Assembly: GCF_900172265.1 (NCBI RefSeq)
Contig: NZ_FWFK01000001.1
Location: forward strand, 1-64,000
Direction of reading: 5' to 3'
Source of the DNA: Roseivivax jejudonensis
GTDB taxonomy: Bacteria; Pseudomonadota; Alphaproteobacteria; Rhodobacterales; Rhodobacteraceae
Length of the DNA: 64,000 nucleotides
The number at the start of each line of letters is the position of its first letter. Position 1 is the stretch's first letter. A program made the position numbers and the translations under genes. Below, one piece after another: positions 1-64,000 of the stretch. The notes under the pieces were generated by a model, which saw only the letters and a list, made by a program, of their open reading frames with translations, was not told where the DNA came from and ran no database searches.

Positions 1-239
<239 letters not shown>

Positions 240-296
240 AGACGAGCGATGACGATGCGTGAGCCCGCCCGCACCACTAGCAAGGCGGGAGGGTGA
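240..296 (+). CDS. 3' end of a truncated gene (partial)
   Basis: An open frame runs out of the homopolymer region and ends at a TGA at 294-296, one base before the next start codon. Its last residues read TTSKAGG, nearly the same as the SKAGGA end of the protein encoded at 503-706. The 5' part is lost in the unreliable sequence, so nothing can be said about function. It may be the tail of a paralogue of the 503-706 gene, since the two 3' ends share a 17-base direct repeat. Confidence is low because only about 19 codons are visible. Confidence 0.3.
   Translation, partial: RRAMTMREPARTTSKAGG
277..293 (+). repeat. 17-bp direct repeat, copy 1
   Basis: The sequence CTAGCAAGGCGGGAGGG occurs here and again at 684-700. 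In both places it encodes the final SKAGG residues of one gene and supplies the purine-rich ribosome binding sequence for the next gene, so it is a duplicated gene junction. Confidence 0.8.
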
Positions 297-297
297 G

Positions 298-501
298 ATG
301 GTGTTCAACAAGCGAACAACGCTCGAACATGCGGGATACCGTGGCATCACCGGGAAATGGTGGCCCGGCTTCGGGATTGGATTTGTCCTGATGTGGAAGC
401 CCACATGCCTTGTGATCGGCGCGGAAGCCGTCTCGCACGGCGTCATGATCTACGTAGGCCCCGCCGTTCTGTGCATAGGCAATCCCGGCGGGGGAAAGTG
501 A
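298..501 (+). CDS. small hypothetical protein of an integrated element
   Basis: This encodes a 67-residue protein that I do not recognise. The chosen ATG lies two bases after the previous stop and directly downstream of GGCGGGAGGG, a good ribosome binding site. The middle of the protein is hydrophobic (about residues 17-60, rich in G, V, I and W), so it could be a small membrane protein. It lies in a tight block of three short genes ahead of an integrase, as is common at the integrase-proximal end of prophages and genomic islands. The next gene starts one base after its stop. Function unknown. Confidence 0.6.
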   Translation: MVFNKRTTLEHAGYRGITGKWWPGFGIGFVLMWKPTCLVIGAEAVSHGVMIYVGPAVLCIGNPGGGK

Positions 502-502
502 G

Positions 503-706
503 ATGACAGAGCCGCACCTGACAGACGAGCCGAACGCATACGGGAAACCCTTCATCGCTCCGGCGCGTGCAGAAACCATGCTGCGGGACTTTGATCGCCT
601 GCGCCAGTCAATCCGATCAGGCGACATAAAGGCCGCAGAGAAGGCGCTGGACAAGTGCGAGCGGTGGTTTTCGTGCATTGACCCTAGCAAGGCGGGAGGG
701 GCGTAG
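503..706 (+). CDS. small hypothetical protein of an integrated element
   Basis: This is a 67-residue hydrophilic protein, probably helical in its second half (leucine- and arginine-rich around residues 25-55). Its ATG is one base after the stop of the preceding gene (GGGGGAAAGTGAGATG context), which suggests translational coupling. Its last codons, SKAGGA, lie in a 17-base repeat also found at the end of the truncated gene at 240-296. I recognise no family. The setting (small genes packed end to end before a tyrosine recombinase) points to cargo or regulation of a mobile element. Confidence 0.6.
   Translation: MTEPHLTDEPNAYGKPFIAPARAETMLRDFDRLRQSIRSGDIKAAEKALDKCERWFSCIDPSKAGGA
684..700 (+). 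repeat. 17-bp direct repeat, copy 2
   Basis: This is an exact second copy of CTAGCAAGGCGGGAGGG (first copy 277-293). It covers the last codons of the gene at 503-706 and the ribosome binding site of the gene at 708. Presence at two successive gene ends suggests a past tandem duplication in which the genes diverged but the junction was kept. Confidence 0.8.
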
Positions 707-707
707 G

Positions 708-896
708 ATGGGACGGCCGCTAACGCCTCAGCAACTGCGCGATGCGGCGGAGGTTGCGACCGCGACCGGCACCACCATCGTCATTGAGGCCGGCGGCAGG
801 GTTTACAGGATCGCGCCAGGTGTCGATAGCTTCCCTGTCACAGCGACAGAGAAGGACCGCGCGGCATGCGACAAAGCGTTCGGAGTGTCAGGTTGA
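708..896 (+). CDS. small hypothetical protein before the integrase
   Basis: This encodes a 62-residue protein starting at the ATG eight bases after the GGGAGGG sequence; a longer in-frame start would run into the previous gene. The N-terminal part (PLTPQQLRDAAEVA) looks helical and is followed by a short beta-like segment (TTIVIEAGGRVYRI). This helix-plus-strand layout is frequent in small phage proteins that lie next to integrases, but I cannot assign it to a family. Its 3' end overlaps the integrase gene by 31 bases, so the two are probably cotranscribed. Confidence 0.55.
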   Translation: MGRPLTPQQLRDAAEVATATGTTIVIEAGGRVYRIAPGVDSFPVTATEKDRAACDKAFGVSG

Positions 897-1978
897 AGGG
901 GCTGTGGACGCATCCCAAGACGGGCCAGCGGTATTTCCGCACGCGCAGGGGCGGGAAGCCGCGCCTCGTTAAGCTGCCGAGTGATCTGCCGATAGATCAC
1001 CCAGACTTTATCGCAGCGTGGGCGGCCGCAGCCAAGGAACTCGCCCCGCCAAAGGCTCACGCAACCGGCACCATTGGCAGCACCTTCAAGGCGGCTCTCG
1101 CGTCTGACAGGTTCCATACGTTTTCAGAAGGCTACAGGGCGACCGTAACCCGGCAGGCTGAGGCGGTCATTGCGAAGGTTGGAGGGGTGAAGGCGTCGGC
1201 CGTTGAACAGCACCATATCCGAGCGGACATGAACAGCAGTCCGAACCCAGAGGCTAGGCTCAAGGCGTGGCGGTTCTGGGCTGGATTCTGCATAGAGAAA
1301 AGCTGGCTGCGGGCCGATCCGACAGTGGGTCTCAGGAAACCCAAGCGGCTAAACACTGGCGGGCATCCGACATGGAGCCTACAGAGCATTGCAGCGTTCC
1401 GCGCAGCCTACCCCATCGGCACCACGTGCCGCGCCATTATGGAGCTGACCTATTGGGCCGGCGCACGGATCGGTGACGTCGTGAAGATCGGCCGGCCGCA
1501 CATCGACGCAGACGGCGTGCTGTGCTTCCGACAGGGCAAGACGCAAGACATGGCTTACGTGCCCTGGACGTGCACCCTACCCGCCTACGCGCGCGGCATG
1601 GAAGCAGACAGACAAATGTGCATGGACGCTATCGCCCATCTCGGGCCGGGCCTGACGTTCCTTCAGACGAACCGCAAGCGCGCTCGATCACACAAGAGCG
1701 CAGGGCAGGACATATCTGCGGCCTGCCGGGCTATCGGGCTGGAACTGAGTGCGCACGGGCTGCGGAAGGCGCGCGCAGTCGCTCTCGCGAACGCTGGGGG
1801 CACCACGTCACAGATCGGCGCTTGGACGGGGCATAGGAGCCTGTCCGAGATCGCGCACTACACGGCCGAAATGGACCGGCGCGGAGCAGTGCGTGGGGTA
1901 GATCCTGAACATGTATCGGAAAACAGCGCCGACCCGCAGGAAAAATCTGGCTCTAGTGGCTTGAAAAGTATAGGATAA
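866..1978 (+). CDS. tyrosine recombinase (phage-type integrase)
   Basis: This site-specific recombinase would integrate and excise the element it belongs to. The 370-residue protein has an N-terminal arm-binding region, a SAM-like core-binding domain (about residues 70-160) and a catalytic domain with the full set of active residues: Arg201 in GARIGD, Lys225 in QGKTQ, His297 and Arg300 in HGLRKA, His323 in TGHRS and the nucleophile Tyr332 in HYTAEMD. Length is normal for phage and island integrases. The gene ends ten bases from the CCA end of a tRNA-Arg gene, the classic arrangement in which the tRNA 3' part is the attachment site. It overlaps the upstream small gene. No excisionase is visible nearby, although one of the three small upstream proteins could fill that role. 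Confidence 0.93.
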   Translation: MRQSVRSVRLKGLWTHPKTGQRYFRTRRGGKPRLVKLPSDLPIDHPDFIAAWAAAAKELAPPKAHATGTIGSTFKAALASDRFHTFSEGYRATVTRQAEAVIAKVGGVKASAVEQHHIRADMNSSPNPEARLKAWRFWAGFCIEKSWLRADPTVGLRKPKRLNTGGHPTWSLQSIAAFRAAYPIGTTCRAIMELTYWAGARIGDVVKIGRPHIDADGVLCFRQGKTQDMAYVPWTCTLPAYARGMEADRQMCMDAIAHLGPGLTFLQTNRKRARSHKSAGQDISAACRAIGLELSAHGLRKARAVALANAGGTTSQIGAWTGHRSLSEIAHYTAEMDRRGAVRGVDPEHVSENSADPQEKSGSSGLKSIG

Positions 1979-1987
1979 ATCAAAAGG

Positions 1988-2064
1988 TGGCGACCCCGGC
2001 AGGATTCGAACCTGCAACCTGCCCCTTAGGAGGGGGCTGCTCTATCCAGTTGAGCCACGGGGCC
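1988..2064 (-). tRNA. tRNA-Arg(CCT)
   Basis: Read on the minus strand, this 77-base sequence folds as a full cloverleaf. The acceptor stem is GGCCCCG with CGGGGTC, followed by discriminator G and an encoded CCA. The anticodon arm is GCCCC-CTCCTAA-GGGGC with anticodon CCT (codon AGG), and the T arm contains GTTCGAATC. The 3' end lies ten bases from the integrase stop codon, so the tRNA is the likely attachment site of the element on the left; integration has kept the tRNA intact. Confidence 0.96.
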
Positions 2065-2074
2065 GTCGCCCCGG

Positions 2075-2103
2075 GGCTTAGCAAAGCGGTGCGCGGTTGT
2101 CTC
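2075..2103 (-). promoter_or_regulatory. candidate promoter of tRNA-Arg
   Basis: On the minus strand GAGACA (2098-2103) and TAAGCC (2075-2080) are separated by 17 bases and end 10 bases before the tRNA. The match to the sigma-70 type consensus is partial, so this is tentative. Confidence 0.3.
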
Positions 2104-2137
2104 GGACGAATTCCGGCGCAGCGCACGCTCCGGCGGC

Positions 2138-4102
2138 CTACAGGCGGATGCGCATGCGTGCGAAGCCAGTCTCGGTCACGAGGCCGGTCTCCTCGATCTC
2201 GACGCCCTCGACATCCTCGATGTAGCGCGCGGCGTCCGGTCCGGTATCGAAGAGAACGGTCGTGCCCGGCATCGGCGCGAAGCGCCAGTTGCCGTCCGCT
2301 GAAGGTGTCACCGTGCCCTGCTCCACGATGTAGCGCACGATCGCGTCGCGGTTGGTGTCCGGCGCCTCGAAGACCGTCGTCTCCGGCGTCGCACCGGGGA
2401 ATTCGCCGCCCCCGCCGGCGCGGTAGTTATTGGTCGCCACGATGAACTCGGCGTCGGGGTCGATCGGCACGCCGTCGCGGGTCAGGTCGACGATCCGGTG
2501 GGCGTCCGGATGCGCGACGGCACCGTCGGCGTCGTATCGTGCCGGCTGCGACAGGTCGATCCGGTAGCTCACACCATCGATCACGTCGAAATTGTAGGAG
2601 GGGAAATCGGGATTCAGCAGCGTGGCGTCGGTCGCGCCGGGCTCGATGCGGTTGAACATGCCCGCCGCGCGTTCGAGCCATTCGCGGACCTGCGCCCCGG
2701 TGATCCGCACTGCCCGCACCGTGTTCGGGTAGAGATAGAGATCGGCCACGTTCTTGATCGCCACGTCGCCCGCCGGCACGTCTGTGTAGTAGTCCGGACC
2801 GCCCCGGCCGCCGGCCTTGAACGGCGCCGCGGCGGAGAGGATCGGCAGGCCGGCATGTTGTGTGCCTTCGAGCATCTGGCGGATGTACCAGGTCTGCGCG
2901 TTCGACACGATCTGGACGGATGGATCGTCCGCCACCAGCGCGAAATACGAGTGAAGGGGCGCCGCGGTCTTGCCGACCGCCCGGCGGACATAGGCGAGCG
3001 TCGCTTCGTGCACGTCCCGAACCGAGGCCAGAACCGGTTCCACGCTTTCGACGGTGGGCGTCACCGAGCGGTCCTCGGCGCGTTCGTAGATCGGCCGTGT
3101 CGCGACCTCGGTCGTCACCACCCGCCATGCGCCGGCATCGCGTTCGAGCATCAGGTCCACAACGCCGAGATGGCTGCCCCAGAAGCCGCCCATGACCGCA
3201 GGCTTGCCGGCTATGGTGCCGGCGGCGAGATCGACATCGGCGAAGCCTTCGTAGTCCGGCGACGGGAACACCAGGTGCGAGTGTCCCGTCATCAGCGCGT
3301 CGATCCCGTCGACGCGCGCCAGCGGAACGGAGGCGTTCTCCATTCCCTCCTCGTGCCGGGGGCTGCCGATGCCGGAATGACTGAGGGCGAGGATGATGTC
3401 AGCCCCCTCCTCGCGCATCTGCGGCACCCACGCCCGCGCGGCCGCCACGATGTCACGCGTCGTGACGCGCCCGTCGAGGTGCTGGCGATCCCATGACATG
3501 ATCTGCGGCGGCACGAAGCCGATCACGCCGATCCGGATCGGATGGGTCGCGCCGGCCCCGTCGGTCACCTCGCGGTCGAGGATGACGTAGGGCGGCACCA
3601 GCGTCGTGTCGTCGCGCGGGCCCGCGCCCGCGTCCTTGACCACGTTGGCGGACACGATCGGAAACTCGGCGCCGGCAAGCGAGGTCATCAGGAAATCGAG
3701 CCCGTAGTTGAACTCGTGGTTGCCAAGCGTCGAGGCATCGAAGCCGAGCGCGTTCATCGCGGTGATGACGGGGTGCATGTCGCCCTCGCGCATGCCGCGC
3801 TCGTAGGCGATGTAATCGCCCATCGGGTTGCCCTGCAGAAAGTCACCGTTGTCGAACAGCAGGGCGTTCGTCGCCTCCGCGCGGATCGCGGCGACGTGGG
3901 CCGCTGTCCGGGCGAGGCCCACCGTGTCCGACGGCCGGTCGGCGTAATAGTCGTAGGGATAGACGTGGACGTGGAGGTCCGTGGTCTCCATCAGCCGCAG
4001 GTGCACCTGCCCCGACGCCGCCCGCGCCGAGAACGGATGCAGAAGCGACAGGCCGGTCGCCCCGGCGACGGTCATGAAGCGGCGACGATCAATGGCGGGC
4101 AT
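2138..4102 (-). CDS. cpdB: 2',3'-cyclic-nucleotide 2'-phosphodiesterase/3'-nucleotidase
   Basis: This periplasmic enzyme hydrolyses 2',3'-cyclic nucleotides and 3'-nucleotides so that nucleosides can be imported. The 654-residue length fits the CpdB family. A twin-arginine signal (RRRFM near residue 7) precedes a hydrophobic segment ending in ARA-A. The N-terminal metallophosphatase domain shows the metal-binding series DLHVH (about residue 42), [15 protein letters not shown] and GHSHLVFP; the C-terminal half is the 5'-nucleotidase substrate-binding domain with [10 protein letters not shown]. It stands alone, divergent from the Hint gene at 4362. Supplying nucleosides fits with the pyrimidine degradation operons that follow a few kilobases away, but the link is only by proximity. 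Confidence 0.9.
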
Positions 4103-4361
4103 GGGCGGTCTCCTCTCACGATGCTCTCTCTCGATGTCTTGAGGATCCAGTGTGACAGGCGCGCGACGGCGCCGACAACCTGCACGCGACGCCGCCCGGG
4201 TTTACGGTTTTCAAAGGTCGAAACAATACCTCTATTTTCCGCAATCCTGCCACGTTTGGTGCGTCTGAGGGCCGTATTGGCGGGCGAAGAGGACGGGTGA
4301 TGGCCCGGCCCGACCGGCCGCGCATGCAGAACGCAACAAGACACGATCGGCAGACCACCAG

Positions 4362-5090
4362 ATGACGGAGTTCGGAAGCACGCAAGGCGCACGGAACGAG
4401 ACCGCGACGGGCTCGGTCGCCGGCGTGTGCGACACGCCCGCCCCCTCCGGCCGCAGCGTCGACCCGACCGCGGACACCGCGGCGTCGCGCTTCGTTCACA
4501 GCCCCTGTTTCACCGCCGGCACCTGGATCAAGACCGACCGCGGCGAGGTCGAGGTGACCGAGATCCGCGTCGGCGACCGGGTGCTGACCCGCGACCACGG
4601 CTATCGCCCCGTCCGCTGGGCCGGGCACCGCCACATCACCGCCGACGAGATGGCCGAGCATGCGCATCTGCGCCCGGTGCGGCTCGCGCGGGACGCGCTC
4701 GGGCCCGGCCTGCCCTCGCGAGATATGGACGTCTCGCCGATGCACTGCGTGCTGATCCGCGGGCCCGAGACGCAGATGCTGCTCGGCCTCGACGAGGTGC
4801 TCGTTCCCGCCCGCGCGCTCCTCGGCCAGCCGGGCGTGACCCGGCGACCGGCGCGCGCGACGACCTATGTCCACTTCATGTTCGACGACCACGAGCTGGT
4901 CATGAGCGACGATCTCTGGACCGAGAGCTTTCAGCCCTGCGCCGCCTCGCTCGGCGCGCTGGAGGCCGAGCAGCGCGACGAGCTGCTCGAGATCTTCCCC
5001 GAGCTGGTCGAAGAGACCGGCCGCGAAGAATATGTCGCGGCCCGCCCGCGCCTGCGCCCGCACGAGGCGCGGCTGCTCCTCGCCGCCTGA
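4362..5090 (+). CDS. Hint-domain protein
   Basis: This 242-residue protein is built almost entirely of a Hedgehog/intein-type (Hint) module. The domain starts at Cys49 in SPCFTAGTWI, followed by the usual GEVEVTEIRVGD, VLTRDHGYRP and RWAGHR segments, then a MHCVLI stretch and TYVHFMFDDHELV. In rhodobacterial genomes such short Hint proteins are common, sometimes attached to calcium-binding repeats, which are absent here. Whether it self-processes is unclear: the catalytic Cys is present but I see no canonical C-terminal His-Asn. It is unlinked by strand to its neighbours. Confidence in the domain is high, in the role low. Confidence 0.85.
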   Translation: MTEFGSTQGARNETATGSVAGVCDTPAPSGRSVDPTADTAASRFVHSPCFTAGTWIKTDRGEVEVTEIRVGDRVLTRDHGYRPVRWAGHRHITADEMAEHAHLRPVRLARDALGPGLPSRDMDVSPMHCVLIRGPETQMLLGLDEVLVPARALLGQPGVTRRPARATTYVHFMFDDHELVMSDDLWTESFQPCAASLGALEAEQRDELLEIFPELVEETGREEYVAARPRLRPHEARLLLAA

Positions 5091-5101
5091 ACGCCCGGCG
5101 C

Positions 5102-6811
5102 TCACCGCCCCGCGCGCAACGCCGAGATCGTGGTCCGGGTGGAAATCCGCTCCAGATCGGTGACGAGCTCGATCACCGTCGGGCGGTCCGCCGCCATCGC
5201 GGCCTCGAGCGCCGGGGCGAATGCCTGCGTCGTCTCGACCCGCGCGAACCTTGCGCCGAGCCCGGTGGCCAGCGCCCCGAAATCCGGGTTGGCGATATCG
5301 GTCCCCGACACGCGGCCGGGATGCTCGCGCTCCTGGTGCATGCGGATGGTGCCGTAGCTGCCGTTGGAGAACACCAGCACGATGGGCCGCCCGCCATGCT
5401 GGACCGCGGTGGCGATCTCCATCCCCGACATCATGAACCCGCCATCGCCGACGCAGGCGACGACGGTGCGCGCCGGCGCGTGCAGGCTCGCCGCCACGGC
5501 CGCCGGCACCGCGTAGCCCATCGATCCGCAGGTCGAGCCGAGCTGCCGCCCGGGCCGCCCGAAGGTCAGAAACCGCTGCGGCCAGCCGGTATGGTTGCCC
5601 GCGTCGAGGGTCACGACCGCGTCATCCGGCAGCGCCGCATCGAGGATCCGCATCGCCTGCCCGAGGTCGAGCGGCCAGTCGGTCTGTGGCGGCTCGAGGT
5701 CGGCGAGCCGCGCCGCGCGCAGCTCCTCCAGCCATCCGCTCTCCGCCTCGGGCGCGAGCGCATGCGCGGCGAGTGCCGCCGGAACCGCGGGCGCATGGCC
5801 CGCCACCCCGAGGGTCGGCGCGAAGACGCGGCCGATCTCGTCGGCATCGGCATGGACGTGGATCAGCGTCTGGTGCGGCGCCGGCGCGGCGAGCGTGGTG
5901 TAGGACTTCGTGGTGATTTCACCCAGCCGCGCGCCGAGAACCAGCAGCAGGTCGGCCCGTCCCACAGCCTCGACCAGCGCCGGCGCGACGCCGGTGCCGA
6001 ACTCTCCCACATAAGCGTCCGACCGGTGGTCCATCACGTCCTGCCGCCGGAACGACACCGCCACCGGCAGGCGGTTCGCCTCCGCCATGGCCCGCAGCGC
6101 GGCGGCCTCGTCGTCGCTCCAGACCGGCCCGCCTGCGATGACCAGCGGCCGCTTCGCCTCCGCCATCGCGGCGGCGATGTCGGCGGCGTCCGCGTTCGTC
6201 GGGCGGGCCCGCGTCGCGCGCGCCGGCGGCGCGTCCGCGGGGGCCGCACGCTCGGTCAGCATGTCTTCGGGCAACGACAGGACGACCGGCCCCGGCCGGC
6301 CCGACATCGCGGTGCGGAACGCTCGCGACAGGTATTCGGGGATGCGTGCCGCGCTGTCGATCTCCGCCACCCACTTGGCCAGCGGCGCGAACATCGCCCG
6401 GTAATCGACCTCCTGGAACCCTTCGCGGTCGCGCGCATCGCGGGCCACCTGCCCGATCAGCAGGATCATCGGCGTCGAATCCTGGTGCGCGATGTGCACC
6501 CCCACCGCGGCATGACAGGCGCCGGGGCCGCGGGTGACCATGGCGATGCCCGGCTGTCCGGTCAGCTTGCCGTGCGCCTCGGCCATGTTGGCCGCCCCGG
6601 CCTCGTGGCGCGCATTGTAGAGCGTGATGCGGTCGCGGTGATCGTGCAGCGCGTCGAGAACCTCCAGATAGCTCTCGCCCGGCACGCAGAACGCGCGGTC
6701 GGCGCCATGGATCAGAAGCTGGTCGACAAGGATCTGCCCGCCCGTGCGGGGCCGTACTGCTTCGCTCACGCACATCTCCGAATTGGTCGTCTCCCGCCGA
6801 AGCGACACCAA
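5102..6811 (-). CDS. ThDP-dependent enzyme of the acetolactate synthase type
   Basis: This encodes 569 residues with the three-domain layout of ThDP enzymes. The N-terminal domain holds the catalytic glutamate (Glu70 in ARHEAGAANM) and GPGACHA. The middle domain starts near residue 200. The C-terminal domain carries the ThDP/Mg motif beginning GDGGFMMS (about residue 435) and ending at SNGSYG. It is a stand-alone enzyme with no small regulatory subunit nearby, so biosynthetic acetolactate synthase is less likely than a catabolic carboligase or decarboxylase; the substrate cannot be read from the sequence. An alternative start is the Met at residue 13, which would remove a poorly conserved N-terminus. 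It lies between the convergent Hint gene and the ABC transporter operon and is separated from the latter by a terminator. Confidence 0.8.
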   Translation of the reverse strand: MVSLRRETTNSEMCVSEAVRPRTGGQILVDQLLIHGADRAFCVPGESYLEVLDALHDHRDRITLYNARHEAGAANMAEAHGKLTGQPGIAMVTRGPGACHAAVGVHIAHQDSTPMILLIGQVARDARDREGFQEVDYRAMFAPLAKWVAEIDSAARIPEYLSRAFRTAMSGRPGPVVLSLPEDMLTERAAPADAPPARATRARPTNADAADIAAAMAEAKRPLVIAGGPVWSDDEAAALRAMAEANRLPVAVSFRRQDVMDHRSDAYVGEFGTGVAPALVEAVGRADLLLVLGARLGEITTKSYTTLAAPAPHQTLIHVHADADEIGRVFAPTLGVAGHAPAVPAALAAHALAPEAESGWLEELRAARLADLEPPQTDWPLDLGQAMRILDAALPDDAVVTLDAGNHTGWPQRFLTFGRPGRQLGSTCGSMGYAVPAAVAASLHAPARTVVACVGDGGFMMSGMEIATAVQHGGRPIVLVFSNGSYGTIRMHQEREHPGRVSGTDIANPDFGALATGLGARFARVETTQAFAPALEAAMAADRPTVIELVTDLERISTRTTISALRAGR

Positions 6812-6925
6812 CCGCCCGCAGATGTAAAGCCGCGCCGGCCCGCCGCGGCGTGACCTCGGCCGGGCCGTGACCTCGGCCGAGCGGTGGGGCGACCGATCCC
6901 GCGCCGAGGGCCCCCGAACGACGAA

Positions 6926-6952
6926 CGCCGCCGGGCCCGGGACCCGGCGGCG
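6926..6952 (-). terminator. hairpin terminator of the pyrimidine importer operon
   Basis: CGCCGCCGGG (6926-6935) and CCCGGCGGCG (6943-6952) form a perfect 10-bp stem with a 7-base loop. It lies 20 bases downstream of the substrate-binding protein gene. The trailing sequence is only moderately T-rich. Confidence 0.65.
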
Positions 6953-6973
6953 TCTTCAGTCAGGCGCCGGCGC

Positions 6974-7984
6974 TCAGGAATCGCCGCCGAGCGCCTCGTC
7001 GGTCACCGCGTGGGTCCAGGCGCCCTCGGGCTCCTCGGTGATCGCCGGGTTCTCCTCGGACACCGCCGAAAGCAGCGTATCCACCGTCTGCTGGTAGTCG
7101 GCCGGGTCGAGCGCGCCGTCGGAACCGGCGGTCAGCTTGGCCACCTCACCCATCATGTAGACCTGGTGATCGAGCGTCTGCGCGCCGGTCATGTCGTTGT
7201 CGACGACGATCTGCGCCGCCTCCTCGGGGTTGTCCTCGGCCCATTTCCAGCCGCGCATGGAGGCGCGGACGAAGCGGGCCATCTTGTCGACGAACTCCGG
7301 ATCCTCGAGGTCCTCCTCCAGCACGTAGAGCCCGTCCTCGAGCATGCCGACACCCTCGTCGAGATAGTTGAAGTTGACGAGTTCCTCCTCGGTGTAGCCG
7401 GCGTCGAGGATCTGGCCGTACTCGTTGTATGTCATCGTCGAGATGCAGTCCGCCTGCCCCTGCAACAGCGGATCGACGTTGAACGCCTGCTTGAGGACGG
7501 TCACGCCCTCCTCGTCGGCGCCGTCGGTGTCGATGCCGAGCTGCGCCATCCAGGCGTAGAACGGATACTCGTTGCCGAAGAACCAGACGCCGAGCGTGCG
7601 CCCGGGAAAGTCCTCCGGGCTCTCGACGCCGGTCTCCTTGAGACAGGTCAGCTGCAGCCCGCCCGTGGCGAAGGGCTGGGCGATGTTGACGAGAGGCACG
7701 CCACGCTCGCGCGCGGCGAGCCCCGCGGCCATCCACGTCACGATGACGTCGGCGCCACCGCCGGCAATCACCTGTTCGGGCGCGATGTCGGGTCCGCCCG
7801 GCTTGATCGTCACGTCGAGGTTCTCGTCGTCGTAGAACCCCTGTTCCTCGGCCACGTAGTACCCGGCGAACTGCGCCTGCGTCACCCACTTGAGCTGCAG
7901 CGTCACCTCGTCGGCCTCCTGCGCGGACGCCGGCACGGCGAGCGCGGCGAGGCCGAGCGCCCCTGCGATAAGTCTGGTCGTCAT
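6974..7984 (-). CDS. ABC transporter substrate-binding protein (NMT1/ThiY-like)
   Basis: This is the periplasmic receptor of the four-gene importer. It is 336 residues long with a signal peptide cleaved near ASA-QEA (residue 22). The family signature of NMT1/THI5-like receptors is clear: LQLKWVTQAQFAGYYVAEEQGFY at the start of the mature chain, then GGADVIVTW and a CLKETG segment. Such proteins bind pyrimidine-like ligands (hydroxymethylpyrimidine) or other small nitrogen compounds. Here it is the last gene of an operon that starts with pyrimidine catabolism enzymes, so uracil, thymine or dihydropyrimidines are the best guess. A hairpin terminator follows it. Confidence 0.85.
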   Translation of the reverse strand: MTTRLIAGALGLAALAVPASAQEADEVTLQLKWVTQAQFAGYYVAEEQGFYDDENLDVTIKPGGPDIAPEQVIAGGGADVIVTWMAAGLAARERGVPLVNIAQPFATGGLQLTCLKETGVESPEDFPGRTLGVWFFGNEYPFYAWMAQLGIDTDGADEEGVTVLKQAFNVDPLLQGQADCISTMTYNEYGQILDAGYTEEELVNFNYLDEGVGMLEDGLYVLEEDLEDPEFVDKMARFVRASMRGWKWAEDNPEEAAQIVVDNDMTGAQTLDHQVYMMGEVAKLTAGSDGALDPADYQQTVDTLLSAVSEENPAITEEPEGAWTHAVTDEALGGDS

Positions 7985-8027
7985 GTAGTCAGTACCTCCT
8001 TGTGGGTCCCGGCTTCTCGCCCGTCTC

Positions 8028-8873
8028 TCAGGTCCGGTGCGACGGGTGCCAGAACGTGACCCGTTTCTCGACGGCCGCGATGGCGCCGTAGAACAGCGTA
8101 CCCGCGAGCGCCGCCACCGCGATCTCCGCCCACACCATGTCGAGCGCGAGTTGCCCGACAGAGGTGGAGATGCGAAAACCGACGCCGCGGATCGGCGAGC
8201 CGAAGAACTCCGCGACGATCGCGCCGATGAGCGCGAGCGTGGTCGAGATCTTCAGCCCGTTGAAGACGAAGGGCATCGCCGCCGGAATCCGGAGCTTCAG
8301 CAGGGTCTGCAGGTACGACGCGCCGTAGGTGCGCATGAGGTCGCGCTGCATCGCCCCGGTTTCCGCGAGCCCCGCGACCGTGTTCACCAGCATCGGAAAG
8401 AACACCATCACCACCACGACCGCTGCCTTCGACTGCCAGTCGAAGCCGAACCACATCACCAGGATCGGCGCCGTTCCGACGATCGGCAACGCCGCCATGA
8501 AGTTTCCGACCGGCAGCAGCCCGCGGCGCAGGAAATCGACGCGATCGGCGAGGATCGCGACCGCGAAGGCGGCGACGCAGCCGATTGCGTAGCCCGACAG
8601 CGCCCCCTTCACGAAGGTCTGGACGAAGTCCTCCCACAACGTGCCTATCCGGTCGGCGAAGGTCGCCGCGATCACGCTCGGCGCCGGCAGGATCACCATC
8701 GGCACCCCGAGCCCGCGCACGATCAGTTCCCACATCGCCAGCAGCGTCGCGCCGAAAACGAGCGGCACAGCCAGCCGCACCATTGCGCTGTCCGCCGCGG
8801 GCCCGTTGGCGAGCCGCGCATTGGCGTACCACGCCCCGGCCCACAGGATCAGCGCGAGGCTCACGAGCAGCAC
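8028..8873 (-). CDS. ABC transporter permease (BPD type)
   Basis: This is an inner-membrane permease of the nitrate/taurine/ThiX class, 281 residues with about six or seven transmembrane segments. The conserved cytoplasmic loop that contacts the ATPase is visible as TYGASYLQTLLKLRIPAAMP. I chose the GTG at 8873 because GGGGAGG lies seven bases upstream and the first residues (LLVSLALILWAG) start the first membrane helix; the first ATG inside would remove that helix. It pairs with the second permease gene just upstream, so the importer probably uses a heterodimeric membrane part. Confidence 0.85.
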   Translation of the reverse strand: MLLVSLALILWAGAWYANARLANGPAADSAMVRLAVPLVFGATLLAMWELIVRGLGVPMVILPAPSVIAATFADRIGTLWEDFVQTFVKGALSGYAIGCVAAFAVAILADRVDFLRRGLLPVGNFMAALPIVGTAPILVMWFGFDWQSKAAVVVVMVFFPMLVNTVAGLAETGAMQRDLMRTYGASYLQTLLKLRIPAAMPFVFNGLKISTTLALIGAIVAEFFGSPIRGVGFRISTSVGQLALDMVWAEIAVAALAGTLFYGAIAAVEKRVTFWHPSHRT

Positions 8874-8912
8874 GGCATCGCCTCCCCGCGCCCACGACAG
8901 GGCGCAGCCGCA

Positions 8913-8932
8913 TCTTCTTGGCGGAAATACTC
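8913..8932. repeat. interspersed motif TCTTCTTGGCGGAAATACTC, copy 1
   Basis: This 20-base motif in the gap between the two permease genes has a close relative in another gap of the same operon (12915-12935). I have the impression that similar sequences recur between genes in Rhodobacteraceae; its function is unknown. Confidence 0.5.
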
Positions 8933-8935
8933 CGC

Positions 8936-8974
8936 GGGGGGCTGCCGCAGGCAGCGGGGGGCGCGCAGCCCCCC
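8936..8974. repeat. extragenic palindrome between permease genes
   Basis: GGGGGGCTG (8936-8944) and CAGCCCCCC (8966-8974) form a 9-bp stem enclosing a second small stem (GCTGCC/GGCAGC). It directly follows the motif at 8913-8932 and may act in partial termination or mRNA stability within the operon. Confidence 0.5.
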
Positions 8975-8997
8975 TCCGGTCTCGGGCAGGCGCGCCG

Positions 8998-9999
8998 TCA
9001 CGACCGCATTCCCATCCGCCCGAGAAGCGCGCGCTCCACCACGCCCAGCGCCCCGACGCACAGCGCCGCAAGAATCGCCGCGGCGAAGAGCGCCGCCCAG
9101 ATCTGCTCGGTCTGGCCGTAATAGCTTCCCGCCAGGAGCCGCGCGCCGAAGCCCGCCGAGGCGCCGGTCGGCAGCTCGCCGACGATCGCGCCCACCAGCG
9201 ACGCCGCGATGCCGATCTTCAGCGAGGCGAAGAGATACGGCATCGAGGCCGGCAGCCGCAGCTTGCGGAAGATCTGCGCCTTCGACGCGCCGTAGGTCGC
9301 CAGGAGATCGAGCTGCATCCCGTCGGGGCTGCGCAGCCCCTTCACCATGCCGACCACCACCGGGAAGAACGAAAGGTAGGCCGAGATCACGGCCTTCGGC
9401 ACGATGCCCTGGATGCCGATCGAGTAGAGCACCACGATGATCATCGGCGCGATCGCGATGATCGGCACCGTCTGGCTCACGATCGCCCAGGGCAGCACGC
9501 TCATGTCCATCACCCGGCTGTGCACGATGCCCACCGCCAGCGCGATGCCGAGCCCGGTGCCGATGACGAAGCCGAGAAGCGTCGCCGAGAGCGTCACCCA
9601 GCCATGATAGACCAGCGAGCGGTTGGAGCCGATCGGCTCACCGGCGGTCCCGGCCCAGAGCTCGGCCGCCACCTGGTGCGGCGCGGGCAGCCGCGCGCGG
9701 TCCTGTCCGAAGGCGCCCGAGACCGCGACCTCGGGGTTGGCCAGCGCGAGCGCGAGCCCGCCCATCTGGCGCCGCTCGGCCGGGCTCTCCGGCGTGACCG
9801 CGATTCCCGCGCGCGCCGCCGCCAGAACCGAGGACTGCGCGTTCATCGGGATGCACGCGAGATACCACAGCCCCAGGATCGCCGCGACGATGGTGGCCAC
9901 CGGCACCAGCGTGTGACCGATCCCGCGCATCCAGAGCGCGGCGCGCGCGGAGCGTCCGATACCGGCGCCCTGCCCGGAGATGGGAGCCGTGTCGGTCAT
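8998..9999 (-). CDS. ABC transporter permease (BPD type) with long periplasmic insert
   Basis: This second permease of the importer has 333 residues. The first membrane helix (about residues 23-45) is followed by a stretch of roughly 80 residues with no hydrophobic segment, containing RRQMGGLALALANPE, before the core six-helix domain begins near residue 115. This insert makes it longer than the partner permease. The ATPase-contact loop reads TYGASKAQIFRKLRLPASMP. The ATG at 9999 was preferred over upstream in-frame starts, which would overlap the ATPase gene. Confidence 0.85.
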   Translation of the reverse strand: MTDTAPISGQGAGIGRSARAALWMRGIGHTLVPVATIVAAILGLWYLACIPMNAQSSVLAAARAGIAVTPESPAERRQMGGLALALANPEVAVSGAFGQDRARLPAPHQVAAELWAGTAGEPIGSNRSLVYHGWVTLSATLLGFVIGTGLGIALAVGIVHSRVMDMSVLPWAIVSQTVPIIAIAPMIIVVLYSIGIQGIVPKAVISAYLSFFPVVVGMVKGLRSPDGMQLDLLATYGASKAQIFRKLRLPASMPYLFASLKIGIAASLVGAIVGELPTGASAGFGARLLAGSYYGQTEQIWAALFAAAILAALCVGALGVVERALLGRMGMRS

Positions 10000-10054
10000 C
10001 GCGCCGCCCCGCGGGAGTCCGGCGTGCTGCGCGTCCGGTCGGCCGTCCGCTGCG

Positions 10055-10882
10055 TCATGCCGCCTCCATACCGGCGCGCAGCCCTTCGCGAACCCGGTGG
10101 GCGACGTCGATGAACTCGCGGCTGTCACGGATGTCGAGCGGCCGCTCGCGCGGCAGCGGGCTCTCGATCACGTCCGAGATCCGCCCCGGCCGCGGCGACA
10201 TCACCACGATCCGGGTCGACAGGTAGACCGCCTCGGGGATCGAATGGGTGACGAAGAGCATGGTCTTGCCCGTCCGCCCCCAGAGTGCCAGAAGCTCCTC
10301 GTTCAGCCGGTCCCGCACGATCTCGTCGAGCGCGCCGAACGGCTCGTCCATCAGCAGCAGGCCCGCATCGAAGCTGAGCGCGCGCGCGATCGACGCGCGC
10401 TGCTGCATGCCGCCCGACAGCTGCCAGGGATACTTCGTCCCGAACCCTTCGAGGTCGACGAGCGCCAGCGTGTCGCGCACCCGCCGCCGCTTCTCCTCCT
10501 CGGAAAAGCCCATGATCTCGAGCGGCAGCCGGATGTTGCCGTCGATGGTGCGCCATGGATAGAGGCCCGCGGCCTGGAAGACGTAGCCGTAGGCCCGCGC
10601 CCTTCGCGCGGCGTCGGCGCTCATTCCGTTCACGCTCAGGCGGCCGCCGGTCGGCGTCTCGAGGCCGGCGACGCAGCGCAGGAACGTCGTCTTGCCGCAG
10701 CCCGACGGGCCGATGAAGGACACGAACTCGCCCTGCCCGATCTCGAGATCCACGTCCTTCAGCGCGTGAACCGGCCCGTCATTCGTATGGAATGTCAGCT
10801 CCAGGTTCGCTGCAGAGACCACCGGACCGGCTCCCGCGCCGGACACGGGTTCGGGCGTTGCGTCGGACGTCGTGTCAGACAT
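10055..10882 (-). CDS. ABC transporter ATP-binding protein
   Basis: This ATPase drives the importer. It is 275 residues with Walker A GPSGCGKTT (about residue 64), the signature LSGGMQQR, Walker B LLMDEPFGALDE and the switch His in VTHSIPEA, as in the nitrate/taurine/ThiZ class. It starts inside the end of the membrane-protein gene (8-base overlap), so translation is coupled. Its place between the hydantoinase-linked membrane protein and the permeases confirms a single operon for catabolism and uptake. Confidence 0.9.
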   Translation of the reverse strand: MSDTTSDATPEPVSGAGAGPVVSAANLELTFHTNDGPVHALKDVDLEIGQGEFVSFIGPSGCGKTTFLRCVAGLETPTGGRLSVNGMSADAARRARAYGYVFQAAGLYPWRTIDGNIRLPLEIMGFSEEEKRRRVRDTLALVDLEGFGTKYPWQLSGGMQQRASIARALSFDAGLLLMDEPFGALDEIVRDRLNEELLALWGRTGKTMLFVTHSIPEAVYLSTRIVVMSPRPGRISDVIESPLPRERPLDIRDSREFIDVAHRVREGLRAGMEAA

Positions 10883-11396
10883 GGTCCGCCTCCGTCCACG
10901 CCGATCGCGCGACCGGCAGCGACACGAGCGCCGCGACCGCCCCGACCCAGACCGAGGCGTCCCGGGCATCCGGCCAGACCGGGCGCTCGCCGGATGCCGC
11001 CACCAGCACCGTGAAGGAACCGATCGCGGCGACCCACACAGCCCCCGGCAGGGCCACCATCGCCGCGGCACGGCGCGACATCACCCGCGCGGCGAGCCCG
11101 AAGACCGGCGCGAACAGGAGCGCCGCCACCGCCGCGCCCACCGTGACCGCCGTGGCGAGCCACGGCAGGGCGAACCGCCAGCCGACGGCCGAAGACGAGA
11201 CGACGGCCGTCACGACAGCGACGGCGCTCGCGTCCTCGGGCATCCCGCCGATCACGGCGCCGATCGCGGCCGCGAGCCCGACCGCCGCCAGCGGGAACAG
11301 GACATAGGTCAGACCCGTCGTCGCGTAGTAGGCCACGGCGAACCTCACGATCGGCCGCCCCGATGCCGGGTTTCGTGCCGTGCCCGTGCCCGCCAA
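10875..11396 (-). CDS. unknown four-helix membrane protein of the pyrimidine operon
   Basis: This encodes 173 residues with about four transmembrane helices (near residues 23-50, 58-78, 85-107 and 118-135). I recognise no family. I chose the TTG one base after the hydA stop because GGGGGTG lies just upstream; a GTG at residue 17 or 21 is possible. It is translationally linked to hydA before it and overlaps the ATPase gene after it by 8 bases. Position suggests an accessory part of the importer or an independent permease, but there is no direct evidence. Confidence 0.65.
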   Translation of the reverse strand: MAGTGTARNPASGRPIVRFAVAYYATTGLTYVLFPLAAVGLAAAIGAVIGGMPEDASAVAVVTAVVSSSAVGWRFALPWLATAVTVGAAVAALLFAPVFGLAARVMSRRAAAMVALPGAVWVAAIGSFTVLVAASGERPVWPDARDASVWVGAVAALVSLPVARSAWTEADHV

Positions 11397-11397
11397 A

Positions 11398-12858
11398 TCA
11401 CACCCCCGCCGGGATGTTCATCGGGTCGCGGTGGATCTGCTTCGGTGCCGTCAGCGCCTTCCATTTCGACAGCGCGGTGTGCGCCGAGGGGAAGGCCGGA
11501 CGCGGCACGAACCGGCCGCGCCCCGGCTGCGGCTGGCTGTTCTGGCCCCAGGCCCAGATCACCTCGCCCCGGCTGATCGTGTAGCGCGGCTGGGCCGTGA
11601 CCTCGAATCCCTCGAACACGTTGTAGTCGAGGATGGAATGGTGATTGGACGCGCTGATCGTCTTGGTGATCGACGGATCCCAGACCACGATGTCGGCGTC
11701 CGCGCCTTCGACGATCGCGCCCTTCTTGGGATAGATGTTGAGGATCTTCGCCACGTTCGAGGACGTGACCGCCACGAACTCGTTCATCGTCAGCCGCCCG
11801 GTCTCCACGCCCGTCGTCCACAGCACGCCGAGCCGCTCCTCGAGACCGTTCGACCCGTTCGGGATCTTGGTGAAGTCGCCCACGCCCATGCGCTTCTGCT
11901 CGGTCGAGAAGGCGGCGTGGTCGGTCGCGACCACCTGCAGCGATCCCGCCTGCAACCCGGCCCAGAGCGAATCCTGGTGCTGCTTGTTGCGGAACGGCGG
12001 CGACATCACCCGGCGCGCGGCGTGGTCCCAGTCGGTGTTGAAGTACTCGCTCTCGTCGAGCGTCAGGAACTGTGCAAGCGGCTCGCCATAGACCCGCATC
12101 CCCTTCTGCCGCGCCCGGCGGATCGCCTCGTGCGCCTGCTCGCAGCTCACGTGCACGATGTAGAGCGGCACGCCCGCCGCATCGGCGATGGTGATCGCAC
12201 GGTTCGCCGCCTCGCCCTCGAACTCGGGCGGACGGGAATAGGCGTGGCCCTCGGGCCCGGTGATGCCCTGTTCCAGCATCTGCTGCTGCATGTCCGCGAC
12301 CAGGTCGCCGTTCTCGGCATGCACCATCGGCAGCGCGCCCAGCTCCTTGCAGCGCTTGAACGACGCGAACATCTCGTCATCCTCGATCATCAGCGCGCCC
12401 TTGTAGGCCATGAAGTGCTTGAACGAGTTGACGCCCATGTCGACGGCGTCCTTCATTTCGTCGAAGATCAGCTCGTTCCAGCCGGTCACCGCGCAGTGAA
12501 AGCCGATATCGGCGCAGATCTGCGGCCCGGACTTGCGGTGCCAGTCGTTGATCGCATTCTTGATCGACCCGTCGGCGCCCGGCAGCACGAAGTCCACCGT
12601 CATCGTGGTGCCGCCGCAGGCCGCGGCCCAGGTGCCGGTCTCGAAGGTCTCGGCGGCGGTCGTGCCCATGAAGGGCATCTCCATGTGGGTGTGCGGGTCG
12701 ATGCCGCCGGGGATGACATAGGCGCCCGAGGCGTCGATCACCTCGTCGCCGGACAGGTTCTCGCCGATCTGCTTGATCGTCTCGCCCTCGATCAGCACGT
12801 CCGCCGTCCAGGTGCGGTCCGCGGTGACGATGGTGCCGTTCTTGATGACCTTGGTCAT
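11398..12858 (-). CDS. hydA: dihydropyrimidinase (D-hydantoinase family)
   Basis: Second step of reductive pyrimidine breakdown: ring opening of dihydrouracil to N-carbamoyl-beta-alanine in the cytoplasm. It is 486 residues, a normal length. The amidohydrolase metal site is visible: GGIDPHTHMEMPF (first His pair, about residue 57), the lysine to be carboxylated in NSFKHFMAYKG, MVHAENGD, IVHVSCEQA and ATDHAAF (Asp ligand). The start has CAGGGAGA upstream. It lies between a small lipoprotein gene and a membrane-protein gene in the operon controlled by the RutR-type operator at 14524. Confidence 0.93.
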   Translation of the reverse strand: MTKVIKNGTIVTADRTWTADVLIEGETIKQIGENLSGDEVIDASGAYVIPGGIDPHTHMEMPFMGTTAAETFETGTWAAACGGTTMTVDFVLPGADGSIKNAINDWHRKSGPQICADIGFHCAVTGWNELIFDEMKDAVDMGVNSFKHFMAYKGALMIEDDEMFASFKRCKELGALPMVHAENGDLVADMQQQMLEQGITGPEGHAYSRPPEFEGEAANRAITIADAAGVPLYIVHVSCEQAHEAIRRARQKGMRVYGEPLAQFLTLDESEYFNTDWDHAARRVMSPPFRNKQHQDSLWAGLQAGSLQVVATDHAAFSTEQKRMGVGDFTKIPNGSNGLEERLGVLWTTGVETGRLTMNEFVAVTSSNVAKILNIYPKKGAIVEGADADIVVWDPSITKTISASNHHSILDYNVFEGFEVTAQPRYTISRGEVIWAWGQNSQPQPGRGRFVPRPAFPSAHTALSKWKALTAPKQIHRDPMNIPAGV

Positions 12859-12914
12859 GGTCTCTCCCTGTCGTCTCTGGCGCGCCGTGTGGTCTGTCGC
12901 GCGCGGTCCTGCGC

Positions 12915-12935
12915 TTCTTCTTGGCAAAAATACTC
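12915..12935. repeat. interspersed motif TTCTTCTTGGCAAAAATACTC, copy 2
   Basis: This is a relative of the sequence at 8913-8932, differing mainly in GGCAAAAA against GGCGGAAA. It lies in the gap between hydA and the upstream lipoprotein gene. Both copies have the same orientation in the operon. Confidence 0.5.
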
Positions 12936-12970
12936 GTATCCCGTCGCCGCCACCGGCGGTCCGGCGCGGA

Positions 12971-13219
12971 TCACCCCGCCGGCGCCACGCAGACCGGCGC
13001 GCCGTCGCCGTCGAGCACCGGCTCGGCGATGCTGGACCCCGCCGGCACCACCGACTGGCAGCCGTTCTCGTCGATCATCAGCGTGGCGCCCTCGGCATCC
13101 TCGACGAGCGTGGTGCCGCCCACCTGACGGATGCCGCCCTCGCCTCCGCCGCCGCCGAACCCGCCGGAGCAACCGGCGGCCAGCAGGACGACGATGATGA
13201 GTCCCGTGCGTGCGGTCAC
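12971..13219 (-). CDS. small lipoprotein in the pyrimidine operon
   Basis: This 82-residue protein has a short lipoprotein signal ending in LAAGC (Cys17), a glycine-rich linker (residues 19-29) and a compact acidic domain with two cysteines (ENGCQS and APVCVAP). The GTG start overlaps the stop of the preceding hydrolase gene (GTGA), which indicates coupled translation and makes this start convincing despite the small size. I recognise no family. A lipoprotein inside a catabolic/uptake operon might assist ligand capture in the periplasm, but this is only a guess from position. Confidence 0.7.
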   Translation of the reverse strand: MTARTGLIIVVLLAAGCSGGFGGGGGEGGIRQVGGTTLVEDAEGATLMIDENGCQSVVPAGSSIAEPVLDGDGAPVCVAPAG

Positions 13220-14466
13220 GCGACGATCTCCGCGGTGTCCACCACTGCGTGCATCAGCACGTCGGCCCCGGCGCGCGCCCAGTCCTTGGTGATCTCCTCG
13301 GCCTCGTTGTGCGAAAGCCCGTCGACGCAGGGGCACATCACCATCGCCGTCGGCGCCACGCGGTTGATCCAGCAGGCGTCGTGGCCCGCACCCGACACGA
13401 TGTCGCGATGCGAGTATCCCAGACGCTCGGCCGCGTCCCGGATCGCCGCCACGCAGCCCGTATCGAAGGTCACCGGATCGAAATGCCCGACCGGCTCGAT
13501 CTCGATGCCGAGACCCAGTGTCTCCGCGATCTCGGCCGCCTCGGTCTCGAGCCGGTCGCGCATGGCGTTGAGCTTGTCGAGATCGGGCGACCGGAAATCG
13601 ATGGTGAAGACGGCCTTGCCGGGGATCACGTTGCGCGAGTTCGGATAGACGTTGGCCTGCCCGATCGCCCCGACAGCGTTTGGCTGGTGGTCCATCGCGA
13701 TGCGGTGGACAGCCTCGGTGATCCGCGCCATGCCAAGGCCGGCGTTGACCCGCATCTCCATCGGCGTGGAGCCGGTATGCGCGTCCTTGCCGGTCAGCGT
13801 GACCTGCAGCCACCAGAGGCCCTGTCCGTGCGTGACCACGCCGATGTCCTTGCCCTCCGTCTCGAGGATCGGGCCCTGTTCGATATGCAGCTCGAAGAAG
13901 GCGTGCATCTCGCGCGTGCCCACCGGCTCCTCGCCGCGCCAGCCGATGCGGTCGAGCTCGTCGCCGAAGCGCTTGCCCTCTGCGTCGGTCCGGTCCTCGG
14001 CCCAGTCCTGCGCGTGCATGCCGGCAAAGACCCCCGACGACAGCATCGCCGGCGCGAAGCGGGTGCCTTCCTCGTTCGTCCAGTTCGTCACCACGATGGG
14101 ACGTTTCGTACGGATTCCGAGGTCATTCAGCGAGCGCACGATCTCCAGCCCGCCCAGGACGCCCAGCACTCCGTCGTACTTGCCGCCCGTCGGCTGCGTA
14201 TCGAGATGCGAGCCGACATAGACCGGCAGCGCGTCGGGATCGGTGCCCTCGCGGCGCGCGAACATGTTGCCCATCGTGTCGAGACCCATGCTGCAGCCGG
14301 CATCCTCGCACCAGCGCTGGAACAGGGCGCGCCCCTCGGCATCGGCGTCGGTAAGGGTCTGGCGGTTGTTGCCGCCGGCGACGCCGGGGCCGATCTTCGC
14401 CATTTCCATCAGGCTGTCCCAAAGCCGTTCGCCGTCGATCCTCAGGTTTTCGCCCGGTGCTGCCAT
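13216..14466 (-). CDS. pydC: beta-ureidopropionase / N-carbamoyl amidase (Zn-dependent, M20 family)
   Basis: Final step of the reductive route: N-carbamoyl-beta-alanine to beta-alanine, CO2 and ammonia. It is 416 residues, typical for the allantoate amidohydrolase/hydantoinase-carbamoylase group. Metal and catalytic motifs are present: GSHLDTQPTGGKYDG (about residue 86), TNWTNEEGTRF, HIEQGP, GKDAHTGSTPM and GAGHDA. It is the first gene of the leftward operon, 58 bases from the RutR-type operator. The symbol follows the pyrimidine context; a hydantoin carbamoylase role would look the same in sequence. Confidence 0.9.
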   Translation of the reverse strand: MAAPGENLRIDGERLWDSLMEMAKIGPGVAGGNNRQTLTDADAEGRALFQRWCEDAGCSMGLDTMGNMFARREGTDPDALPVYVGSHLDTQPTGGKYDGVLGVLGGLEIVRSLNDLGIRTKRPIVVTNWTNEEGTRFAPAMLSSGVFAGMHAQDWAEDRTDAEGKRFGDELDRIGWRGEEPVGTREMHAFFELHIEQGPILETEGKDIGVVTHGQGLWWLQVTLTGKDAHTGSTPMEMRVNAGLGMARITEAVHRIAMDHQPNAVGAIGQANVYPNSRNVIPGKAVFTIDFRSPDLDKLNAMRDRLETEAAEIAETLGLGIEIEPVGHFDPVTFDTGCVAAIRDAAERLGYSHRDIVSGAGHDACWINRVAPTAMVMCPCVDGLSHNEAEEITKDWARAGADVLMHAVVDTAEIVA

Positions 14467-14523
14467 GTCACATCCCTGTTCGCCGGTGGCGGGACCGCGC
14501 TTGACCGCGCCCGCTCCGGTTTT

Positions 14524-14539
14524 TTACCGTTTGGTAAAG
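14524..14539. promoter_or_regulatory. RutR-type operator between pydC and rutR
   Basis: TTTACCGTTTGGTAAA has perfect 6-bp arms (TTTACC/GGTAAA) around GTTT. It resembles the E. coli RutR palindrome (TTGACCANNTGGTCAA) and lies between the divergent pydC and rutR genes, so RutR could control both. A copy with one difference lies before preT (19811-19826). Confidence 0.8.
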
Positions 14540-14650
14540 GGACGATTGCAACCGGGCTGCGGCCTGTCAAGCGAGCGATCCCGAGCCCGCCCCGGCCGGC
14601 GCACAAGATTTGGGCAGCCTGCCTGCCATGTTTCCAGTGAAGGGACCCGC

Positions 14651-15301
14651 ATGGCCGAGGACGGCTCTCCCGAGGGTGGCACGAAACCGCTGAGCCGGAT
14701 CCAGGCCCGCAATCGCCGCCGGATCCTCGAGGCGGCGCTCGACGTGTTCTCGCAAGCCGGGTTTCGCGGCGCGACTCTCGACCAGATCGCCGAGAGGGCG
14801 GGCATGTCGAAGCCCAATGTCCTCTATTACTTCGACAGCAAGGACTCGATCCACGTGGCGTTGCTCAACGCACTGATGAGCCGATGGCTCGCCCCTCTCG
14901 AGCGGCTGGGGACGCGCGCCGGCGAGCCACCGCTCGACGCGCTCATGGCCTACATCCGACGCAAGCTCGAGATGAGCTTCGAGATGCCGCGCGAAAGCCG
15001 GCTCTTCGCCGGCGAGGTGCTGCAGGGCGCGCCGCGCATGGCGCCGCATCTCGACAGCACGCTCAAGCCGCTGTTCGACGAGAAATGCGCGCTCATCCGG
15101 CGCTGGGTGGACGAAGGGCAGCTCGCCACGGTCGATCCCGAACACCTGCTCTACTCGATCTGGGCGGTCACGCAGCACTACGCCGATTTCGAGGCGCAGG
15201 TCGGGGCGCTGACCGCGGACCAGGCCACGGCGCGCGAGCGCGCGGCCACACATGTCGATGCGCTGTTTTTTCGGCTCCTGGCCCCCCGCCAGAAGACATG
15301 A
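14651..15301 (+). CDS. rutR: TetR-family pyrimidine regulator RutR
   Basis: This is a DNA-binding regulator that in E. coli senses uracil and controls pyrimidine use. It is 216 residues. The HTH is at about residues 38-62 (ATLDQIAERAGMSKPNVLYYF). The C-terminal part keeps RutR landmarks, including PRESRLFAGEVLQGAP and the segment SIWAVTQHYADFEAQV. It lies divergent from the pyd operon with an inverted repeat between them, and the same repeat precedes preT, so one regulator likely covers both operons. The ATG at 14651 was chosen because it precedes the conserved LSRIQARNRRRIL start. Confidence 0.9.
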   Translation: MAEDGSPEGGTKPLSRIQARNRRRILEAALDVFSQAGFRGATLDQIAERAGMSKPNVLYYFDSKDSIHVALLNALMSRWLAPLERLGTRAGEPPLDALMAYIRRKLEMSFEMPRESRLFAGEVLQGAPRMAPHLDSTLKPLFDEKCALIRRWVDEGQLATVDPEHLLYSIWAVTQHYADFEAQVGALTADQATARERAATHVDALFFRLLAPRQKT

Positions 15302-15371
15302 ATTCCTGTTTCTCAAATGCACTGTTAAGACCTAGTCTCTATTACTGGGGATGAGTGCGAGGAGACGCGAG

Positions 15372-15878
15372 ATGCAGAGCGCAACGGAATTCGACGAGGC
15401 TCACATTTCCAGGGATCGCGACGTTTTCGTACGGGAACTGCTGAGCGAACTCGCCGAAATCCTCGAAAGCGGTGTCGGCCTCGAACAGACCGCGTCGTTC
15501 ATCGCGCGCGTCGGCAACCGCATCGGCTCCAGCATGAACGCGGAATACGTAGGCGCGGTGCCGGGCGACCGGCTCGAGGTCGAACAGGTCGCCGCCGCCC
15601 TCGTCGACCTCAAGCGGCGGATCGACGGCGGCTTCTCCGTCGAGAGCGTCGACGACGAGGAAATCGTGCTGGTCAACAGCGCCTGCCCGTTCGGGCACTA
15701 CGTCCACGGCCGTCGATCGCTGTGCATGATGACGTCGAGCGTGTTCGGCCGCATCGCCGCGGACAATCTCGGCTATGCGCGCGTGGAGATCGAAAAGGCG
15801 ATTGCGCGCGGCGATCCGGGCTGTCGGGTGATCATCTATCTGAACGAAGGCGACGCCGGGATCGAATACAGCCGGTGA
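15372..15878 (+). CDS. V4R-like / methanogen output domain protein
   Basis: This 168-residue protein has a single domain resembling the 4-vinyl-reductase/methanogen output type: a helical first half (FVRELLSELAEILESGVG) and a second half with CPFG, a Cys-containing LCMMTSSVFG segment, then AIARGDPGCRVIIYL. Such domains bind small ligands and often sit in sensors. The ATG at 15372 follows GAGGAG with good spacing; the upstream ATG at 15351 lacks a ribosome binding site. It lies 70 bases downstream of rutR on the same strand, but belonging to the pyrimidine regulon is only a possibility. Confidence 0.65.
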   Translation: MQSATEFDEAHISRDRDVFVRELLSELAEILESGVGLEQTASFIARVGNRIGSSMNAEYVGAVPGDRLEVEQVAAALVDLKRRIDGGFSVESVDDEEIVLVNSACPFGHYVHGRRSLCMMTSSVFGRIAADNLGYARVEIEKAIARGDPGCRVIIYLNEGDAGIEYSR

Positions 15879-15990
15879 TACGCATGCCGCCGCCGGCGCG
15901 GGCACGCCCTTGGAACGTCCCATCCGATTCGTCCGTTTGCGTGGTACAGTGGCCACTCGTGGCAGAACGCATCGACGGAGGAGACCCGAG

Positions 15991-16173
15991 ATGGATGCGA
16001 TGCAGATCTCTCACTACGCGGGCGCGCTCTACCGCGCCCATGGGCCGAAAGCCGAAGCGGAAGCGTCGCAGCGCGCGCAAGCCTGCGAGGTTGCAGGCCG
16101 GATGGACGAGGCGGAGGACTGGCGTCAGATCCGCGCCGCGATCTGCCGGCGTCGCCCCGCACGCGAGACCTGA
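15991..16173 (+). CDS. small conserved-looking helical protein
   Basis: This encodes 60 residues starting at an ATG preceded by GGAGGAG with ideal spacing. The protein is alanine-rich and helical (YAGALYRAHGPKAEAEASQRA) and ends with a basic tail. I cannot name a family, although similar short proteins seem common in Rhodobacterales. A strong bidirectional terminator follows and separates it from the convergent preA gene. Confidence 0.7.
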   Translation: MDAMQISHYAGALYRAHGPKAEAEASQRAQACEVAGRMDEAEDWRQIRAAICRRRPARET

Positions 16174-16202
16174 CGGGCCCGACATTACCGCATCACGAAT
16201 TA

Positions 16203-16229
16203 CCGGGCCGCCGGAGGCCGGCGGCCCGG
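16203..16229. terminator. bidirectional terminator between convergent genes
   Basis: CCGGGCCGCCGG (16203-16214) and CCGGCGGCCCGG (16218-16229) form a perfect 12-bp stem with a 3-base loop, followed by TTGTTC on the plus strand. It lies between the small gene ending at 16173 and preA ending at 16234. Confidence 0.85.
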
Positions 16230-16233
16230 TTGT

Positions 16234-17541
16234 TCATTCGGCGGCCTTCACGGCAGCCGGATTGTTCGGGTGCGTCGTCCAGTTGGCATAATGCGGCTCC
16301 ACCGTGCGTCCGGTCCGCGGATCGACCTCGCCCGGGGCCATTTCCACCATCGTGATGCAATCCTCGACCGGACAGACATCCACGCAAAGGTTGCACGCCA
16401 CGCATTCGGCATCGATCACCTCAAACACGCGGCCCGGCTTCATCGCGATGGCCTGATGCGAAGTGTCTTCGCACGCGGCGTAGCAGCGGCCGCACTGGAT
16501 GCACGCATCCTGATCGATCCGCGCCTTGGTGACGTAGTTGAGATTGAGGTATTGCCAGTCGGTCACGTTCGGAACCGCGCGCCCCACGACCTCGGCCACC
16601 GACGCGTAGCCTTTCTCGTCCATCCACTGCGACAAGCCACGCTTCATCTCTTCGACGATGCGGAACCCATAGGTCATCGCCGCGGTGCACACCTGCACGT
16701 TGCCGGCGCCGAGCGCCATGAACTCCGCCGCGTCGCGCCACGTCGTCACGCCGCCGATACCCGAGATCGGCATCCCGCGCGTCTCGGCGTCACGAGCGAT
16801 CTCCGACACCATGGATAGCGCAATCGGCTTCACCGCCGGGCCGCAATACCCGCCGTGCGAGCCCTTCCCGTCGATGGTCGGCTCGGGTGCCATGCTGTCG
16901 AGGTTCACGCTGGTGATCGAGTTGATCGTATTGATCAGCGACACCGCGTCCGCACCGCCGTTCTTCGCCGCCGTCGCAGGCTTGCGAATATCGGTGATGT
17001 TGGGCGTCAGCTTCACGATCACCGGGCGGTCGTAGTACCGCTTGCACCAGCGCGTGACCATCTCGATATATTCCGGAACCTGCCCGACAGCAGAGCCCAT
17101 GCCGCGCTCGCTCATACCGTGTGGGCAGCCGAAATTGAGCTCGATCCCGTCCGCGCCCGTCTCCATCACGCGCGGCAGGATCGCCTTCCACGCCTCCTCC
17201 TCACACGGCACCATGATCGAGGCGATGAGCGCGTGGTCGGGGTAATCCGCCTTCACGCGCGCCATCTCTTCGAGGTTGGTCTCAAGCGGGCGATCGGTGA
17301 TGAGCTCGATGTTGTTGAGGCCCATGAGGCGACGGTCCGGCCCGTAGATCGCGCCGTAGCGCGGCCCGTTCACGTTCACGACCGGCGGGCCCTCGGCGCC
17401 GAGGGTCTTCCACACGACGCCACCCCAGCCGGCCTCAAAGGCGCGGCGGACGTTGTATTCCTTGTCCGTCGGCGGCGCGGAGGCGAGCCAGAACGGGTTG
17501 GGACTCTTGATGCCCACGAAATCGGTCGTCAGATCGGCCAT
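16234..17541 (-). CDS. preA: dihydropyrimidine dehydrogenase, catalytic subunit PreA
   Basis: With PreT this makes the NAD-dependent enzyme that reduces uracil or thymine to the dihydropyrimidine (or runs in reverse). It is 435 residues: an FMN-binding dihydroorotate-dehydrogenase-like barrel (LIASIMVPCEEEAW, ELNFGCPHGMSERGMG, VIVKLTPNITDI, GIGGVTTW) followed by two [4Fe-4S] motifs, CIQCGRCYAACEDTSH and CVACNLCVDVCPVEDC. The start was set at MADLTTDFVG after GGGAGACACC. It is the last gene of the preT-fpg-preA operon. Confidence 0.94.
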   Translation of the reverse strand: MADLTTDFVGIKSPNPFWLASAPPTDKEYNVRRAFEAGWGGVVWKTLGAEGPPVVNVNGPRYGAIYGPDRRLMGLNNIELITDRPLETNLEEMARVKADYPDHALIASIMVPCEEEAWKAILPRVMETGADGIELNFGCPHGMSERGMGSAVGQVPEYIEMVTRWCKRYYDRPVIVKLTPNITDIRKPATAAKNGGADAVSLINTINSITSVNLDSMAPEPTIDGKGSHGGYCGPAVKPIALSMVSEIARDAETRGMPISGIGGVTTWRDAAEFMALGAGNVQVCTAAMTYGFRIVEEMKRGLSQWMDEKGYASVAEVVGRAVPNVTDWQYLNLNYVTKARIDQDACIQCGRCYAACEDTSHQAIAMKPGRVFEVIDAECVACNLCVDVCPVEDCITMVEMAPGEVDPRTGRTVEPHYANWTTHPNNPAAVKAAE

Positions 17542-17593
17542 TGGTGTCTCCCTGCCGTGGGGCGTATCGGCCCCTGGGTCGTGATTGCCGCTC

Positions 17594-18379
17594 TCAGGCA
17601 GCCTCCTGGTGATCGGCGCAGGCATACGCGGTGCGCCCGCCGACTTTCGATTTCTCGATCCTGCCACCGCATGCCGGGCACGCCGCGCCGGATGTGCGGT
17701 GCGGAAACAGCCAGTCGTCCGGGATCTGGCTGTAGTCGGCGTCGGCCGACACGAGATGGCCCAGAACGTCGTGCACCGCTTCGTGAAGTCGCGCGGTCCG
17801 GTCGGGCCCGAGCGCGTCGGCCCGGGTCTCCGGCGCGATGCCGGCGCGGTAGAGCGCCTCGTCCGACCACAGGTTGCCGATGCCGGCCAACTTGGTCTGC
17901 GCCATTAGCGCGGACTTCACCGCGCCACGCGTGCGGCCCATCACGTCGGCGAACGCGTTCGCCCCGATGTCGAGCGCGTCGGGCCCGAGACGCTTTTCGG
18001 CGATGTAGGCATCGGGATCGTCGATCACCGCCATCGTTCCGAACTTGCGCGGATTGCGGAATGCCAGCCGGCGGTCCCCCTCGAACACGAAGGTCACCTT
18101 TGCGTAGTCGGGCTCTTTTCCGCCGGCATCGTAGGGCCGGAGCGATCCCGTCATCCCGAGATGGACAACGATCCACGGTCCGGTTTCGGACCCGGCGAAG
18201 ATCGCCTTGCCGTGACGGCGCGTCTCGGTGAACTGGCGCCCAGTCAGCCGGCCGCGCGCGTTGTCGCCGGGCAGGTCCATATGCGTGACCTCGCCCAGCT
18301 CGACGCGTTCGATCGTGCGGTTGAGGCAATCGGCCTCCACCCGCCGTCGGTTCGCCTCGCATTCCGGCAACTCGGGCAT
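17594..18379 (-). CDS. formamidopyrimidine-DNA glycosylase family protein (Fpg/Nei)
   Basis: This is a base-excision repair glycosylase/AP lyase of the Fpg/Nei superfamily, 261 residues. The N-terminus MPELPECEANRR supplies the catalytic Pro2 and Glu3. The helix-two-turn-helix region includes LAGIGNLWSDEALYRAGI and the C-terminal zinc finger is CPACGG plus CADH, which replaces the last Cys by His. It starts four bases after the preT stop and is followed 52 bases later by preA, so it is embedded in a pyrimidine-reduction operon. It may act on damaged or reduced pyrimidines; it is probably not the housekeeping MutM. Confidence 0.88.
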   Translation of the reverse strand: MPELPECEANRRRVEADCLNRTIERVELGEVTHMDLPGDNARGRLTGRQFTETRRHGKAIFAGSETGPWIVVHLGMTGSLRPYDAGGKEPDYAKVTFVFEGDRRLAFRNPRKFGTMAVIDDPDAYIAEKRLGPDALDIGANAFADVMGRTRGAVKSALMAQTKLAGIGNLWSDEALYRAGIAPETRADALGPDRTARLHEAVHDVLGHLVSADADYSQIPDDWLFPHRTSGAACPACGGRIEKSKVGGRTAYACADHQEAA

Positions 18380-18383
18380 CCGA

Positions 18384-19760
18384 TCAGGCGCCCCCTGCCG
18401 CCTCGCCCAGCGCCGGGCGTGTCTGCGGCACCGCGACGCCCATGAGCTCGGCATGGATGTCTGCGGCGGCATCGCGGCCCTCTGCCACCGCGACAACGGT
18501 CAGATCCTCGCCGGGCGTGCAGTCGCCGCCGGCCCAGACGCCCGAAACCGACGTCCGGCCCGCGTCCGACACCTTCAGCTTGCGGCCCTCGGTCTCGAAC
18601 CCGTCGAGCGGCACGAAGGTCTGGCCGATCGCGCGGAACACCTGGTCGGCAGGCAGGCGCATCGTCTCGCCCGTCCCGCGCAGGCCGGTGCCATCGTCGG
18701 CGGTGTATTCGAGCTCGATTTCCACCGCGGCCCCGTTGCCGTGGATCGCCTTGGGCTGGGCATTGGCCACGATCCGCACACCCTTCGATGTCGCCAGATC
18801 CTGCTCGTACTGCGACGCGCCCATCCGATCGCGCCCGCGACGATACGCGATGGTCACGTTCTCGGCGCCAAGAAGTTTGGACTGCACTGCGACGTCGATC
18901 GCCGTCATGCCGCCGCCGATCACCACGACGTTGCGCCCGACCGGCAGGCCGGTGAGATCCGACGCCTGGCGCAGCTCGGCGATGAAAGACACGGCGTCAT
19001 CCACGCCCTCGCGCTCGGAGCCCTCGATGTCGAGCGCGTTGACGTCGCCAAGCCCGATCCCGAGGAACACTGCGTCGAACGTCTCTTTCAGAGTGTCGAG
19101 ATGGAGGTCGCTGCCCAGCGCGCGGCCGGTCTCGAAGGTGATGCCGCCGATCCCGGCGAGCCAATCGACTTCGCGCGCCGCGAACGCGTCCACCGCCTTG
19201 TATGCCGCGATGCCGTACTCATTCAGCCCGCCGGGCTTTTTGCGGGCATCGTAAACCGTGACGTCGTGGCCCCGCATGGCGAGCCCGTGCGCACAGGCGA
19301 GCCCGGCCGGCCCGGCGCCGACGACTGCGACCCGCCGGCCGGTCGGGGCCGCCCGGTCGAACGGATGACCCTGCCGGGCCATGACGCTGTCGGTGGCGTG
19401 GCGCTGCAGCCGACCGATCTCGACCGGCTGGCCCTCCGCGATCTCGCGCACGCAGGCGCCTTCGCACAGGTCCTCGGTCGGGCAGACCCGCGCGCACATC
19501 CCGCCGAGGATGTTCTGCTCGAGGATTGTGCGGCCCGCCGCCTCCGGCTGTCCGGTCGCGATCTGGCGAATGAACAGGGGAATGTCGATTTCGGTCGGGC
19601 AGGCTTCGACGCAGGGCGCATCGTAGCAGAAGTAGCACCGATCGGCGGCGACCGCGGCCTCGTGCGGCGAAAGCGGCGCATGCAGATCTGCGAAGTTCGA
19701 CGCGATCTCCTCGGCGGTGAGTCGCCCGGAGGCGATGCCTGGGGTCAGCGGGTCGGCCAT
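18384..19760 (-). CDS. preT: dihydropyrimidine dehydrogenase, NAD-binding subunit PreT
   Basis: This FAD- and Fe-S-containing electron-transfer subunit of dihydropyrimidine dehydrogenase has 458 residues and resembles the small subunit of glutamate synthase. The N-terminal Fe-S cysteines are in CYFCYDAPCVEACPTEID and CARVCPTEDLCEGAC. The FAD-binding GAGPAGLACA follows, then a NAD-binding region with GGGMTAID, and near the C-terminus GGDCTPG. The start at MADPLTPG follows GGAGGATTCC. The promoter region contains a RutR-type palindrome 51 bases upstream, so preT-fpg-preA is probably coregulated with the pyd operon. Confidence 0.93.
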   Translation of the reverse strand: MADPLTPGIASGRLTAEEIASNFADLHAPLSPHEAAVAADRCYFCYDAPCVEACPTEIDIPLFIRQIATGQPEAAGRTILEQNILGGMCARVCPTEDLCEGACVREIAEGQPVEIGRLQRHATDSVMARQGHPFDRAAPTGRRVAVVGAGPAGLACAHGLAMRGHDVTVYDARKKPGGLNEYGIAAYKAVDAFAAREVDWLAGIGGITFETGRALGSDLHLDTLKETFDAVFLGIGLGDVNALDIEGSEREGVDDAVSFIAELRQASDLTGLPVGRNVVVIGGGMTAIDVAVQSKLLGAENVTIAYRRGRDRMGASQYEQDLATSKGVRIVANAQPKAIHGNGAAVEIELEYTADDGTGLRGTGETMRLPADQVFRAIGQTFVPLDGFETEGRKLKVSDAGRTSVSGVWAGGDCTPGEDLTVVAVAEGRDAAADIHAELMGVAVPQTRPALGEAAGGA

Positions 19761-20090
19761 GGAATCCTCCGGTCCGTCATCGTTCGGGCGAGCCTGCCAC
19801 GGATAAAAATTTTTCCAAACGGTAAATTTTTCGCTGCGCGGTAAAAACCGAAGCCGGAGCGGCCGGACGCTCAAAGCCTGGGCAGCGAGGGCGGCCCGCC
19901 TCATCTTGCGTGCGGGATCGCGCAATCCACAAGTTAGTGGGCGTGTCGTGAAAATATCGCTTTACACTCGAGCTGCGGCACAGGCACGATATCTGGTAAG
20001 GGCGGAGCAAGAACGCGCCGCCCCTAGAGCAGGCACCAAGCGCTGGGGGCGCTGCCAGCCCCGGGCGCGACAACAGATGAGGTTGGCGCC
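19761..20090. other. intergenic region between divergent preT and the YbjN gene
   Basis: These 330 bases hold no gene. They contain the RutR-type operator at 19811-19826 and an AT-rich stretch around 19803-19850, probably the preT promoter. The rest should hold the promoter of the gene at 20091, but I see no clear hexamers. Confidence 0.6.
19811..19826. promoter_or_regulatory. RutR-type operator before preT
   Basis: TTTTCCAAACGGTAAA is the reverse complement of TTTACCGTTTGGAAAA and differs at one base from the palindrome at 14524-14539. The identical spacer (GTTT) argues that both are sites of the same regulator. A further GGTAAAAACC half-like sequence follows at 19840-19849. Confidence 0.75.
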
Positions 20091-20591
20091 ATGGCATTGT
20101 CCGAGCAGTTCCTGGAAGACGACATTCACCCGATCGACATCGTCGAGCACATCGCGTCGCACAACGACTGGGACTTCGATCGCGTGGGCGACGACCAGAT
20201 CGCGATGGCGGTCGAGGGCCAGTGGCGCACCTATTCCATCACCCTCGCCTGGTCGCATTTCGACGAGACCCTGCGCCTCATCTGCACCTTCGACATGGAG
20301 CCGCCGACCGAAAAGCTGCCGGCGCTTTATGAAGGCCTGAACCGCGTCAACGACCAGTGCTGGGCCGGCGCCTTCTCCTACTGGGCCGAACAGTCGCTGA
20401 TGGTGTTCCGGTACGGTCTCGTCCTGTCCGGCGGACAAGTCGCCAGCCCGGACCAGATCGACACGATGATCACCGCCGCTGTGGTGTCGGCCGAGCGCTA
20501 CTACCCCGCGTTCCAGCTCATCGCATGGTCCGACAAGAGCCCCGAGGCCGCGCTTCAGGTCGCCATTGCAGAAGCCTACGGCCGCGCGTAA
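20091..20591 (+). CDS. YbjN domain-containing protein
   Basis: This 166-residue protein is a single YbjN/type III secretion chaperone-like domain, recognised by the pattern DWDFDRVGDDQIAMAVEGQWRTY, WSHFDETLRLICTFDME and a long C-terminal helical part with LPALYEGLNRVND. Proteins of this family in alphaproteobacteria commonly precede proC, as here (proC follows after 40 bases). The molecular role is not established; E. coli YbjN affects motility and stress traits. Start chosen at the ATG after GATGAGG. Confidence 0.8.
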   Translation: MALSEQFLEDDIHPIDIVEHIASHNDWDFDRVGDDQIAMAVEGQWRTYSITLAWSHFDETLRLICTFDMEPPTEKLPALYEGLNRVNDQCWAGAFSYWAEQSLMVFRYGLVLSGGQVASPDQIDTMITAAVVSAERYYPAFQLIAWSDKSPEAALQVAIAEAYGRA

Positions 20592-20631
20592 TCCTCCGAT
20601 CGACATCTCATTCGATCGAAGGAATGCGTTA

Positions 20632-21450
20632 ATGCAGGATACCGAGATCGCCCGCCGCGGCCTCGTGCTTCTCGGGTGCGGCAAGATGGGGTCGGCCATG
20701 CTCGAGGGCTGGCTTGCCCGGGGCCTGCCGGCCACATCGGTCACCGTGCTCGATCCCGAACCGTCGGACTGGGTGCGGTCGCAGAACGTCAGGATCGACG
20801 GCGAGATGCCCGCCGATCCGGCGATCGCCCTGCTGGCCGTGAAGCCGCAGATGATGCGCGACGCGCTGCCGACGCTCGCGACGCTCGGTGGCGGAAGCAC
20901 GCTCTTCGTGTCGGTCGCGGCCGGGATCCCGCTGTCGACCTATACCGACCTGCTCGGCTCGAAGACCCCGGTCGTCCGCGCGATGCCCAACACGCCGGCC
21001 GCCATCGGCCGCGGGATCAGCGCGCTGATCGGCAACGCGGCCGCCACGGAGACGCATCTCGAACAGACCGAGATGCTGCTCTCGGCCGTGGGCGAGACTG
21101 TCCGCCTCGACAGCGAGGACCAGATGGACGCGGTCACGGCAACGTCCGGGTCCGGGCCGGCCTACGTCTTCCATATGATCGAGGCGCTCGCCGCTGCCGC
21201 AGAAGCCGAGGGATTGTCGCGCGATCTCGCGCTCACGCTGGCGCGGGCGACAGTGGCCGGCGCAGGCGCGCTGGCGCAGGAAACGGGCACCCACCCTTCC
21301 GAACTGCGCGAGAATGTCACCAGCCCGAACGGTACGACCGCCGCCGGACTGTCGGTGCTCATGGACGCCGATACCGGCCTGGCGCCGCTGATGCGGGCCA
21401 CGGTTGCCGCCGCAGCGGACCGGTCGCGGGAGCTCGGGCGTGACGACTGA
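20632..21450 (+). CDS. proC: pyrroline-5-carboxylate reductase
   Basis: Last step of proline synthesis: NAD(P)H reduction of pyrroline-5-carboxylate in the cytoplasm. It is 272 residues with Rossmann start [16 protein letters not shown], central [18 protein letters not shown] and the C-terminal signature [14 protein letters not shown]. The ATG at 20632 has GAAGGA upstream; an upstream in-frame ATG would overlap the previous gene. The end overlaps the csaA start by 11 bases, suggesting coupling. Confidence 0.95.
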
Positions 21451-21781
21451 AATCGGCATCGACGATTTCACCAGGGTGGACATTCGCGCGGGCACGATCC
21501 TGCGGGCGGAGCCGTTTCCCGAGGCCCGCAAACCGGCGATCAAGCTCTGGATCGATTTCGGCCCGGAACTCGGCGAAAAACGATCGTCGGCCCAGATCAC
21601 CGTGCACTACACGCCAGAGACGCTAGTCGGGCGGCAGGTGATGGCGGTGGTCAATTTTCCGCCCCGCCAGATCGGACCCGTGCGCTCCGAAGTGCTGGTG
21701 CTTGGGGCGTCGGACGCGGACGGCGCCATCGTGCTTCTGGCGCCCGAGCGGCCTGTCCCGAACGGCGCCCGGATGCACTGA
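21440..21781 (+). CDS. csaA: CsaA-type tRNA-binding/chaperone domain protein
   Basis: This 113-residue protein is a single EMAPII/Trbp111-like OB-fold, as in Csa[33 protein letters not shown], then [28 protein letters not shown]. In Bacillus CsaA is a homodimeric chaperone linked to protein export and binds tRNA-like structures. The GTG start at 21440 lies inside the end of proC. Length matches the family (about 110 residues). Confidence 0.88.
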
Positions 21782-21859
21782 CAGCGACGGCATACGGGGG
21801 ACCGCTTGACCGCGGACCGCCGCTCGGGTCATGTCCCCGCGACGCTTCGGAGGAGAGCC

Positions 21860-22978
21860 ATGACCCAGCCCGCCATCACCGGAAGCGGCGTCTTCACGCC
21901 AGAGCTCGCCATCTCGAACGACGAACTCGTCGCCGCCTTCAACGCCTATGCAGACCGGTTCAACGCCGACCACGCGGAGGCCATCGCCGCCGGCACGGTC
22001 GAGGCGAAGCCGCAATCGAGCGCAGAGTTCATCCTGCAAGCCTCGGGCATCGAGAGCCGCTACGTGCTCGACAAGTCCGGCATCCTCGATCCCGACCGGA
22101 TGTATCCCAGCCTGCGGCCGCGTCGCGACGACGAGCCGTCGGTGATGGCCGAGATGGCGCTCGACGCTGCGGGCAAGGCTCTGGCGGCCGCGGGCCGTGC
22201 GGCCGGCGAGATCGACCTCGTGATCTGCGCGGCGTCGAACCACGAACGGCCCTACCCCGCGATGGCCATCGAGATCCAGCAACTGCTCGGCGCCGGTGGG
22301 TTCGCTTTTGACATGAACGTCGCCTGCTCGTCCGCGACCTTCGGCATCCAGGCGGCGGCCGACATGATACGCGGCGGGTCGGCCCGGCGTGCGCTGGTCG
22401 TGTCGCCCGAGATCTGCTCGGGCCATCTCGAATGGCGGGACCGCGACTGCCACTTCATCTTCGGCGATGTCGCGACCGCGGTCGTGATCGAGCCGGCGGA
22501 CGAGGCCAAGGGCGCGCGGTTCGACATCCACTCGACGCGCTGCGCGACGCAATTTTCCAACAATATCCGCAACAACCACGGCTTTCTTCGACCGGTTCAC
22601 GACCAGATGGAAGACCGTCGCGACATGCGGTTCATGCAGAACGGGCGCAAGGTGTTCAAGGAAGTGCTACCGCTCGTGTCCGCCCACATCGCCGGTCACC
22701 TCGCCGATGCAGGCTGGCAGTCGGACGACCTGAAGCGGCTCTGGCTGCACCAGGCGAACAAGGCGATGAACGATTTCATCGGCAAGAAGGTGCTCGGCCG
22801 CACACCCGAGCCCCGCGAGCAGCCGAACATCCTGCAGGACTATGCCAACACGTCGTCGGCCGGATCGATCATCGCGTTCGCGCAGAACTCCGACGATCTC
22901 GAACCCGGCGACCGAGGGGTGATCTGCTCGTTCGGAGCGGGATACTCGGTCGGCTCGGTGCTCGTCGAGCGGGCCTGA
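21860..22978 (+). CDS. beta-ketoacyl-ACP synthase III-like enzyme
   Basis: This condensing enzyme of the FabH superfamily has 372 residues. The catalytic triad is intact: Cys in NVACSSATFG (about residue 157), His in LWLHQANKAM and Asn in YANTSSAGSI. It is about 50 residues longer than classical FabH, as in the subgroup annotated as 3-oxoacyl-ACP synthase III in Rhodobacterales, so it may act on a special acyl substrate instead of starting general fatty acid synthesis. The start follows GGAGGAG. It stands alone, convergent with tdk. Confidence 0.85.
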   Translation: MTQPAITGSGVFTPELAISNDELVAAFNAYADRFNADHAEAIAAGTVEAKPQSSAEFILQASGIESRYVLDKSGILDPDRMYPSLRPRRDDEPSVMAEMALDAAGKALAAAGRAAGEIDLVICAASNHERPYPAMAIEIQQLLGAGGFAFDMNVACSSATFGIQAAADMIRGGSARRALVVSPEICSGHLEWRDRDCHFIFGDVATAVVIEPADEAKGARFDIHSTRCATQFSNNIRNNHGFLRPVHDQMEDRRDMRFMQNGRKVFKEVLPLVSAHIAGHLADAGWQSDDLKRLWLHQANKAMNDFIGKKVLGRTPEPREQPNILQDYANTSSAGSIIAFAQNSDDLEPGDRGVICSFGAGYSVGSVLVERA

Positions 22979-22994
22979 GCGCCCGGGCCCGGCC

Positions 22995-23576
22995 CTACCC
23001 GTCCGCCATGGCCTCGCGCCAGTGGCGGCGACAGAGGCTTTCGTAGGTCTCGTTTCCGCCGACCTGCACCTGCGCGCCCTCGCGCAGCACGCGGCCGGCG
23101 TCGTCGCGCCGCACGACCATGGTGGCCTTGCGCCCGCACGTGCAGATCGTGCGCACCTCGCGCATCCAGTCGGCCAGCGCCAGAAGCGCCGCGGAGCCGG
23201 GAAACAGCTTGCCCCGGAAATCGACGCGCAAGCCGTAGCACATCACCGGCACGCCCAGATCATCGGCCACCTCGGCAAGCTGCCAGACCTGCTCCTCGGT
23301 CAGGAACTGCGCCTCGTCGACGAAGACGCAGGCCAGATCCTGCGTCGCGCGGCGCGAAGCGACCAGCGCGACAAGATCGGTGGCGGCATCGAAGCAGTCT
23401 GCGTCACGCCCGAGACCGATCCGCGACCCGATGCGCCCTGCCCCCGCCCGGCTGTCGATTGCGGCGGTCAGAAGCATCACCGACATGCCGCGCTCCTCGT
23501 AATTGTGCGCCGCCTGCAAGAGCAGAGTCGATTTCCCCGCGTTCATCGTGGAATAATGAAAGTAGAGCTTCGCCAT
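22995..23576 (-). CDS. tdk: thymidine kinase (type II)
   Basis: Phosphorylates thymidine and deoxyuridine for salvage. It is 193 residues with P-loop MNAGKSTLLL (about residue 11), the DEAQF motif (FVDEAQFLT) and the zinc-binding ICTCGRK with a later CRRHW. The start at MAKLYFHYS is the conserved one. It is encoded alone, convergent to the KASIII-like gene and divergent from the LuxR-type regulator. Confidence 0.95.
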   Translation of the reverse strand: MAKLYFHYSTMNAGKSTLLLQAAHNYEERGMSVMLLTAAIDSRAGAGRIGSRIGLGRDADCFDAATDLVALVASRRATQDLACVFVDEAQFLTEEQVWQLAEVADDLGVPVMCYGLRVDFRGKLFPGSAALLALADWMREVRTICTCGRKATMVVRRDDAGRVLREGAQVQVGGNETYESLCRRHWREAMADG

Positions 23577-23643
23577 GCCGGCCTGATGCCCCACCCCGCG
23601 GGACAGGGCAAGACACGCGCGGGGCCAGGGGACGAGGACGGGA

Positions 23644-24528
23644 ATGGAACCGACGCAACCGACGCCCGGTCGCGTGCTGAGCGCGGCCGAGCGCTACACG
23701 CCGGAATTGCTTCAAGGCGTTCTGGCGCGGCTCGAAGCGACAACGCACAGCCGCGAGGTCTGGCAGATCATCGTCGAGACCGGGCGCACGGTCGGCCTGC
23801 CTTTCGTGGATTTCGTGTCGGCGTCGGGCATGCTCGACTGGCGGCCCACGCTGTTCGTCCGGACCTCCTACGACGCCGACTGGCTGATGGACCAGTACCG
23901 CGACCCCGACCTGCGAAAGTGGTCCTTCTTTCGCCAGCACGCGCTCAGTTGCCTGACACCCCTCGTGATCGGCATCGACTTCGCCGACGAGTATCCGCCG
24001 GTGCCGCCGGCGCGGGTCGCCCTCTTGCGCGAGGCGGCCGAACGCGGGATGCGCGCCGGTCTCTCGATCCCGCTGCGGCAGAACGCACCGCCCCAGGCGG
24101 CGTTGCTGACCTTTTCGGGCGATCATGGCCGGCGCGAGATGCGCGCGATCGTCAAGGCACATGGCTGGACGCTGCACGCGATGTCCCTGATCGGTCATCA
24201 GCGATACCTCATGCACTTCGCCGAGGAGTTCACCGAACGAAACGAGATCACCGACAAGCAGCGCGCGCTTCTGGAATTGATCGGCCTCGGGCTTCAGGAC
24301 AAGGCGATCGCGGAGCGGCTGGGAGTATCGATCTCGGCGGTGCGCCAGCGGATGAACTCGCTGTGCGCCAAGACCGGTCTGGGATCGCGTGCGGAACTGG
24401 CGGCGCTGGCGATGACGCTCGGGATTCTGCCCGACCCGCTGCGCGGACCGACCGAAAACGGCCCGACGGAGCTGCTCGTGGAGATGGATCCGGCCGGCGT
24501 CCGCAGGGCGCCTGCGCCCAGATTGTGA
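23644..24528 (+). CDS. LuxR-family regulator (autoinducer-binding domain plus GerE HTH)
   Basis: This 294-residue transcription factor has an N-terminal ligand-binding region (about residues 15-190, with WQIIVETGRTVGLPFVDFVS and RAGLSIPLRQ) and a C-terminal LuxR HTH (ITDKQRALLELIGLGLQDKAIAERLGVSISAVRQRM). The order is that of quorum-sensing LuxR proteins. No luxI-type synthase gene is in the window, so it could be a solo receptor. A candidate small RNA gene is encoded on the opposite strand just downstream. The ligand is unknown. Confidence 0.85.
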   Translation: MEPTQPTPGRVLSAAERYTPELLQGVLARLEATTHSREVWQIIVETGRTVGLPFVDFVSASGMLDWRPTLFVRTSYDADWLMDQYRDPDLRKWSFFRQHALSCLTPLVIGIDFADEYPPVPPARVALLREAAERGMRAGLSIPLRQNAPPQAALLTFSGDHGRREMRAIVKAHGWTLHAMSLIGHQRYLMHFAEEFTERNEITDKQRALLELIGLGLQDKAIAERLGVSISAVRQRMNSLCAKTGLGSRAELAALAMTLGILPDPLRGPTENGPTELLVEMDPAGVRRAPAPRL

Positions 24529-24560
24529 CGCCTCGCGACCCGGGCACCCGCCACCAAAAA

Positions 24561-24583
24561 GGGCGCCCCCGAAGGAGGCGCCC
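24561..24583 (-). terminator. intrinsic terminator on the minus strand
   Basis: On the minus strand GGGCGCC and GGCGCCC form the stem around CTCCTTCGG and are followed by TTTTT. The plus-strand side has no T run, so the terminator serves a leftward transcript: either rimO read-through or the candidate small RNA. Confidence 0.8.
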
Positions 24584-24742
24584 GATGCGTGTCACCAATA
24601 CAGACTGAAATCCTTCGTCCCCCCGAACAAAGGGAAAAAACCTTAGGCGAGAGGAAGATACGATGCCAAATGGCACCGCGACCGGTATCGATCCTTCCTG
24701 TCCCCTTTGAGGCGCCGCGGCCCAGCGAGCATCCTCAAGTAA
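24561..24742 (-). ncRNA. candidate small RNA, about 180 nt
   Basis: The region has no convincing protein gene yet is bounded on the minus strand by promoter-like hexamers (24749-24777) and a strong intrinsic terminator (24561-24583). Internal pairing is visible, for example TGCC-ATTT-GGCA and a longer GGAAG...CTTCC arm around it. I could not match it to a known RNA. The alternative is that it is just the 3' untranslated region of rimO. Confidence 0.35.
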
Positions 24743-24748
24743 TGCCTC

Positions 24749-24777
24749 ATATTAACCCAACGTAAATTTTTTGTCCT
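24749..24777 (-). promoter_or_regulatory. candidate promoter for the small RNA
   Basis: AGGACA (24772-24777) and TAATAT (24749-24754) are 17 bases apart on the minus strand. The -10 element is good and the -35 matches four of six consensus bases. Confidence 0.4.
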
Positions 24778-24864
24778 GCGGATTCTTGCCGAAATGCAGC
24801 CACAAATGCCGCTGAAAGGCCTCAAACGAAGGACCGAACTGCAAGATTCGACAGCTTGGTCATC

Positions 24865-24883
24865 ACGCGCCGTCACGGCGCGT
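24865..24883 (-). terminator. hairpin after rimO
   Basis: ACGCGCCG and CGGCGCGT pair in an 8-bp stem with a TCA loop, 24 bases downstream of the rimO stop. There is no T run, so termination may be partial. The rest of 24584-24906 holds no protein gene. Confidence 0.5.
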
Positions 24884-24906
24884 TGAGCGAATCGGGAATC
24901 GGACCC

Positions 24907-26277
24907 TCAGATGCGGGTTGCCCAGAGATCGTAGTTCGACGCTTCGTCGATCTCGACCTCCACCAGATCCCCCGGGGACAGGCTCTCAAAGCCACTGTCG
25001 ACGTAGATATTTCCGTCGATCTCGGGCGCTTCGGCGGCGCTCCGGCAGGTCGCGCCGTCCGAATCCACCGCATCGACGAGCACACTGGCCCGGCGCCCGA
25101 CGCGCGCCTCGAGCTTCGCGGCCGAGATCGCCTGCGCCTTCTCCATGAACCGCGCCCAGCGTTCGGCCTTCACTTCGTCCGGGACGTGATCGGGGAGCGC
25201 GTTCGACCGTGCGCCCGCCACGTTCTCGTACTGGAAGCAGCCGACCCGGTCGAGCTGCGCCTCGTCGAGCCAGTCCAGCAGCGTCTGGAACTCGTCCTCC
25301 GTTTCGCCGGGGTAGCCGACAATGAAGGTCGAGCGGAGCGTGATCTCGGGGCAAGCGGCCCGCCACGCCGCGATCTCGTCCAGCGTCCGCTCCGCCGCGG
25401 CCGGCCGCGCCATCCGTCGCAGAGTATCGGGATGAGCGTGCTGAAACGGGATGTCGAGATACGGAAGAATCCCACCCGACGCCATCATCGGCACCAGATC
25501 GCGCACGTGCGGATACGGATAGACGTAATGCATCCGCACCCAGATCCCGATTTGTCCCAGCTCGCGCGCAAGGTCGAGGATCGGCGCCTTGGACGGCCGA
25601 TCGGACCAGTCGGTCCCGTAGGCCGATGTGTCCTGACTGATGACGAGGAGTTCGCGAACGCCGCTCTCGGCCAGTTTCTCGGCCTCGCGCACCACGGCCT
25701 TGAGCGGGCGCGACGCCAACCGGCCGCGCATGTCGGGAATGATGCAGAAGCGGCACTTGTGGTTACAGCCCTCGGAAATCTTGAGATAGCTGTAGTGGCG
25801 CGGCGTGAGCTTCACCCCCGAGGCGGGCATGAGATCCACGAACGGATCCGGGTCTGGCGGCACCGCGGCGTGCACGGCATCGAGAACCCGCTCGTACTGG
25901 TGCGGACCGGTCACCGCCAGGACGGTCGGATGCGCGCCGGTGACATAGTCGGGCTCGGCCCCGAGGCAGCCCGTGACGATCACGCGGCCATTCTCGTTCA
26001 GCGCCTCACCGATCGCCTCGAGGCTCTCGGCCTTGGCGCTGTCGAGAAACCCGCAGGTGTTGACGATCACCGCGTCCGCGCCGTCGTAGTCCGCCGATAT
26101 GCCGTAGCCTTCGGCCCGGAGGCGCGTGAGGATCCGCTCGCTGTCGACGAGCGCCTTCGGGCAGCCCAGCGAGACCATGCCGATGGTAGGCTGCCGCTCG
26201 GGGCGGACGGTCGAGAGATCGCGCTCGAGGCGGGCATTGGCCCTGTCGGGGCGAAGATCGGGTGGGTTCTGAACCAT
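24907..26277 (-). CDS. rimO: ribosomal protein S12 methylthiotransferase
   Basis: This radical-SAM enzyme adds a methylthio group to Asp88 of ribosomal protein S12. It is 456 residues. The N-terminal MTTase domain has [15 protein letters not shown] with its Fe-S cysteine, [14 protein letters not shown] and [10 protein letters not shown]. The radical-SAM motif is GCNHKCRFC (about residue 170), and a C-terminal TRAM domain ends the chain. Family members are distinguished from MiaB by the [12 protein letters not shown] start. It is a single gene, divergent from the FUSC-type protein. Confidence 0.95.
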
Positions 26278-26441
26278 GATCGCGGCCTATAGCGGCCACG
26301 CGGCACCTTGAAAAGCGGCAGGCGCCGCGCGCTCACGGCTGCGTCAGGGCCGCACGCGGGCCGCCGGCGCTTTCCTGACCGTGCCGGGGCCCTATCTCCG
26401 CGACAGTCTCACGGACACGGGCGCGAGGGCACGGAAACTTC

Positions 26442-27503
26442 ATGCGCGGCACGGCGCGACGCTTCCTGATCGACGGCGACGGCTACATGCCGTGGCGCGG
26501 CGTCGCGGCTGTCCTCCTGGCCGTGGTCGTGCCGGTGCTGCTGGCCGTCACGGTATTCGGCCCGGCGGGTGCAGCGGTGTTCATCGCCGCCTTGCCGGCA
26601 CACCTTGCCGCCAAGCAGGCGGGCATCTACGCGGCGACAGTGGTGACGATGGTCACCGCGATGGGCGGCGTGCTCGCGCTCGGTTCGCTCGAGATGTCGC
26701 TGCTCGTCGCGGCTTGCCTCGCCATCATCACCTCGATCGGGTTTCGCCACGGGCTCGCCACACCGTGCTTGCGCGCGCTGTTTACCTGGACGGTGTTCAC
26801 CGGGCCGATCCTGCCGGCAGACGAAAAGCCGCTGATCCTGCTTTTGTCCATCGCCGCGATCTTCTGGAGCGTCAGCGTGACATGGGCGATGGGCGAGGCC
26901 GCGGACGCCTCCGAAGAAGAAAGCTCCGGCCCGGAATTCTCCTTGCTGTTCGGGGCGATGCTGGGCGTCGGCCTCGTTCTGTCGGTCTATATAGGCGCGC
27001 GGTTTTTCGGCCCGCACGGATTCTGGTTCCCGCTGACCTTCGCCGTCCTCTGGATCCCTCCATTCGGCCAACTTTTCACGCGGACCGCGAAGCGGACGGC
27101 GGGCACCGTGGCAGGGGTGGCCTTGGCGATGGCGCTGGCCATTGGTGTGGAGTCGGAGGCCACGCGGGCCGCCATCGCTCTGGCGATCGTGCCGTTCGCT
27201 TTCCGCATCCTGCCGCGCAGCTACGCCGGGTTCACCGCACTCCTGACGATGATCGTGCTCGAAGCTCTGAGCCTCGTGTCGGATCTCGACGCGCTCGCGG
27301 TAGAGAGGATCTGGTCCATGCTCGCGGCTGCTCTGACCGCGGGACTGCTCGGGCTCCTGGCCTTCGCGATCCTGCGGCGCGTGGCGCCCGATGCGCTGGA
27401 CGAGCTCATGCAGCCAAGCGAGGACGACACGCGCGAGGAGGATGGTCCCAACGCGCAAGAGCCCCGCGCAGAGCCGCGGGGCCGGACACCTGAACCGACG
27501 TGA
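26442..27503 (+). CDS. FUSC-like multi-spanning membrane protein
   Basis: This 353-residue protein has about ten hydrophobic segments in two groups (near residues 18-140 and 165-315) separated by an acidic loop (GEAADASEEESSGPE), and an acidic hydrophilic tail. The two-bundle architecture and length fit the FUSC/aromatic-acid exporter-like family; similarity to DUF2955/FUSC_2 domains is my impression. It may export small organic acids, but no partner (HlyD-type adaptor) is nearby. It is convergent with gcrA. Confidence 0.6.
   Translation: MRGTARRFLIDGDGYMPWRGVAAVLLAVVVPVLLAVTVFGPAGAAVFIAALPAHLAAKQAGIYAATVVTMVTAMGGVLALGSLEMSLLVAACLAIITSIGFRHGLATPCLRALFTWTVFTGPILPADEKPLILLLSIAAIFWSVSVTWAMGEAADASEEESSGPEFSLLFGAMLGVGLVLSVYIGARFFGPHGFWFPLTFAVLWIPPFGQLFTRTAKRTAGTVAGVALAMALAIGVESEATRAAIALAIVPFAFRILPRSYAGFTALLTMIVLEALSLVSDLDALAVERIWSMLAAALTAGLLGLLAFAILRRVAPDALDELMQPSEDDTREEDGPNAQEPRAEPRGRTPEPT
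27461..27482. terminator. possible shared terminator hairpin inside the FUSC gene end
   Basis: GCCCCGCG (27461-27468) and CGCGGGGC (27475-27482) form an 8-bp stem with a 6-base loop. It overlaps the last codons of the FUSC-like gene and is 30 bases downstream of the convergent gcrA stop. Confidence 0.4.
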
Positions 27504-27512
27504 GGAGCGCCG

Positions 27513-28106
27513 TCAGCGCCGTCGGTCGCGGCGCGACGACATTGGCTGGAACGCCACGCCCACATGCGCCTCGCAATAGGGCTTGCCTTGCTGCACGGGC
27601 AGGCCGCAGAACCAGAACTCCTCTGTCGCAGGGTCGCCCACGGGCCATTTGCAGGTCCGCTCGGTCAACTCCATCAACGAGAGTCTCTTGGCCGTCTTCT
27701 CCACTTCGCTCACCTTTGCGAGGGCTTCGGGGCTGATTTCGTTGGCCGAGGGCTGCGGGGGCAGCGGTTGGCCAGCGGGCACGATCTTGCCGCGCGGCGC
27801 GGGCGCGGCGGATTTCGTTTCGGGGGCCGGCGCCGCGGCGGCAGCGGCCGTCGCGGGCTCGGGCTCCGGCGCCGGTGCCGGCTCGGCCGGGGTCTTGGGC
27901 TTGGGCTCGGCGCTCTTTGTCGGTGCGGCGGCAGGTTCGGCCGCGGCCGGTTCCGCACCGGTGCGGTTCGACAGGCCCAGCCGGTGCACCTTGCCGATCA
28001 CCGCGTTGCGCGTCACGCCGCCCAGTTCCTTGGCGATCTGGCTCGCCGACTGGCCCTCGCTCCACATCTTCTTGAGAAGTTCCACGCGCTCGTCGGTCCA
28101 GGACAT
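27513..28106 (-). CDS. gcrA: cell cycle regulator GcrA
   Basis: This alphaproteobacterial regulator binds sigma-70 holoenzyme and methylated GANTC promoters. It is 197 residues: an N-terminal HTH (MSWTDERVELLKKMWSEGQ then SQIAKELGGVTRNAVIGKVHR), a long Ala/Pro/Glu linker (about residues 50-125) and a C-terminal sigma-binding part with CKWPVGDP, FCGLP and YCEAHVGVAF. All hallmarks are present. The upstream region has a good promoter and, between it and the ATG, a terminator-like hairpin. Confidence 0.96.
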   Translation of the reverse strand: MSWTDERVELLKKMWSEGQSASQIAKELGGVTRNAVIGKVHRLGLSNRTGAEPAAAEPAAAPTKSAEPKPKTPAEPAPAPEPEPATAAAAAAPAPETKSAAPAPRGKIVPAGQPLPPQPSANEISPEALAKVSEVEKTAKRLSLMELTERTCKWPVGDPATEEFWFCGLPVQQGKPYCEAHVGVAFQPMSSRRDRRR

Positions 28107-28128
28107 CCGCAGCCAGCCTTTCTGATTG

Positions 28129-28155
28129 AAAAAGCGGCCGCGTGGTGTCGGCCGC
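28129..28155 (-). promoter_or_regulatory. terminator-like hairpin in the gcrA leader
   Basis: On the minus strand GCGGCCG-ACACCACG-CGGCCGC is followed at once by TTTTT (28129-28133), 22 bases before the gcrA start. No minus-strand gene lies upstream that would need a terminator, so it may attenuate gcrA. It could also be a chance GC palindrome. Confidence 0.45.
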
Positions 28156-28178
28156 CTGACTATTCCGCTCGGACCCCT

Positions 28179-28206
28179 ATTCTAATCACCAGCCCGCCAG
28201 ATACAA
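28179..28206 (-). promoter_or_regulatory. candidate gcrA promoter
   Basis: TTGTAT (28201-28206) and TAGAAT (28179-28184) on the minus strand with a 16-base spacer give a predicted start near 28172 and a leader of about 65 bases that contains the hairpin at 28134-28155. Confidence 0.55.
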
Positions 28207-28235
28207 GCGGGGCCAACCGCATCGAGGGAGACGAC

Positions 28236-29045
28236 ATGAGCGACATCGCGTCATTCGAGCAGGGCACACGCCGGTTCGGCCGGGTGAACTGGCTGGGTCT
28301 TCTGACCTTGTGCCAGCGCGAGATCCAGCGCTTCATGAATGTGTGGACGCAAACGCTGCTTGCGCCACTGGTGACCGCCGGCCTGTTCATGGTGATCTTC
28401 TCCATCGCTATCGGACCGCGCCGCGGCGACGTGATGGGGATGCCCTTCACCACCTTCATCGCGCCGGGGATCATGATGATGACCGTGATCCAGAACGCCT
28501 TTGCCAACACCTCGTCGTCGATCGTCATCGCCAAGGTGCAGGGCAACATCGTCGACACGCTGATGCCGCCTCTGTCCGGCGGCGAAATGGTGCTGGGGTA
28601 CTTGGCCGGCGGTATCGCGCGCGGCCTGGTCGTCGCAGTCGTGATCGCGGTGGGGCTGGGCCTCGTGCTGGGCGTCTGGCCGCAGCACCCGCTGGTCATG
28701 CTCGCCTTCGTTCTGCTCGGCGCCGCGTTCCTGTCGGGACTCGGCATCGTCGCCGGCGTCTTCGCCGAGAAATTCGACCAGATGGCTGCGATCACGAACT
28801 TCGTCGTGACGCCGCTCGCCTTCCTGTCGGGCACCTTCTACTCGGTCGAGGCGCTGCCGCCGGTGATGTACGAAATCACCCACCTCAACCCGATCTTCTA
28901 CCTGATCGACGGCGCGCGATACGGCATGATCGGCGTGTCCGACAGCTCTCCGCTGCTGGGCTTCTTCATTGCGGTGGCCTCCGTCGCCGCGATCAACGTC
29001 ATCGGCTGGCGCATGTTCGCGCGCGGCTACCGGCTGAAGGCATGA
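28236..29045 (+). CDS. ABC-2 type transporter permease
   Basis: This inner-membrane permease has 269 residues with about six transmembrane helices in the ABC-2 layout. The conserved stretch near the end, AFLSGTFYSVEALPPVMYEITHLNPIFYLIDGARY, is typical of the YadH/NodJ group. The start follows GAGGGAG. The cognate ATPase (YadG-like) is not adjacent, so it must be encoded elsewhere. Its stop overlaps the start of an SDR gene (ATGA). The substrate is unknown. Confidence 0.85.
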   Translation: MSDIASFEQGTRRFGRVNWLGLLTLCQREIQRFMNVWTQTLLAPLVTAGLFMVIFSIAIGPRRGDVMGMPFTTFIAPGIMMMTVIQNAFANTSSSIVIAKVQGNIVDTLMPPLSGGEMVLGYLAGGIARGLVVAVVIAVGLGLVLGVWPQHPLVMLAFVLLGAAFLSGLGIVAGVFAEKFDQMAAITNFVVTPLAFLSGTFYSVEALPPVMYEITHLNPIFYLIDGARYGMIGVSDSSPLLGFFIAVASVAAINVIGWRMFARGYRLKA

Positions 29046-29749
29046 GCGCCATGAGCAAACCGATCGCCGTGATTGTCGGTGTGGGTGACGGCCTGTCGGC
29101 GTCTCTCGCCCGCCGCCTGTCACCGGAGTACGAGCTTCACCTCTGCGCGCGCGGGCCGGACAAGATGCGCGCCGTGGCGGAAGAGACCGGCGCGGCCACG
29201 CACCTGATCGACGGCACCGATGCCGGCGCGACCGCCGCGCTCTTCGACGGGCTGCCGGAGGCGCCGCGCGTCGCGATCTACAACCCGTCGGCCCGCGTGC
29301 ACGGCGGCATCGCCGAGCTCGATCCCGTCGAGGTTCGCCGCGCCGTCGAGATCACCGCCTTTGGTGCGTTCCTGACCGCGCAGGCCGCCGCCCGGCGCAT
29401 GCTGGCCGCCCAACCGGACGATCGCGGCATCCGCGGCACGATCCTGTTCACCGGCGCCTCGGCCGGAGTGAAGGGATTTCCCCGCTCGTCCGTCTTCGCG
29501 ATGGGAAAGTTCGCGCAGCGCGGGCTGGCCGAGAGCCTGAGCCGCGAATTGCACCCCGAGGGGATCCACGTCGCCTGGATCAACATCGACGGCGCGATCC
29601 GCAATCCCGGACGCAGCGAAGCGGCGGACAATCCCGACTCGATGCTCGATCCCGACGCGATAGCCGAGGCCTATGCCGGCCTCATCGCGCAGGACCGGTC
29701 GACCTGGAGCCACGAGTTGACGCTCCGGCCCTGGGTCGAAAAGTTCTGA
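29042..29749 (+). CDS. short-chain dehydrogenase/reductase (SDR)
   Basis: This encodes 235 residues with Rossmann features (VIVGVGDGLSASLARRL in place of the usual TGxxxGIG, and YNPSARV). The catalytic Ser is in FTGASAGVKG. The usual YxxxK position reads FAMGKFAQRG, that is, Phe in place of the catalytic Tyr while Lys is kept. The enzyme may therefore be atypical or inactive as a classical SDR. The start overlaps the ABC-2 permease stop, so the two are cotranscribed. The substrate is not known. Confidence 0.8.
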   Translation: MSAMSKPIAVIVGVGDGLSASLARRLSPEYELHLCARGPDKMRAVAEETGAATHLIDGTDAGATAALFDGLPEAPRVAIYNPSARVHGGIAELDPVEVRRAVEITAFGAFLTAQAAARRMLAAQPDDRGIRGTILFTGASAGVKGFPRSSVFAMGKFAQRGLAESLSRELHPEGIHVAWINIDGAIRNPGRSEAADNPDSMLDPDAIAEAYAGLIAQDRSTWSHELTLRPWVEKF

Positions 29750-29750
29750 A

Positions 29751-30470
29751 CTACTCGGCGGGAGTTTCCTGCTCCCGCCCGCGCCGGACAGGCACGATCT
29801 GCTGCACCGCGCCGACTGCAACGAGGTAGACCGAGGTCGCCACGAGCCCCCAATGCGCCCAGCTTTCGGGGTGGAAGTCGACCCACGCCGCCCACCCCGC
29901 GAAACAGACCCACGCGAAGGCCACCGGCAGCGACAGGGCGCGCCACCGGGCCGTGCGCACCGGGTGGATGAACTTGATCGGCAGGAACATCGCCGTGGCG
30001 AGCGCCGCCACGAGGACCAGCATCACCGGCACCGCCGGTTCCACCGCGAACAAGACCAGCACCAGCATGTTCCAGCAGCCCGGAAAGCCCATGAACGAGT
30101 TGTCCTCGGTCTTCATCCGGCAGTCGGCGAAGTACATCGCCGAGGCGAACGTGATGACGAAGATCGTCACCCACCCCGTCCAGCCCGGCAGCAGGTCCGA
30201 CTGGAACAGCGCGAATGCCGGGATGAAAACGTAGGTCAGATAGTCGATGATGAGGTCGAGCAGCACCCCGTCGAACCGTGGCGCGTTGAGCTTTACGTCG
30301 TATTTCCGGGCCAGCGGGCCGTCCACGCCGTCGACGGCGAAGGCCACGACCAGCCACAGGAACATGATCGACCACTGCCCCTGCGCCGCGGCGAGCAGAG
30401 CGAGCATGGCGAACACGGCGCCGGTGGCGGTCAGGAGATGGACGAGCAGCGCGCGGGTCTGAAGTGTCAT
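29751..30470 (-). CDS. pcs: phosphatidylcholine synthase
   Basis: This membrane enzyme condenses CDP-diacylglycerol with choline to phosphatidylcholine, a pathway typical of alphaproteobacteria. It is 239 residues with about seven helices. The CDP-alcohol phosphotransferase motif has the Pcs-specific spacing: DGPLAR, then 12 residues, then G-x3-D-x3-D (GVLLDLIID), about residues 50-80. Start chosen at MTLQTRALLVHLL. It ends one base after the convergent SDR gene, so the two 3' ends abut. Confidence 0.93.
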   Translation of the reverse strand: MTLQTRALLVHLLTATGAVFAMLALLAAAQGQWSIMFLWLVVAFAVDGVDGPLARKYDVKLNAPRFDGVLLDLIIDYLTYVFIPAFALFQSDLLPGWTGWVTIFVITFASAMYFADCRMKTEDNSFMGFPGCWNMLVLVLFAVEPAVPVMLVLVAALATAMFLPIKFIHPVRTARWRALSLPVAFAWVCFAGWAAWVDFHPESWAHWGLVATSVYLVAVGAVQQIVPVRRGREQETPAE

Positions 30471-30587
30471 CGAAACGTGATGGAGGAAATCGCCGGCGGG
30501 ATCAATGCCCGCCAGCCGGGACCGTGAGCCGCGGCGCACACGCAAGTCATGGCGCGGCTCACCGCCGAGGACGGTCCCGAGCCGCGC

Positions 30588-31844
30588 TCAGGCGAGCAGG
30601 ACCGACCCGTCCCGGCCGGACGGCACCGCCTCGACGATCGCGCCCTCCGACCGCGGCGTGGTGAACCGCACCTCGGCGAAATGCTCCGTGCGGCCCATCT
30701 CGGGGGCCTCCATCAGCACGCGGTGCGGCTGACCGACCTGCGCCGAGACATGCCGCGCGACGGCGGCCTCTCCGGCCTCGCGCAACCGGCGCGCACGGTC
30801 CTTGATTGTGCGCCCGTCGACCTGCGGCATCCGGGCCGCCGGCGTGCCGGGGCGTGGCGAATACGGGAACACGTGCAGCCAGGTCAGGCCGCAGGCCTCG
30901 ACCATGCCGAGTGCGTTCTCGAACGCCGCCTCGGTCTCGGTCGGAAAGCCGGCGATGATGTCCGCCCCGAAGATCATGTCCGGGCGCAGCCGGCGGGCGG
31001 CGTCGCAGAACGCGATGGCGTCCTCCGAAAGGTGCCGCCGCTTCATCCGTTTCAGGATCAGGTCGTCGCCATGCTGCAGCGAGAGGTGCAGATGCGGCAT
31101 CAGCCGCGGCTCCGTCGCGATCGCCTGCATCAGGTTGTCGTCGACCTCGATCGAATCGATGGACGAGATCCGAAGGCGCGGCAGATCCGGCACCAGCTTC
31201 AGGATGCGCATCACCAGATCGCCGAGCTTGGGCGCCGCCGGAAGGTCCGCCCCCCAGCTCGTGAGGTCCACGCCGGTCAGCACGACCTCGTTGAAGCCCG
31301 CGCCAACGAGCCGCTTGATCTGTTCGACCACAACGCCCGCCGGGACCGATCGCGAATTGCCCCGGCCGTACGGGATGATGCAGAAGGTGCAGCGGTGGTC
31401 GCAGCCGTTCTGCACCTGTACGTAGGCGCGCGAGCGCGTGCCGAAGCCGTCGATCAGGTGGCCGGCGGTCTCGGTCACCGACATGATGTCGTCGACCATA
31501 ACCCGCTCGGTCTCGCCGATGAAGTCCGCCGCCAGCCGACCCCAGGTCTCCGGCGCCATCTTCTCGGCGTTGCCGATCACGGCATCGACCTCTTCCATCT
31601 CGGCGAAGGTCTCGGGCTCGGTCTGCGCGGCGCAGCCGGTCACGATGAGCCGCGCCTCCGGGTTGTCTCGCCGCAGCCGGCGGATCTCCTGGCGGGCCTT
31701 GCGCACCGCCTCGGCAGTGACCGCGCAGGTGTTGACCACAACCGCGCCGGACAGGCCCGCCTGCTCGGCCAGCCCCTTCATCGCCTCGGTCTCGTAGGCG
31801 TTGAGCCGGCAGCCCATCGTCGTGAACCGGGGCGGCGCCGTCAT
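30588..31844 (-). CDS. mtaB: tRNA t6A37 methylthiotransferase MtaB
   Basis: This radical-SAM enzyme converts t6A37 to ms2t6A37 in tRNAs. It is 418 residues: N-terminal MTTase motif [32 protein letters not shown] and VTGCAAQ, the radical-SAM cluster GCDHRCTFC (about residue 147), then [13 protein letters not shown] and a short C-terminal TRAM domain. The [10 protein letters not shown] segment separates MtaB from MiaB and RimO. Its start overlaps the dapF stop by four bases (ATGA). Confidence 0.93.
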
Positions 31845-32677
31845 CGCTGCGCCTCCAGCCACTCGGCTGACAGCACGCCGTCGAAGACATGCATCGTGGG
31901 CCCGGTCATCCAGACGCCATCGTCGCGCCAGTCGATCTCGAGCGTCCCGCCGTCCAGGTCGACCCGCACCTGCCGCCCGGTCAGACCCCGCCGCGCGGCC
32001 GCCACCGCCGCAGCGCAGGACGAGGAGCCCGACGCGAGCGTGATGCCCGCGCCCCGCTCCCACACCCGCAGACGCAGCCGGTCCGGCCCGGTCACCGTGA
32101 CGACCTGGACGTTGGTCCGCTCGGGATAGAGCGGGTGATGTTCGTAGCGCGGCCCGAACGTCTCCAGCGCCACCGCCTCGGCATCGGGCACGAAGAACGT
32201 GCAATGCGGATTGCCCATCCCCGTCGCGGTGGGCCCGCCCTCGATGGGCAGTTCCAGCGTGTCGACCGCCTCGGCCAGCGGGATCTCGGACCAGTCGAGC
32301 TGCGGCGCACCCATGTCGACCGACACCGCGCCGTCGGGCGCCGCGACCGCGCGCAGGGCGCCACGGCCGGTGGCGAGCGTCAGACGCTCGCGCCCGGTCT
32401 CGTCCATCAGCAGGCGCGCGATGCAGCGCGTCGCGTTGCCGCAGGCGGCCGAGGGCGAACCGTCGGCGTTGAGAAAGCTGAGCCGCGCATCCGCATCGTC
32501 CGTGGCCCCGATCACGGCCAGCTGGTCGAACCCGACCCCGCGGTGGCGGTCCGCCAGCGCCGCGGCCAGCCGCGGCGTGACCTCGATGGCACGCGCGCGC
32601 GCATCCAGCACGACGAAGTCGTTGCCCAGCCCGTGCATCTTCATGAAGGGCAGTCCGGTATCGCGCGTCTGGCTCAT
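31841..32677 (-). CDS. dapF: diaminopimelate epimerase
   Basis: Converts LL- to meso-diaminopimelate for lysine and peptidoglycan. It is 278 residues. The first catalytic Cys is in AACGNATRC and the second in [11 protein letters not shown], where many homologues have GTGxCA. The N-terminus [13 protein letters not shown] and [10 protein letters not shown] are also standard. It forms a two-gene unit with mtaB, as is common in this group. Confidence 0.95.
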
Positions 32678-32777
32678 GCGCGCGGCATATACGCGCCTTG
32701 GCCGGCGCTTTCCAGAGCCGTCCGTGGGCCGCGCCCCATGCCCTCGAAAAGCGCTCCGAAGGCCGCACGTTTTCGGG

Positions 32778-32806
32778 TTGACCTCCCTTCGCGCTCTTTC
32801 TAGGTA
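32778..32806 (+). promoter_or_regulatory. promoter of tRNA-Lys
   Basis: TTGACC (32778-32783), a 17-base spacer and TAGGTA (32801-32806) end 10 bases before the tRNA. Confidence 0.65.
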
Positions 32807-32816
32807 GCGCGCCAGT

Positions 32817-32892
32817 GGGCCGTTAGCTCAGTTGGTAGAGCAACTGACTTTTAATCAGTGGGTCGCAGGTTCGAATCCTGCACGGCTCACCA
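32817..32892 (+). tRNA. tRNA-Lys(TTT)
   Basis: This 76-base cloverleaf has acceptor GGGCCGT with ACGGCTC, D arm AGCTCAGTTGGTAGAGCA, anticodon loop CTTTTAA giving TTT, T arm GGTTCGAATCC and an encoded CCA. Confidence 0.97.
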
Positions 32893-33032
32893 CTGTTCCC
32901 GAGATTTCCATCGACGGCACGTCGGACCCGGCGCGTGAGCTCCGGGATCTCGCGCGTTTGCGACGTCGGGCGCCTTGCCCCGCGCGGACCGCGCGCCCAC
33001 CTCTGGCCTGTAGCGCCGGAAGGGCCCGCCCC

Positions 33033-33839
33033 ATGACCGCCGACGAGATCCGCGATGCCGAGATCCGCGCCTTCGTGCGCGACACGTTCGGCCTGCGCGG
33101 CACGCTCCGGATCCACCGCGATGCGCTCGGCCTCGACCTTCTGCGCGCGCCGGTCAACGTCGCGCTGGCGCCCGTCTTCCTGCTCTCCCGGCTGCTCGCG
33201 CTCGCGCTTCACCTCGTGCGCTTGCGCCGCGCATCGGCCTGGATCCTGGGCCGCCAGGTGTTCCTGCGCACGTCCGTCGCACGCACAGTCGCCGACCGTC
33301 TCGAGGCGCTGCTCGCGCGTCTCGACGCGCGCGACGCGGGCGTTGCCGCGGATCCTGCGCGGCGCACCCGCGCCATCGACGACTACGTGGGGGTCCGCAG
33401 CGCGGTGTCCGAGATCACGACGTCGCTGATCGTTCTGGCACTCGGCTACCTCGTCTTCCATGCCGCGACGCCCGGAATCGTGTCGCTCGCGCCGAACGTC
33501 GCCGACCGGCTGGCGCAGGCCGAGGCGGCGCGCGGCTTCTGGGCCGGCGAGCGCCTCGGGACGATGTGGTACGGCGCGTTCCCTGCCGACATCCCGCCCC
33601 GGCGCATCGTGCTCACCGGGTTCATCCTCGCCATGCTGGCCTCGGTCGTCACGACCTTCGCGGGGCTCTTCGCCGATCCGGTCCAGCGCGCCACCGGCAT
33701 GCACCGCCGGCGGCTGCGCCGCCTTCTGTCAAGGCTCGACCGCGGCACGCCCGAAGGTCTGGCACCCGAGCATTTCGCGGCGCGAACCGGCGATCTGGTC
33801 GATGCGGCCCTCGCCCTCCTCCGCGCCTTCCGCGGCTAG
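33033..33839 (+). CDS. uncharacterised membrane protein
   Basis: This 268-residue protein has a charged N-terminus (TADEIRDAEIRAFVRDTFGL), a hydrophobic pair near residues 43-65, a long helical basic segment, and two further helices near residues 133-152 and 192-212. The rest is rich in Arg and Ala and likely cytoplasmic. I think such proteins are annotated as a DUF family in Rhodobacterales but cannot name it with confidence. It is bounded by tRNA-Lys upstream and by a strong terminator hairpin downstream. Confidence 0.65.
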   Translation: MTADEIRDAEIRAFVRDTFGLRGTLRIHRDALGLDLLRAPVNVALAPVFLLSRLLALALHLVRLRRASAWILGRQVFLRTSVARTVADRLEALLARLDARDAGVAADPARRTRAIDDYVGVRSAVSEITTSLIVLALGYLVFHAATPGIVSLAPNVADRLAQAEAARGFWAGERLGTMWYGAFPADIPPRRIVLTGFILAMLASVVTTFAGLFADPVQRATGMHRRRLRRLLSRLDRGTPEGLAPEHFAARTGDLVDAALALLRAFRG

Positions 33840-33886
33840 CCGGGCGCGCCGCGATCCCCTTCATCTTGCCGCAAACCCCGGGGAGC

Positions 33887-33907
33887 GCGAGGGGCAGCGC
33901 CCCTCGC
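33887..33907. terminator. bidirectional terminator hairpin
   Basis: GCGAGGGGC-AGC-GCCCCTCGC is a perfect 9-bp stem with a 3-base loop between the convergent genes ending at 33839 and 33971. No T run. Confidence 0.65.
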
Positions 33908-33970
33908 ATGCGCCGTGCAAGCACGCCCGAGGCATGGATCCCCGCGGCACACGCGCGCCGCGACGGCTGC

Positions 33971-34756
33971 TCAAAGGTTGTCGAATTGCGGCATGCCGAG
34001 GACGTGGAATCCGCCGTCGACATGAATCACCTCGCCGGTGGTGAACGCGCCGGCATCGGAGACGAGCCAGACCGCGGTCCCGCCCACCGCCTCGAGCGTG
34101 GCGTTCGAGCGCAGGGGCGCGTTGGCCTCTGTGTGCTTGTAGCTGCGGCGAGCGCCACCGATCGCAGCGCCGGCCAGCGTCTTCATGGGTCCGGGCGACA
34201 GCGCGTTCACGCGGATGCCTTCGGGCCCGAGATCGTTGGCGAGGTAGCGGGTCGTCGATTCCAGTGCAGCCTTCGCCACGCCCATCACGTTGTAGTTCGG
34301 CACGACCTTGTTCGAGCCCTGGTAGGTCAGCGTCAGCATCGTGCCGCCCGCTTCCATCATCGGGTAGGCGCGGCGCGCCACCTCGATGAAGGAATAGCAG
34401 GAGATCTCCATCGAATGCTTGAAGTTCGTCCGGGAAGTGTTGAGGAATCGCCCCGTCAATTCGGACTTGTCCGAATACGCGATCGCGTGAACGAGGAAAT
34501 CGAGCCGATCCCAGCGTTCGCCGAGCGCCGCGAACGCGGCGTCGAGCGACGCGTCGTCACAGACATCGACATCGAAGAGCAGGTCGGAGCCGACGCTTTC
34601 GGCAAGCGGCGCGAGCCGCGCGCCGAAGGCCGGGCCCTGGTGGGTGAAGGCGAGCTCGGCGCCCGCCTCGTGCATCGCCCTGGCGATCCCCCACGCGATC
34701 GATCGGTCGTTGGCAACGCCCATGATGAGCCCGCGCTTGCCGTTGAGAATGCCCAT
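33971..34756 (-). CDS. fabI: enoyl-[ACP] reductase (NADH)
   Basis: Last reduction of the fatty-acid elongation cycle. It is 261 residues of the FabI type: GLIMGVANDRSIAWGIA cofactor segment, VHAIAYSDKSELTG and the active Tyr/Lys pair in PNYNVMGVAKAALE. Substrate-loop residues NALSPGPMKTLAG are present. It is the third gene of fabA-fabB-fabI, 45 bases after fabB. Confidence 0.96.
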   Translation of the reverse strand: MGILNGKRGLIMGVANDRSIAWGIARAMHEAGAELAFTHQGPAFGARLAPLAESVGSDLLFDVDVCDDASLDAAFAALGERWDRLDFLVHAIAYSDKSELTGRFLNTSRTNFKHSMEISCYSFIEVARRAYPMMEAGGTMLTLTYQGSNKVVPNYNVMGVAKAALESTTRYLANDLGPEGIRVNALSPGPMKTLAGAAIGGARRSYKHTEANAPLRSNATLEAVGGTAVWLVSDAGAFTTGEVIHVDGGFHVLGMPQFDNL

Positions 34757-34801
34757 CTGGTGTCGTCCGTCTGAAATCTCTCGCCGCGGCGCGCCGCGGT
34801 C

Positions 34802-36031
34802 TTATCCTGAAAACCGGCTGAGCAGCATCGACCCGTTGGTGCCGCCGAAACCGAACGAATTGGTCATGACCGTGTCGAGGCCTGCGTTCTCCACCGTCTG
34901 CGTCGCGATCTCCTCGGGCTTCAGCGCCGGATCGAGCGTGTCGACGTTGATCGACGGGCAGATGAAGTCGTGTTCGAGCATCAGCAGGCAGTACACCGCC
35001 TCCTGCGCACCGGTCGCGCCCTGGCTGTGGCCGGTCATCGACTTGGTGGAGGAGACCGGCGGCGTGGTGCCGTCTCCGAAAACGCGCCGCACGGCCTCGA
35101 TCTCTCCGACATCGCCCACCGGAGTCGAGGTGCCGTGAGCATTGATGTACCCCACGCGGCGCTCTTCGGGCAGCGTCTCGAGCGCGATGCGCATCGCGCG
35201 CTCGCCGCCCTCGCCCGACGGCGCGACCATGTCGTGCCCGTCCGAGGTGGCGCCGTAACCGGTGATCTCGGCATAGATCTTCGCGCCCCGGGCCTTTGCG
35301 TGCTCGAGATCCTCCAGCACGAGCATGCCGCCGCCGCCCCCGATCACGAACCCGTCGCGATCCGCGTCGAAGGCGCGCGACGCCTTCTCGGGCGCGTCGT
35401 TGAACTTTGACGACATCGCACCCATCGCGTCGAAGAGGCACGACAATGTCCAGTCGAGTTCCTCGCCGCCGCCGGCGAACATCACGTCCTGCTTGCCCAG
35501 CATGATCTGTTCGGCCGCGTTGCCGATGCAGTGCAGCGAGGTCGAGCACGCCGAGGTGATCGAGTAATTGATGCCCTTGATCCGGAACGCCGTCGACAGG
35601 TTCGCGGAGATCGTCGAGGACATGCATTTCGGCACGGCGGTCGGCCCGATGCGCCGCGGCGCGCCGGTCTTCAGCACCGTCTGGTGCGCCGCGAACATCG
35701 CGCTGGTCGAGGGGCCGCCGGAGCCGGCGACGAGACCCGTCCGCGGGTTCACCACGTCGCTCTCCTCAAGCCCGGAATCTGCGATCGCCTGGGTCATCGC
35801 GATATGCGCATAGGCCGCTCCCGGCCCCATGAAGCGCAGCGTCCGCTTCTCGACATGTTGTGTCACGTCGAGCTTCACGTCTCCGGCGATCTGCGACCGG
35901 AACCCGTGTTCCTTCATGTCCTCGTTCGCGGTGATGCCGGACGTGCCCGCCTTCAGCGAGGCCAGCACCTCTTCGGCGGTGTTGCCGATGGACGAGACGA
36001 TCCCCAGTCCGGTGACGACGACGCGGCGCAT
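34802..36031 (-). CDS. fabB: beta-ketoacyl-ACP synthase I
   Basis: Elongating condensing enzyme needed with FabA for unsaturated fatty acids. It is 409 residues with the Cys-His-His triad: Cys in [12 protein letters not shown] (about residue 165), His in [12 protein letters not shown] and His in [10 protein letters not shown]. The Met at 36031 ([13 protein letters not shown]) is the conserved start, after GGGAGCAGGC. Confidence 0.95.
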
Positions 36032-36349
36032 GCCTGCTCCCCTCGGTGATGCAATGATCGTCCTAAGGGACAGCACCGGCAGGAGCAAGGGGCCAGCGCG
36101 CCCGCCCCGCCGCCGCGTGGGCGCAGATGCGGCTGTGCGCTAGCGCGTTGAGAGCACGCTCGTTTTCGCGGGTCGGCGCCATTGTTGCGCGAGGACGGAG
36201 CATCGCATGTGCCGCAGGGTTCAGCATCGCGCACCATCGGCCCACTGCACCAGGACCGCCGTCGCCGCCGAACCGTCAGGCTATGGCAGGAGATGCCGGA
36301 CCAGTGCCGGCGCGCGGAATGGCCATGCAGGCCGCCATGTCGCGCATAG
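36032..36349. other. 318-base gap between fabA and fabB
   Basis: No gene with coding character is visible on either strand. The length is unusual for two genes that normally share an operon, so fabB may have its own promoter here, but I cannot identify one. Confidence 0.5.
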
Positions 36350-36859
36350 TCAGGTTTCGGACAGCGCCACCTTCATGTCGCTCACCTGATAGATGGTTTC
36401 GCCATCCGCCTCGACGCGCCCATCGGCGACGCCCATCGTCAGGCGCCGGGTCTGCACCGCCTTGGTGAAATCGACGTAGTAGGTCAGCATCTTGCGGTCC
36501 GGGCGCACCATTCCGGTCAGCTTCACTTCGCCCACGCCGAGCGCGTATCCTCGCCCGGGCCAGCCGCGCCAGCCAAGGTTGAACCCGGTCAACTGCCACA
36601 GGCCGTCGAGACCGAGACATCCCGGCATGATCGGATTGCCCGGAAAGTGACACTCGAAGAACCAGAGGTCGGGGTGGATGTCGAACTCGGCGACCACGTG
36701 CCCCTTGCCATGCGGTCCGCCATCACCCGAAATGTCGGTGATGCGATCCATCATCAGCATCGGCGGTTCCGGCAGTTGGGCGTTGCCGGGGCCGAAAAGC
36801 TCTCCCCGCGCGCATTTCAGCAGGTCGTCCTTGTCGAAGCTCGTCGGATAATCGGCCAT
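36350..36859 (-). CDS. fabA: 3-hydroxydecanoyl-ACP dehydratase/isomerase
   Basis: Introduces the cis double bond at the ten-carbon stage. It is 169 residues of the hot-dog fold, with catalytic His in [22 protein letters not shown] and its Asp in the same segment. The ATG at 36859 (MADYPTSF) is preferred; a GTG two codons upstream is possible. It is divergent from the Irr gene, an arrangement conserved in Rhodobacterales, and the shared 200-base region holds the Irr promoter. Confidence 0.95.
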
Positions 36860-36977
36860 CTGCACGGGCGCTCATTCGGTTCTGGGTAACAGGGTCGCGA
36901 CCGTCTAGCACCGCGTTCGGCGCCCTTGCAAGTGCGTCCGCAGGGGCACGAGGCACAGCATTCTACCTGGTTTGCGA

Positions 36978-37007
36978 TTGAAATCACTCGGTCCCGCGCC
37001 CTATATT
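36978..37007 (+). promoter_or_regulatory. promoter of the irr gene
   Basis: TTGAAA (36978-36983), 18 bases, TATATT (37002-37007). Transcription would start near 37014, which makes the ATG at 37016 almost leaderless and favours the ATG at 37061. Confidence 0.6.
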
Positions 37008-37060
37008 CCGTGGTAATGCCGACGTCCGGCATCCAAGGACATGAAGGGTTCGACTGGTAC

Positions 37061-37477
37061 ATGACGCCCGAAGCGATTGAGCGCGGAACGTCGTGGCTCG
37101 GCAAGGCCGGGCTTCGCCCTACACGTCAGCGCGTGGCGCTGGCGGCGTTGCTCGTGGGCGATGGCGATGATCGTCACGTCACTGCGGAAAGCCTGTTCGC
37201 CGCCGTCAAGGGAACTGGCGAGAAGGTCTCGCTCGCGACCGTCTACAATACCCTGCGCGCCTTCTGCGATGCCGGTCTGATGCAGGAAGTGACTGTCGAT
37301 GGCTCGAAGAGCTACTTCGACACCAAGACGCACGATCATCCTCACTTCTTCTGGGAAGAGGATGGCCGTCTGACCGATGCGCCGGCGGACGAGCTTCAGA
37401 TCGCGCAGCTGCCGAAAGCGCCCGACGGGGCGGAGATCGCCAGCGTCGATGTGGTCATCCGCCTGCGCCGCAGCTGA
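37061..37477 (+). CDS. irr: Fur-family iron response regulator Irr
   Basis: This is the iron/heme-responsive repressor of alphaproteobacteria, 138 residues. The winged-helix part shows LGKAGLRPTRQRVALAALLVG and EKVSLATVYNTLRAFCDAGLM. The dimer/metal region has THDHPHFFWEEDGRLTDAP, the HxH-type segment that marks Irr against Fur and Mur. An in-frame ATG at 37016 would add 15 residues but would be nearly leaderless. It is divergent from fabA. Confidence 0.88.
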   Translation: MTPEAIERGTSWLGKAGLRPTRQRVALAALLVGDGDDRHVTAESLFAAVKGTGEKVSLATVYNTLRAFCDAGLMQEVTVDGSKSYFDTKTHDHPHFFWEEDGRLTDAPADELQIAQLPKAPDGAEIASVDVVIRLRRS

Positions 37478-37530
37478 CGCCAGGTCGGACACGGCCTTTT
37501 GGACAGGAGATCGCCAGGGCCGCCGAACCG

Positions 37531-38661
37531 TTAGACGGGCTGGCCCCGCTGCCAGATTGCTGTCGGCCGCAACGCATCGTCCAGATGCACCAGATCCGCC
37601 GGACCACCCTCCGTCAGCCGACCAATGTCGGCGCGACCGATCGCGTCCGCCGGCCGCGATGTCGCCATCGCGAGGACCGTCTCCAGCGGCTCTCCGAGCT
37701 CCATCAGTAGACGCATCGCGCGCGGCAGGTCGAGATCGGCGCCGGCGAGCGTTCCGTCCTCCAGCGTCAGCCGGCTGTCCTGCCGGCGCACCTCTCGCCC
37801 GTTCAGGGTGAACCGATCGAGATCCGTGCCGGCCGGCGCCATCGCGTCCGTGACGAGGAAGAGGCGGTCCGGCGACGCTGCAAGCGCGATGCGCAGGGCC
37901 GAAGGATGGACATGGATGCCGTCCGCGATGATCCCCGACCAGAGACGCTCTGTCAGGGCAGCGCCCACGACACCCGGCGCGCGGTGGCCGAGCGGGCTCA
38001 TCGCGTTGAAAAGGTGGGTCGCCATCGTCACGCCCGCCGCGATGGCGCCGCAGGCCGCCTCGTGGGACGCGTCGCTGTGCCCGATCGAGACGATCGCCCC
38101 GGCTTCACGCAGCGCGGCGATCTGCGCGTCCTTGGCAGAGCGCGGCGCGAGCGTGACGATCAGGCTCGGCAATCGCACTGCAGCATCCACGAGACGTGCG
38201 AGATCGGCGTCGTTCATCGGCCGGATGAGATCGCGGTCATGCGCTCCGGCGCGCGCCGGATCGAGGTGCGGCCCCTCGAGATGAAGACCACCAATGCCCC
38301 TGCACGACGCGACGGCCACCTCTGCCGCCGCAATCGCCGCGGCGGTGATCTCGGGACGGTCGGTGATCAGCGTGGGCAGAAGCGTCGTCGTCCCGAGCCT
38401 CGCGTGGGCCTTTGCCATCCGCGAAAGCGTCTCTGCGGTCGGCGCGGCGTTGAACTGTATCCCGCCACCGCCGTTGACCTGGAGATCGACGAGGCCGGGC
38501 GCGAGGATTCCGCCTGACAATGTCCGGCGCGGGACACGTGCAGGCAACTCACTGTCGGAAGCTATGGCAGCGACTTCGCCATCCTCGATCAGCAGCGCCG
38601 CGGCGTCGCGAAAGCGCACCCCGTCGAAGATCCGTGCGCCGATCAGGACCTCGGCGCTCAT
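37531..38661 (-). CDS. nagA: N-acetylglucosamine-6-phosphate deacetylase
   Basis: Removes acetate from GlcNAc-6-P in amino-sugar and cell-wall recycling. It is 376 residues, an amidohydrolase with LAPGLVDLQVNGGGG (the expected HxH position reads DLQVNG, as in many NagA), LHLEGPHLDP metal Glu, SIGHSDASHE, THLFNAMSP and LVTDAMAPAG catalytic Asp. It starts four bases inside the end of the kinase gene (overlap 38658-38661), so kinase and deacetylase are translated together. Confidence 0.93.
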   Translation of the reverse strand: MSAEVLIGARIFDGVRFRDAAALLIEDGEVAAIASDSELPARVPRRTLSGGILAPGLVDLQVNGGGGIQFNAAPTAETLSRMAKAHARLGTTTLLPTLITDRPEITAAAIAAAEVAVASCRGIGGLHLEGPHLDPARAGAHDRDLIRPMNDADLARLVDAAVRLPSLIVTLAPRSAKDAQIAALREAGAIVSIGHSDASHEAACGAIAAGVTMATHLFNAMSPLGHRAPGVVGAALTERLWSGIIADGIHVHPSALRIALAASPDRLFLVTDAMAPAGTDLDRFTLNGREVRRQDSRLTLEDGTLAGADLDLPRAMRLLMELGEPLETVLAMATSRPADAIGRADIGRLTEGGPADLVHLDDALRPTAIWQRGQPV

Positions 38662-39536
38662 GCGTCCGTCTCCGCGAGTTGCCGGGCCCGCGCCAGCGCG
38701 CCGTCGAGGGCGCTGCCTCGCGGCGCGACGCGGGCCTCAGCCAGCGCGGGCGGGAGGTGGTCTGCATAGCTCTCGGCCAGACCGCCCAGCAAACAGAACG
38801 GCTCTCCCGTCTCCCAACCGAGCGCATGGGCGGCCCGTTGGAGATAGGCGGCACCGTCGGACAGGATCGCCGTGGCGGTCGCGTCTCCCGCACGGGCGGC
38901 CTCGGCGACGTCCCGGGCAAGCGCCGCGAAGGCCGCGGCGTCCGCATCACGGGCGAAGGCGACGATCCCGGCGATGCCGCCGTGCCGCGCGAACGCGGCA
39001 TCGGTCAGCGGGCTCGGCGATTGCAGCCCTTCGGCCGCGTGCAAGGTTCGAGCGAGCAACGCCTTGCCGATCCATGCGCCGGACGCCTCGTCTCCGAGAA
39101 CAGCGCCATGCCCGCCGATGGCCCGCACACTGCCCGACCCGCTCCGTGCGAGGAACGACCCGGTGCCGACACCCGCGAGCGTGCCGCCCCCCCCGGCGAA
39201 GGCACCGCGCAGCGCGGCGCGCCAGTCTTCCTCCACCACGACCCGTTCGAGCCCGAGCGCCCTGCCGACGCGAGCGGTGACGTCGTCGTCGATGGCGCCC
39301 GCGACCGACAGACAGACCGGCAGCCCTGCGAGGCTTCGCCCAGTGTCCGCTTCGAGCGCCTCCAATCCCTCGCGGAGGACCGCGAGGCTGCCGTCGAAAT
39401 CGGAGAACACGTTGGCCGGACCGCGGGCGATCACGACCCGGCGTCCCCCGTCCTCGAGCGCGAACCGGCTGCCGCTACCGCCGCCGTCGATCCCGATAAT
39501 GCCGCTCGGGCTCACGCTGTCGTCACCGCTTCCCAT
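38658..39536 (-). CDS. N-acetylglucosamine kinase (BadF/BadG ATPase family)
   Basis: Probably phosphorylates GlcNAc to feed NagA. It is 292 residues with the actin-like ATPase motifs IIGIDGGGSGSRFAL (phosphate 1), VCLSVAGAIDDD, LAGVGTGSFLARS (phosphate 2) and GGHGAVLGDEASGAWIG. The kinase/deacetylase pairing supports a GlcNAc role; glucosamine kinase is the main alternative. Start taken at MGSGDDSVSP; the GTG five codons further in is possible. Confidence 0.85.
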   Translation of the reverse strand: MGSGDDSVSPSGIIGIDGGGSGSRFALEDGGRRVVIARGPANVFSDFDGSLAVLREGLEALEADTGRSLAGLPVCLSVAGAIDDDVTARVGRALGLERVVVEEDWRAALRGAFAGGGGTLAGVGTGSFLARSGSGSVRAIGGHGAVLGDEASGAWIGKALLARTLHAAEGLQSPSPLTDAAFARHGGIAGIVAFARDADAAAFAALARDVAEAARAGDATATAILSDGAAYLQRAAHALGWETGEPFCLLGGLAESYADHLPPALAEARVAPRGSALDGALARARQLAETDA

Positions 39537-39577
39537 CCCCGGGAAAGGGCAGCGCCCGGCGGCGATGTCAAGCGGGC

Positions 39578-40408
39578 TCAGATCGCTGCGCTGGCCCGAC
39601 GGGTCACAACGATGCGCCGCACGAACGCCACCACGAAGAGTGCCGTGAGGATCAGAACGACCGTCGGCGCGGGGGCGCTGTCGAGCCAGAAGCTTGCATA
39701 CGTGCCGCCGGCCATCGACACGACGCAGACCGCGACGGCCACCGCCAGCATCGCGCCAAACCGCCGGACACACAGAAAGGCGATGGCCCCCGGCGCGATG
39801 AGCAGCCCGACCGCGAGGATCAGGCCGGTCGCCGTCAGGGTCGCGACGACCGTCAGCGACAGGATCGCGAGCAGCAGGTAATGCAGCAGCGCGACCGGCA
39901 GGCCGGACGCCCGCGCCTGCGCCGGATCGAAGGCGTGAAGCAGGAAGTCGCGCCACTTCATGAGGAGAACGGCGGACACCGGGACCGCGATGGCGGCGGC
40001 CGACCACAGATCGCCGCCGCTCACGCCCAGCATATTGCCGAACAGGATGTGGTCGAGGTGCTGGTTCGTATTCACCTGCGTGTAGAGCACGATGCCGAGG
40101 CCGAACATCCCGGAGAATACGACGCCCATGACCGTGTCACGCTTCACGCGGCTGTTCTCGGCGAGGAACCCCGTCAGAAGGGCGCAACTCATGCCGGCGG
40201 CGAAGGCTCCGAGGATGAGCGGAATACCGGTGATCCACGCGAGAACGACGCCCGGCAGGATCGCATGGCTCACCGCGTCGCCCATCAGCGCCCAGCCCTT
40301 GAGCACCAGGAAACACGACAGGAGCGCCGTCGGGACCGCGACGATCGCGCCGATGAGAAACGCGTTCTGCATGAACGGGAACTGGAAGGGCAACAGGAGG
40401 TCCGTCAT
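39578..40408 (-). CDS. sitD: metal ABC transporter permease (SitD type)
   Basis: This second permease of the manganese/iron importer has 276 residues with about eight helices and the ABC-3 family signature LVLKGWALMGDAVSHAILPGVVLAW. It overlaps the preceding permease gene by four bases (ATGA). It is the last gene of the four-gene operon. Confidence 0.88.
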   Translation of the reverse strand: MTDLLLPFQFPFMQNAFLIGAIVAVPTALLSCFLVLKGWALMGDAVSHAILPGVVLAWITGIPLILGAFAAGMSCALLTGFLAENSRVKRDTVMGVVFSGMFGLGIVLYTQVNTNQHLDHILFGNMLGVSGGDLWSAAAIAVPVSAVLLMKWRDFLLHAFDPAQARASGLPVALLHYLLLAILSLTVVATLTATGLILAVGLLIAPGAIAFLCVRRFGAMLAVAVAVCVVSMAGGTYASFWLDSAPAPTVVLILTALFVVAFVRRIVVTRRASAAI

Positions 40409-41283
40409 CGGGCCGGGCTCCGATCGGTCGTTGCATCGGCGCTATCGCGCGCGGCCCGGGCGCGGGCCGCAAGGAGGCCGTGCTTCGGCGCCACCACGAA
40501 CGCGACGAGAAAGATAAGCGTCTGCAGGCACACGATGACGCCGCCGGTCGCCCCGTCGAGGAAATAGCTTGCGTACGCTCCGGCAAAGCTCGTGCCCGCG
40601 CCGATCACCACCGCCACAATCAAAAGACGCGGGAACCGGTCGCACAGCAGGTAAGCGGTCGCGCCCGGCGTCACCACCATGGCGATCACGAGAAAGGCGC
40701 CGACGGTCTGCATCGCCGCGACCACCGCGAGCGACAAGAGCGTGAAGAAGATGAGCCTCAGGCGGCCGGGGTTCAGGCCGATGGACCGGGCGTGCGTCTC
40801 GTCGAAGAAGACCGCGAGCAGATCCTTCCACTTGGCCACAAGCACCGCGAGCGACACTACGCCGATCAGCACAAGCTGGACCGTGTCGCCCGGCGAGATC
40901 GCCAGGATATTGCCCATCGTGATCGTCTGTACGCTGACCGCCATCGGGTTCAGCGACACCATGAACAGGCCCAGCCCGAAGAAGGCCGTGAAGATCAGCC
41001 CGATGATGACGTCGATCTTCAGGCCCGACCGCTCCGAGAGAAACAGCATCGTGCCGGCGGCGAGCCCGCCCGCGATGAAGGCGCCGAGCGCGAACGGCAG
41101 GCCGAGCATGTAGGCGCCGGCGACCCCGGGGACGACCGAATGCGAGAGTGCGTCGCCGATCAGGCTCCACCCCTTTAGCATGAGGTAGGCCGAGAGAAAG
41201 GCGCACAGCGCACCGACGAGCGAGGACACCCACATGGCGTTGGTCATGTAACCGTAGCTGAACGGTTCGAGCAGCACGCTCAT
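40405..41283 (-). CDS. sitC: metal ABC transporter permease (SitC type)
   Basis: This first permease of the importer has 292 residues with about eight helices and the matching signature LMLKGWSLIGDALSHSVVPGVAGAY. The start at MSVLLEPFSYGYM is 49 bases after the ATPase stop. Two different permeases in one operon is the Sit/Mts arrangement for Mn2+/Fe2+, whereas ZnuB systems have one. Confidence 0.88.
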   Translation of the reverse strand: MSVLLEPFSYGYMTNAMWVSSLVGALCAFLSAYLMLKGWSLIGDALSHSVVPGVAGAYMLGLPFALGAFIAGGLAAGTMLFLSERSGLKIDVIIGLIFTAFFGLGLFMVSLNPMAVSVQTITMGNILAISPGDTVQLVLIGVVSLAVLVAKWKDLLAVFFDETHARSIGLNPGRLRLIFFTLLSLAVVAAMQTVGAFLVIAMVVTPGATAYLLCDRFPRLLIVAVVIGAGTSFAGAYASYFLDGATGGVIVCLQTLIFLVAFVVAPKHGLLAARARAARDSADATTDRSPAR

Positions 41284-41332
41284 CGGCCGCTCCTCCGCCC
41301 GGTCCGGGCGTCGTCGCACGCGCTCGCCCCGG

Positions 41333-42208
41333 TCACGATCCATCTCCGGTCGTGCGCGCTCGGTTGCCGTAGTGCACGAGCGGCCGTTCGTCGTCGGTGA
41401 AGATCGACACCGCGCGCGCGTCCTCGTCGTGGTCGTCATGCAGATCCTTCCCGCCGAGCGTGAACTGCCGCAGGACGCCGCCAAAGGCGCGCTCGAGATT
41501 GGACTTGGTGAAGACCTCTTCGGTCGCGCCGTGGGCCAGGACCGTGCCCTTTACCAGAACGGTGCGATCGCAGAACTCGGGCACGGAGCCGAGGTTGTGG
41601 GTCGAGACAAGCATCACCCGCCCCTCCTCGCGCAGCTCGCGCAACAGCGCGATGATCTGCTCCTCGGTTCTGACATCCACCCCGGTAAACGGCTCGTCGA
41701 GGAGGATCACCTGCCCTTCCTGCGCAAGAGCCCGGGCGAGGAACACACGCTTGCGCTGTCCGCCCGACAACTCGCCGATCTGGCGATGTCGGAAATCGGT
41801 CATGTTGACCCGTGCCAATGCGGCATCCACCGCAGCGCGATCCGCGTCGCGCGGGCGCCGGAAAAAGCCCATGTGACCGTACCGGCCCATCATGACAACG
41901 TCTTCGACCAGCACCGGAAAGGCCCAGTCCACCTCTTCGGATTGCGGGACGTAGGCCACGAGGTTGCGCGACAGCGCATCTCGCACCGTCATCCCGAGCA
42001 GGCGGATGTCGCCCTTGGCGACGGGTAGAAAGCCCATGATCGCCTTGAACAGCGTGGATTTGCCGGCCCCGTTGACGCCGACGAGCGCGGTGATGGTGCC
42101 TTGCGGGATCGAGAACGAGGCATCGCGAAGCGCGGTGTGCCCGTTGCGATAGGTGACGGTCACCCCCGTCGCGTCGATCCCGCCCGTCGTGACCGCAACG
42201 TCCTTCAC
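41333..42208 (-). CDS. sitB: metal ABC transporter ATPase (SitB type)
   Basis: This ATPase has 291 residues: Walker [15 protein letters not shown] (about residue 43), Q-loop [10 protein letters not shown], signature [15 protein letters not shown], Walker [13 protein letters not shown] and STHN switch. The YVPQxxxVDWxFP segment is characteristic of Mn/Zn-type ABC proteins. A C-terminal extension of about 40 residues is rich in His and Asp ([12 protein letters not shown]), possibly a cytoplasmic metal sensor. The start overlaps the sitA stop. Confidence 0.9.
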
Positions 42209-43101
42209 GAGGGATCCTCCGGAGCGAGGCCGTCGGCCACGGTGCTGGCCGTCACCCGCAACAGGTCGAGATAGGTCGGAACCGGCCCGTCCGCCGCAGA
42301 CAGCGAGTCGACGTAGATTTCACCTGCGTAGCGCGCGCCGGTCTCGCGTGCGACCTGCTGCGCCGGCCGGGTGCTGACCGTGCTTTCGCAGAATACCGCG
42401 GGCACGTCGTGCTCGCGCACACCGTCGATGACGGCCCGCACCTGCTGTGGGGTGCCGACCTGGTCCGCGTTCATGGGCCAGAGGTAGAGTTCCTTGAGCC
42501 CGAAGTCGCGCGCGAAATAGGAGAACGCGCCCTCGCAGGTAACGAGCCAGCGCTGCTCTTCGGGGATGCCGGAGATGCGCTCGCGCAGCGGCTCCAGCGT
42601 GTCGCGGATCTCCTGCTTGTAGGCCTCGGCGTTGCTCTCGTAGGTATCGGCATTGTCCGGGTCCGCCTCCGACAGCGCGTCGGCGATATTGTCGACATAG
42701 ACGAGCGCGCTTTCGAGCCCCATCCAGGCATGCGGGTTCGATTGTCCCTCGTAGGCGCCTTCGGAGATCGGGATCGGGTCGATGCCCTCGGAGATGGTGG
42801 CCGACGGCACGTCCCCGAGATTGCCGAGAAACTGCTCGAACCAGAGTTCGAGGTTCAGCCCGTTCCAGAGGATGAGGTCCGCATCCTGCGCGCTCACGAT
42901 GTCGCGCGGCGTCGGCTCGTAGCCGTGGATCTCGGCGCCGGGCTTGGTCACCGATACCACTTCGGCCGCGTCGCCCGCGACGTTCCGCGCCATGTCGGCG
43001 ATCACGGTGAAGGTCGTCACGACCTTCAGCCGGTCCTCCTGGGCGTTCGCTCCGCCGGCCACCACGCCGAGACAAAGAGCAAAGACGATCGGGGCACGCA
43101 T
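42205..43101 (-). CDS. sitA: metal ABC transporter substrate-binding protein (SitA type)
   Basis: This periplasmic cluster A-I receptor has 298 residues with a signal peptide ending ANA-QED. Likely metal ligands are His in [11 protein letters not shown], His in SNPHAWMG, Glu in [15 protein letters not shown] and Asp in YVDSLS, the His-His-Glu-Asp set of Mn2+/Fe2+ receptors (zinc receptors use a third His). There is no His-rich loop, which also argues against zinc. First gene of sitABCD; a palindrome 27 bases upstream is a likely Mur/Fur site. Confidence 0.9.
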
Positions 43102-43127
43102 GAACAGGTCTCCTCGAGCTCGCTTAC

Positions 43128-43144
43128 TTGCGAATAAGTCGCAA
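43128..43144. promoter_or_regulatory. Mur/Fur-like operator before sitA
   Basis: TTGCGAATAAGTCGCAA has perfect 6-bp arms (TTGCGA/TCGCAA) around ATAAG. It resembles the TGCNNATNNNNNNGCA-type boxes of the alphaproteobacterial manganese regulator Mur. Confidence 0.65.
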
Positions 43145-43268
43145 CTGGAGTGAGACTGAGAACGCGGCGCGCGAAGATCAAGTCCTTGCCGAAAATATTC
43201 CCGGCAGGACCGCACCGACAGGACCCACCGCCGCGCCGATCCGCCCGATGGGAATGGTGCAAACGCGA

Positions 43269-43295
43269 ACGGCCCCGCGCGGTGCGCGGGGCCGT
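43269..43295 (-). terminator. terminator downstream of icd
   Basis: ACGGCCCCGCGC and GCGCGGGGCCGT form a 12-bp stem with a GGT loop, 26 bases after the icd stop. Confidence 0.75.
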
Positions 43296-43321
43296 CACGG
43301 CACCCGGTCGGGCTCGAGTGA

Positions 43322-45544
43322 TCAGCCGATGATCTTGTTCAGCGTGGCCGAGGGCCGCATGACCGACGCGGTCTTCTTCGCGTCCGGGTGATAATACCCG
43401 CCGAGGTCCACAGCGTTGCCCTGCGCCTCCGCCAGTTCCTGGGTGATCTGGTCGGCGTTCACGCGAAGCGTTTCTGCGATGGGCTTGAAGTGGTCGGCGA
43501 TCTCGGAATCCTCGCTCTGCTCCGCCAGCGCCTCGGCCCAGTAGAGCGCGAACCAGAAGTGGCTGTCGCGGTTGTCGGGCTGGCCGACCTTGCGCGACGG
43601 CGAGCGGTCGTTGTCGAGCACGCCCTGCGTGGCGGCCTCGACCCCGCGGCCGAGCACCCGAGCCTTTTCGTTGCCGGTCTGGTCGGCGAGGAACTTCAGG
43701 CTTTCGCCCAGCGCGCAGAACTCGCCGAGGCTGTCCCAGCGCAGGTGGTTCTGTTCCTGCAGCTGCTGGACGTGCTTGGGCGCGGAGCCCCCTGCCCCGG
43801 TCTCGAACAGACCGCCGCCGTTCATCAGTTTCACGATCGAGAGCATTTTTGCCGAAGTGCCGAGCTCGAGGATCGGGAACAGGTCGGTCAGGTAATCGCG
43901 CAGCACGTTGCCGGTGATCGCGATCGAGTTCTCGCCCTTGCGGATGGTCTCCAACGTCCGGCGCGTGGCCTCGCGCGGCGCCATGATCTCGAATTTGTCG
44001 GCCACGCCCTCTGCCTCGAGGATGGGGCGGACGAAGCGGATGAGTTCGGCATCGTGCGCGCGCGTCTCGTCAAGCCAGAAGATCGCCTCGCATCCCTCGG
44101 CGCGCTGGCGCTCGATGGCGAGCTTCACCCAATCCTCGATCGGCGCTTTCTTGGCGCTCGCCGCGCGCCAGATGTCGCCCGCTTCCACGGCATGCTCATG
44201 GAGCACGTCGCCATTGGCCAGCACCATGCGGACAGTGCCCTTGGCCGGAATCTCGAACGTGGTGGGGTGCGAGCCGTATTCCTCGGCCTTCTGCGCCATC
44301 AGTCCGATGTTCTGGACCGTGCCCGACGTGCGCGGGTCGAGCGCACCGGTTTCCTTGAAGTACTCGATCGCCGCGTCGTAGACCGGCGCGTAGCTGCGGT
44401 CGGGGATCACGCAGTTGACGTCGTGCTGCGCGTCGTCCGGGCCCCAGCCCTTGCCGCCGGCCCGGATCACCGCGGGCATGGACGCGTCGATGATGACGTC
44501 CGACGGCACGTGCAGGTTGCTGATGCCCTTGCCCGAGTCGACCATGTACATGGGCGGGCGGTCGGCCATGACGCGCTCGATCTCGGCGCGGATCTCGTCG
44601 CCCTTGCCGGTGTCGTCGAGCCGCGCCATCAGGTCCTTGATGCCCGAGTTCGGGTTCACGCCGGCCGACTTCAGCGCGTCGCCGTACGTGTCGAACACCG
44701 GCTTCAGGAATTCCTTGACCGCATGGCCGAAGATGATCGGATCCGAGACCTTCATCATCGTCGCCTTGAGGTGAAGCGAGAACAGGATGCCGGCATCCTT
44801 TGTCTTCTCGATCTGTTCGGACAGGAAGGCGTCGAGCTTGGCGGCGGACATGTAGGTCGCATCCACCACCGTTCCCGCCGGGTAGTCGACGCCCGTCTTC
44901 AGGACCGTCTCGGAGCCGTCCTCGGCCACGTGCACGATCTTGGCCGCGCCGGCCTGGGCGTCCGACAACGTCGCCGACACCTCGTTCTCGTAGAAGTCGC
45001 CACCGGGCATCGAGCTGACGCACGTCTTGCTCTCGGGCGCCCAGGACCCCATCGAATGCGGATTGGCCATCGCGTATTTCTTGACCGCGGCCGCGGCGCG
45101 CCGGTCGGAATTGCCTTCGCGCAGAACCGGGTTGACCGCCGAGCCCTTGATCGTGTCGTAGCGCGCGCGGATGTCCTTCTCGGCGTCGGTCTCCGGCGCC
45201 TCGGGATAGTCGGGGATGTCGTATCCCTGTGCCTGCAGCTCTTTGACCGCGGCCACGAGTTGCGGCACCGACGCCGAGATGTTCGGCAGCTTGATGACGT
45301 TCGCGTTCGGCTCCTTCACGATGCGCCCGAGCGCGGCGAGATCGTCTTCCTGCCGCTGCGCCTCGGTCAGGCGATCGGGGAAGGTCGCCACGATGCGGCC
45401 GGCAAGCGAGATGTCGCGCAGGCCCACGGACACGCCGGCGGCATCTGCGAAGCTGCGGACGATCGGCAGAAGCGAGAACGACGCCAGTTCGGGCGCCTCG
45501 TCGACCTTGGTGTAAATGATGTCGGGAATGTGCGGATCGGCCAT
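43322..45544 (-). CDS. icd: isocitrate dehydrogenase (NADP+), monomeric type
   Basis: TCA-cycle enzyme oxidising isocitrate to 2-oxoglutarate. The 740-residue length and sequence identify the monomeric IDH-II family: [19 protein letters not shown] at the N-terminus, [60 protein letters not shown] and [12 protein letters not shown]. It is a single gene with its own terminator. A symmetrical GTATAC-containing element lies 32 bases upstream of the start and could be an operator. Confidence 0.97.
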
Positions 45545-45576
45545 GTCTCTCTCGTCCCTTGTCCAGTCGGGCGTTC

Positions 45577-45592
45577 GTATACCCCGGTATAC
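45577..45592. promoter_or_regulatory. palindrome in the icd leader
   Basis: GTATACCCCGGTATAC has 7-bp arms (GTATACC/GGTATAC) and contains two GTATAC elements exactly 10 bp apart, one helical turn. This form suits a dimeric regulator. The regulator is unknown. Confidence 0.55.
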
Positions 45593-46045
45593 ATCGCAGG
45601 TCTACCGGACAGACGCGCCCCCCGTCCGGCGGGACCGCGCGCACCCTACGCGATCGCACGGGCCTTGGCGATGCCGTCGCGCGGGTGGTGCCCGGAGAAC
45701 GCAGGACCAGCGTATCTCAAGCTGTTTGGAGGGTCCTGGCCGCACTCGCGCGGACTGCCCAAGTGGGCATCGCGCGGCACCAAGACGCGGTTCCCCCGGC
45801 CGGCAGGCTCGCGGCCGCGCGGCGCCACGTCGCCGAAAACCGGCGACCCGGCAAGCCCCGAGCCGACCGGGACCGACCGTGATACGCCCGTGGCCGCCGA
45901 ACCGCGGCGCGCCAATAGTTTGCCGCGCATACCCAATTTCCTTGCCAGCGGCGCCCGTCCCCGGCACTCTCATGATCGGAGGCATGACAGCCGACGCCTC
46001 CGTTGAGATCCCGGAAAACGGGACCGAGCAGTGATGAGGCAACCA
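45593..46045. other. intergenic region between icd and the YcbK gene
   Basis: About 450 bases with no convincing gene. Minus-strand frames of about 100 codons are open here but are Arg/Gly/Pro-rich in the manner of GC-driven chance frames and have no ribosome binding site. I see no clear promoter hexamers. Confidence 0.5.
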
Positions 46046-46669
46046 ATGAGCACACGACCCCAGACCGCGGGCCGCTTCAACCGGCGTGGGCTACTCTGCG
46101 CCATGGGCGCGAGCTTGACCGTTCCCCTCGTGTCAGGCTGCGGAAGCCGCCGGCACGAACCCCTCCCCGCTCCCGGACGGACCGGATCGCGACTCGACTC
46201 GGTGTTTCCGAACGTGGACAGCTATCTCGATGTGAAGAACGCCCATACCGGCGAACAGGTCGCGGTGCGCTTCATGTCCAACGGGCGCGAAAGACGGCGC
46301 GCCCTGCACCGGCTCGACTGGCTCTTCCGGGACTGGCGCGAGGAAGAGGCCCCGGACATCGACCGCCGGATCTACTGGAGCCTCGCGGCCATCTCGGACG
46401 CCGCAAAGCGCAACGGGCATTCCGGGCAGATCATTCTGCTGTCGGGCTACCGCACGCCGCACACGACGCACCTGCTACAGAGCCGCGGCACGGGAGCCTC
46501 GTCGACGAGCTATCACATGAAGCGGCGGGCGGCGGATATCCGTCTCGAGGGCATCCCCCCCGAGCAGATCGCCAACTTGGCCGAATGGCTCGAGGTCGGC
46601 GGCGTCGGGCGCTACGGGTCGCGGTTCACACATATCGATTCCGGCCCCATCCGCACCTGGGGCAGCTGA
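46046..46669 (+). CDS. YcbK/DUF882-type M15 peptidase, exported
   Basis: This is a probable murein peptidase-like protein of about 207 residues. The N-terminus has a twin-arginine signal (NRRGLLCAMGASL) ending in a lipobox-like VSGC, so it may be a Tat-exported lipoprotein. The M15A metal motif is complete: HMKRRAAD (His-x6-Asp) and FTHIDSG (His), together with LLSGYRTPHTT. The ATG at 46046 has GAGG five bases upstream; the ATG at 46034 is possible. It is followed by a strong hairpin terminator. Confidence 0.88.
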   Translation: MSTRPQTAGRFNRRGLLCAMGASLTVPLVSGCGSRRHEPLPAPGRTGSRLDSVFPNVDSYLDVKNAHTGEQVAVRFMSNGRERRRALHRLDWLFRDWREEEAPDIDRRIYWSLAAISDAAKRNGHSGQIILLSGYRTPHTTHLLQSRGTGASSTSYHMKRRAADIRLEGIPPEQIANLAEWLEVGGVGRYGSRFTHIDSGPIRTWGS

Positions 46670-46719
46670 CCGGAGGCGCGCCGCCGCGGTCACGCTCCCG
46701 GCCGGGGGATCTCGGCCCG

Positions 46720-46748
46720 AGACGCCACCCGACGATCGGGCGGCGTCT
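46720..46748 (+). terminator. terminator after the YcbK gene
   Basis: AGACGCCACCCGA and TCGGGCGGCGTCT pair over 13 positions with one mismatch and a CGA loop, followed by GTCGTTTGG. Confidence 0.7.
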
Positions 46749-47159
46749 GTCGTTTGGCGCGGACGACCGTGGATGCTTGGCACGGGAGTGCCGATTCCGT
46801 TCGACGAAAACTGTCTCAGGCCGGCGCGTGTCGGGACTATCCGTTGCCCTTGACGCGCCTCGATCTCCGAGGCGACAGCCATCCTCCAAAGCGGGTTTCC
46901 GCGTTTTGCCTTGCGAGCGAACGCCGGCCCGACGACCGTTCGCCCCCATTGCGACAGGTCTCGGAAGTCGCGCCTCTCTGGTGGCAGCGCTGGTCGTCGC
47001 GAATGGCGCAATCCCCGGCGCATGCAGTCGCGATACCCGGCCCAACCTCGGGCTCGTATCGCGCCGTCGTCGCTCCGAGGTGCCAAGCGCTCGGTCTTCC
47101 GCCCGAGATCCAGTCCGCCGTTCCGCCCGGGAAACCTTCAAACCGGAGACATTCCGCCT
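46749..47159. other. gene-free region before tRNA-Ser
   Basis: About 410 bases in which I find no protein gene with a start, ribosome binding site and plausible composition, and no repeat. Open frames on both strands are Arg-rich shadows of GC bias. It could hold an RNA gene, but I see no promoter-terminator pair. Confidence 0.5.
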
Positions 47160-47188
47160 TGTTTCCCGAGATACGTGCCGGTAGACGG
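47160..47188 (+). promoter_or_regulatory. promoter of tRNA-Ser
   Basis: TTGTTT (47160-47165), 17 bases, TAGACG (47183-47188), ending 7 bases before the tRNA. Confidence 0.55.
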
Positions 47189-47195
47189 GTCGACG

Positions 47196-47284
47196 GAGAC
47201 GTGGCCGAGTGGTCGAAGGCGCTCCCCTGCTAAGGGAGTAGGCGGGAAACCGTCTCGAGGGTTCGAATCCCTTCGTCTCCGCCA
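47196..47284 (+). tRNA. tRNA-Ser(GCT)
   Basis: This 89-base class II tRNA has acceptor GGAGACG with CGTCTCC, anticodon arm CTCCC-CTGCTAA-GGGAG with anticodon GCT, a long variable arm (TAGGCGGGAAACCGTCT region), T arm GGTTCGAATCC, discriminator G and an encoded CCA. Confidence 0.96.
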
Positions 47285-47539
47285 TCTTACACTAGATGAA
47301 TATGCGCCACCGGATCGCCCCTAGGGTGTGAAGCGTGCCTTTGCGGCAAAGCTTGGCCGGCGCCGACTTTGATTTTCGAGACCTTGCGCGACAGATCGAA
47401 GCGAGGCCGCAGGTTCGGGCGGTAGGTCCGGCGAGGCTCCGCAAGAGCGGGCCGGCACGCTCTGCCTTACCCCCGCCCCGCTCCGGGCTCAGGCGTGTGT
47501 CGACGACTGGCGGCATCGCTGCAGCCCGGCCCATTGTCG

Positions 47540-48289
47540 TCAGCGGGTTAGCGCCATGGCGCACCAAAGAACGGCGAGCAGGATCGGTTGGTGGATGACG
47601 TAGACGGCAAGGCTGTGGCGACCGAGCACCGTGACGACCGGGATCTCTCGCAGCGTCCGCATCCGGTCAAAGCGCGCAACGCCGATCGCCCGTCCGAGCG
47701 CGATGCCAATCAGGAAGATCGCGAGCCATGGCACCACCGGGATCAGGTCCAGTGTGGGCGGGACGGATCGGCCGAGTCCGGTCCATGCCATCCAAGGCGC
47801 GTCGAAAATCGCGCGACCGGCGACACCGTGCAAGAGCAGGATCGCGAGAGCCGCGGCGACGAGCTCGACGGATGAGAGGCGCACCCAGAGAGGTGCGAGC
47901 ACGCCGAAGGTCGCGATCGCGTGAAGGATGCCGAAATAGACGAACCGGTCCGGGACCGCGACGAAGGTTGCGGCAGTGACCGCAACGGCCGCAGCCGTGA
48001 CGGTCACGCAGTGGCGGAGCCATTCGCGGACCCGGAACCCGCGGCCGTGGACCAGCACGACGCTGATCCCGGACAGGCCGACGAAGCTTCCTGCGATCAG
48101 GCGCGCGATCCACGCCCACGCACCCTGGCTGGTCGTTCCCGGGGCGAGGAGGCCGAAGACCTCGAGGTCCCGGACAAAATGGAAGATCACCATGCCGCCG
48201 AGCGCGCAGACCCGGGCGATGTCAAGCCAGACGACCCGTCCCGCCGCGGCACGACCGTCAGAGTGCGACGGGTTTGTGCGGGTCACCAT
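47540..48289 (-). CDS. DUF1624/HGSNAT-like membrane protein
   Basis: This encodes about 249 residues with seven or eight transmembrane helices. The pattern WLDIARVCALGGMVIFHFVRDLEVFG at the first helix, LAGSFVGLSGISVVLVHG, the FGILHAIA loop and PWMAWTGLG then LIPVVPWLAIFLIGIALGR is typical of the heparan-alpha-glucosaminide N-acetyltransferase catalytic (DUF1624) family, which includes His and Asp residues near the first helix. The bacterial substrate is unknown. ATG candidates are at 48289 and 48301; neither has a strong ribosome binding site. Confidence 0.8.
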   Translation of the reverse strand: MVTRTNPSHSDGRAAAGRVVWLDIARVCALGGMVIFHFVRDLEVFGLLAPGTTSQGAWAWIARLIAGSFVGLSGISVVLVHGRGFRVREWLRHCVTVTAAAVAVTAATFVAVPDRFVYFGILHAIATFGVLAPLWVRLSSVELVAAALAILLLHGVAGRAIFDAPWMAWTGLGRSVPPTLDLIPVVPWLAIFLIGIALGRAIGVARFDRMRTLREIPVVTVLGRHSLAVYVIHQPILLAVLWCAMALTR

Positions 48290-48351
48290 CTGGGGTCTCA
48301 TGATCGGCAAAAGGGTTCGCCCCACACCGGCCTTGGCAACGACCGCGGGGT

Positions 48352-48666
48352 TTATTCAGCGGCCGCAGCGCGCATCCGGTCCATGACCTGCGAACACTCG
48401 TCCAGGCTTCCGACGACCGGCGCCGCGGTGTCGGTGCCGGCCATCTCCGACGCATCGGCGGCAGCACGGTTCAGCACCTGGTCGATCTCGTCCGCGGTGA
48501 GAAGACCCTCCTCTTCGGCCGCGATCACCGTGGAGCAGATGCCGGCCGACAATCCGGTCGCTATGCCGATCCCGGTCGTCGCGCCCCCGAGGACGGCGCC
48601 ACCGAAGATCGCGCCGATAACCGCGCCGGCGCAGAGCCCCACACATCCGATCAAGATCTTGCCCAT
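48352..48666 (-). CDS. small glycine-zipper membrane protein
   Basis: This 104-residue protein has an N-terminal signal/anchor (KILIGCVGLCAGAVIGAIFGGAVLGG) followed by glycine-zipper spacing and a second hydrophobic stretch to about residue 48. The C-terminal half is acidic and soluble (EEEGLLTADEIDQVLNRAAAD) and ends with a Cys-containing helix. I recognise no family. It lies with several other small membrane or exported proteins on the same strand. Confidence 0.6.
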   Translation of the reverse strand: MGKILIGCVGLCAGAVIGAIFGGAVLGGATTGIGIATGLSAGICSTVIAAEEEGLLTADEIDQVLNRAAADASEMAGTDTAAPVVGSLDECSQVMDRMRAAAAE

Positions 48667-48682
48667 GGCGTGCCCTCTTCCG

Positions 48683-48868
48683 TCAGGCAGTGGTCCCGTA
48701 GGGCCAGACAATGTTGAGGATCAGGAGCACGACGAACAGGATACCGAACAGCACGAGCGATCGTTTCTGCTTGGTCATCCCTTCGAAGGGTCCCGTGTGG
48801 TTCACCACCCAGACCACGCAGAATATGATGATCGCCGTCACTATCATATGCGGAAGGTCAAATGTCAT
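48683..48868 (-). CDS. small two-helix membrane protein
   Basis: This 61-residue protein has two transmembrane helices (about residues 8-22 and 37-55) joined by a short basic loop (GMTKQKRS). No family recognised. It is 16 bases upstream of the glycine-zipper gene on the same strand, so the two are probably cotranscribed. Confidence 0.6.
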   Translation of the reverse strand: MTFDLPHMIVTAIIIFCVVWVVNHTGPFEGMTKQKRSLVLFGILFVVLLILNIVWPYGTTA

Positions 48869-48886
48869 TGGCTATTCCTGCGTTCA

Positions 48887-49131
48887 TCAGGGTCGGTCGG
48901 CGTGGCTGCGCCGCGCGGACATCAGGGCGCACGCCATTGAAATGAGAGCGAGGTTCACGAGCGGCGTTGCCGCGAAGAGCAGCGATCCCGCCGTATCGCG
49001 ATGTAGATTCAGGGGATGCCGAGCGGGATCAGCGAGACGCCGGAGAAAGGATCTCTCTCCTGACCGATCAATCCGTAGGTTCCAGCGATGAGAAGGTCGA
49101 GCGCCAGGATCCGGATCAGGCACCGACACAT
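48887..49131 (-). pseudogene. two-helix membrane protein gene with a frameshift
   Basis: Two frames continue one protein. The first runs from MCRCLIRILALDLLIAGTYG to SLIPLGIP and stops at TGA (49009-49011). The second continues directly with PLNLHRDTAG, then SLLFAATPLVNLALISMACA, and stops at 48887. The break falls in a CCCC run at 49011-49015; one extra C would give a single 82-residue protein with two membrane helices. Either a base is missing in the assembly or the gene is broken. Confidence 0.6.
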
Positions 49132-49248
49132 CAGCCCGACGCTCCGTCGCGCCGGGGGGCGCGTGGCGCGTTCCGCAGCGCACGGCGCCGCGAGAAAGCG
49201 ACAATGAGACCGGCCGGCACGCAACGTCATGCCGGCCAATCCACTGCA

Positions 49249-49569
49249 TCAGAGCGTTCCCTCGTCGGTGAGGGATTGGATGCCCGCCGTCGTGCCGTCG
49301 CGATACCCGATGCACCGCCACGTGCCGGTCGGACCGACCTGAAGGATCACTTCGGTTCCGGCTTCGGAGAAAGACGAGCGTTGCACACGCACGTCGGGGT
49401 TGCCCGTTTCTGCCCGCACAGCCGACGCGCACGCGCTGCGCGCCTGCCCCTCGAGCGAGTCGCCCGGCACCGCGCGCGGTTGCGACGGAGCCGCCGCCTC
49501 CTCGACACAAGCTGACAGAAGCATTGCACACCCGAGTGCAGCGACGCGTTTCAAGATTGGCGTTACCAT
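49249..49569 (-). CDS. small lipoprotein
   Basis: This encodes 106 residues with a lipoprotein signal ending LLSAC (Cys21) followed by VEEA. The mature part has a pair of cysteines (RSACASA and TWRCIGYRDG) that could form a disulfide in a small beta-rich domain. The neighbouring gene at 49571 encodes a protein of identical length with the same CVEE mature start, so the two look like diverged paralogues. Function unknown. Confidence 0.7.
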   Translation of the reverse strand: MVTPILKRVAALGCAMLLSACVEEAAAPSQPRAVPGDSLEGQARSACASAVRAETGNPDVRVQRSSFSEAGTEVILQVGPTGTWRCIGYRDGTTAGIQSLTDEGTL

Positions 49570-49570
49570 C

Positions 49571-49891
49571 TCAGCAATCCTCCGCCGGAACCATGGTCAC
49601 ATCGGAATACCGGCCCTGGTCTGTAGTGATGCGCGCACAGGCGCCGGTGTCGCGATTGAACCAGTAGGTCGTCAGCCCCTCGCTGCGGATGGATTCGTAG
49701 CCCAGCGCCCGAAGCCCGCCTTCGGCTTGTCCGGCGCGCGCCCCCTCGAACGAGGTCACGTCGCTCGCGCTACCGACCGCCGGCATGCCTTGTGCCGGAG
49801 GCTCCTGAGCGGGTTGGCTGGTTTCCTCGACACAGCCTGCCAGCAGGGCAAGTGCGGCGGCCGCCGCGGTCAGCTTTATGAAGTCGGTCAT
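49571..49891 (-). CDS. small lipoprotein, paralogue of its neighbour
   Basis: This encodes 106 residues with a lipoprotein signal ending LLAGC (Cys20), then VEET. The mature domain contains LRALGYESIRSEGLTTYWFNRDTGACARITTDQGRY, a pattern seen in small exported proteins with a wing-like beta hairpin (tryptophan/cysteine core). It ends one base before the next lipoprotein start. Both follow the SH3-domain gene, with which they could form an operon. Confidence 0.7.
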   Translation of the reverse strand: MTDFIKLTAAAAALALLAGCVEETSQPAQEPPAQGMPAVGSASDVTSFEGARAGQAEGGLRALGYESIRSEGLTTYWFNRDTGACARITTDQGRYSDVTMVPAEDC

Positions 49892-49924
49892 TCTGTCCCT
49901 CGCTTCTGGTGTTTGGTTTGCGAC

Positions 49925-50959
49925 TTACTGGATCCCGAGGATCACGTTGAACGAATGCATCGCGCTGTCGGCATTGGTGACCTCGATCCGGTGGTCGCCG
50001 GATTGGAACAGACTGCCGCGATACTCGCGCGCGCTCGTCGCCTGATCGAGAAGCGCGCCGTCGGGCGTGTAGAGCCTCCATGAGAGCGCGGGCGTGTCGG
50101 CGGCGAGGCGGAAGTACATCTCCTGCTCGTCACTTGCACCGAACTGGTAGGTCACCGACATGCCGGGGCCGAGCTGATCGGTGAACTCGGTGCCGTTCGT
50201 GCCAGGCTCGAACCGAACGCGCTCGGTCCGCGGCGCGCGTGACGTCTGATTGACCTGCGTGCCCCCGTCCGAGAGGTAGCGGGCACTGACCCAGCCGCGC
50301 TCCCGCATATCGGTCATCATCTCGATCTCGCACCAGCGAGAGCCGCTCGCGTCCTGGCACCCCAGACGGCGAACGGGGTCGCCAGTCGCAAGCGCGCCGA
50401 TGATCCCGAACGTCGTTCCGGGGCCGCTGCGCACGTTCAGGACATCGTTGGAGGCCACGCCGACGACGGTTGCTGTTCCGCCGGTCCGGGCCGCTTGCGA
50501 CGCGCCGGCGCCGTTCGGCGCGATAAACACGTCGATCGAGTACCCGACGGTCCGATCGGCGTCGCGATCGTTCCCCATGAGATAGACCCGGATGGCCCAG
50601 TCTCCGTCCCGCGGGATCGTCACCTCTGCGCGCGAGTCGACGTCGGTGCTTCCGACATAGAGACCGTCGTAGTCGAGACCGGCGGGGAGGATATTGAAGA
50701 AGGCCGAGCCGTGCCCGTTGGTCCCGGTGACCGCAAGAGAGACGACCATGGCCTGCCCCGCCTGCGCCGTCACGACGTAGTCACGGTACTCGTCTCCGCG
50801 GATCGTTCCGTTGATCGTCGCGCTCGTGGCGCCCGGGTCGAACCGCACGGAGCTGACCTCCTGCGCAGTGAGTTGTCCTGCTGTGATCGCAACCGCGCCG
50901 AGAGCCACCAACGTTCTTGCGACGAAGGGCAGGAGCGATCGCGAACAGGACTTGCTCAT
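49925..50959 (-). CDS. exported protein with bacterial SH3 domain between two PPC-like domains
   Basis: This 344-residue protein has a signal peptide (to about LTAQ). Residues ~40-145 form a beta domain of the pre-peptidase C-terminal type (YRDYVVTAQAGQAMVVSLAV, DWAIRVYLMGND). Residues ~165-230 are an SH3_3 domain (VLNVRSGPGTTFGIIGALATGD, WCEIEM, RGWVSARYLSD). Residues ~245-344 repeat the first type (GMSVTYQFGASDEQEMYFRL, GDHRIEVTN). It probably binds cell wall or another envelope polymer. First gene of a leftward set with two lipoproteins. Confidence 0.75.
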   Translation of the reverse strand: MSKSCSRSLLPFVARTLVALGAVAITAGQLTAQEVSSVRFDPGATSATINGTIRGDEYRDYVVTAQAGQAMVVSLAVTGTNGHGSAFFNILPAGLDYDGLYVGSTDVDSRAEVTIPRDGDWAIRVYLMGNDRDADRTVGYSIDVFIAPNGAGASQAARTGGTATVVGVASNDVLNVRSGPGTTFGIIGALATGDPVRRLGCQDASGSRWCEIEMMTDMRERGWVSARYLSDGGTQVNQTSRAPRTERVRFEPGTNGTEFTDQLGPGMSVTYQFGASDEQEMYFRLAADTPALSWRLYTPDGALLDQATSAREYRGSLFQSGDHRIEVTNADSAMHSFNVILGIQ

Positions 50960-51259
50960 CACGGAACCTCCCCCGGCGATGTTCCCGCATAACGTTATCA
51001 AGTCTCTCGCAGAAAGTGTTAGAACTTTTTGCCGCAGCCGGTCAGATTGCGCGGCATCCACCGCCATACCTCACCGTTTCCGGGATATTTTCGGGGCGCG
51101 TGCAGCGACAGGATGGCGTGGCAGCACGCGTGCTCCCAAAGTATTCCAAGCGAAGATCCGGCGCCCGGAGCGGACCCTCCGCCGCCTGCAAAACAAGAGC
51201 GATCTCACGCTCGGGTCGTGCCGGACCCCACCACCCCGCCGAAGTTCCCTTGCCATTCC

Positions 51260-51289
51260 TTGACAAAAACTTAGCCTTCTAAGTATGAA
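51260..51289 (+). promoter_or_regulatory. promoter of the aromatic catabolism operon
   Basis: TTGACA (51260-51265), 18 bases, TATGAA (51284-51289). The spacer is filled by the palindrome at 51269-51284, as expected for repression by a bound regulator. Confidence 0.6.
51269..51284. promoter_or_regulatory. SlyA/MarR-type operator 1
   Basis: ACTTAG-CCTT-CTAAGT has perfect 6-bp arms and the TTAG-N4-CTAA core known for SlyA-type MarR proteins. The same core lies before the Rieske oxygenase gene (62591-62606). Confidence 0.75.
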
Positions 51290-51348
51290 CGCACAAAGCC
51301 GGGCGCGGTTCTGTATGCGCGCCCATGCGGAGGAGACGAGGTCTAGGA

Positions 51349-52287
51349 ATGGATGATCTGAAAATGCGTGTCGAAGCGCGACGCGCGCTCACCGAACACA
51401 TTTGCGAGTTCACCCTGAAGCCGGTCGAGGACGTGGAGCTTCCGAGCTTCGAGCCCGGCGCGCACGTGACCATCGAAACCCCGTCGGGCGCCATGCGCCG
51501 GTACTCGCTGGTAAACGACGGCAGCGCGCCGGAGGTCTACAAGATCGCGGTCAAGCGCGAGGCGGAGTCCCGCGGCGGCTCAGCGTCGATGCACGACGAG
51601 GCGACCGAGGGCAAAGAGCTGCGCGTCGAGGTGCCGGAGAACAGCTTTCCGCTGAAGGACGCGAAGGAATACCTGCTGATCGCCGGCGGCATCGGCGTCA
51701 CCCCGATCTACGCCATGGCGCAGCACCTCAAGCGTGAGGACAAGCCGTTCAACGTCATCTACTGCAGCCGCAGCGAAGCGGACACGGCCTATCTCGAGGA
51801 CATGCGCGAGGCGTTCGGCGACCGCCTGACCGTGCATCACGACAACGGCGATCCCGACGAGGTCTACGACTTCTGGGACCATTTCGAAGAGCCCCGGAAC
51901 ATGCGCGTCTATTGCTGCGGTCCGGAGCCGCTGATGGAAGAGATCGAGGCAATCTCGGGTCACTGGCCCGAGGGCCGCGTGAACTTCGAGGATTTCAAGC
52001 CCGTGGAAGTCGTCCGCGAGGACGACAAGGCTTTCGAGGTGACACTGGAGAAGTCTGGCAAGACCGTCACCGTGCCGGAGGATCGCTCGATCCTCGAGGC
52101 GCTGCGCGACGAAGGGGTGGCGACCGTCAGCTCTTGTGAAAGCGGCACCTGCGGCACCTGCAAGACCAAGCTGATCTCGGGCGATGTCGATCATCGCGAC
52201 ATGGTGCTGATGGATCACGAACAGGCGGATCACATCATGATCTGCGTGTCGCGCGCGAAGGACGGGGACCTGGTTCTTGACCTCTGA
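51349..52287 (+). CDS. oxygenase reductase component (FMN, NAD, 2Fe-2S; phthalate dioxygenase reductase type)
   Basis: Passes electrons from NADH to a Rieske oxygenase. It is 312 residues in the order FMN/NAD/plant-type ferredoxin: flavin motif RRYSL (residues 50-54), NAD motifs GGIGVTP (113-119) and CCGPEPL (189-195), and a C-terminal [2Fe-2S] domain with Cys263, Cys268, Cys271 and Cys299. This single-chain order is that of phthalate dioxygenase reductase and VanB. It is the first gene of the operon; the oxygenase partner is probably the gene at 62648, behind a matching operator. Confidence 0.92.
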   Translation: MDDLKMRVEARRALTEHICEFTLKPVEDVELPSFEPGAHVTIETPSGAMRRYSLVNDGSAPEVYKIAVKREAESRGGSASMHDEATEGKELRVEVPENSFPLKDAKEYLLIAGGIGVTPIYAMAQHLKREDKPFNVIYCSRSEADTAYLEDMREAFGDRLTVHHDNGDPDEVYDFWDHFEEPRNMRVYCCGPEPLMEEIEAISGHWPEGRVNFEDFKPVEVVREDDKAFEVTLEKSGKTVTVPEDRSILEALRDEGVATVSSCESGTCGTCKTKLISGDVDHRDMVLMDHEQADHIMICVSRAKDGDLVLDL

Positions 52288-53467
52288 TCCGATCCGGCTG
52301 GGTGTGGCCGGGCTGGGTCGAGCGTTCATGCTGATGCTGCCGACGTTCCGCGCCGATCCGCGCGTGCGCCTGGTCGCTGCCGCCGCGCCGCGGGAAGAGA
52401 GCCGGACGGCATTCGAGGCCGAGTTCGGGGGAACCGGGCACGCCAGCGTGGACGACCTGGCGGCCGACCCGGAGGTCGAGGCGATCTATGTGGCAACGCC
52501 CCACCAGATGCACGCCGATCATGTCGCCGCCGCGGCCCGCCACGGCAAGCACATCCTGGTGGACAAGCCGCTCGCAGTATCGCTCGAGGATGCCGACGCG
52601 ATGGTGGCGGCCGCGGAAACGGCGGGCGTCCACCTGATCGTCGGCCCGAGCCACAGCTTCGATGCACCGGTCGCGCTGGCACGCCGGATGATCGACAGCG
52701 GAGAGGTCGGCGCGGTGCGCATGGTGCAGGCGTTCAACTACACCGATTTCCTCTACCGCCCGCGTCGCCCCGAAGAGCTGCGCACCGAGGAAGGTGGTGG
52801 CGTGCTGTTCAGCCAGGGCGTGCACCAGATTGATATCGTGCGTCTTCTCTGCGGCGGCATGGCCAACAGGATCACCGCGATGACCGGCGCATGGGATCCC
52901 GCCCGACCGACCGAAGGCGCCTATGCCGCCCTGATGAGCTTCGAGGGCGGTGCGTTCGCAACCCTGACCTATTCCGGCTACGCGCATTTCGACAGCGACA
53001 TCTGGATGGACGACGTGGCCGAGCTTGGCGGTGAAAAGTCGCCTTCGAGCTACGGGAAGGCGCGGCGTGCACTCGAAGGCCTCGATGCCGAGGCCGAGGC
53101 GCGGCTCAAGACCACGCGCACCTACGGCGCGGGCTCCGAGCCGGCCAAGGCAGACCATCACGAGCATTTCGGTCCGATCATCGTGTCGTGCGACCGCGCG
53201 GACCTTCGGCTGACGCCGGACGGCGTGGAAGTCTTCGGCGATTTCGACCGCCGGTTCGTCGAGGCCCCGCTCGGCCCTGTGCCGCGCAAGACCGTGATCG
53301 ACGCGCTGCTCGCAGCGGTGCGCGAGGATGTCGCCCCGGCCCAGACCGGACGCTGGGGACGCGCGAGCCTGGAGGTCTGTCACGCGATCCTGCGCTCGGC
53401 CGAGACCGGCGCCGCGGTCGACCTGACACGCCAATGTGGAACGATCCAAGAGGAGGAGCACGCTTGA
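52277..53467 (+). CDS. Gfo/Idh/MocA oxidoreductase (dihydrodiol dehydrogenase candidate)
   Basis: This NAD(P)-dependent dehydrogenase has 396 residues. Rossmann start LGVAGLGRAF (residues 8-17), the DKPLA segment (96-100, variant of the EKP motif) and GGGVLFSQGVHQIDIV are family hallmarks. In phthalate degraders the cis-4,5-dihydrodiol dehydrogenase (Pht4) belongs to this family and has similar length, and here the gene lies between the reductase and a Pht5-like gene. A TTG start inside the end of the reductase gene was accepted because GGGGAC precedes it and the Rossmann strand begins eight residues on. Confidence 0.85.
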   Translation: MTSDPIRLGVAGLGRAFMLMLPTFRADPRVRLVAAAAPREESRTAFEAEFGGTGHASVDDLAADPEVEAIYVATPHQMHADHVAAAARHGKHILVDKPLAVSLEDADAMVAAAETAGVHLIVGPSHSFDAPVALARRMIDSGEVGAVRMVQAFNYTDFLYRPRRPEELRTEEGGGVLFSQGVHQIDIVRLLCGGMANRITAMTGAWDPARPTEGAYAALMSFEGGAFATLTYSGYAHFDSDIWMDDVAELGGEKSPSSYGKARRALEGLDAEAEARLKTTRTYGAGSEPAKADHHEHFGPIIVSCDRADLRLTPDGVEVFGDFDRRFVEAPLGPVPRKTVIDALLAAVREDVAPAQTGRWGRASLEVCHAILRSAETGAAVDLTRQCGTIQEEEHA

Positions 53468-54456
53468 CCGACCTGACACTCTCCATCGCGATGGGCAACT
53501 ACGACCGGACCCGCCCCATCGTCGACGGCCGCGTCAAGATCGACGGGGTGGATCCGGTGCCGATGCTCCTGTCGCCCGAGGAGATGTTCTTTCGCGCGTT
53601 CCGGCACCAGGCGTTCGACATCTCGGAATTGTCGCTGTCGTCCTACTCGATCTCGGTCGCGCGCGGAGAGCCGCACTACGTGGCCGTGCCCGTTTTTCTC
53701 AGCCGGGCGTTTCGCCATACATCGGTCTATATCCGCACCGACAAGGGCATCGAGCGTCCCGAAGACCTCAAAGGCAAGCGCATCGGCATCGCCGAGTACC
53801 AGCTTTCCGCCAATGTCTGGGTGCGCGGCATCCTCGAGGACGATTTCGGCGTGAAGCCCTCCGATGTCACGTGGGTGCGCGGCGGGATGGACACGCCCGG
53901 CCGTCCCGAGAAGATCAAGGTGGATCTGCCAGAGGACGTGACCGTCGAGGCCGCACCGGACGGAGCGACCCTGAACGGGATGCTCGAGGCCGGCGAGATC
54001 GACGGCTTCGTCGGCCCGCGCTGGCCGCGCTGCTTTGCCGAGGGGCATCCGCATGTCGGGCGGCTCTTCCGCGACAGCGTCGCCGCGGCCGAAGACTATT
54101 ACAGCCGGACGCAGATCTTCCCGATCATGCACGTTCTCGGCGTGCGCCGGACACTGGCCGAGGCGCATCCATGGCTGCCCGGCGCGCTTCTCAAAGCGTT
54201 TTCGGAGTCCAAGCATCTCGCCCAGGAGGCGTTGCAGGACACGTCCGCGACGAAGGTCACGATGCCCTTCGTGGAAGACAACCTGAACCGCGCGCAGGCA
54301 CTGATGGGGGCCGATCCGTGGACATACGGCGTCGCCCACAACGCCCACGTTCTCGATCGCTTCCTCGACTATCACCACGCGCAAGGCCTGTCGCCGCGCC
54401 GCGTGCAGGTCGACGAGCTGTTCCATCCGTCGACACACGAAGCCTACAGCCTTTGA
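53464..54456 (+). CDS. 4,5-dihydroxyphthalate decarboxylase-like protein
   Basis: This 330-residue protein resembles Pht5, which decarboxylates 4,5-dihydroxyphthalate to protocatechuate. The fold is that of NMT1-like binding proteins but there is no signal peptide, which fits a cytoplasmic enzyme. Visible segments: GNYDRTRPIVDGRV, HQAFDISELSLSSY, VFLSRAFRHTSVYIRT and FPIMHVLGVRR. The TTG start overlaps the previous stop (TTGA) and has GAGGAGG upstream. Relatives of this family with unknown substrates are frequent in Rhodobacterales, so the exact reaction is uncertain. Confidence 0.85.
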   Translation: MTDLTLSIAMGNYDRTRPIVDGRVKIDGVDPVPMLLSPEEMFFRAFRHQAFDISELSLSSYSISVARGEPHYVAVPVFLSRAFRHTSVYIRTDKGIERPEDLKGKRIGIAEYQLSANVWVRGILEDDFGVKPSDVTWVRGGMDTPGRPEKIKVDLPEDVTVEAAPDGATLNGMLEAGEIDGFVGPRWPRCFAEGHPHVGRLFRDSVAAAEDYYSRTQIFPIMHVLGVRRTLAEAHPWLPGALLKAFSESKHLAQEALQDTSATKVTMPFVEDNLNRAQALMGADPWTYGVAHNAHVLDRFLDYHHAQGLSPRRVQVDELFHPSTHEAYSL

Positions 54457-54466
54457 AGGAGGGACC

Positions 54467-54913
54467 ATGACCGACTTCACGCCAGGAGACATCGTCGAGA
54501 TCGAGACCGACAGCGGGAAGGCCTACGTCCAGGTCACGCACAATCATTCGAGCTACCCGCCGGTCGTGCGGGCGCTTGACGGTCTGCACGAGAGCCGCCC
54601 GGACGATCTGGAGGGGCTCGCCACCGGTGCGACGCGCTTCGTCGGGATGATCCCGCTCGGTAGCGCGCTGCAGAAGCTGGGCCGCACGTGCGAGGTCGTG
54701 GCGCATGTCGATGTTCCCGAGGACCAGAAGCCGTTCCCGACCTTCCGGATGCCGATCCGCGACAAGAAGGGCGAGATTGTCTACTGGTGGTTCTGGGACG
54801 GGCGCGGGCTCAGCTACGATGTCGAGTTGACCGAAGAGCAGAAGGCCCTGCCCCTCCGCGAAGTCATGAGCGGAGAGCGCTTCCTCGAACTTCTCGTGAA
54901 TCACGAGACGTGA
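54467..54913 (+). CDS. unrecognised 148-residue protein in the aromatic cluster
   Basis: I do not recognise this protein. It begins with an SH3-like beta motif (FTPGDIVEIETDSGKAYVQVTHNH), has an aromatic-rich centre (PTFRMPIRDKKGEIVYWWFWDG) and a helical C-terminus. There is no signal peptide or membrane helix. It starts ten bases after the decarboxylase-like gene behind GAAGGAGGG, so it is part of the operon. It could be a small accessory enzyme or an inhibitor/sensor; nothing in the sequence decides. Confidence 0.7.
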   Translation: MTDFTPGDIVEIETDSGKAYVQVTHNHSSYPPVVRALDGLHESRPDDLEGLATGATRFVGMIPLGSALQKLGRTCEVVAHVDVPEDQKPFPTFRMPIRDKKGEIVYWWFWDGRGLSYDVELTEEQKALPLREVMSGERFLELLVNHET

Positions 54914-55018
54914 TCCAGCGCCGGCCAGGCCGCCCCGGCGGCCGGGCCGGTCTCGCGCGCAAGTCGGCGCCACGGTCGACGGCGCGCCGCCGATGACCCC
55001 GATAGGGAGGAGACCCTC

Positions 55019-56500
55019 ATGGACCGCACCGATCCGGTCGATGTCGATGCAGCGCTTCCCGCGCATCGTGACATCTATTTCGGCGGAGGCTGGCACGCGC
55101 CGGTCTCTGGCACTTACGAGACCACGATGAACCCCGGAACCGGCGGCACGCTCGCGTCGGTCGCGGTAGCGGGGCAAGCCGATGTCGATGCCGCCGTTGC
55201 AACCGCGCGCAAGGGCTTTCTGGAATGGCGCGATGTGGCGCCGCTCGAACGGTCCCGCATCCTCAAGGAGATCGCCGCACGCCTGCGTGCGCATGGCGAC
55301 GAGCTCGCGATGATCGACGCCGCCAATTGCGGCAATCCCTACACCGAGATGCGCGGAGACGCGACGATCGCGGCGGCGCAGATGGAGTTCTTTGCCGGCC
55401 TTGTGACCGAGATGAAGGGCGACACTATCCCGATGGGGCCCGAGCGGGTCAACATGACCGCACGCGAGCCGATGGGCGTCGTCGCGCGCATCCTCGCGTT
55501 TAACCATCCGTTCATGTTCTGCGGCGGAAAGATGGCCGCGCCTCTTGCCGCCGGCAACTCGGTCATCATCAAACCGCCTGTCCAGGCGCCGCTTTCCGCG
55601 CTGCGCCTCGCCGAGCTGGTGGACGGTCTCCTTCCCGATGGCGTGTTCAATGTCCTGCCCGGGGGGACGGAGGCCGGCGCCGCGCTCGCCGAGCACAAGG
55701 ACGTGGCCAAGGTCACGCTGATCGGCTCGGTCGCGGCGGGCAAGGCTGTCATGCGCAGCGCCAGCGACACGCTGAAGCCCGTACTGCTCGAACTGGGGGG
55801 CAAGAACGCGCTGATCGGGTATCCCGACAGCGACCCCGCACGCGTCGCCGACGCCATCGTGGCCGGCATGAACTTCGGGTGGTGCGGTCAGTCCTGCGGA
55901 TCGACGAGCCGCGCCTTCCTGCACGAGGACATCCACGACGCGGTCGTGGAGCGGCTGGCCGAGAGCGTCTCGCGGTATCGCCCCGGCGTGCCGACCGATC
56001 CCGCGACCACGATGGGCGCGCTCGTGTCCCGCGAGCATTTCTCCAAGGTCATGGGTTATATCGAGAGCGGCAAGTCCGAAGGGGCCCGCATCGTCGCGGG
56101 CGGGCACGCCGTGACCGACGGACCGCTTGCGGACGGCTGCTTCATCGCGCCGACCATCTTTGCCGATGTCACTCCCGACATGACCATCGCGCGGGAGGAG
56201 ATCTTCGGCCCGGTCTTGGCCGTGCGGCGCTGGTCCGACGAGGCGGCCATGCTGGAGGAAGTGAACGGGCTCGATGTCGGGCTGACCTGCGCGATCTGGA
56301 GCCGCGACCTTGCCACCGCGCACCGCGCGGCAAACAGGGTCGAGGTCGGGTTCGTCTGGATCAACGAGGTGGGCCGGCACTTCCTCGGAGCGCCCTTCGG
56401 CGGGGTGAAGCAATCCGGGATTGGCCGGGAGGAGGGTATCGGAGAGCTGCTGTCCTTCACCCACGAGAAGAACATCCACATCAACCTGGCCGGCCAGTGA
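55019..56500 (+). CDS. aldehyde dehydrogenase (NAD(P)+)
   Basis: This oxidises an aldehyde to the acid. It is 493 residues of the classical ALDH superfamily: Asn162 in FNHPF, Glu258 in LLELGGKNA, catalytic Cys293 in CGQSCGSTSRAF, and FGPVLAVRRW near the C-terminus. The residue after the expected catalytic GQ(x)C is unusual: SCGSTS where GQVC is common. Start after GGGAGGAGAC. It precedes a benzoylformate-decarboxylase-like gene; together they could convert an arylglyoxylate to an aromatic acid. Confidence 0.92.
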   Translation: MDRTDPVDVDAALPAHRDIYFGGGWHAPVSGTYETTMNPGTGGTLASVAVAGQADVDAAVATARKGFLEWRDVAPLERSRILKEIAARLRAHGDELAMIDAANCGNPYTEMRGDATIAAAQMEFFAGLVTEMKGDTIPMGPERVNMTAREPMGVVARILAFNHPFMFCGGKMAAPLAAGNSVIIKPPVQAPLSALRLAELVDGLLPDGVFNVLPGGTEAGAALAEHKDVAKVTLIGSVAAGKAVMRSASDTLKPVLLELGGKNALIGYPDSDPARVADAIVAGMNFGWCGQSCGSTSRAFLHEDIHDAVVERLAESVSRYRPGVPTDPATTMGALVSREHFSKVMGYIESGKSEGARIVAGGHAVTDGPLADGCFIAPTIFADVTPDMTIAREEIFGPVLAVRRWSDEAAMLEEVNGLDVGLTCAIWSRDLATAHRAANRVEVGFVWINEVGRHFLGAPFGGVKQSGIGREEGIGELLSFTHEKNIHINLAGQ

Positions 56501-56526
56501 GCCGCGACACGTCGGAGGAAGCCCAC

Positions 56527-58278
56527 ATGCGCGACGACATCGACCGTCCCGTGCCCCACGAGCCCACGGAGCACTACGGCAGCGACGCCATCGCCGACAT
56601 GATGCAGCGGTTGGGCACCCCCTATGTCGCGCTCAATCCCGGATCGAGCTTTCGCGGCCTGCACGACAGCCTCGTGAACCATCTCGGCAATCGCGATCCT
56701 CAGATGCTGCTGTGCCTGCACGAAGAGCACGCGGTCGCCATCGCGCACGGCTGGGCCAAGGTCACCGAAACGCCGCTCGCTGTGATCCTGCACGCGAATG
56801 TCGGCCTGATGCATGCGGCGATGGCCCTCTACAACGCGTGGTGCGACCGGGTGCCGATGATGGTTTACGGCGCCACGGGGCCCGTGGACGCGGCAAAGCG
56901 CAGGCCGTGGATCGATTGGCTGCACACGTCGCGCGATCAGGCGGCGGTCGTGCGTCCCTACGTGAAGTGGGACGACCAGCCGGCATCGCTTCAGGCGTCC
57001 CTCGCCGCGATGATGCGTGCCGCGACCATCACGGCCACGCCGCCGATGGCGCCCACCTATGTCTGTTTCGACGTGACCGTGCAGGAAGAGAAGCTGACGG
57101 CGCCCGCCGCCCTTCCTGCCCCCGATCGCCACGCGGTGCCCCGACTGCCCGAGCCGTCGGATCGCGATGTGCGCGAGGTCCTGGACCTGCTCGAGGGCGC
57201 GACCGCCCCGGTCTTTCTCATGGGCCGCGTTTCGCGTGACCAGGCCGCATGGGACCGGCGCGTCGCGCTGGCCGAACACTTCGGCGCGCGGGTCGTGACC
57301 GACATCAAGACCGCCGCGGCTTTCCCGACACGGCACCCGCTTCATGCCGGGGCACCGGGATATTTCCTGTCGCCCGAAGCCGGCGAGGTCATCGCTGCGG
57401 CCGACCTGGTCGTTTCGTTCGACTGGGTCGATCCCGCGGGCACCTTGGCTCAGGCCGGCCTCGACATCAGCGCCGCGCGCGTCGTCAACGTGACACCCGA
57501 GCCGTTGATGCAGAACGGCTGGTCGCTCGATCATCAGGCGATGCCGCCCTCGGACCTCACGCTTCTGACCACACCCGACACGCTCATCGCGGCGCTTTGC
57601 GCCGAAGCGGGTATCGGCGCACCGGAAAGCCGGGCGACCGCCGCAGAACCGTCGCCCCCTGCGCCTTCGGCGAGGATGTCGATCGACACGCTGGCCGACG
57701 TGCTGTCGGACGCGCTGACCGACGAGGCCACGACCTACCTGCGCCTGACGCTGAGCTGGAACGGCGCCAAATGCGACTTTGCCGGACCCCTCGACTACCT
57801 CGGCTACGATGGCGGCGCGGGGATCGGCTCCGGGCCCGGCATGGCGGTCGGCTCGGCACTGGCGCTGCGCGGCAGCGGGCGCCTGCCCGTGGCGGTGCTC
57901 GGCGACGGCGACTTCCTGATGGGCGCCACCGCGCTCTGGACGGCGACCCATCACCGCGTTCCGATGCTGATCGTCGTCGCCAACAATCGCTCGTATTTCA
58001 ACGACGAGGTTCACCAGGAACGGGTCGCGCGCGACCGCGGTCGCCCGGTCGAGAACAAGCATGTGGGTCAGGCAATCGATGCGCCCGACATCGACATCGC
58101 CGGCATGGCCCGCTCGCAGGGCGCGACCGCCTTCGGCCCGGTCGAGACACCGGACGAGGCGCGACGTGTGCTTTCCGACGCGATCGCGGCGGTCCATGCC
58201 GGCGAAACGGTCGTCGTCGACATGCGGATCCAGCGCGGTTACAGCGACGCCATGGCCGAAGGCATGACGCAGGAGTAA
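56527..58278 (+). CDS. ThDP-dependent decarboxylase (benzoylformate decarboxylase-like)
   Basis: This 583-residue ThDP enzyme has catalytic Glu66/67 in CLHEEHAVAIAHGWAK, and the ThDP/Mg motif GDGDFLMG (about residue 459) ending NNRSYF. PYVKWDDQPASLQASLAAMMRAA resembles the VKWxxxPAS region of benzoylformate decarboxylases. A 2-keto acid decarboxylase next to an aldehyde dehydrogenase is the mandelate-pathway combination (keto acid to aldehyde to acid). An acetolactate-synthase-like carboligase is the alternative. Start after CGGAGGAAG, 26 bases from the ALDH stop. Confidence 0.85.
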   Translation: MRDDIDRPVPHEPTEHYGSDAIADMMQRLGTPYVALNPGSSFRGLHDSLVNHLGNRDPQMLLCLHEEHAVAIAHGWAKVTETPLAVILHANVGLMHAAMALYNAWCDRVPMMVYGATGPVDAAKRRPWIDWLHTSRDQAAVVRPYVKWDDQPASLQASLAAMMRAATITATPPMAPTYVCFDVTVQEEKLTAPAALPAPDRHAVPRLPEPSDRDVREVLDLLEGATAPVFLMGRVSRDQAAWDRRVALAEHFGARVVTDIKTAAAFPTRHPLHAGAPGYFLSPEAGEVIAAADLVVSFDWVDPAGTLAQAGLDISAARVVNVTPEPLMQNGWSLDHQAMPPSDLTLLTTPDTLIAALCAEAGIGAPESRATAAEPSPPAPSARMSIDTLADVLSDALTDEATTYLRLTLSWNGAKCDFAGPLDYLGYDGGAGIGSGPGMAVGSALALRGSGRLPVAVLGDGDFLMGATALWTATHHRVPMLIVVANNRSYFNDEVHQERVARDRGRPVENKHVGQAIDAPDIDIAGMARSQGATAFGPVETPDEARRVLSDAIAAVHAGETVVVDMRIQRGYSDAMAEGMTQE

Positions 58279-58369
58279 TAGGCATGCTCCGCAAGATCGG
58301 GGCCCGTCAACCGCGTCGATTTGGAACGAGACAGTTCGTCAACTTGCCCCTGCGCCGTTTGATGTCCAA

Positions 58370-58382
58370 ATTGCACTGCAAT
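58370..58382. promoter_or_regulatory. palindrome before the marR-type gene
   Basis: ATTGC-ACT-GCAAT is a perfect 5-bp inverted repeat 25 bases upstream of the chosen regulator start. It does not match the TTAG-N4-CTAA core, so it may serve another regulator or be a chance palindrome. Confidence 0.35.
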
Positions 58383-58407
58383 CGACATGACGCGGAATGG
58401 AACCGGG

Positions 58408-58935
58408 ATGGCGGACGGGACAACCAGGTCGACCGATCGGACCGAGGAGATCTACGAAGAAGAGCGTATTGCTCGCCTCATCCGCTTGGCGGCACGATCG
58501 TTCAACCGGTCCTTGCAGATGCGGCTCACGAGCGAGGGCGTCACGTTCGGCCAGTGGATTTTTCTTCGGATCCTGTGGCGAAGTGACGGCCTGTCGCAGC
58601 GCGAATTGAGCGAGCGGGCGCACCTGACCGAACCGACGGCGCACACGGCGCTGCAACGGATGGAGGAACTCGGCTTCATCACGCGGCGGAAGGTCGGCAA
58701 CAACAAGCGACGGCAGCACGCGTTCCTGACCGAGAAGGGTTGGGCGCTGCGCGACCGGCTCGAACCGCTGGCGGTCGAGGTCAACGATCTCGCCCTCGAT
58801 GGCCTCGACGAGTCCGAAGAAACCGTCTTGCGGCGCGCGCTGAGCGTGATCATCCGCAATCTCGAGCGCGACGAGAAAGACGCGGCAGCGCGCGGACTTC
58901 GCGTGCCCGCAACGCGGTCGCTCCCCAACATCTGA
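58408..58935 (+). CDS. MarR-family transcriptional regulator
   Basis: This is a probable repressor of the surrounding catabolic genes, 175 residues. The winged helix-turn-helix is at about residues 45-110: FGQWIFLRILWRSDGLSQRELSERAHLTEPTAHTALQRMEELGFITRRKVGNNKRRQHAFLT, flanked by the dimerisation helices. GGAA lies five bases before the ATG at 58408; the ATG at 58387 would add seven residues and lacks a ribosome binding site. SlyA-type operators stand before three units of the cluster. The ligand would be an aromatic acid or its CoA ester by analogy. Confidence 0.88.
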   Translation: MADGTTRSTDRTEEIYEEERIARLIRLAARSFNRSLQMRLTSEGVTFGQWIFLRILWRSDGLSQRELSERAHLTEPTAHTALQRMEELGFITRRKVGNNKRRQHAFLTEKGWALRDRLEPLAVEVNDLALDGLDESEETVLRRALSVIIRNLERDEKDAAARGLRVPATRSLPNI

Positions 58936-59045
58936 GACAGCACGGACCGGTCTGTCAGAGCGGTCTGACAGGTCGATTGTAAGCCTCGCTGCGGTCGGTT
59001 GACGCTGCGGCGAAAAAGTCCGTGATCGTCTGTATCCCCCCAGAA

Positions 59046-59061
59046 AATAAGATTTCTAATT
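59046..59061. promoter_or_regulatory. degenerate SlyA/MarR-type site upstream of the TRAP promoter
   Basis: AATAAG-ATTT-CTAATT has near-perfect arms (one mismatch) and a CTAA right half. It lies just before the -35 hexamer of the TRAP operon. Confidence 0.4.
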
Positions 59062-59063
59062 AT

Positions 59064-59092
59064 TTGACCCGATCCGGCAGCGCCACTAAAAA
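59064..59092 (+). promoter_or_regulatory. promoter of the TAXI-TRAP operon
   Basis: TTGACC (59064-59069), 17 bases, TAAAAA (59087-59092), giving a start near 59099 inside the site at 59091-59106. Confidence 0.55.
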
Positions 59093-59106
59093 GTAGATGT
59101 CTAAGT
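59091..59106. promoter_or_regulatory. SlyA/MarR-type operator 2 (degenerate)
   Basis: AAGTAG-ATGT-CTAAGT keeps the TAG-N4-CTAAGT part of operators 1 and 3 with two mismatches in the left arm. It covers the predicted transcription start of the TRAP operon. Confidence 0.5.
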
Positions 59107-59197
59107 TTTTCGGTGGCTCCCCGGCCTCGGGAAGACAAGCGACGATCAAGCGACGCCCGCCCCAGTGGCGGGTGGTAGTGAAACTGGGAGGTACATC

Positions 59198-60181
59198 ATG
59201 AAAATGTCAGCAATGGCCGCGGTTGTCGGCCTCGCATTCACGTCGTCGGCCGCGTTCGCGGACCCCGTCAATCTCACCCTGTCGGGCGGCAACCCGGGCG
59301 GGCTCTGGTCGCTGCTGGGCGCCGGCATCGACCGCGCGGTAAAGGCAGATGACGGTGATTCCGTTGTCACCTACCAAGCGACCGGTGGCGGTTTCGCCAA
59401 TATCGGCCTGCTGGGCGGCAACCGCACGGATCTCGGCCTGCTGCACGACGCAGAAGCGCAGATCGCGCTCGAGGGCGGAGAGCCGTTCCAGGGACCGATC
59501 GAGAACATGCGGGCCATCGGCTACATGTACAACTGGGCGCCGATGCACTTCTTCCTCGATCGCGGGATGGCCGAGGAATATGGCATCGAGAGCCTGGCCG
59601 ACATCGCCGACAGCGGCGCGCCGATCCGGGTCGGGATCAACCGCTCCGGCAACATCACCTCCAACGTCGCGCTCGCCATGCTCGAGCAAGTCGGTGTGAC
59701 CGAGGAATCGCTTCAGGAGATGGGCGGCCAGTTCGTCCGCGCCGGCGCGAACGAGCAGGCAGACCTGATCCAGGATGGCCGGCTCGACATGATCACCAAC
59801 GGCATCTTCATCAACCACTCCTCGTTCCGGTCGGTCGATGAAAACAGCGACGTGGTTCTTCTGAGCGTCCCCGAGGAGGTGGTGACGGCAACGAACGAAC
59901 AGTTCGGCACAGGCACGATGACCATTCCGGCCGACAGCTACTCGAACCAGAGCGAGGACATCTCGACCGTTGCTCTCGGCGCGCTTCTCGTCGCAACCGA
60001 AGGCATGGACGAGGAAACCGCGCATTCGCTCGCGCAATCGCTCGTCACCAACATCGACGAGGTGCGGGCCGTCCACAGCTCCATGAAGCAGCTCGACCCG
60101 GAACTCCTGGCCACGCCCAGCGTGCTCGAGTTCCACCCCGGCGCAGCACGCGCCTATGAAGAGGCGGGGCTGATCAATTGA
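59198..60181 (+). CDS. TAXI-family TRAP transporter solute receptor
   Basis: This periplasmic receptor of a tripartite importer has 327 residues with a signal peptide ending AFA-DPV (residue 21). The TAXI family start is clear: LSGGNPGGLWSLLGAGIDRAV, then GGGFANIGLLGGNRTDLGL. Start after TGGGAGGTACATC. It is coupled to the fused permease gene by a TTGA overlap. Substrates of the few studied TAXI systems are organic acids; from context an aromatic acid is likely here. Confidence 0.93.
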   Translation: MKMSAMAAVVGLAFTSSAAFADPVNLTLSGGNPGGLWSLLGAGIDRAVKADDGDSVVTYQATGGGFANIGLLGGNRTDLGLLHDAEAQIALEGGEPFQGPIENMRAIGYMYNWAPMHFFLDRGMAEEYGIESLADIADSGAPIRVGINRSGNITSNVALAMLEQVGVTEESLQEMGGQFVRAGANEQADLIQDGRLDMITNGIFINHSSFRSVDENSDVVLLSVPEEVVTATNEQFGTGTMTIPADSYSNQSEDISTVALGALLVATEGMDEETAHSLAQSLVTNIDEVRAVHSSMKQLDPELLATPSVLEFHPGAARAYEEAGLIN

Positions 60182-62082
60182 TCGGATCCCTTGTCGCCAC
60201 CGGCCGCAGGCGAAAGCTTGCGGCAGGTTTGCAGCGCGCCCTGATCGTGGTCGCCGCTCTGTTCGCGGCCTGGGTGATCTATGCAAACCTGTTCACGATC
60301 TCGGATCCCCTGATCCTGGGCATCCTGTTCGTCTGCGGCATCTACACGATCATGTTCGTCGCGATCGGGGCGACCCCGAACGCGACGGACGAGATCCCGT
60401 TCTACGACTGGGCGCTGTCTCTTCTGAGCCTCGCCTGCGGGATCTACTTTTTCGTCAACGCCGGCGCGATCGCGGATCGGATCAGCCTGCTGAACCCGTT
60501 CACACCGGCGCAGCTGTTCTTCGGCAGTTCGCTGCTGCTGCTCACGCTGGAGGCCACGCGCCGCACCACCGGCATGGGCCTGACGGGCGTTGTCGTGCTG
60601 TTCCTGCTGTACAACCAGTTCGGATACCTGCTGCCGCCGCCGTTCGGACATGGTGTCGATGACTACACCTACCTGCTCGATATCCTCGTCTTCACGACGG
60701 ACGGCGTGTTCGGTGTGCCGATCCAGGTCGTCGCGAGCTACGTGTTCCTCTTCGTCATGTTTGGCACCTTCCTGTCGAAGGCCGGCGGGGGCGAGTTCTT
60801 CTTCAACGTCGCGGCCCTGCTGACCGGCCGGACGCGCGGCGGGCCGGCCAAGATCGCGGTTCTGTCCTCGGGCCTCTACGGCACGATGTCCGGCAGCCCG
60901 ACCTCGGATGTCGTCGCCACCGGGTCGATCACGATCCCGGTGATGAAACGGCTGGGCTACAAGGCACGCTTTGCCGCGGCCGTCGAGGTCGCCGCCTCCA
61001 CTGGCGGCAGCGCGATGCCCCCGATCATGGGCTCCGCGGCCTTCATCCTCGCCGAATACACCGGCGTCGCCTATCAGCAGGTCGTCCTCGCGGCGCTGTT
61101 CCCTGCCCTGCTCTACTATCTGGGCGTCTTCGCGCAGGTGCACTTCCGGGCGGTGAACAACGATCTGCGCCCCTCGGACGACGACATCCCCACCGCGGCC
61201 GAGACGTTCAAGACGGGCTGGGTCTTCCTGATCCCGATCGTCGGCATCGTCGTGGCGCTGGTCGTCGGCTACTCTCCGACCTTCGTCGCGGGGATCGGCG
61301 TTCTGGGCGCGGTCGTGGCCTCCATGCTTCTCAAGGCGACGCGCCTGAGCCCGTGGCAGATCGTCGAGGGTCTGGGCGAGACGACGCTGCGCATCCTGCC
61401 GGTGGCGGGTGCCTGCGCCGCGGCCGGCCTTGTGATCGGCGGGCTGTCCATGACCGGCCTCGGAATGAAGGCGGCCAATGTCATCCTCACGATCAGCAAC
61501 GCCCAACCGGCGGTCACGCTGCTGATCGCGGCCGTGGTCACGATTATCCTCGGCCTCGGGATGCCCACGCCCAGCGCCTACATCCTGGCGGCTGTTCTCG
61601 TCGGGCCGGCTCTGGCGGAGCTCGGCTTTCCGATCCTGCAAAGCCACATGTTCCTGCTCTACTTCGCGATCCTGTCGGCGCTGACGCCGCCGATCGCGGT
61701 CGCCGCGCTCGCGGCCGCCGCAATCGCGGATGAGGATCCGTTCAAGATCGCGTTTTCGGCAGTACGTCTGGCAGCCATCGGTTTCCTTCTGCCGTTCGCC
61801 TTCGTCGTGAACCCCGGGCTGATCCTGCAGGCGGACCCGTTCACCAACGGCCTCGCGATCCTCGGCGGCATTCTCGCCACGGGGGCCATCGCCATGTCGA
61901 TCGAGGGAGCGGTCGGGATCTCGCTGCGCAGTGCAGAGCGCTTGATCCTCACCTTGGCTGCCGTCGCTGCGGTGATGCCGTTCACACTCGTGGCGCTTGG
62001 CGGGATCGCGGTGATCTGCGCGATCATGGCGCGCTACTTCATCAAGGTGAAGGGCACGCAGGCACCGGACATCGCCGGATGA
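60178..62082 (+). CDS. TRAP transporter fused permease (DctQ-DctM type)
   Basis: This sodium-driven inner-membrane transporter component has 634 residues and about 16-18 helices. The N-terminal ~150 residues are the four-helix DctQ-like part and the rest is the DctM domain, as usual for TAXI systems. Recognisable segments: SGSPTSDVVATGSITIPVMKRLGY, EVAASTGGSAMPPIMGSAAF and LGLGMPTPSAYILAAVL. The TTG start overlaps the receptor stop (TTGA). A hairpin terminator follows at 62099. Confidence 0.92.
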   Translation: MIGSLVATGRRRKLAAGLQRALIVVAALFAAWVIYANLFTISDPLILGILFVCGIYTIMFVAIGATPNATDEIPFYDWALSLLSLACGIYFFVNAGAIADRISLLNPFTPAQLFFGSSLLLLTLEATRRTTGMGLTGVVVLFLLYNQFGYLLPPPFGHGVDDYTYLLDILVFTTDGVFGVPIQVVASYVFLFVMFGTFLSKAGGGEFFFNVAALLTGRTRGGPAKIAVLSSGLYGTMSGSPTSDVVATGSITIPVMKRLGYKARFAAAVEVAASTGGSAMPPIMGSAAFILAEYTGVAYQQVVLAALFPALLYYLGVFAQVHFRAVNNDLRPSDDDIPTAAETFKTGWVFLIPIVGIVVALVVGYSPTFVAGIGVLGAVVASMLLKATRLSPWQIVEGLGETTLRILPVAGACAAAGLVIGGLSMTGLGMKAANVILTISNAQPAVTLLIAAVVTIILGLGMPTPSAYILAAVLVGPALAELGFPILQSHMFLLYFAILSALTPPIAVAALAAAAIADEDPFKIAFSAVRLAAIGFLLPFAFVVNPGLILQADPFTNGLAILGGILATGAIAMSIEGAVGISLRSAERLILTLAAVAAVMPFTLVALGGIAVICAIMARYFIKVKGTQAPDIAG

Positions 62083-62098
62083 CCTGCTACATCCTCGT

Positions 62099-62120
62099 GG
62101 GGCGCCATCGTCGGCGCCCC
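62099..62120 (+). terminator. terminator after the TRAP permease
   Basis: GGGGCGCC and GGCGCCCC form an 8-bp stem with a 6-base loop, 16 bases after the permease stop. Confidence 0.65.
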
Positions 62121-62259
62121 GCATCTTCCGGCCCCGGAACACGCGGCAGAGATGCGTGCGATGCACCGCCGAAGGTGCCGTGCAACGCGTCGGCGGGGCC
62201 CTGCAACATGGATCGCGACGACATCGCGTTATCGAACAGAACTGACATGGAGGGTCACA

Positions 62260-62499
62260 TTGCCCGACACAGCCGGCGATCATCCACGCCAACATCCGTC
62301 CTTCTGGAAGCGTTGGACCGTGGCCATGATCGCAGTCTATCCCCCGCTGGTGGCCCTGGTGTATCTGTCGCAAAGCGTGCTGCAGGGCGTGCCGACCCCG
62401 GCATCGCTGTTTATCATCGCGCTGTGCCTGACCGGCCTGTCGACCGGACTCATCCTGCCGTTCCTGAACCGCCGACTTGCCGGCTGGCTGCACCGCTAG
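62260..62499 (+). CDS. small two-helix membrane protein
   Basis: This 79-residue protein starts at a TTG five bases after GGAGGG. A hydrophilic N-terminus (about 25 residues, with HPSFWKRW) is followed by two transmembrane helices (about residues 28-46 and 52-72) and a basic end (NRRLAGWLHR). No family recognised. It lies between the TRAP terminator and the oxygenase promoter; it may belong to transport or be unrelated. Confidence 0.55.
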   Translation: MPDTAGDHPRQHPSFWKRWTVAMIAVYPPLVALVYLSQSVLQGVPTPASLFIIALCLTGLSTGLILPFLNRRLAGWLHR

Positions 62500-62579
62500 C
62501 CAAGAGGGTCGGGAACCGCATCCTCGGCCCCGCGATCAATCGACAGGCGAGATCGTGACCCCAGCCAGCAAGCCTGAGC

Positions 62580-62607
62580 TTGACTCAACTTCTTAGATAC
62601 CTAAGAC
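62580..62607 (+). promoter_or_regulatory. promoter of the Rieske oxygenase gene
   Basis: TTGACT (62580-62585) is followed after 16 bases by TAAGAC (62602-62607), a weak -10. The palindrome at 62591-62606 fills the spacer, the same design as at 51260-51289. Confidence 0.45.
62591..62606. promoter_or_regulatory. SlyA/MarR-type operator 3
   Basis: TCTTAG-ATAC-CTAAGA has perfect 6-bp arms and the TTAG-N4-CTAA core. It lies 42 bases before the oxygenase start. Confidence 0.75.
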
Positions 62608-62647
62608 TAATCACAGATCCGAATGCCCTATTCCGGAGGAAAATTCG

Positions 62648-63928
62648 ATGCTCACGTATGAGGAAAACGAGCTGCTGACCCGCGTTAGCGGCGATGCGCC
62701 GATGGCGCAGCTGATGCGCCAGCATTGGACCCCTGTCTGCCTGATCGAGGAAGTGGCAGAGCCGGACTGCAACCCGCTGCGCGTCGAAGTCCTCGGTGAA
62801 AGCTACGTCGCGTTCCGTGACTCCGACGGGCGCCTGGGCATGCTCGACGAGCTTTGCCCACACCGCAAGGCGTCGCTCGTCTACGGGCGCAACGAGGATT
62901 GCGGCCTGCGCTGCCTCTACCACGGCTGGAAGATGGACGTGGACGGCAACGTCGTCGCGATGTCATCCGAGCCCGAGGGCAGCCCGCTGATGGACAAGGT
63001 GAAGGCACGCGCCTACCCGGTGCGCGAATGGGGCGGTTTCGTCTGGGCATGGCTCGGCGATCCCGAAGAAGTCCCCGAGTTCCAGCCCCCCGCCTTCGCA
63101 CCCGAAGAGGACACGCCCGTTTCGATCCTCAAGATCCGCGTTCCGGCCAACTGGGCGCAGATCCACGAGGGCCAGATCGACAGCGCGCACAGCTCGTCGC
63201 TGCACTCCTCGACGATGAAACCGGCCAAGGTCGAAGGCGCCGCGTCGGACGACAAGTCCTGGTATCGGCCGTCGACCGACAAGTCGCCGAAGATGCAGAC
63301 GGAAACCACGAGCTACGGCTTCCACTACGCGGCGATCCGCAAGCCGATCAAGAACGCGAAGACCCACCACTACCTTCGGATCACCGAATTCGTGGCGCCC
63401 TACTACTCGCTGATCCCGCCGAACAACAACTACAAGGTCGCGAGCGTCATCGTTCCGATCAACGACGATGAATCCGCCTTCCACTTCATTGCGTGGGGCG
63501 GGCCCAACGTCCCGTCGACCGAGGAGTGGCGCAGCTTCAACCACGCCGTTCCCGGCGAGGACGTCGATCACAAGTGGCGCACGAAGCGGACGCTCGAGAA
63601 CGACTTCATGCAAGACCGCGAGGCCATGAAGGAAGGACACTTCACCGGCGTTCCGGGCATCCCGAACGAGGACATCATCATGTGGGTCTCGATGGGAAGC
63701 CGCGTCCAGCGCCATACGGACACGCTCGGCGCGTCCGACCTCGCAATCGTCGAGTTTCGCCGCCTCATGGTGGACGCGGCGAAGAAGGTTCAGGACGGCG
63801 GCCGCGCGATCGGGACGGACTCGGACATTCCGCAGGCCCGGATCGCCTCGCACGAAGGCGTCTACTCCAAGGACGTCGACTGGCGCACGCTGGTGGCGCC
63901 AAGCTCGGCGTCGCAAGCGGCGGAGTAA
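62648..63928 (+). CDS. Rieske aromatic ring-hydroxylating oxygenase, alpha subunit (phthalate 4,5-dioxygenase-like)
   Basis: Inserts oxygen into an aromatic ring with electrons from a separate reductase. It is 426 residues. The Rieske [2Fe-2S] ligands are Cys70-His72 and Cys89-His92 (CPH...CLYH). The mononuclear-iron region NWAQIHEGQIDSAHSSSLH gives Glu174, Asp178, His181 and His186. The IDSAHSSSLH form and length match the phthalate 4,5-dioxygenase group, which uses a one-component reductase like that at 51349. Start after CCGGAGGAA. No beta subunit, as expected for this group. Confidence 0.93.
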   Translation: MLTYEENELLTRVSGDAPMAQLMRQHWTPVCLIEEVAEPDCNPLRVEVLGESYVAFRDSDGRLGMLDELCPHRKASLVYGRNEDCGLRCLYHGWKMDVDGNVVAMSSEPEGSPLMDKVKARAYPVREWGGFVWAWLGDPEEVPEFQPPAFAPEEDTPVSILKIRVPANWAQIHEGQIDSAHSSSLHSSTMKPAKVEGAASDDKSWYRPSTDKSPKMQTETTSYGFHYAAIRKPIKNAKTHHYLRITEFVAPYYSLIPPNNNYKVASVIVPINDDESAFHFIAWGGPNVPSTEEWRSFNHAVPGEDVDHKWRTKRTLENDFMQDREAMKEGHFTGVPGIPNEDIIMWVSMGSRVQRHTDTLGASDLAIVEFRRLMVDAAKKVQDGGRAIGTDSDIPQARIASHEGVYSKDVDWRTLVAPSSASQAAE

Positions 63929-63958
63929 CCTCGCCCGGGCATAGGGCCCGTGCCGCGG

Positions 63959-63986
63959 CGTCCGCCCTCCGGCCCGAGGGCGGGCG
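63959..63986 (+). terminator. terminator after the oxygenase gene
   Basis: An 11-position stem (CGTCCGCCCTC with GAGGGCGGGCG, one G-T pair) encloses a 6-base loop, followed by TCTTGCGTTC. It marks the end of the oxygenase unit. Confidence 0.7.
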
Positions 63987-64000
63987 TCTTGCGTTCGGCG

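Follow-up and report, generated by a model that had tools for sequence, protein, structure and literature searches.

A gene cluster near the right end of the window (the whole stretch of 64,000 nucleotides from Roseivivax jejudonensis that we analysed) probably encodes an analogue of the mandelate pathway, in which ortho-carboxylated aromatic acids would be degraded from phthalonate through 2-carboxybenzaldehyde and phthalate to protocatechuate. We infer the substrates of its ThDP-dependent decarboxylase and aldehyde dehydrogenase (ALDH), the imported compounds and the regulation as follows. Phthalate, and probably 2-carboxybenzoylformate (phthalonate) as well, would enter the cell through a TAXI-TRAP transporter. 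Phthalonate, an arylglyoxylate, would be decarboxylated by the ThDP enzyme to 2-carboxybenzaldehyde, which the ALDH would oxidise to phthalate. Pht3 and Pht2 would dihydroxylate phthalate at C4/C5, Pht4 would rearomatise their product and Pht5 would decarboxylate it to protocatechuate, whose ring would be opened by PcaGH, encoded elsewhere in the genome. A MarR protein is probably the regulator of the cluster. In relatives with a longer front end, a hydroxyacid oxidase or dehydrogenase would begin the pathway from 2-carboxymandelate.

Gene content and conservation of the cluster

A first-pass annotation, made from the letters alone, had described a phthalate-type gene set joined to a keto-acid decarboxylase, an ALDH and a TAXI-TRAP importer. 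This gene set is present as described: each enzyme or transport gene it named corresponds to an open frame of the + strand within 51349–63928, and the Pfam matches are of the expected kinds, that of the Pht5-like protein being weak (NMT1, 1.8e-6). The cluster consists of the following genes:

51349..52287, +, Pht2/OphA1-like FMN/2Fe-2S phthalate dioxygenase reductase (phmmer match to 2pia)
52277..53467, +, Pht4-like Gfo/Idh/MocA dehydrogenase, putative phthalate 4,5-dihydrodiol dehydrogenase (assigned from its family and position; PF01408, 2.5e-24)
about 53464..54456, +, Pht5-like 4,5-dihydroxyphthalate decarboxylase (match to 9jp7)
54467..54913, +, 148-aa protein of unknown function, conserved beside Pht5
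55019..56500, +, ALDH, proposed 2-carboxybenzaldehyde dehydrogenase (PF00171, 5e-145)
56527..58278, +, ThDP-dependent decarboxylase of the benzoylformate decarboxylase (BFD) type, proposed 2-carboxybenzoylformate decarboxylase
58387..58935, +, MarR-family regulator (PF12802/PF01047)
59165..60181, +, TAXI-type solute-binding protein (SBP; TIGR02122 above cut-off)
60178..62082, +, fused TRAP permease, DctQM (TIGR02123 above cut-off)
62648..63928, +, Pht3/OphA2-like phthalate 4,5-dioxygenase oxygenase, Rieske/LigXa_C (7fjl/7v25/7v28)
contig C6:64011-64640, just right of the window, antibiotic biosynthesis monooxygenase (ABM)-like gene, named from the annotation of relatives

The start of the Pht5-like gene at 53464 is that suggested by an annotated Roseivivax CDS; our searches used 53473. 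The 148-aa protein, the MarR regulator and the ABM-like gene had gone unnamed in the first-pass annotation. The same eleven genes occur in the same order in a genome of the same genus (G004) at 64–93% identity, and a Roseivivax marinus plasmid carries the same eleven at 76–96% identity, so the grouping is not due to chance.

Phthalate degradation, uptake and ring cleavage

Three of the four assignments to Pht2–Pht5 are borne out by matches to solved enzymes and by substrate residues. The reductase matches the phthalate dioxygenase reductase 2pia with a phmmer E of 1.3e-88 (next match, 7.1e-56). The Rieske oxygenase matches 7fjl/7v25/7v28 (E 2.6e-170) and is identical to 7fjl, the phthalate dioxygenase of Comamonas testosteroni KF1 (PDO_KF1), in 243 of 417 columns (58%); S182, R207 and R244, which bind carboxylate in PDO_KF1, are all present. 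The Pht5-like protein is identical to the solved 4,5-dihydroxyphthalate decarboxylase 9jp7 in 196 of 327 columns (60%; E 5.2e-135). Orthology to Pht2, Pht3 and Pht5 is thus established at the level of sequence, and activity on phthalate is predicted. The fourth gene is assigned to Pht4 by family and synteny, as a putative dihydrodiol dehydrogenase whose relatives adjoin the reductase, oxygenase and Pht5 genes in most pht loci. In these respects the core is like the pht/oph systems of Burkholderia, Pseudomonas and Comamonas, with an oxygenase, reductase and decarboxylase that match solved enzymes and a dehydrogenase of the same family. We know of no ThDP/ALDH front end in the 4,5-pathway pht/oph clusters of those three genera. 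Isophthalate was also considered as the oxygenase substrate and is disfavoured, because S182 and R207, both present here, are absent from an isophthalate dioxygenase (excerpts of PMC12445078).

The first-pass annotation had suggested looking beyond the right end of the window for genes of protocatechuate cleavage. The 16 kb there contain none, and unrelated genes follow the ABM-like gene; adjacent pcaH and pcaG genes scoring over equivalog cut-offs lie instead on contig C9 of the same genome. Contig C18 also has ThDP, Rieske-like and Pht5-like genes.

Uptake of o-phthalate via a TAXI-TRAP transporter has been reported for Aromatoleum aromaticum EbN1 (excerpts of PMC13040137, citing Sanz 2020), and opaL/opaN of Pseudomonas PTH10 provide another o-phthalate importer for comparison (excerpts of PMC6362003). 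Like these systems, the window has both a TAXI SBP and a fused permease beside phthalate genes, with phthalate binding predicted; unlike them, it encodes the aerobic 4,5-dioxygenase route. The SBP is 41% identical to a TAXI protein on EbN1 plasmid 2, the gene for which lies near UbiD, UbiX and CoA-transferase genes. The 148-aa protein has eight relatives at 41–66% identity and an AlphaFold model with a pLDDT of 91, gives no Pfam or NCBIfam match, and in a fold search found nothing in the PDB below E 0.2 (best match, E 0.21).

The ThDP enzyme and its partner ALDH

The best solved sequence matches of the ThDP protein are BFDs, and a Foldseek search with its model gave 461 matches at E up to 0.001, of which the 50 listed are all enzymes of the BFD type or engineered variants of them, with no acetolactate synthase or CoA lyase among those 50. 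Identity to BFD-type structures is only 20–24% over the fold alignment, and the NCBIfam benzoylformate decarboxylase model (NF005485) gives 158.8 bits, far below its cut-off of 493. The protein belongs to a large subfamily that is marked by the motifs RRPxxxxxHT and NDxxHQ and annotated mostly as mere thiamine pyrophosphate-binding protein. BFD E47 and H70 are catalytic residues; the corresponding E66 and H89 occur in 99 of 99 subfamily members, and we take His89 to be the key decarboxylation residue. Two other BFD positions are not kept across the subfamily: BFD S26 corresponds to a Ser (S40) in the window protein but is Ala in 53 of 99 members, and the position of BFD His281 is Gly305 in the window protein. 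The pocket looks more polar than that of BFD, which in this model, weak around R125–H133 and 490–520 (block pLDDT 52–71), would fit a charged ring, but other substrates too. At an initial set of 34 positions, no residue clearly separates members linked to phthalate (pht) genes from unlinked ones. Position 40, compared in addition to these, is Ser in 31/39 linked versus 14/49 unlinked members, a difference from which we draw no conclusion about the substrate. His occupies position 406 in 10 of the 11 members that have Pht5 as their only phthalate neighbour. In a tree of 99 ThDP proteins (96 different; built by a quick method, with two long branches flagged), pht-linked members cluster, yet do not form one clade, and linkage changes 8 times against a shuffled mean of 30.8.

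Nine queries, all of them pht-linked, gave 581 confirmed stretches carrying a ThDP relative, and we compared the 80 best. Phthalate genes lie beside the ThDP gene in 37 of these 80 loci, in Alpha- and Betaproteobacteria; the 37 give 23 gene-order strings, some of which differ merely through cut stretch ends, and 26 of them include a MarR relative. In 10 of the 80 the ThDP gene lies by Pht5 without Pht3, 4 of these with an ALDH. No phthalate gene is seen in the stretch in 36/80 (9 of them shorter than 10 kb), and 12 of these 36 have an ALDH. Of 385 genomes sampled across the class, the window's own among them, 14 have a Pht5 at 62% identity or more; a ThDP gene lies within about 5 kb of it in 4 and elsewhere in the genome in 2 more.

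The presence of the ALDH follows that of the ThDP gene. We counted genes in 29 loci. Thirteen come from the class sample, where every Pht5 genome but the window's own was used (13 of 14), one from G004, and 15 from the 37 plasmid records that have a Pht5 at 60% identity or more; two broken plasmid records (L125, L221) and 20 others, many of them near-copies, were set aside. The ALDH occurs in 14/16 ThDP-positive versus 0/13 ThDP-negative loci (p = 1.8e-6); four of the 13 come from one genus, and dropping three of these four changes p to 1.2e-5. Among the ThDP-less loci, one stretch spans just 6.8 kb and one (L100) shows no oxygenase. Because the queries for ALDH, oxidase and dehydrogenase were all taken from loci with a ThDP gene, an unrelated ALDH in a locus without one would escape this count, although in three ThDP-less plasmid loci the annotation includes no ALDH. 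To judge from these loci, the ThDP and ALDH genes are co-inherited. The window ALDH shares 79–80% identity with the ALDHs encoded in pht clusters of Phaeobacter and Marinibacterium, and its closest curated and solved relatives, below cut-off, are betaine aldehyde dehydrogenases.

Some relatives add (S)-2-hydroxyacid oxidase-like and D-2-hydroxyacid dehydrogenase-like genes. An oxidase of the mandelate/lactate dehydrogenase type is present in 5/16 ThDP-positive and 0/13 ThDP-negative loci. Among NCBIfam models it fits L-lactate dehydrogenase best, and among solved proteins an L-lactate oxidase; both rank above or level with mandelate dehydrogenase. The relatives' 2-hydroxyacid dehydrogenase reaches no NCBIfam cut-off. 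Neither gene is found in the window cluster, and the genome has a single strong FMN_dh match, which lies on another contig and is 37% identical to the Phaeobacter oxidase. In two near-identical Phaeobacter plasmids (L125 and L221; one lineage, with 99.5% identical DNA), the ALDH, ThDP, 2-hydroxyacid dehydrogenase and oxidase genes are all broken and nine other genes are intact. If any four of the 13 genes were equally breakable, the chance of exactly this quartet would be 1 in 715.

Alternative readings and known pathways

The first-pass annotation had proposed that the ThDP enzyme and ALDH handle a 2-keto aromatic acid such as 2-carboxybenzoylformate, and the comparative evidence favours this route, with 2-carboxybenzoylformate as the putative substrate. 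It is unlikely, though to be taken seriously, that the two enzymes act on another arylglyoxylate (an unsubstituted, hydroxylated or otherwise substituted benzoylformate) that reaches protocatechuate by its own route, the operon being shared only as one aromatic-acid regulon. Nearly all compared pocket and catalytic positions are the same in pht-linked and unlinked proteins, position 40 excepted, and the 36 of the best 80 loci that show no phthalate gene suggest that the subfamily may act on several arylglyoxylates. Some ThDP/ALDH loci, moreover, lack a Rieske gene and encode an FAD enzyme of the phenol-2-monooxygenase type. In one such cluster, however, shared by Agrobacterium and Neorhizobium (aldolase 99% identical, hence counted as one), the ThDP gene has as its neighbour a class II aldolase gene that fits the model of 3,4-dihydroxyphthalate decarboxylase best, though below cut-off (PhtC-like). 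Two further points speak against this reading: gene order varies widely among the loci where the ThDP gene is found among or next to pht genes, and ALDHs of these types are lacking from the 13 ThDP-less pht loci.

Less probable still is a plain phthalate and 2-carboxybenzaldehyde cluster, with PhdK as its ALDH and a ThDP gene that hitchhikes or belongs to another pathway. A phdK-pht-MarR-TRAP cluster has been published for Thalassospira sp. GO-4, which grows on 2-carboxybenzaldehyde, and phdK-pht clusters also for Roseovarius indicus and Rhodobium orientis (excerpts of PMC9604089); the words thiamine, benzoylformate and mandelate are absent from the main text. Common to the window and this type are pht2345, MarR and TRAP genes, an ALDH about 492 aa long and, by prediction for the window, the conversion of 2-carboxybenzaldehyde to protocatechuate. 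The window differs from the published description in its ThDP gene and in an ALDH that is only 52% identical to that of a Thalassospira lucentensis pht cluster. However, a ThDP gene adjoins the cluster both in R. orientis DSM 11290, which that paper names, and on a T. lucentensis plasmid, so it may have been overlooked there; ALDH presence also tracks the ThDP gene, and the two decay jointly in the Phaeobacter lineage. A role of the ThDP protein as carboligase or lyase on a non-aromatic 2-oxo acid or acyl-CoA is very improbable: low identity to BFD-type structures, the polar pocket and the lack of conservation of BFD Ser26 and His281 across the subfamily would allow it, but the uniformly BFD-type fold matches among the 50 listed and the invariant His89 speak against it.

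The mandelate analogue can be set against the Pseudomonas putida pathway (MdlB, MdlC, MdlD), with which it would share the order of 2-hydroxyacid to 2-oxoacid, ThDP-dependent decarboxylation and aldehyde oxidation, as well as the BFD fold and E47/H70 of MdlC. It differs in that the ortho-carboxylated product would enter pht rather than benzoate genes, in the distant subfamily of its ThDP enzyme, and in a window that has no hydroxyacid oxidase, a gene only some relatives have. The claim that no described pathway has this gene combination with a TAXI-TRAP importer holds for the ThDP part only: pht genes with ALDH, MarR and TRAP are already known from Thalassospira (PMC9604089, in excerpts), as is TAXI-TRAP uptake of o-phthalate (PMC13040137, in excerpts). 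As far as we searched, the new part is the ThDP enzyme, with oxidases joining it in some relatives. None of the papers listed in the literature searches describes a bacterial pathway for phthalonate or carboxymandelate, or one that joins BFD or mandelate dehydrogenase to phthalate; subscription journals were thinly covered, so this is no proof of absence in print.

More tentatively, at somewhat less than even chances, we propose a plasmid-spread carboxymandelate pathway with 2-carboxymandelate and phthalonate as overlooked natural substrates. Uptake would be by TAXI-TRAP, ABC or TTT systems, a dedicated ThDP subfamily and its partner ALDH would yield phthalates, and unrelated lower modules (Rieske/Pht5 or FAD monooxygenase/PhtC-like) would lead to protocatechuate. 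Both compounds are expected oxidation products of naphthalene-type molecules; we know of no natural source of phthalonate. If the proposal is right, phthalate clusters, many on plasmids of marine bacteria, would have a front end for phthalonate and 2-carboxymandelate and be useful beyond plasticisers, and a large, vaguely annotated ThDP subfamily would gain a specific role. Natural strains exist with intact and with broken copies of the front-end genes.

The cluster and its lower pathway

The window covers C6:1-64000 of a genome of 4.31 Mb in 21 contigs. The first-pass annotation had placed a phthalate (pht) gene set with an aldehyde dehydrogenase (ALDH), a ThDP enzyme and a TAXI-TRAP importer near its right end, and this set is indeed present:

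51349-63928, + strand: in order, FMN/2Fe-2S reductase, Gfo/Idh/MocA dehydrogenase, Pht5-like protein, 148-aa protein, ALDH, ThDP enzyme, MarR, TAXI binding protein, fused TRAP permease, Rieske oxygenase
C6:64011-64640, directly after the cluster: 209-aa protein, annotated in relatives as an antibiotic biosynthesis monooxygenase (ABM)

Beyond the ABM-like gene, contig C6 carries unrelated genes. All eleven genes listed, the ABM-like one included, occur in identical order in a same-genus genome (64-93% identity) and on a plasmid of Roseivivax marinus (76-96% identity).

The Rieske oxygenase, which has a LigXa C-terminal domain, has as its top match the phthalate dioxygenase of Comamonas testosteroni KF1 (E 2.6e-170; next match 2.6e-60), and the two proteins agree in 243 of 417 aligned columns. 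Residues S182, R207, and R244 of phthalate dioxygenase hold phthalate, and two of the three are replaced in isophthalate dioxygenase (PMC12445078); the window oxygenase keeps all three. The reductase matches phthalate dioxygenase reductase (E 1.3e-88), and in the Pht5-like protein 196 of 327 columns agree with a solved 4,5-dihydroxyphthalate decarboxylase. These matches to solved phthalate enzymes uphold the earlier idea of a phthalate 4,5 route, with the Gfo/Idh/MocA dehydrogenase as a putative Pht4 by family and position. Adjacent genes for the alpha and beta subunits of protocatechuate 3,4-dioxygenase, both above curated cut-offs, lie on contig C9, and in some relatives (Sulfitobacter faviae, Phaeobacter, and Roseomonas) pca genes are found inside or close to the cluster. 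By sequence comparison, we assign the lower pathway of the window to the phthalate 4,5 route.

The ThDP enzyme and its linkage to phthalate genes

The closest solved relatives of the ThDP enzyme by sequence are benzoylformate decarboxylases (BFDs). A Foldseek search with its AlphaFold model (mean pLDDT 83, with values of 52-71 in blocks at about residues 121-140 and 491-520) gave 461 matches at E <=0.001, and all of the 50 listed were BFDs, 4-hydroxybenzoylformate decarboxylases, or engineered BFD variants (20-24% identity). Its score falls well under the curated BFD cut-off, and the protein looks as if it works like a BFD though it lies outside the curated family.

We aligned 99 members of the ThDP subfamily from three kinds of neighbourhood (39 pht-linked, 11 Pht5-only, and 49 others). 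E66 and H89, which correspond to BFD E47 and H70, are kept in all 99, as are R125, R126, P127, H133, T134, N492, D493, H496, and Q497. The position of BFD S26 (S40 here) is Ser in 31 of the 39 pht-linked members, 1 of the 11 Pht5-only members and 14 of the others, and Ala in the remainder; the BFD H281 position is Gly305 in the window enzyme. A460, L461, and F464 of BFD, which we take to form the phenyl pocket, correspond to N492, D493, and H496 in an alignment extrapolated a few residues beyond its end, so the pocket would be polar.

To count neighbourhoods, we scanned species genomes with nine ThDP queries and kept the best 80 of 581 loci, a set in which linkage is biased upward because all of the queries were pht-linked. 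Among these 80, a Pht3-like oxygenase (at least 52% identity) was present in 27, Pht5 (at least 55%) in 27, a PhtC-like aldolase (at least 40%) in 7, and at least one of the three in 43, while 36 had no phthalate gene, weaker Pht5-like genes included (9 of the 36 were under 10 kb). Pht3 or Pht5 is present in 37 loci, which fall into 23 gene-order strings, some distinct only through cut stretches; ALDH occurs in 27 of the 37 and a TAXI or TRAP relative in 14. Pht-linked loci come from Alpha- and Betaproteobacteria, including Pelagimonas phthalicica DSM 26923 and Salipiger bermudensis HTCC2601. A sample of 385 genomes drawn from across the class, with that of the window among them, is a fairer guide: 29 carry the ThDP enzyme (E <=1e-60) and 14 carry Pht5 (at least 62% identity), and of the latter, four (the window's genome, G403, G224, and G405) have ThDP within ~5 kb of Pht5 and two (G080 and G129) have it elsewhere in the genome. 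Among 37 plasmid records with Pht5 at 60% identity or more, at least 21 hold a ThDP gene, many of them Phaeobacter near-copies.

The front-end genes and the proposed pathway

We compared 29 Pht5-bearing loci, 16 with and 13 without a ThDP gene. ALDH was present in 14 of the 16 versus none of the 13 (Fisher 1.8e-6), and a 2-hydroxyacid oxidase in 5 versus none (Fisher 0.048). The Phaeobacter oxidase matched L-lactate oxidase first (5.5e-98) and a solved (S)-mandelate dehydrogenase behind it (4e-93); its best NCBIfam model, L-lactate dehydrogenase, scored under cut-off. In Phaeobacter, Thioclava, and Salipiger, ThDP is followed by a gene for a 2-hydroxyacid dehydrogenase, which reached the cut-off of no NCBIfam model.

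On the Phaeobacter plasmids P88 (L125) and G2 (L221), one lineage with 99.5% identical DNA, the genes for ALDH, ThDP, 2-hydroxyacid dehydrogenase, and oxidase have each been disrupted by frameshifts or stop codons, whereas those for NadC, MarR, TAXI, TRAP, Rieske, reductase, Gfo, Pht5, and the 148-aa protein are intact; the lone stop in the Gfo match is its natural end (residue 391), which the Thioclava gene shares. The plasmids belong to P. inhibens P88 and Phaeobacter sp. G2; in Phaeobacter gallaeciensis P75, by contrast, none of the four front-end genes is broken. With four front-end genes broken and nine others intact, the decay was joint, and the phthalate genes stand without the front end. 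The locus counts show that the front-end genes are inherited together, and the front end (ThDP and ALDH, with or without oxidase and dehydrogenase) is a module. It is directly testable with existing strains. For growth tests, the P88 and G2 plasmids already provide a natural control.

In 10 of the best 80 of 581 loci, the stretch contains Pht5 close to ThDP but lacks Pht3, and 4 of the 10 have ALDH; in one such locus (L207), genes for an ABC importer with its binding protein lie between Pht5 and ThDP. In an Agrobacterium/Neorhizobium cluster, the neighbours of ThDP and ALDH include an ABC importer, an FAD enzyme of the phenol-2-monooxygenase type, and a class II aldolase that scores best, though under the cut-off, against the NCBIfam model for the 3,4-dihydroxyphthalate decarboxylase PhtC (79-81 bits; cut-off 200). 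Because the same ThDP/ALDH pair is found beside two unrelated types of dihydroxyphthalate decarboxylase, its products are suggested to be phthalate-type acids.

We propose that a substrate is imported, that phthalonate (2-carboxybenzoylformate) would be decarboxylated by the ThDP enzyme to 2-carboxybenzaldehyde, and that ALDH would oxidize this to phthalate, which Pht3/Pht2, Pht4, and Pht5 would convert to protocatechuate for PcaGH. Sequence establishes the enzyme families and orthology in this scheme; we infer the ThDP and ALDH substrates, the import range, and the regulation. The polar pocket is compatible with a charged ring and proves no substrate, and the chief alternative, in which the arylglyoxylates handled by ThDP and ALDH are different ones, we consider rather unlikely. 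The phthalonate pathway as a whole we regard as probable, by a modest measure.

Described systems and further genes near phthalate loci

The combination had at first been thought undescribed. For pht, ALDH, MarR, and TAXI-TRAP this no longer holds, since such clusters or importers are on record: phdK-pht2345 with MarR and TRAP genes in Thalassospira, Roseovarius indicus, and Rhodobium orientis (PMC9604089), o-phthalate uptake by TAXI-TRAP in denitrifiers (review PMC13040137), and TAXI-TRAP genes in another phthalate cluster (PMC6362003). Within the literature searched, it does hold for the ThDP-led front end, which is the new part; the lower pathway and importer are already described in kind. 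The Thalassospira-type cluster shares pht, ALDH, MarR, and TRAP genes with the window, but the main text of that paper makes no mention of a ThDP enzyme (PMC9604089). In Rhodobium orientis, and likewise on a plasmid of Thalassospira lucentensis, the cluster has a ThDP gene next to it. Thalassospira strain GO-4 grows on 2-carboxybenzaldehyde (PMC9604089). The open-access literature searched yielded no description of bacterial phthalonate or carboxymandelate catabolism. The TAXI protein of Aromatoleum EbN1 plasmid 2, encoded near UbiD, UbiX, and CoA-transferase genes, is 41% identical to the window's.

The 148-aa protein (54467-54913) belongs to no family, and its AlphaFold model (pLDDT 91) has no fold match (best PDB E 0.21); FPTF, PIR, and YWW are invariant among nine aligned members. 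Its gene adjoins Pht5 in many pht clusters (loci L113-L115, L117, L121-L126, L131, L140-L144, L149, L151, and L206), in L131 without ThDP. Between the TRAP permease and Rieske genes, a short stretch (62296-62496) is similar (49%) to the last 67 residues of the ABM-like protein; relatives have a small hypothetical protein annotated at this site.

The quinolinate phosphoribosyltransferase gene nadC lies in or near phthalate clusters at loci L115, L117, L118, L123-L126, L128, L129, L140, L146, L157, L159-L161, L163, L166, and L221, and the window cluster has none. Because human QPRT binds phthalate with an affinity close to that for quinolinate (Kd about 5 uM; PMC4726147), the cluster nadC may be a phthalate-tolerant spare copy.

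The window's genome has a further aromatic island on contig C18 (C18:80000-142000, L028-L031). It contains a Rieske oxygenase gene (36% identity to that of the window), genes for two ThDP paralogs (49% and 36%), three Pht5-like genes (29-43%), and cupin, RraA-like, amidohydrolase, and TctC/TctA genes. Another Pht5-like gene (44% to the window's) lies ~22 kb right of the window at C6:85612-86583 (L010:5613-6584), and the 20-kb L010 stretch around it contains no other pht relative. On a Thioclava nitratireducens plasmid from a snail-gill isolate, resistance prediction tagged the record end (L124:27180-27392) as a fragment of a gene for the BKC-1 beta-lactamase.
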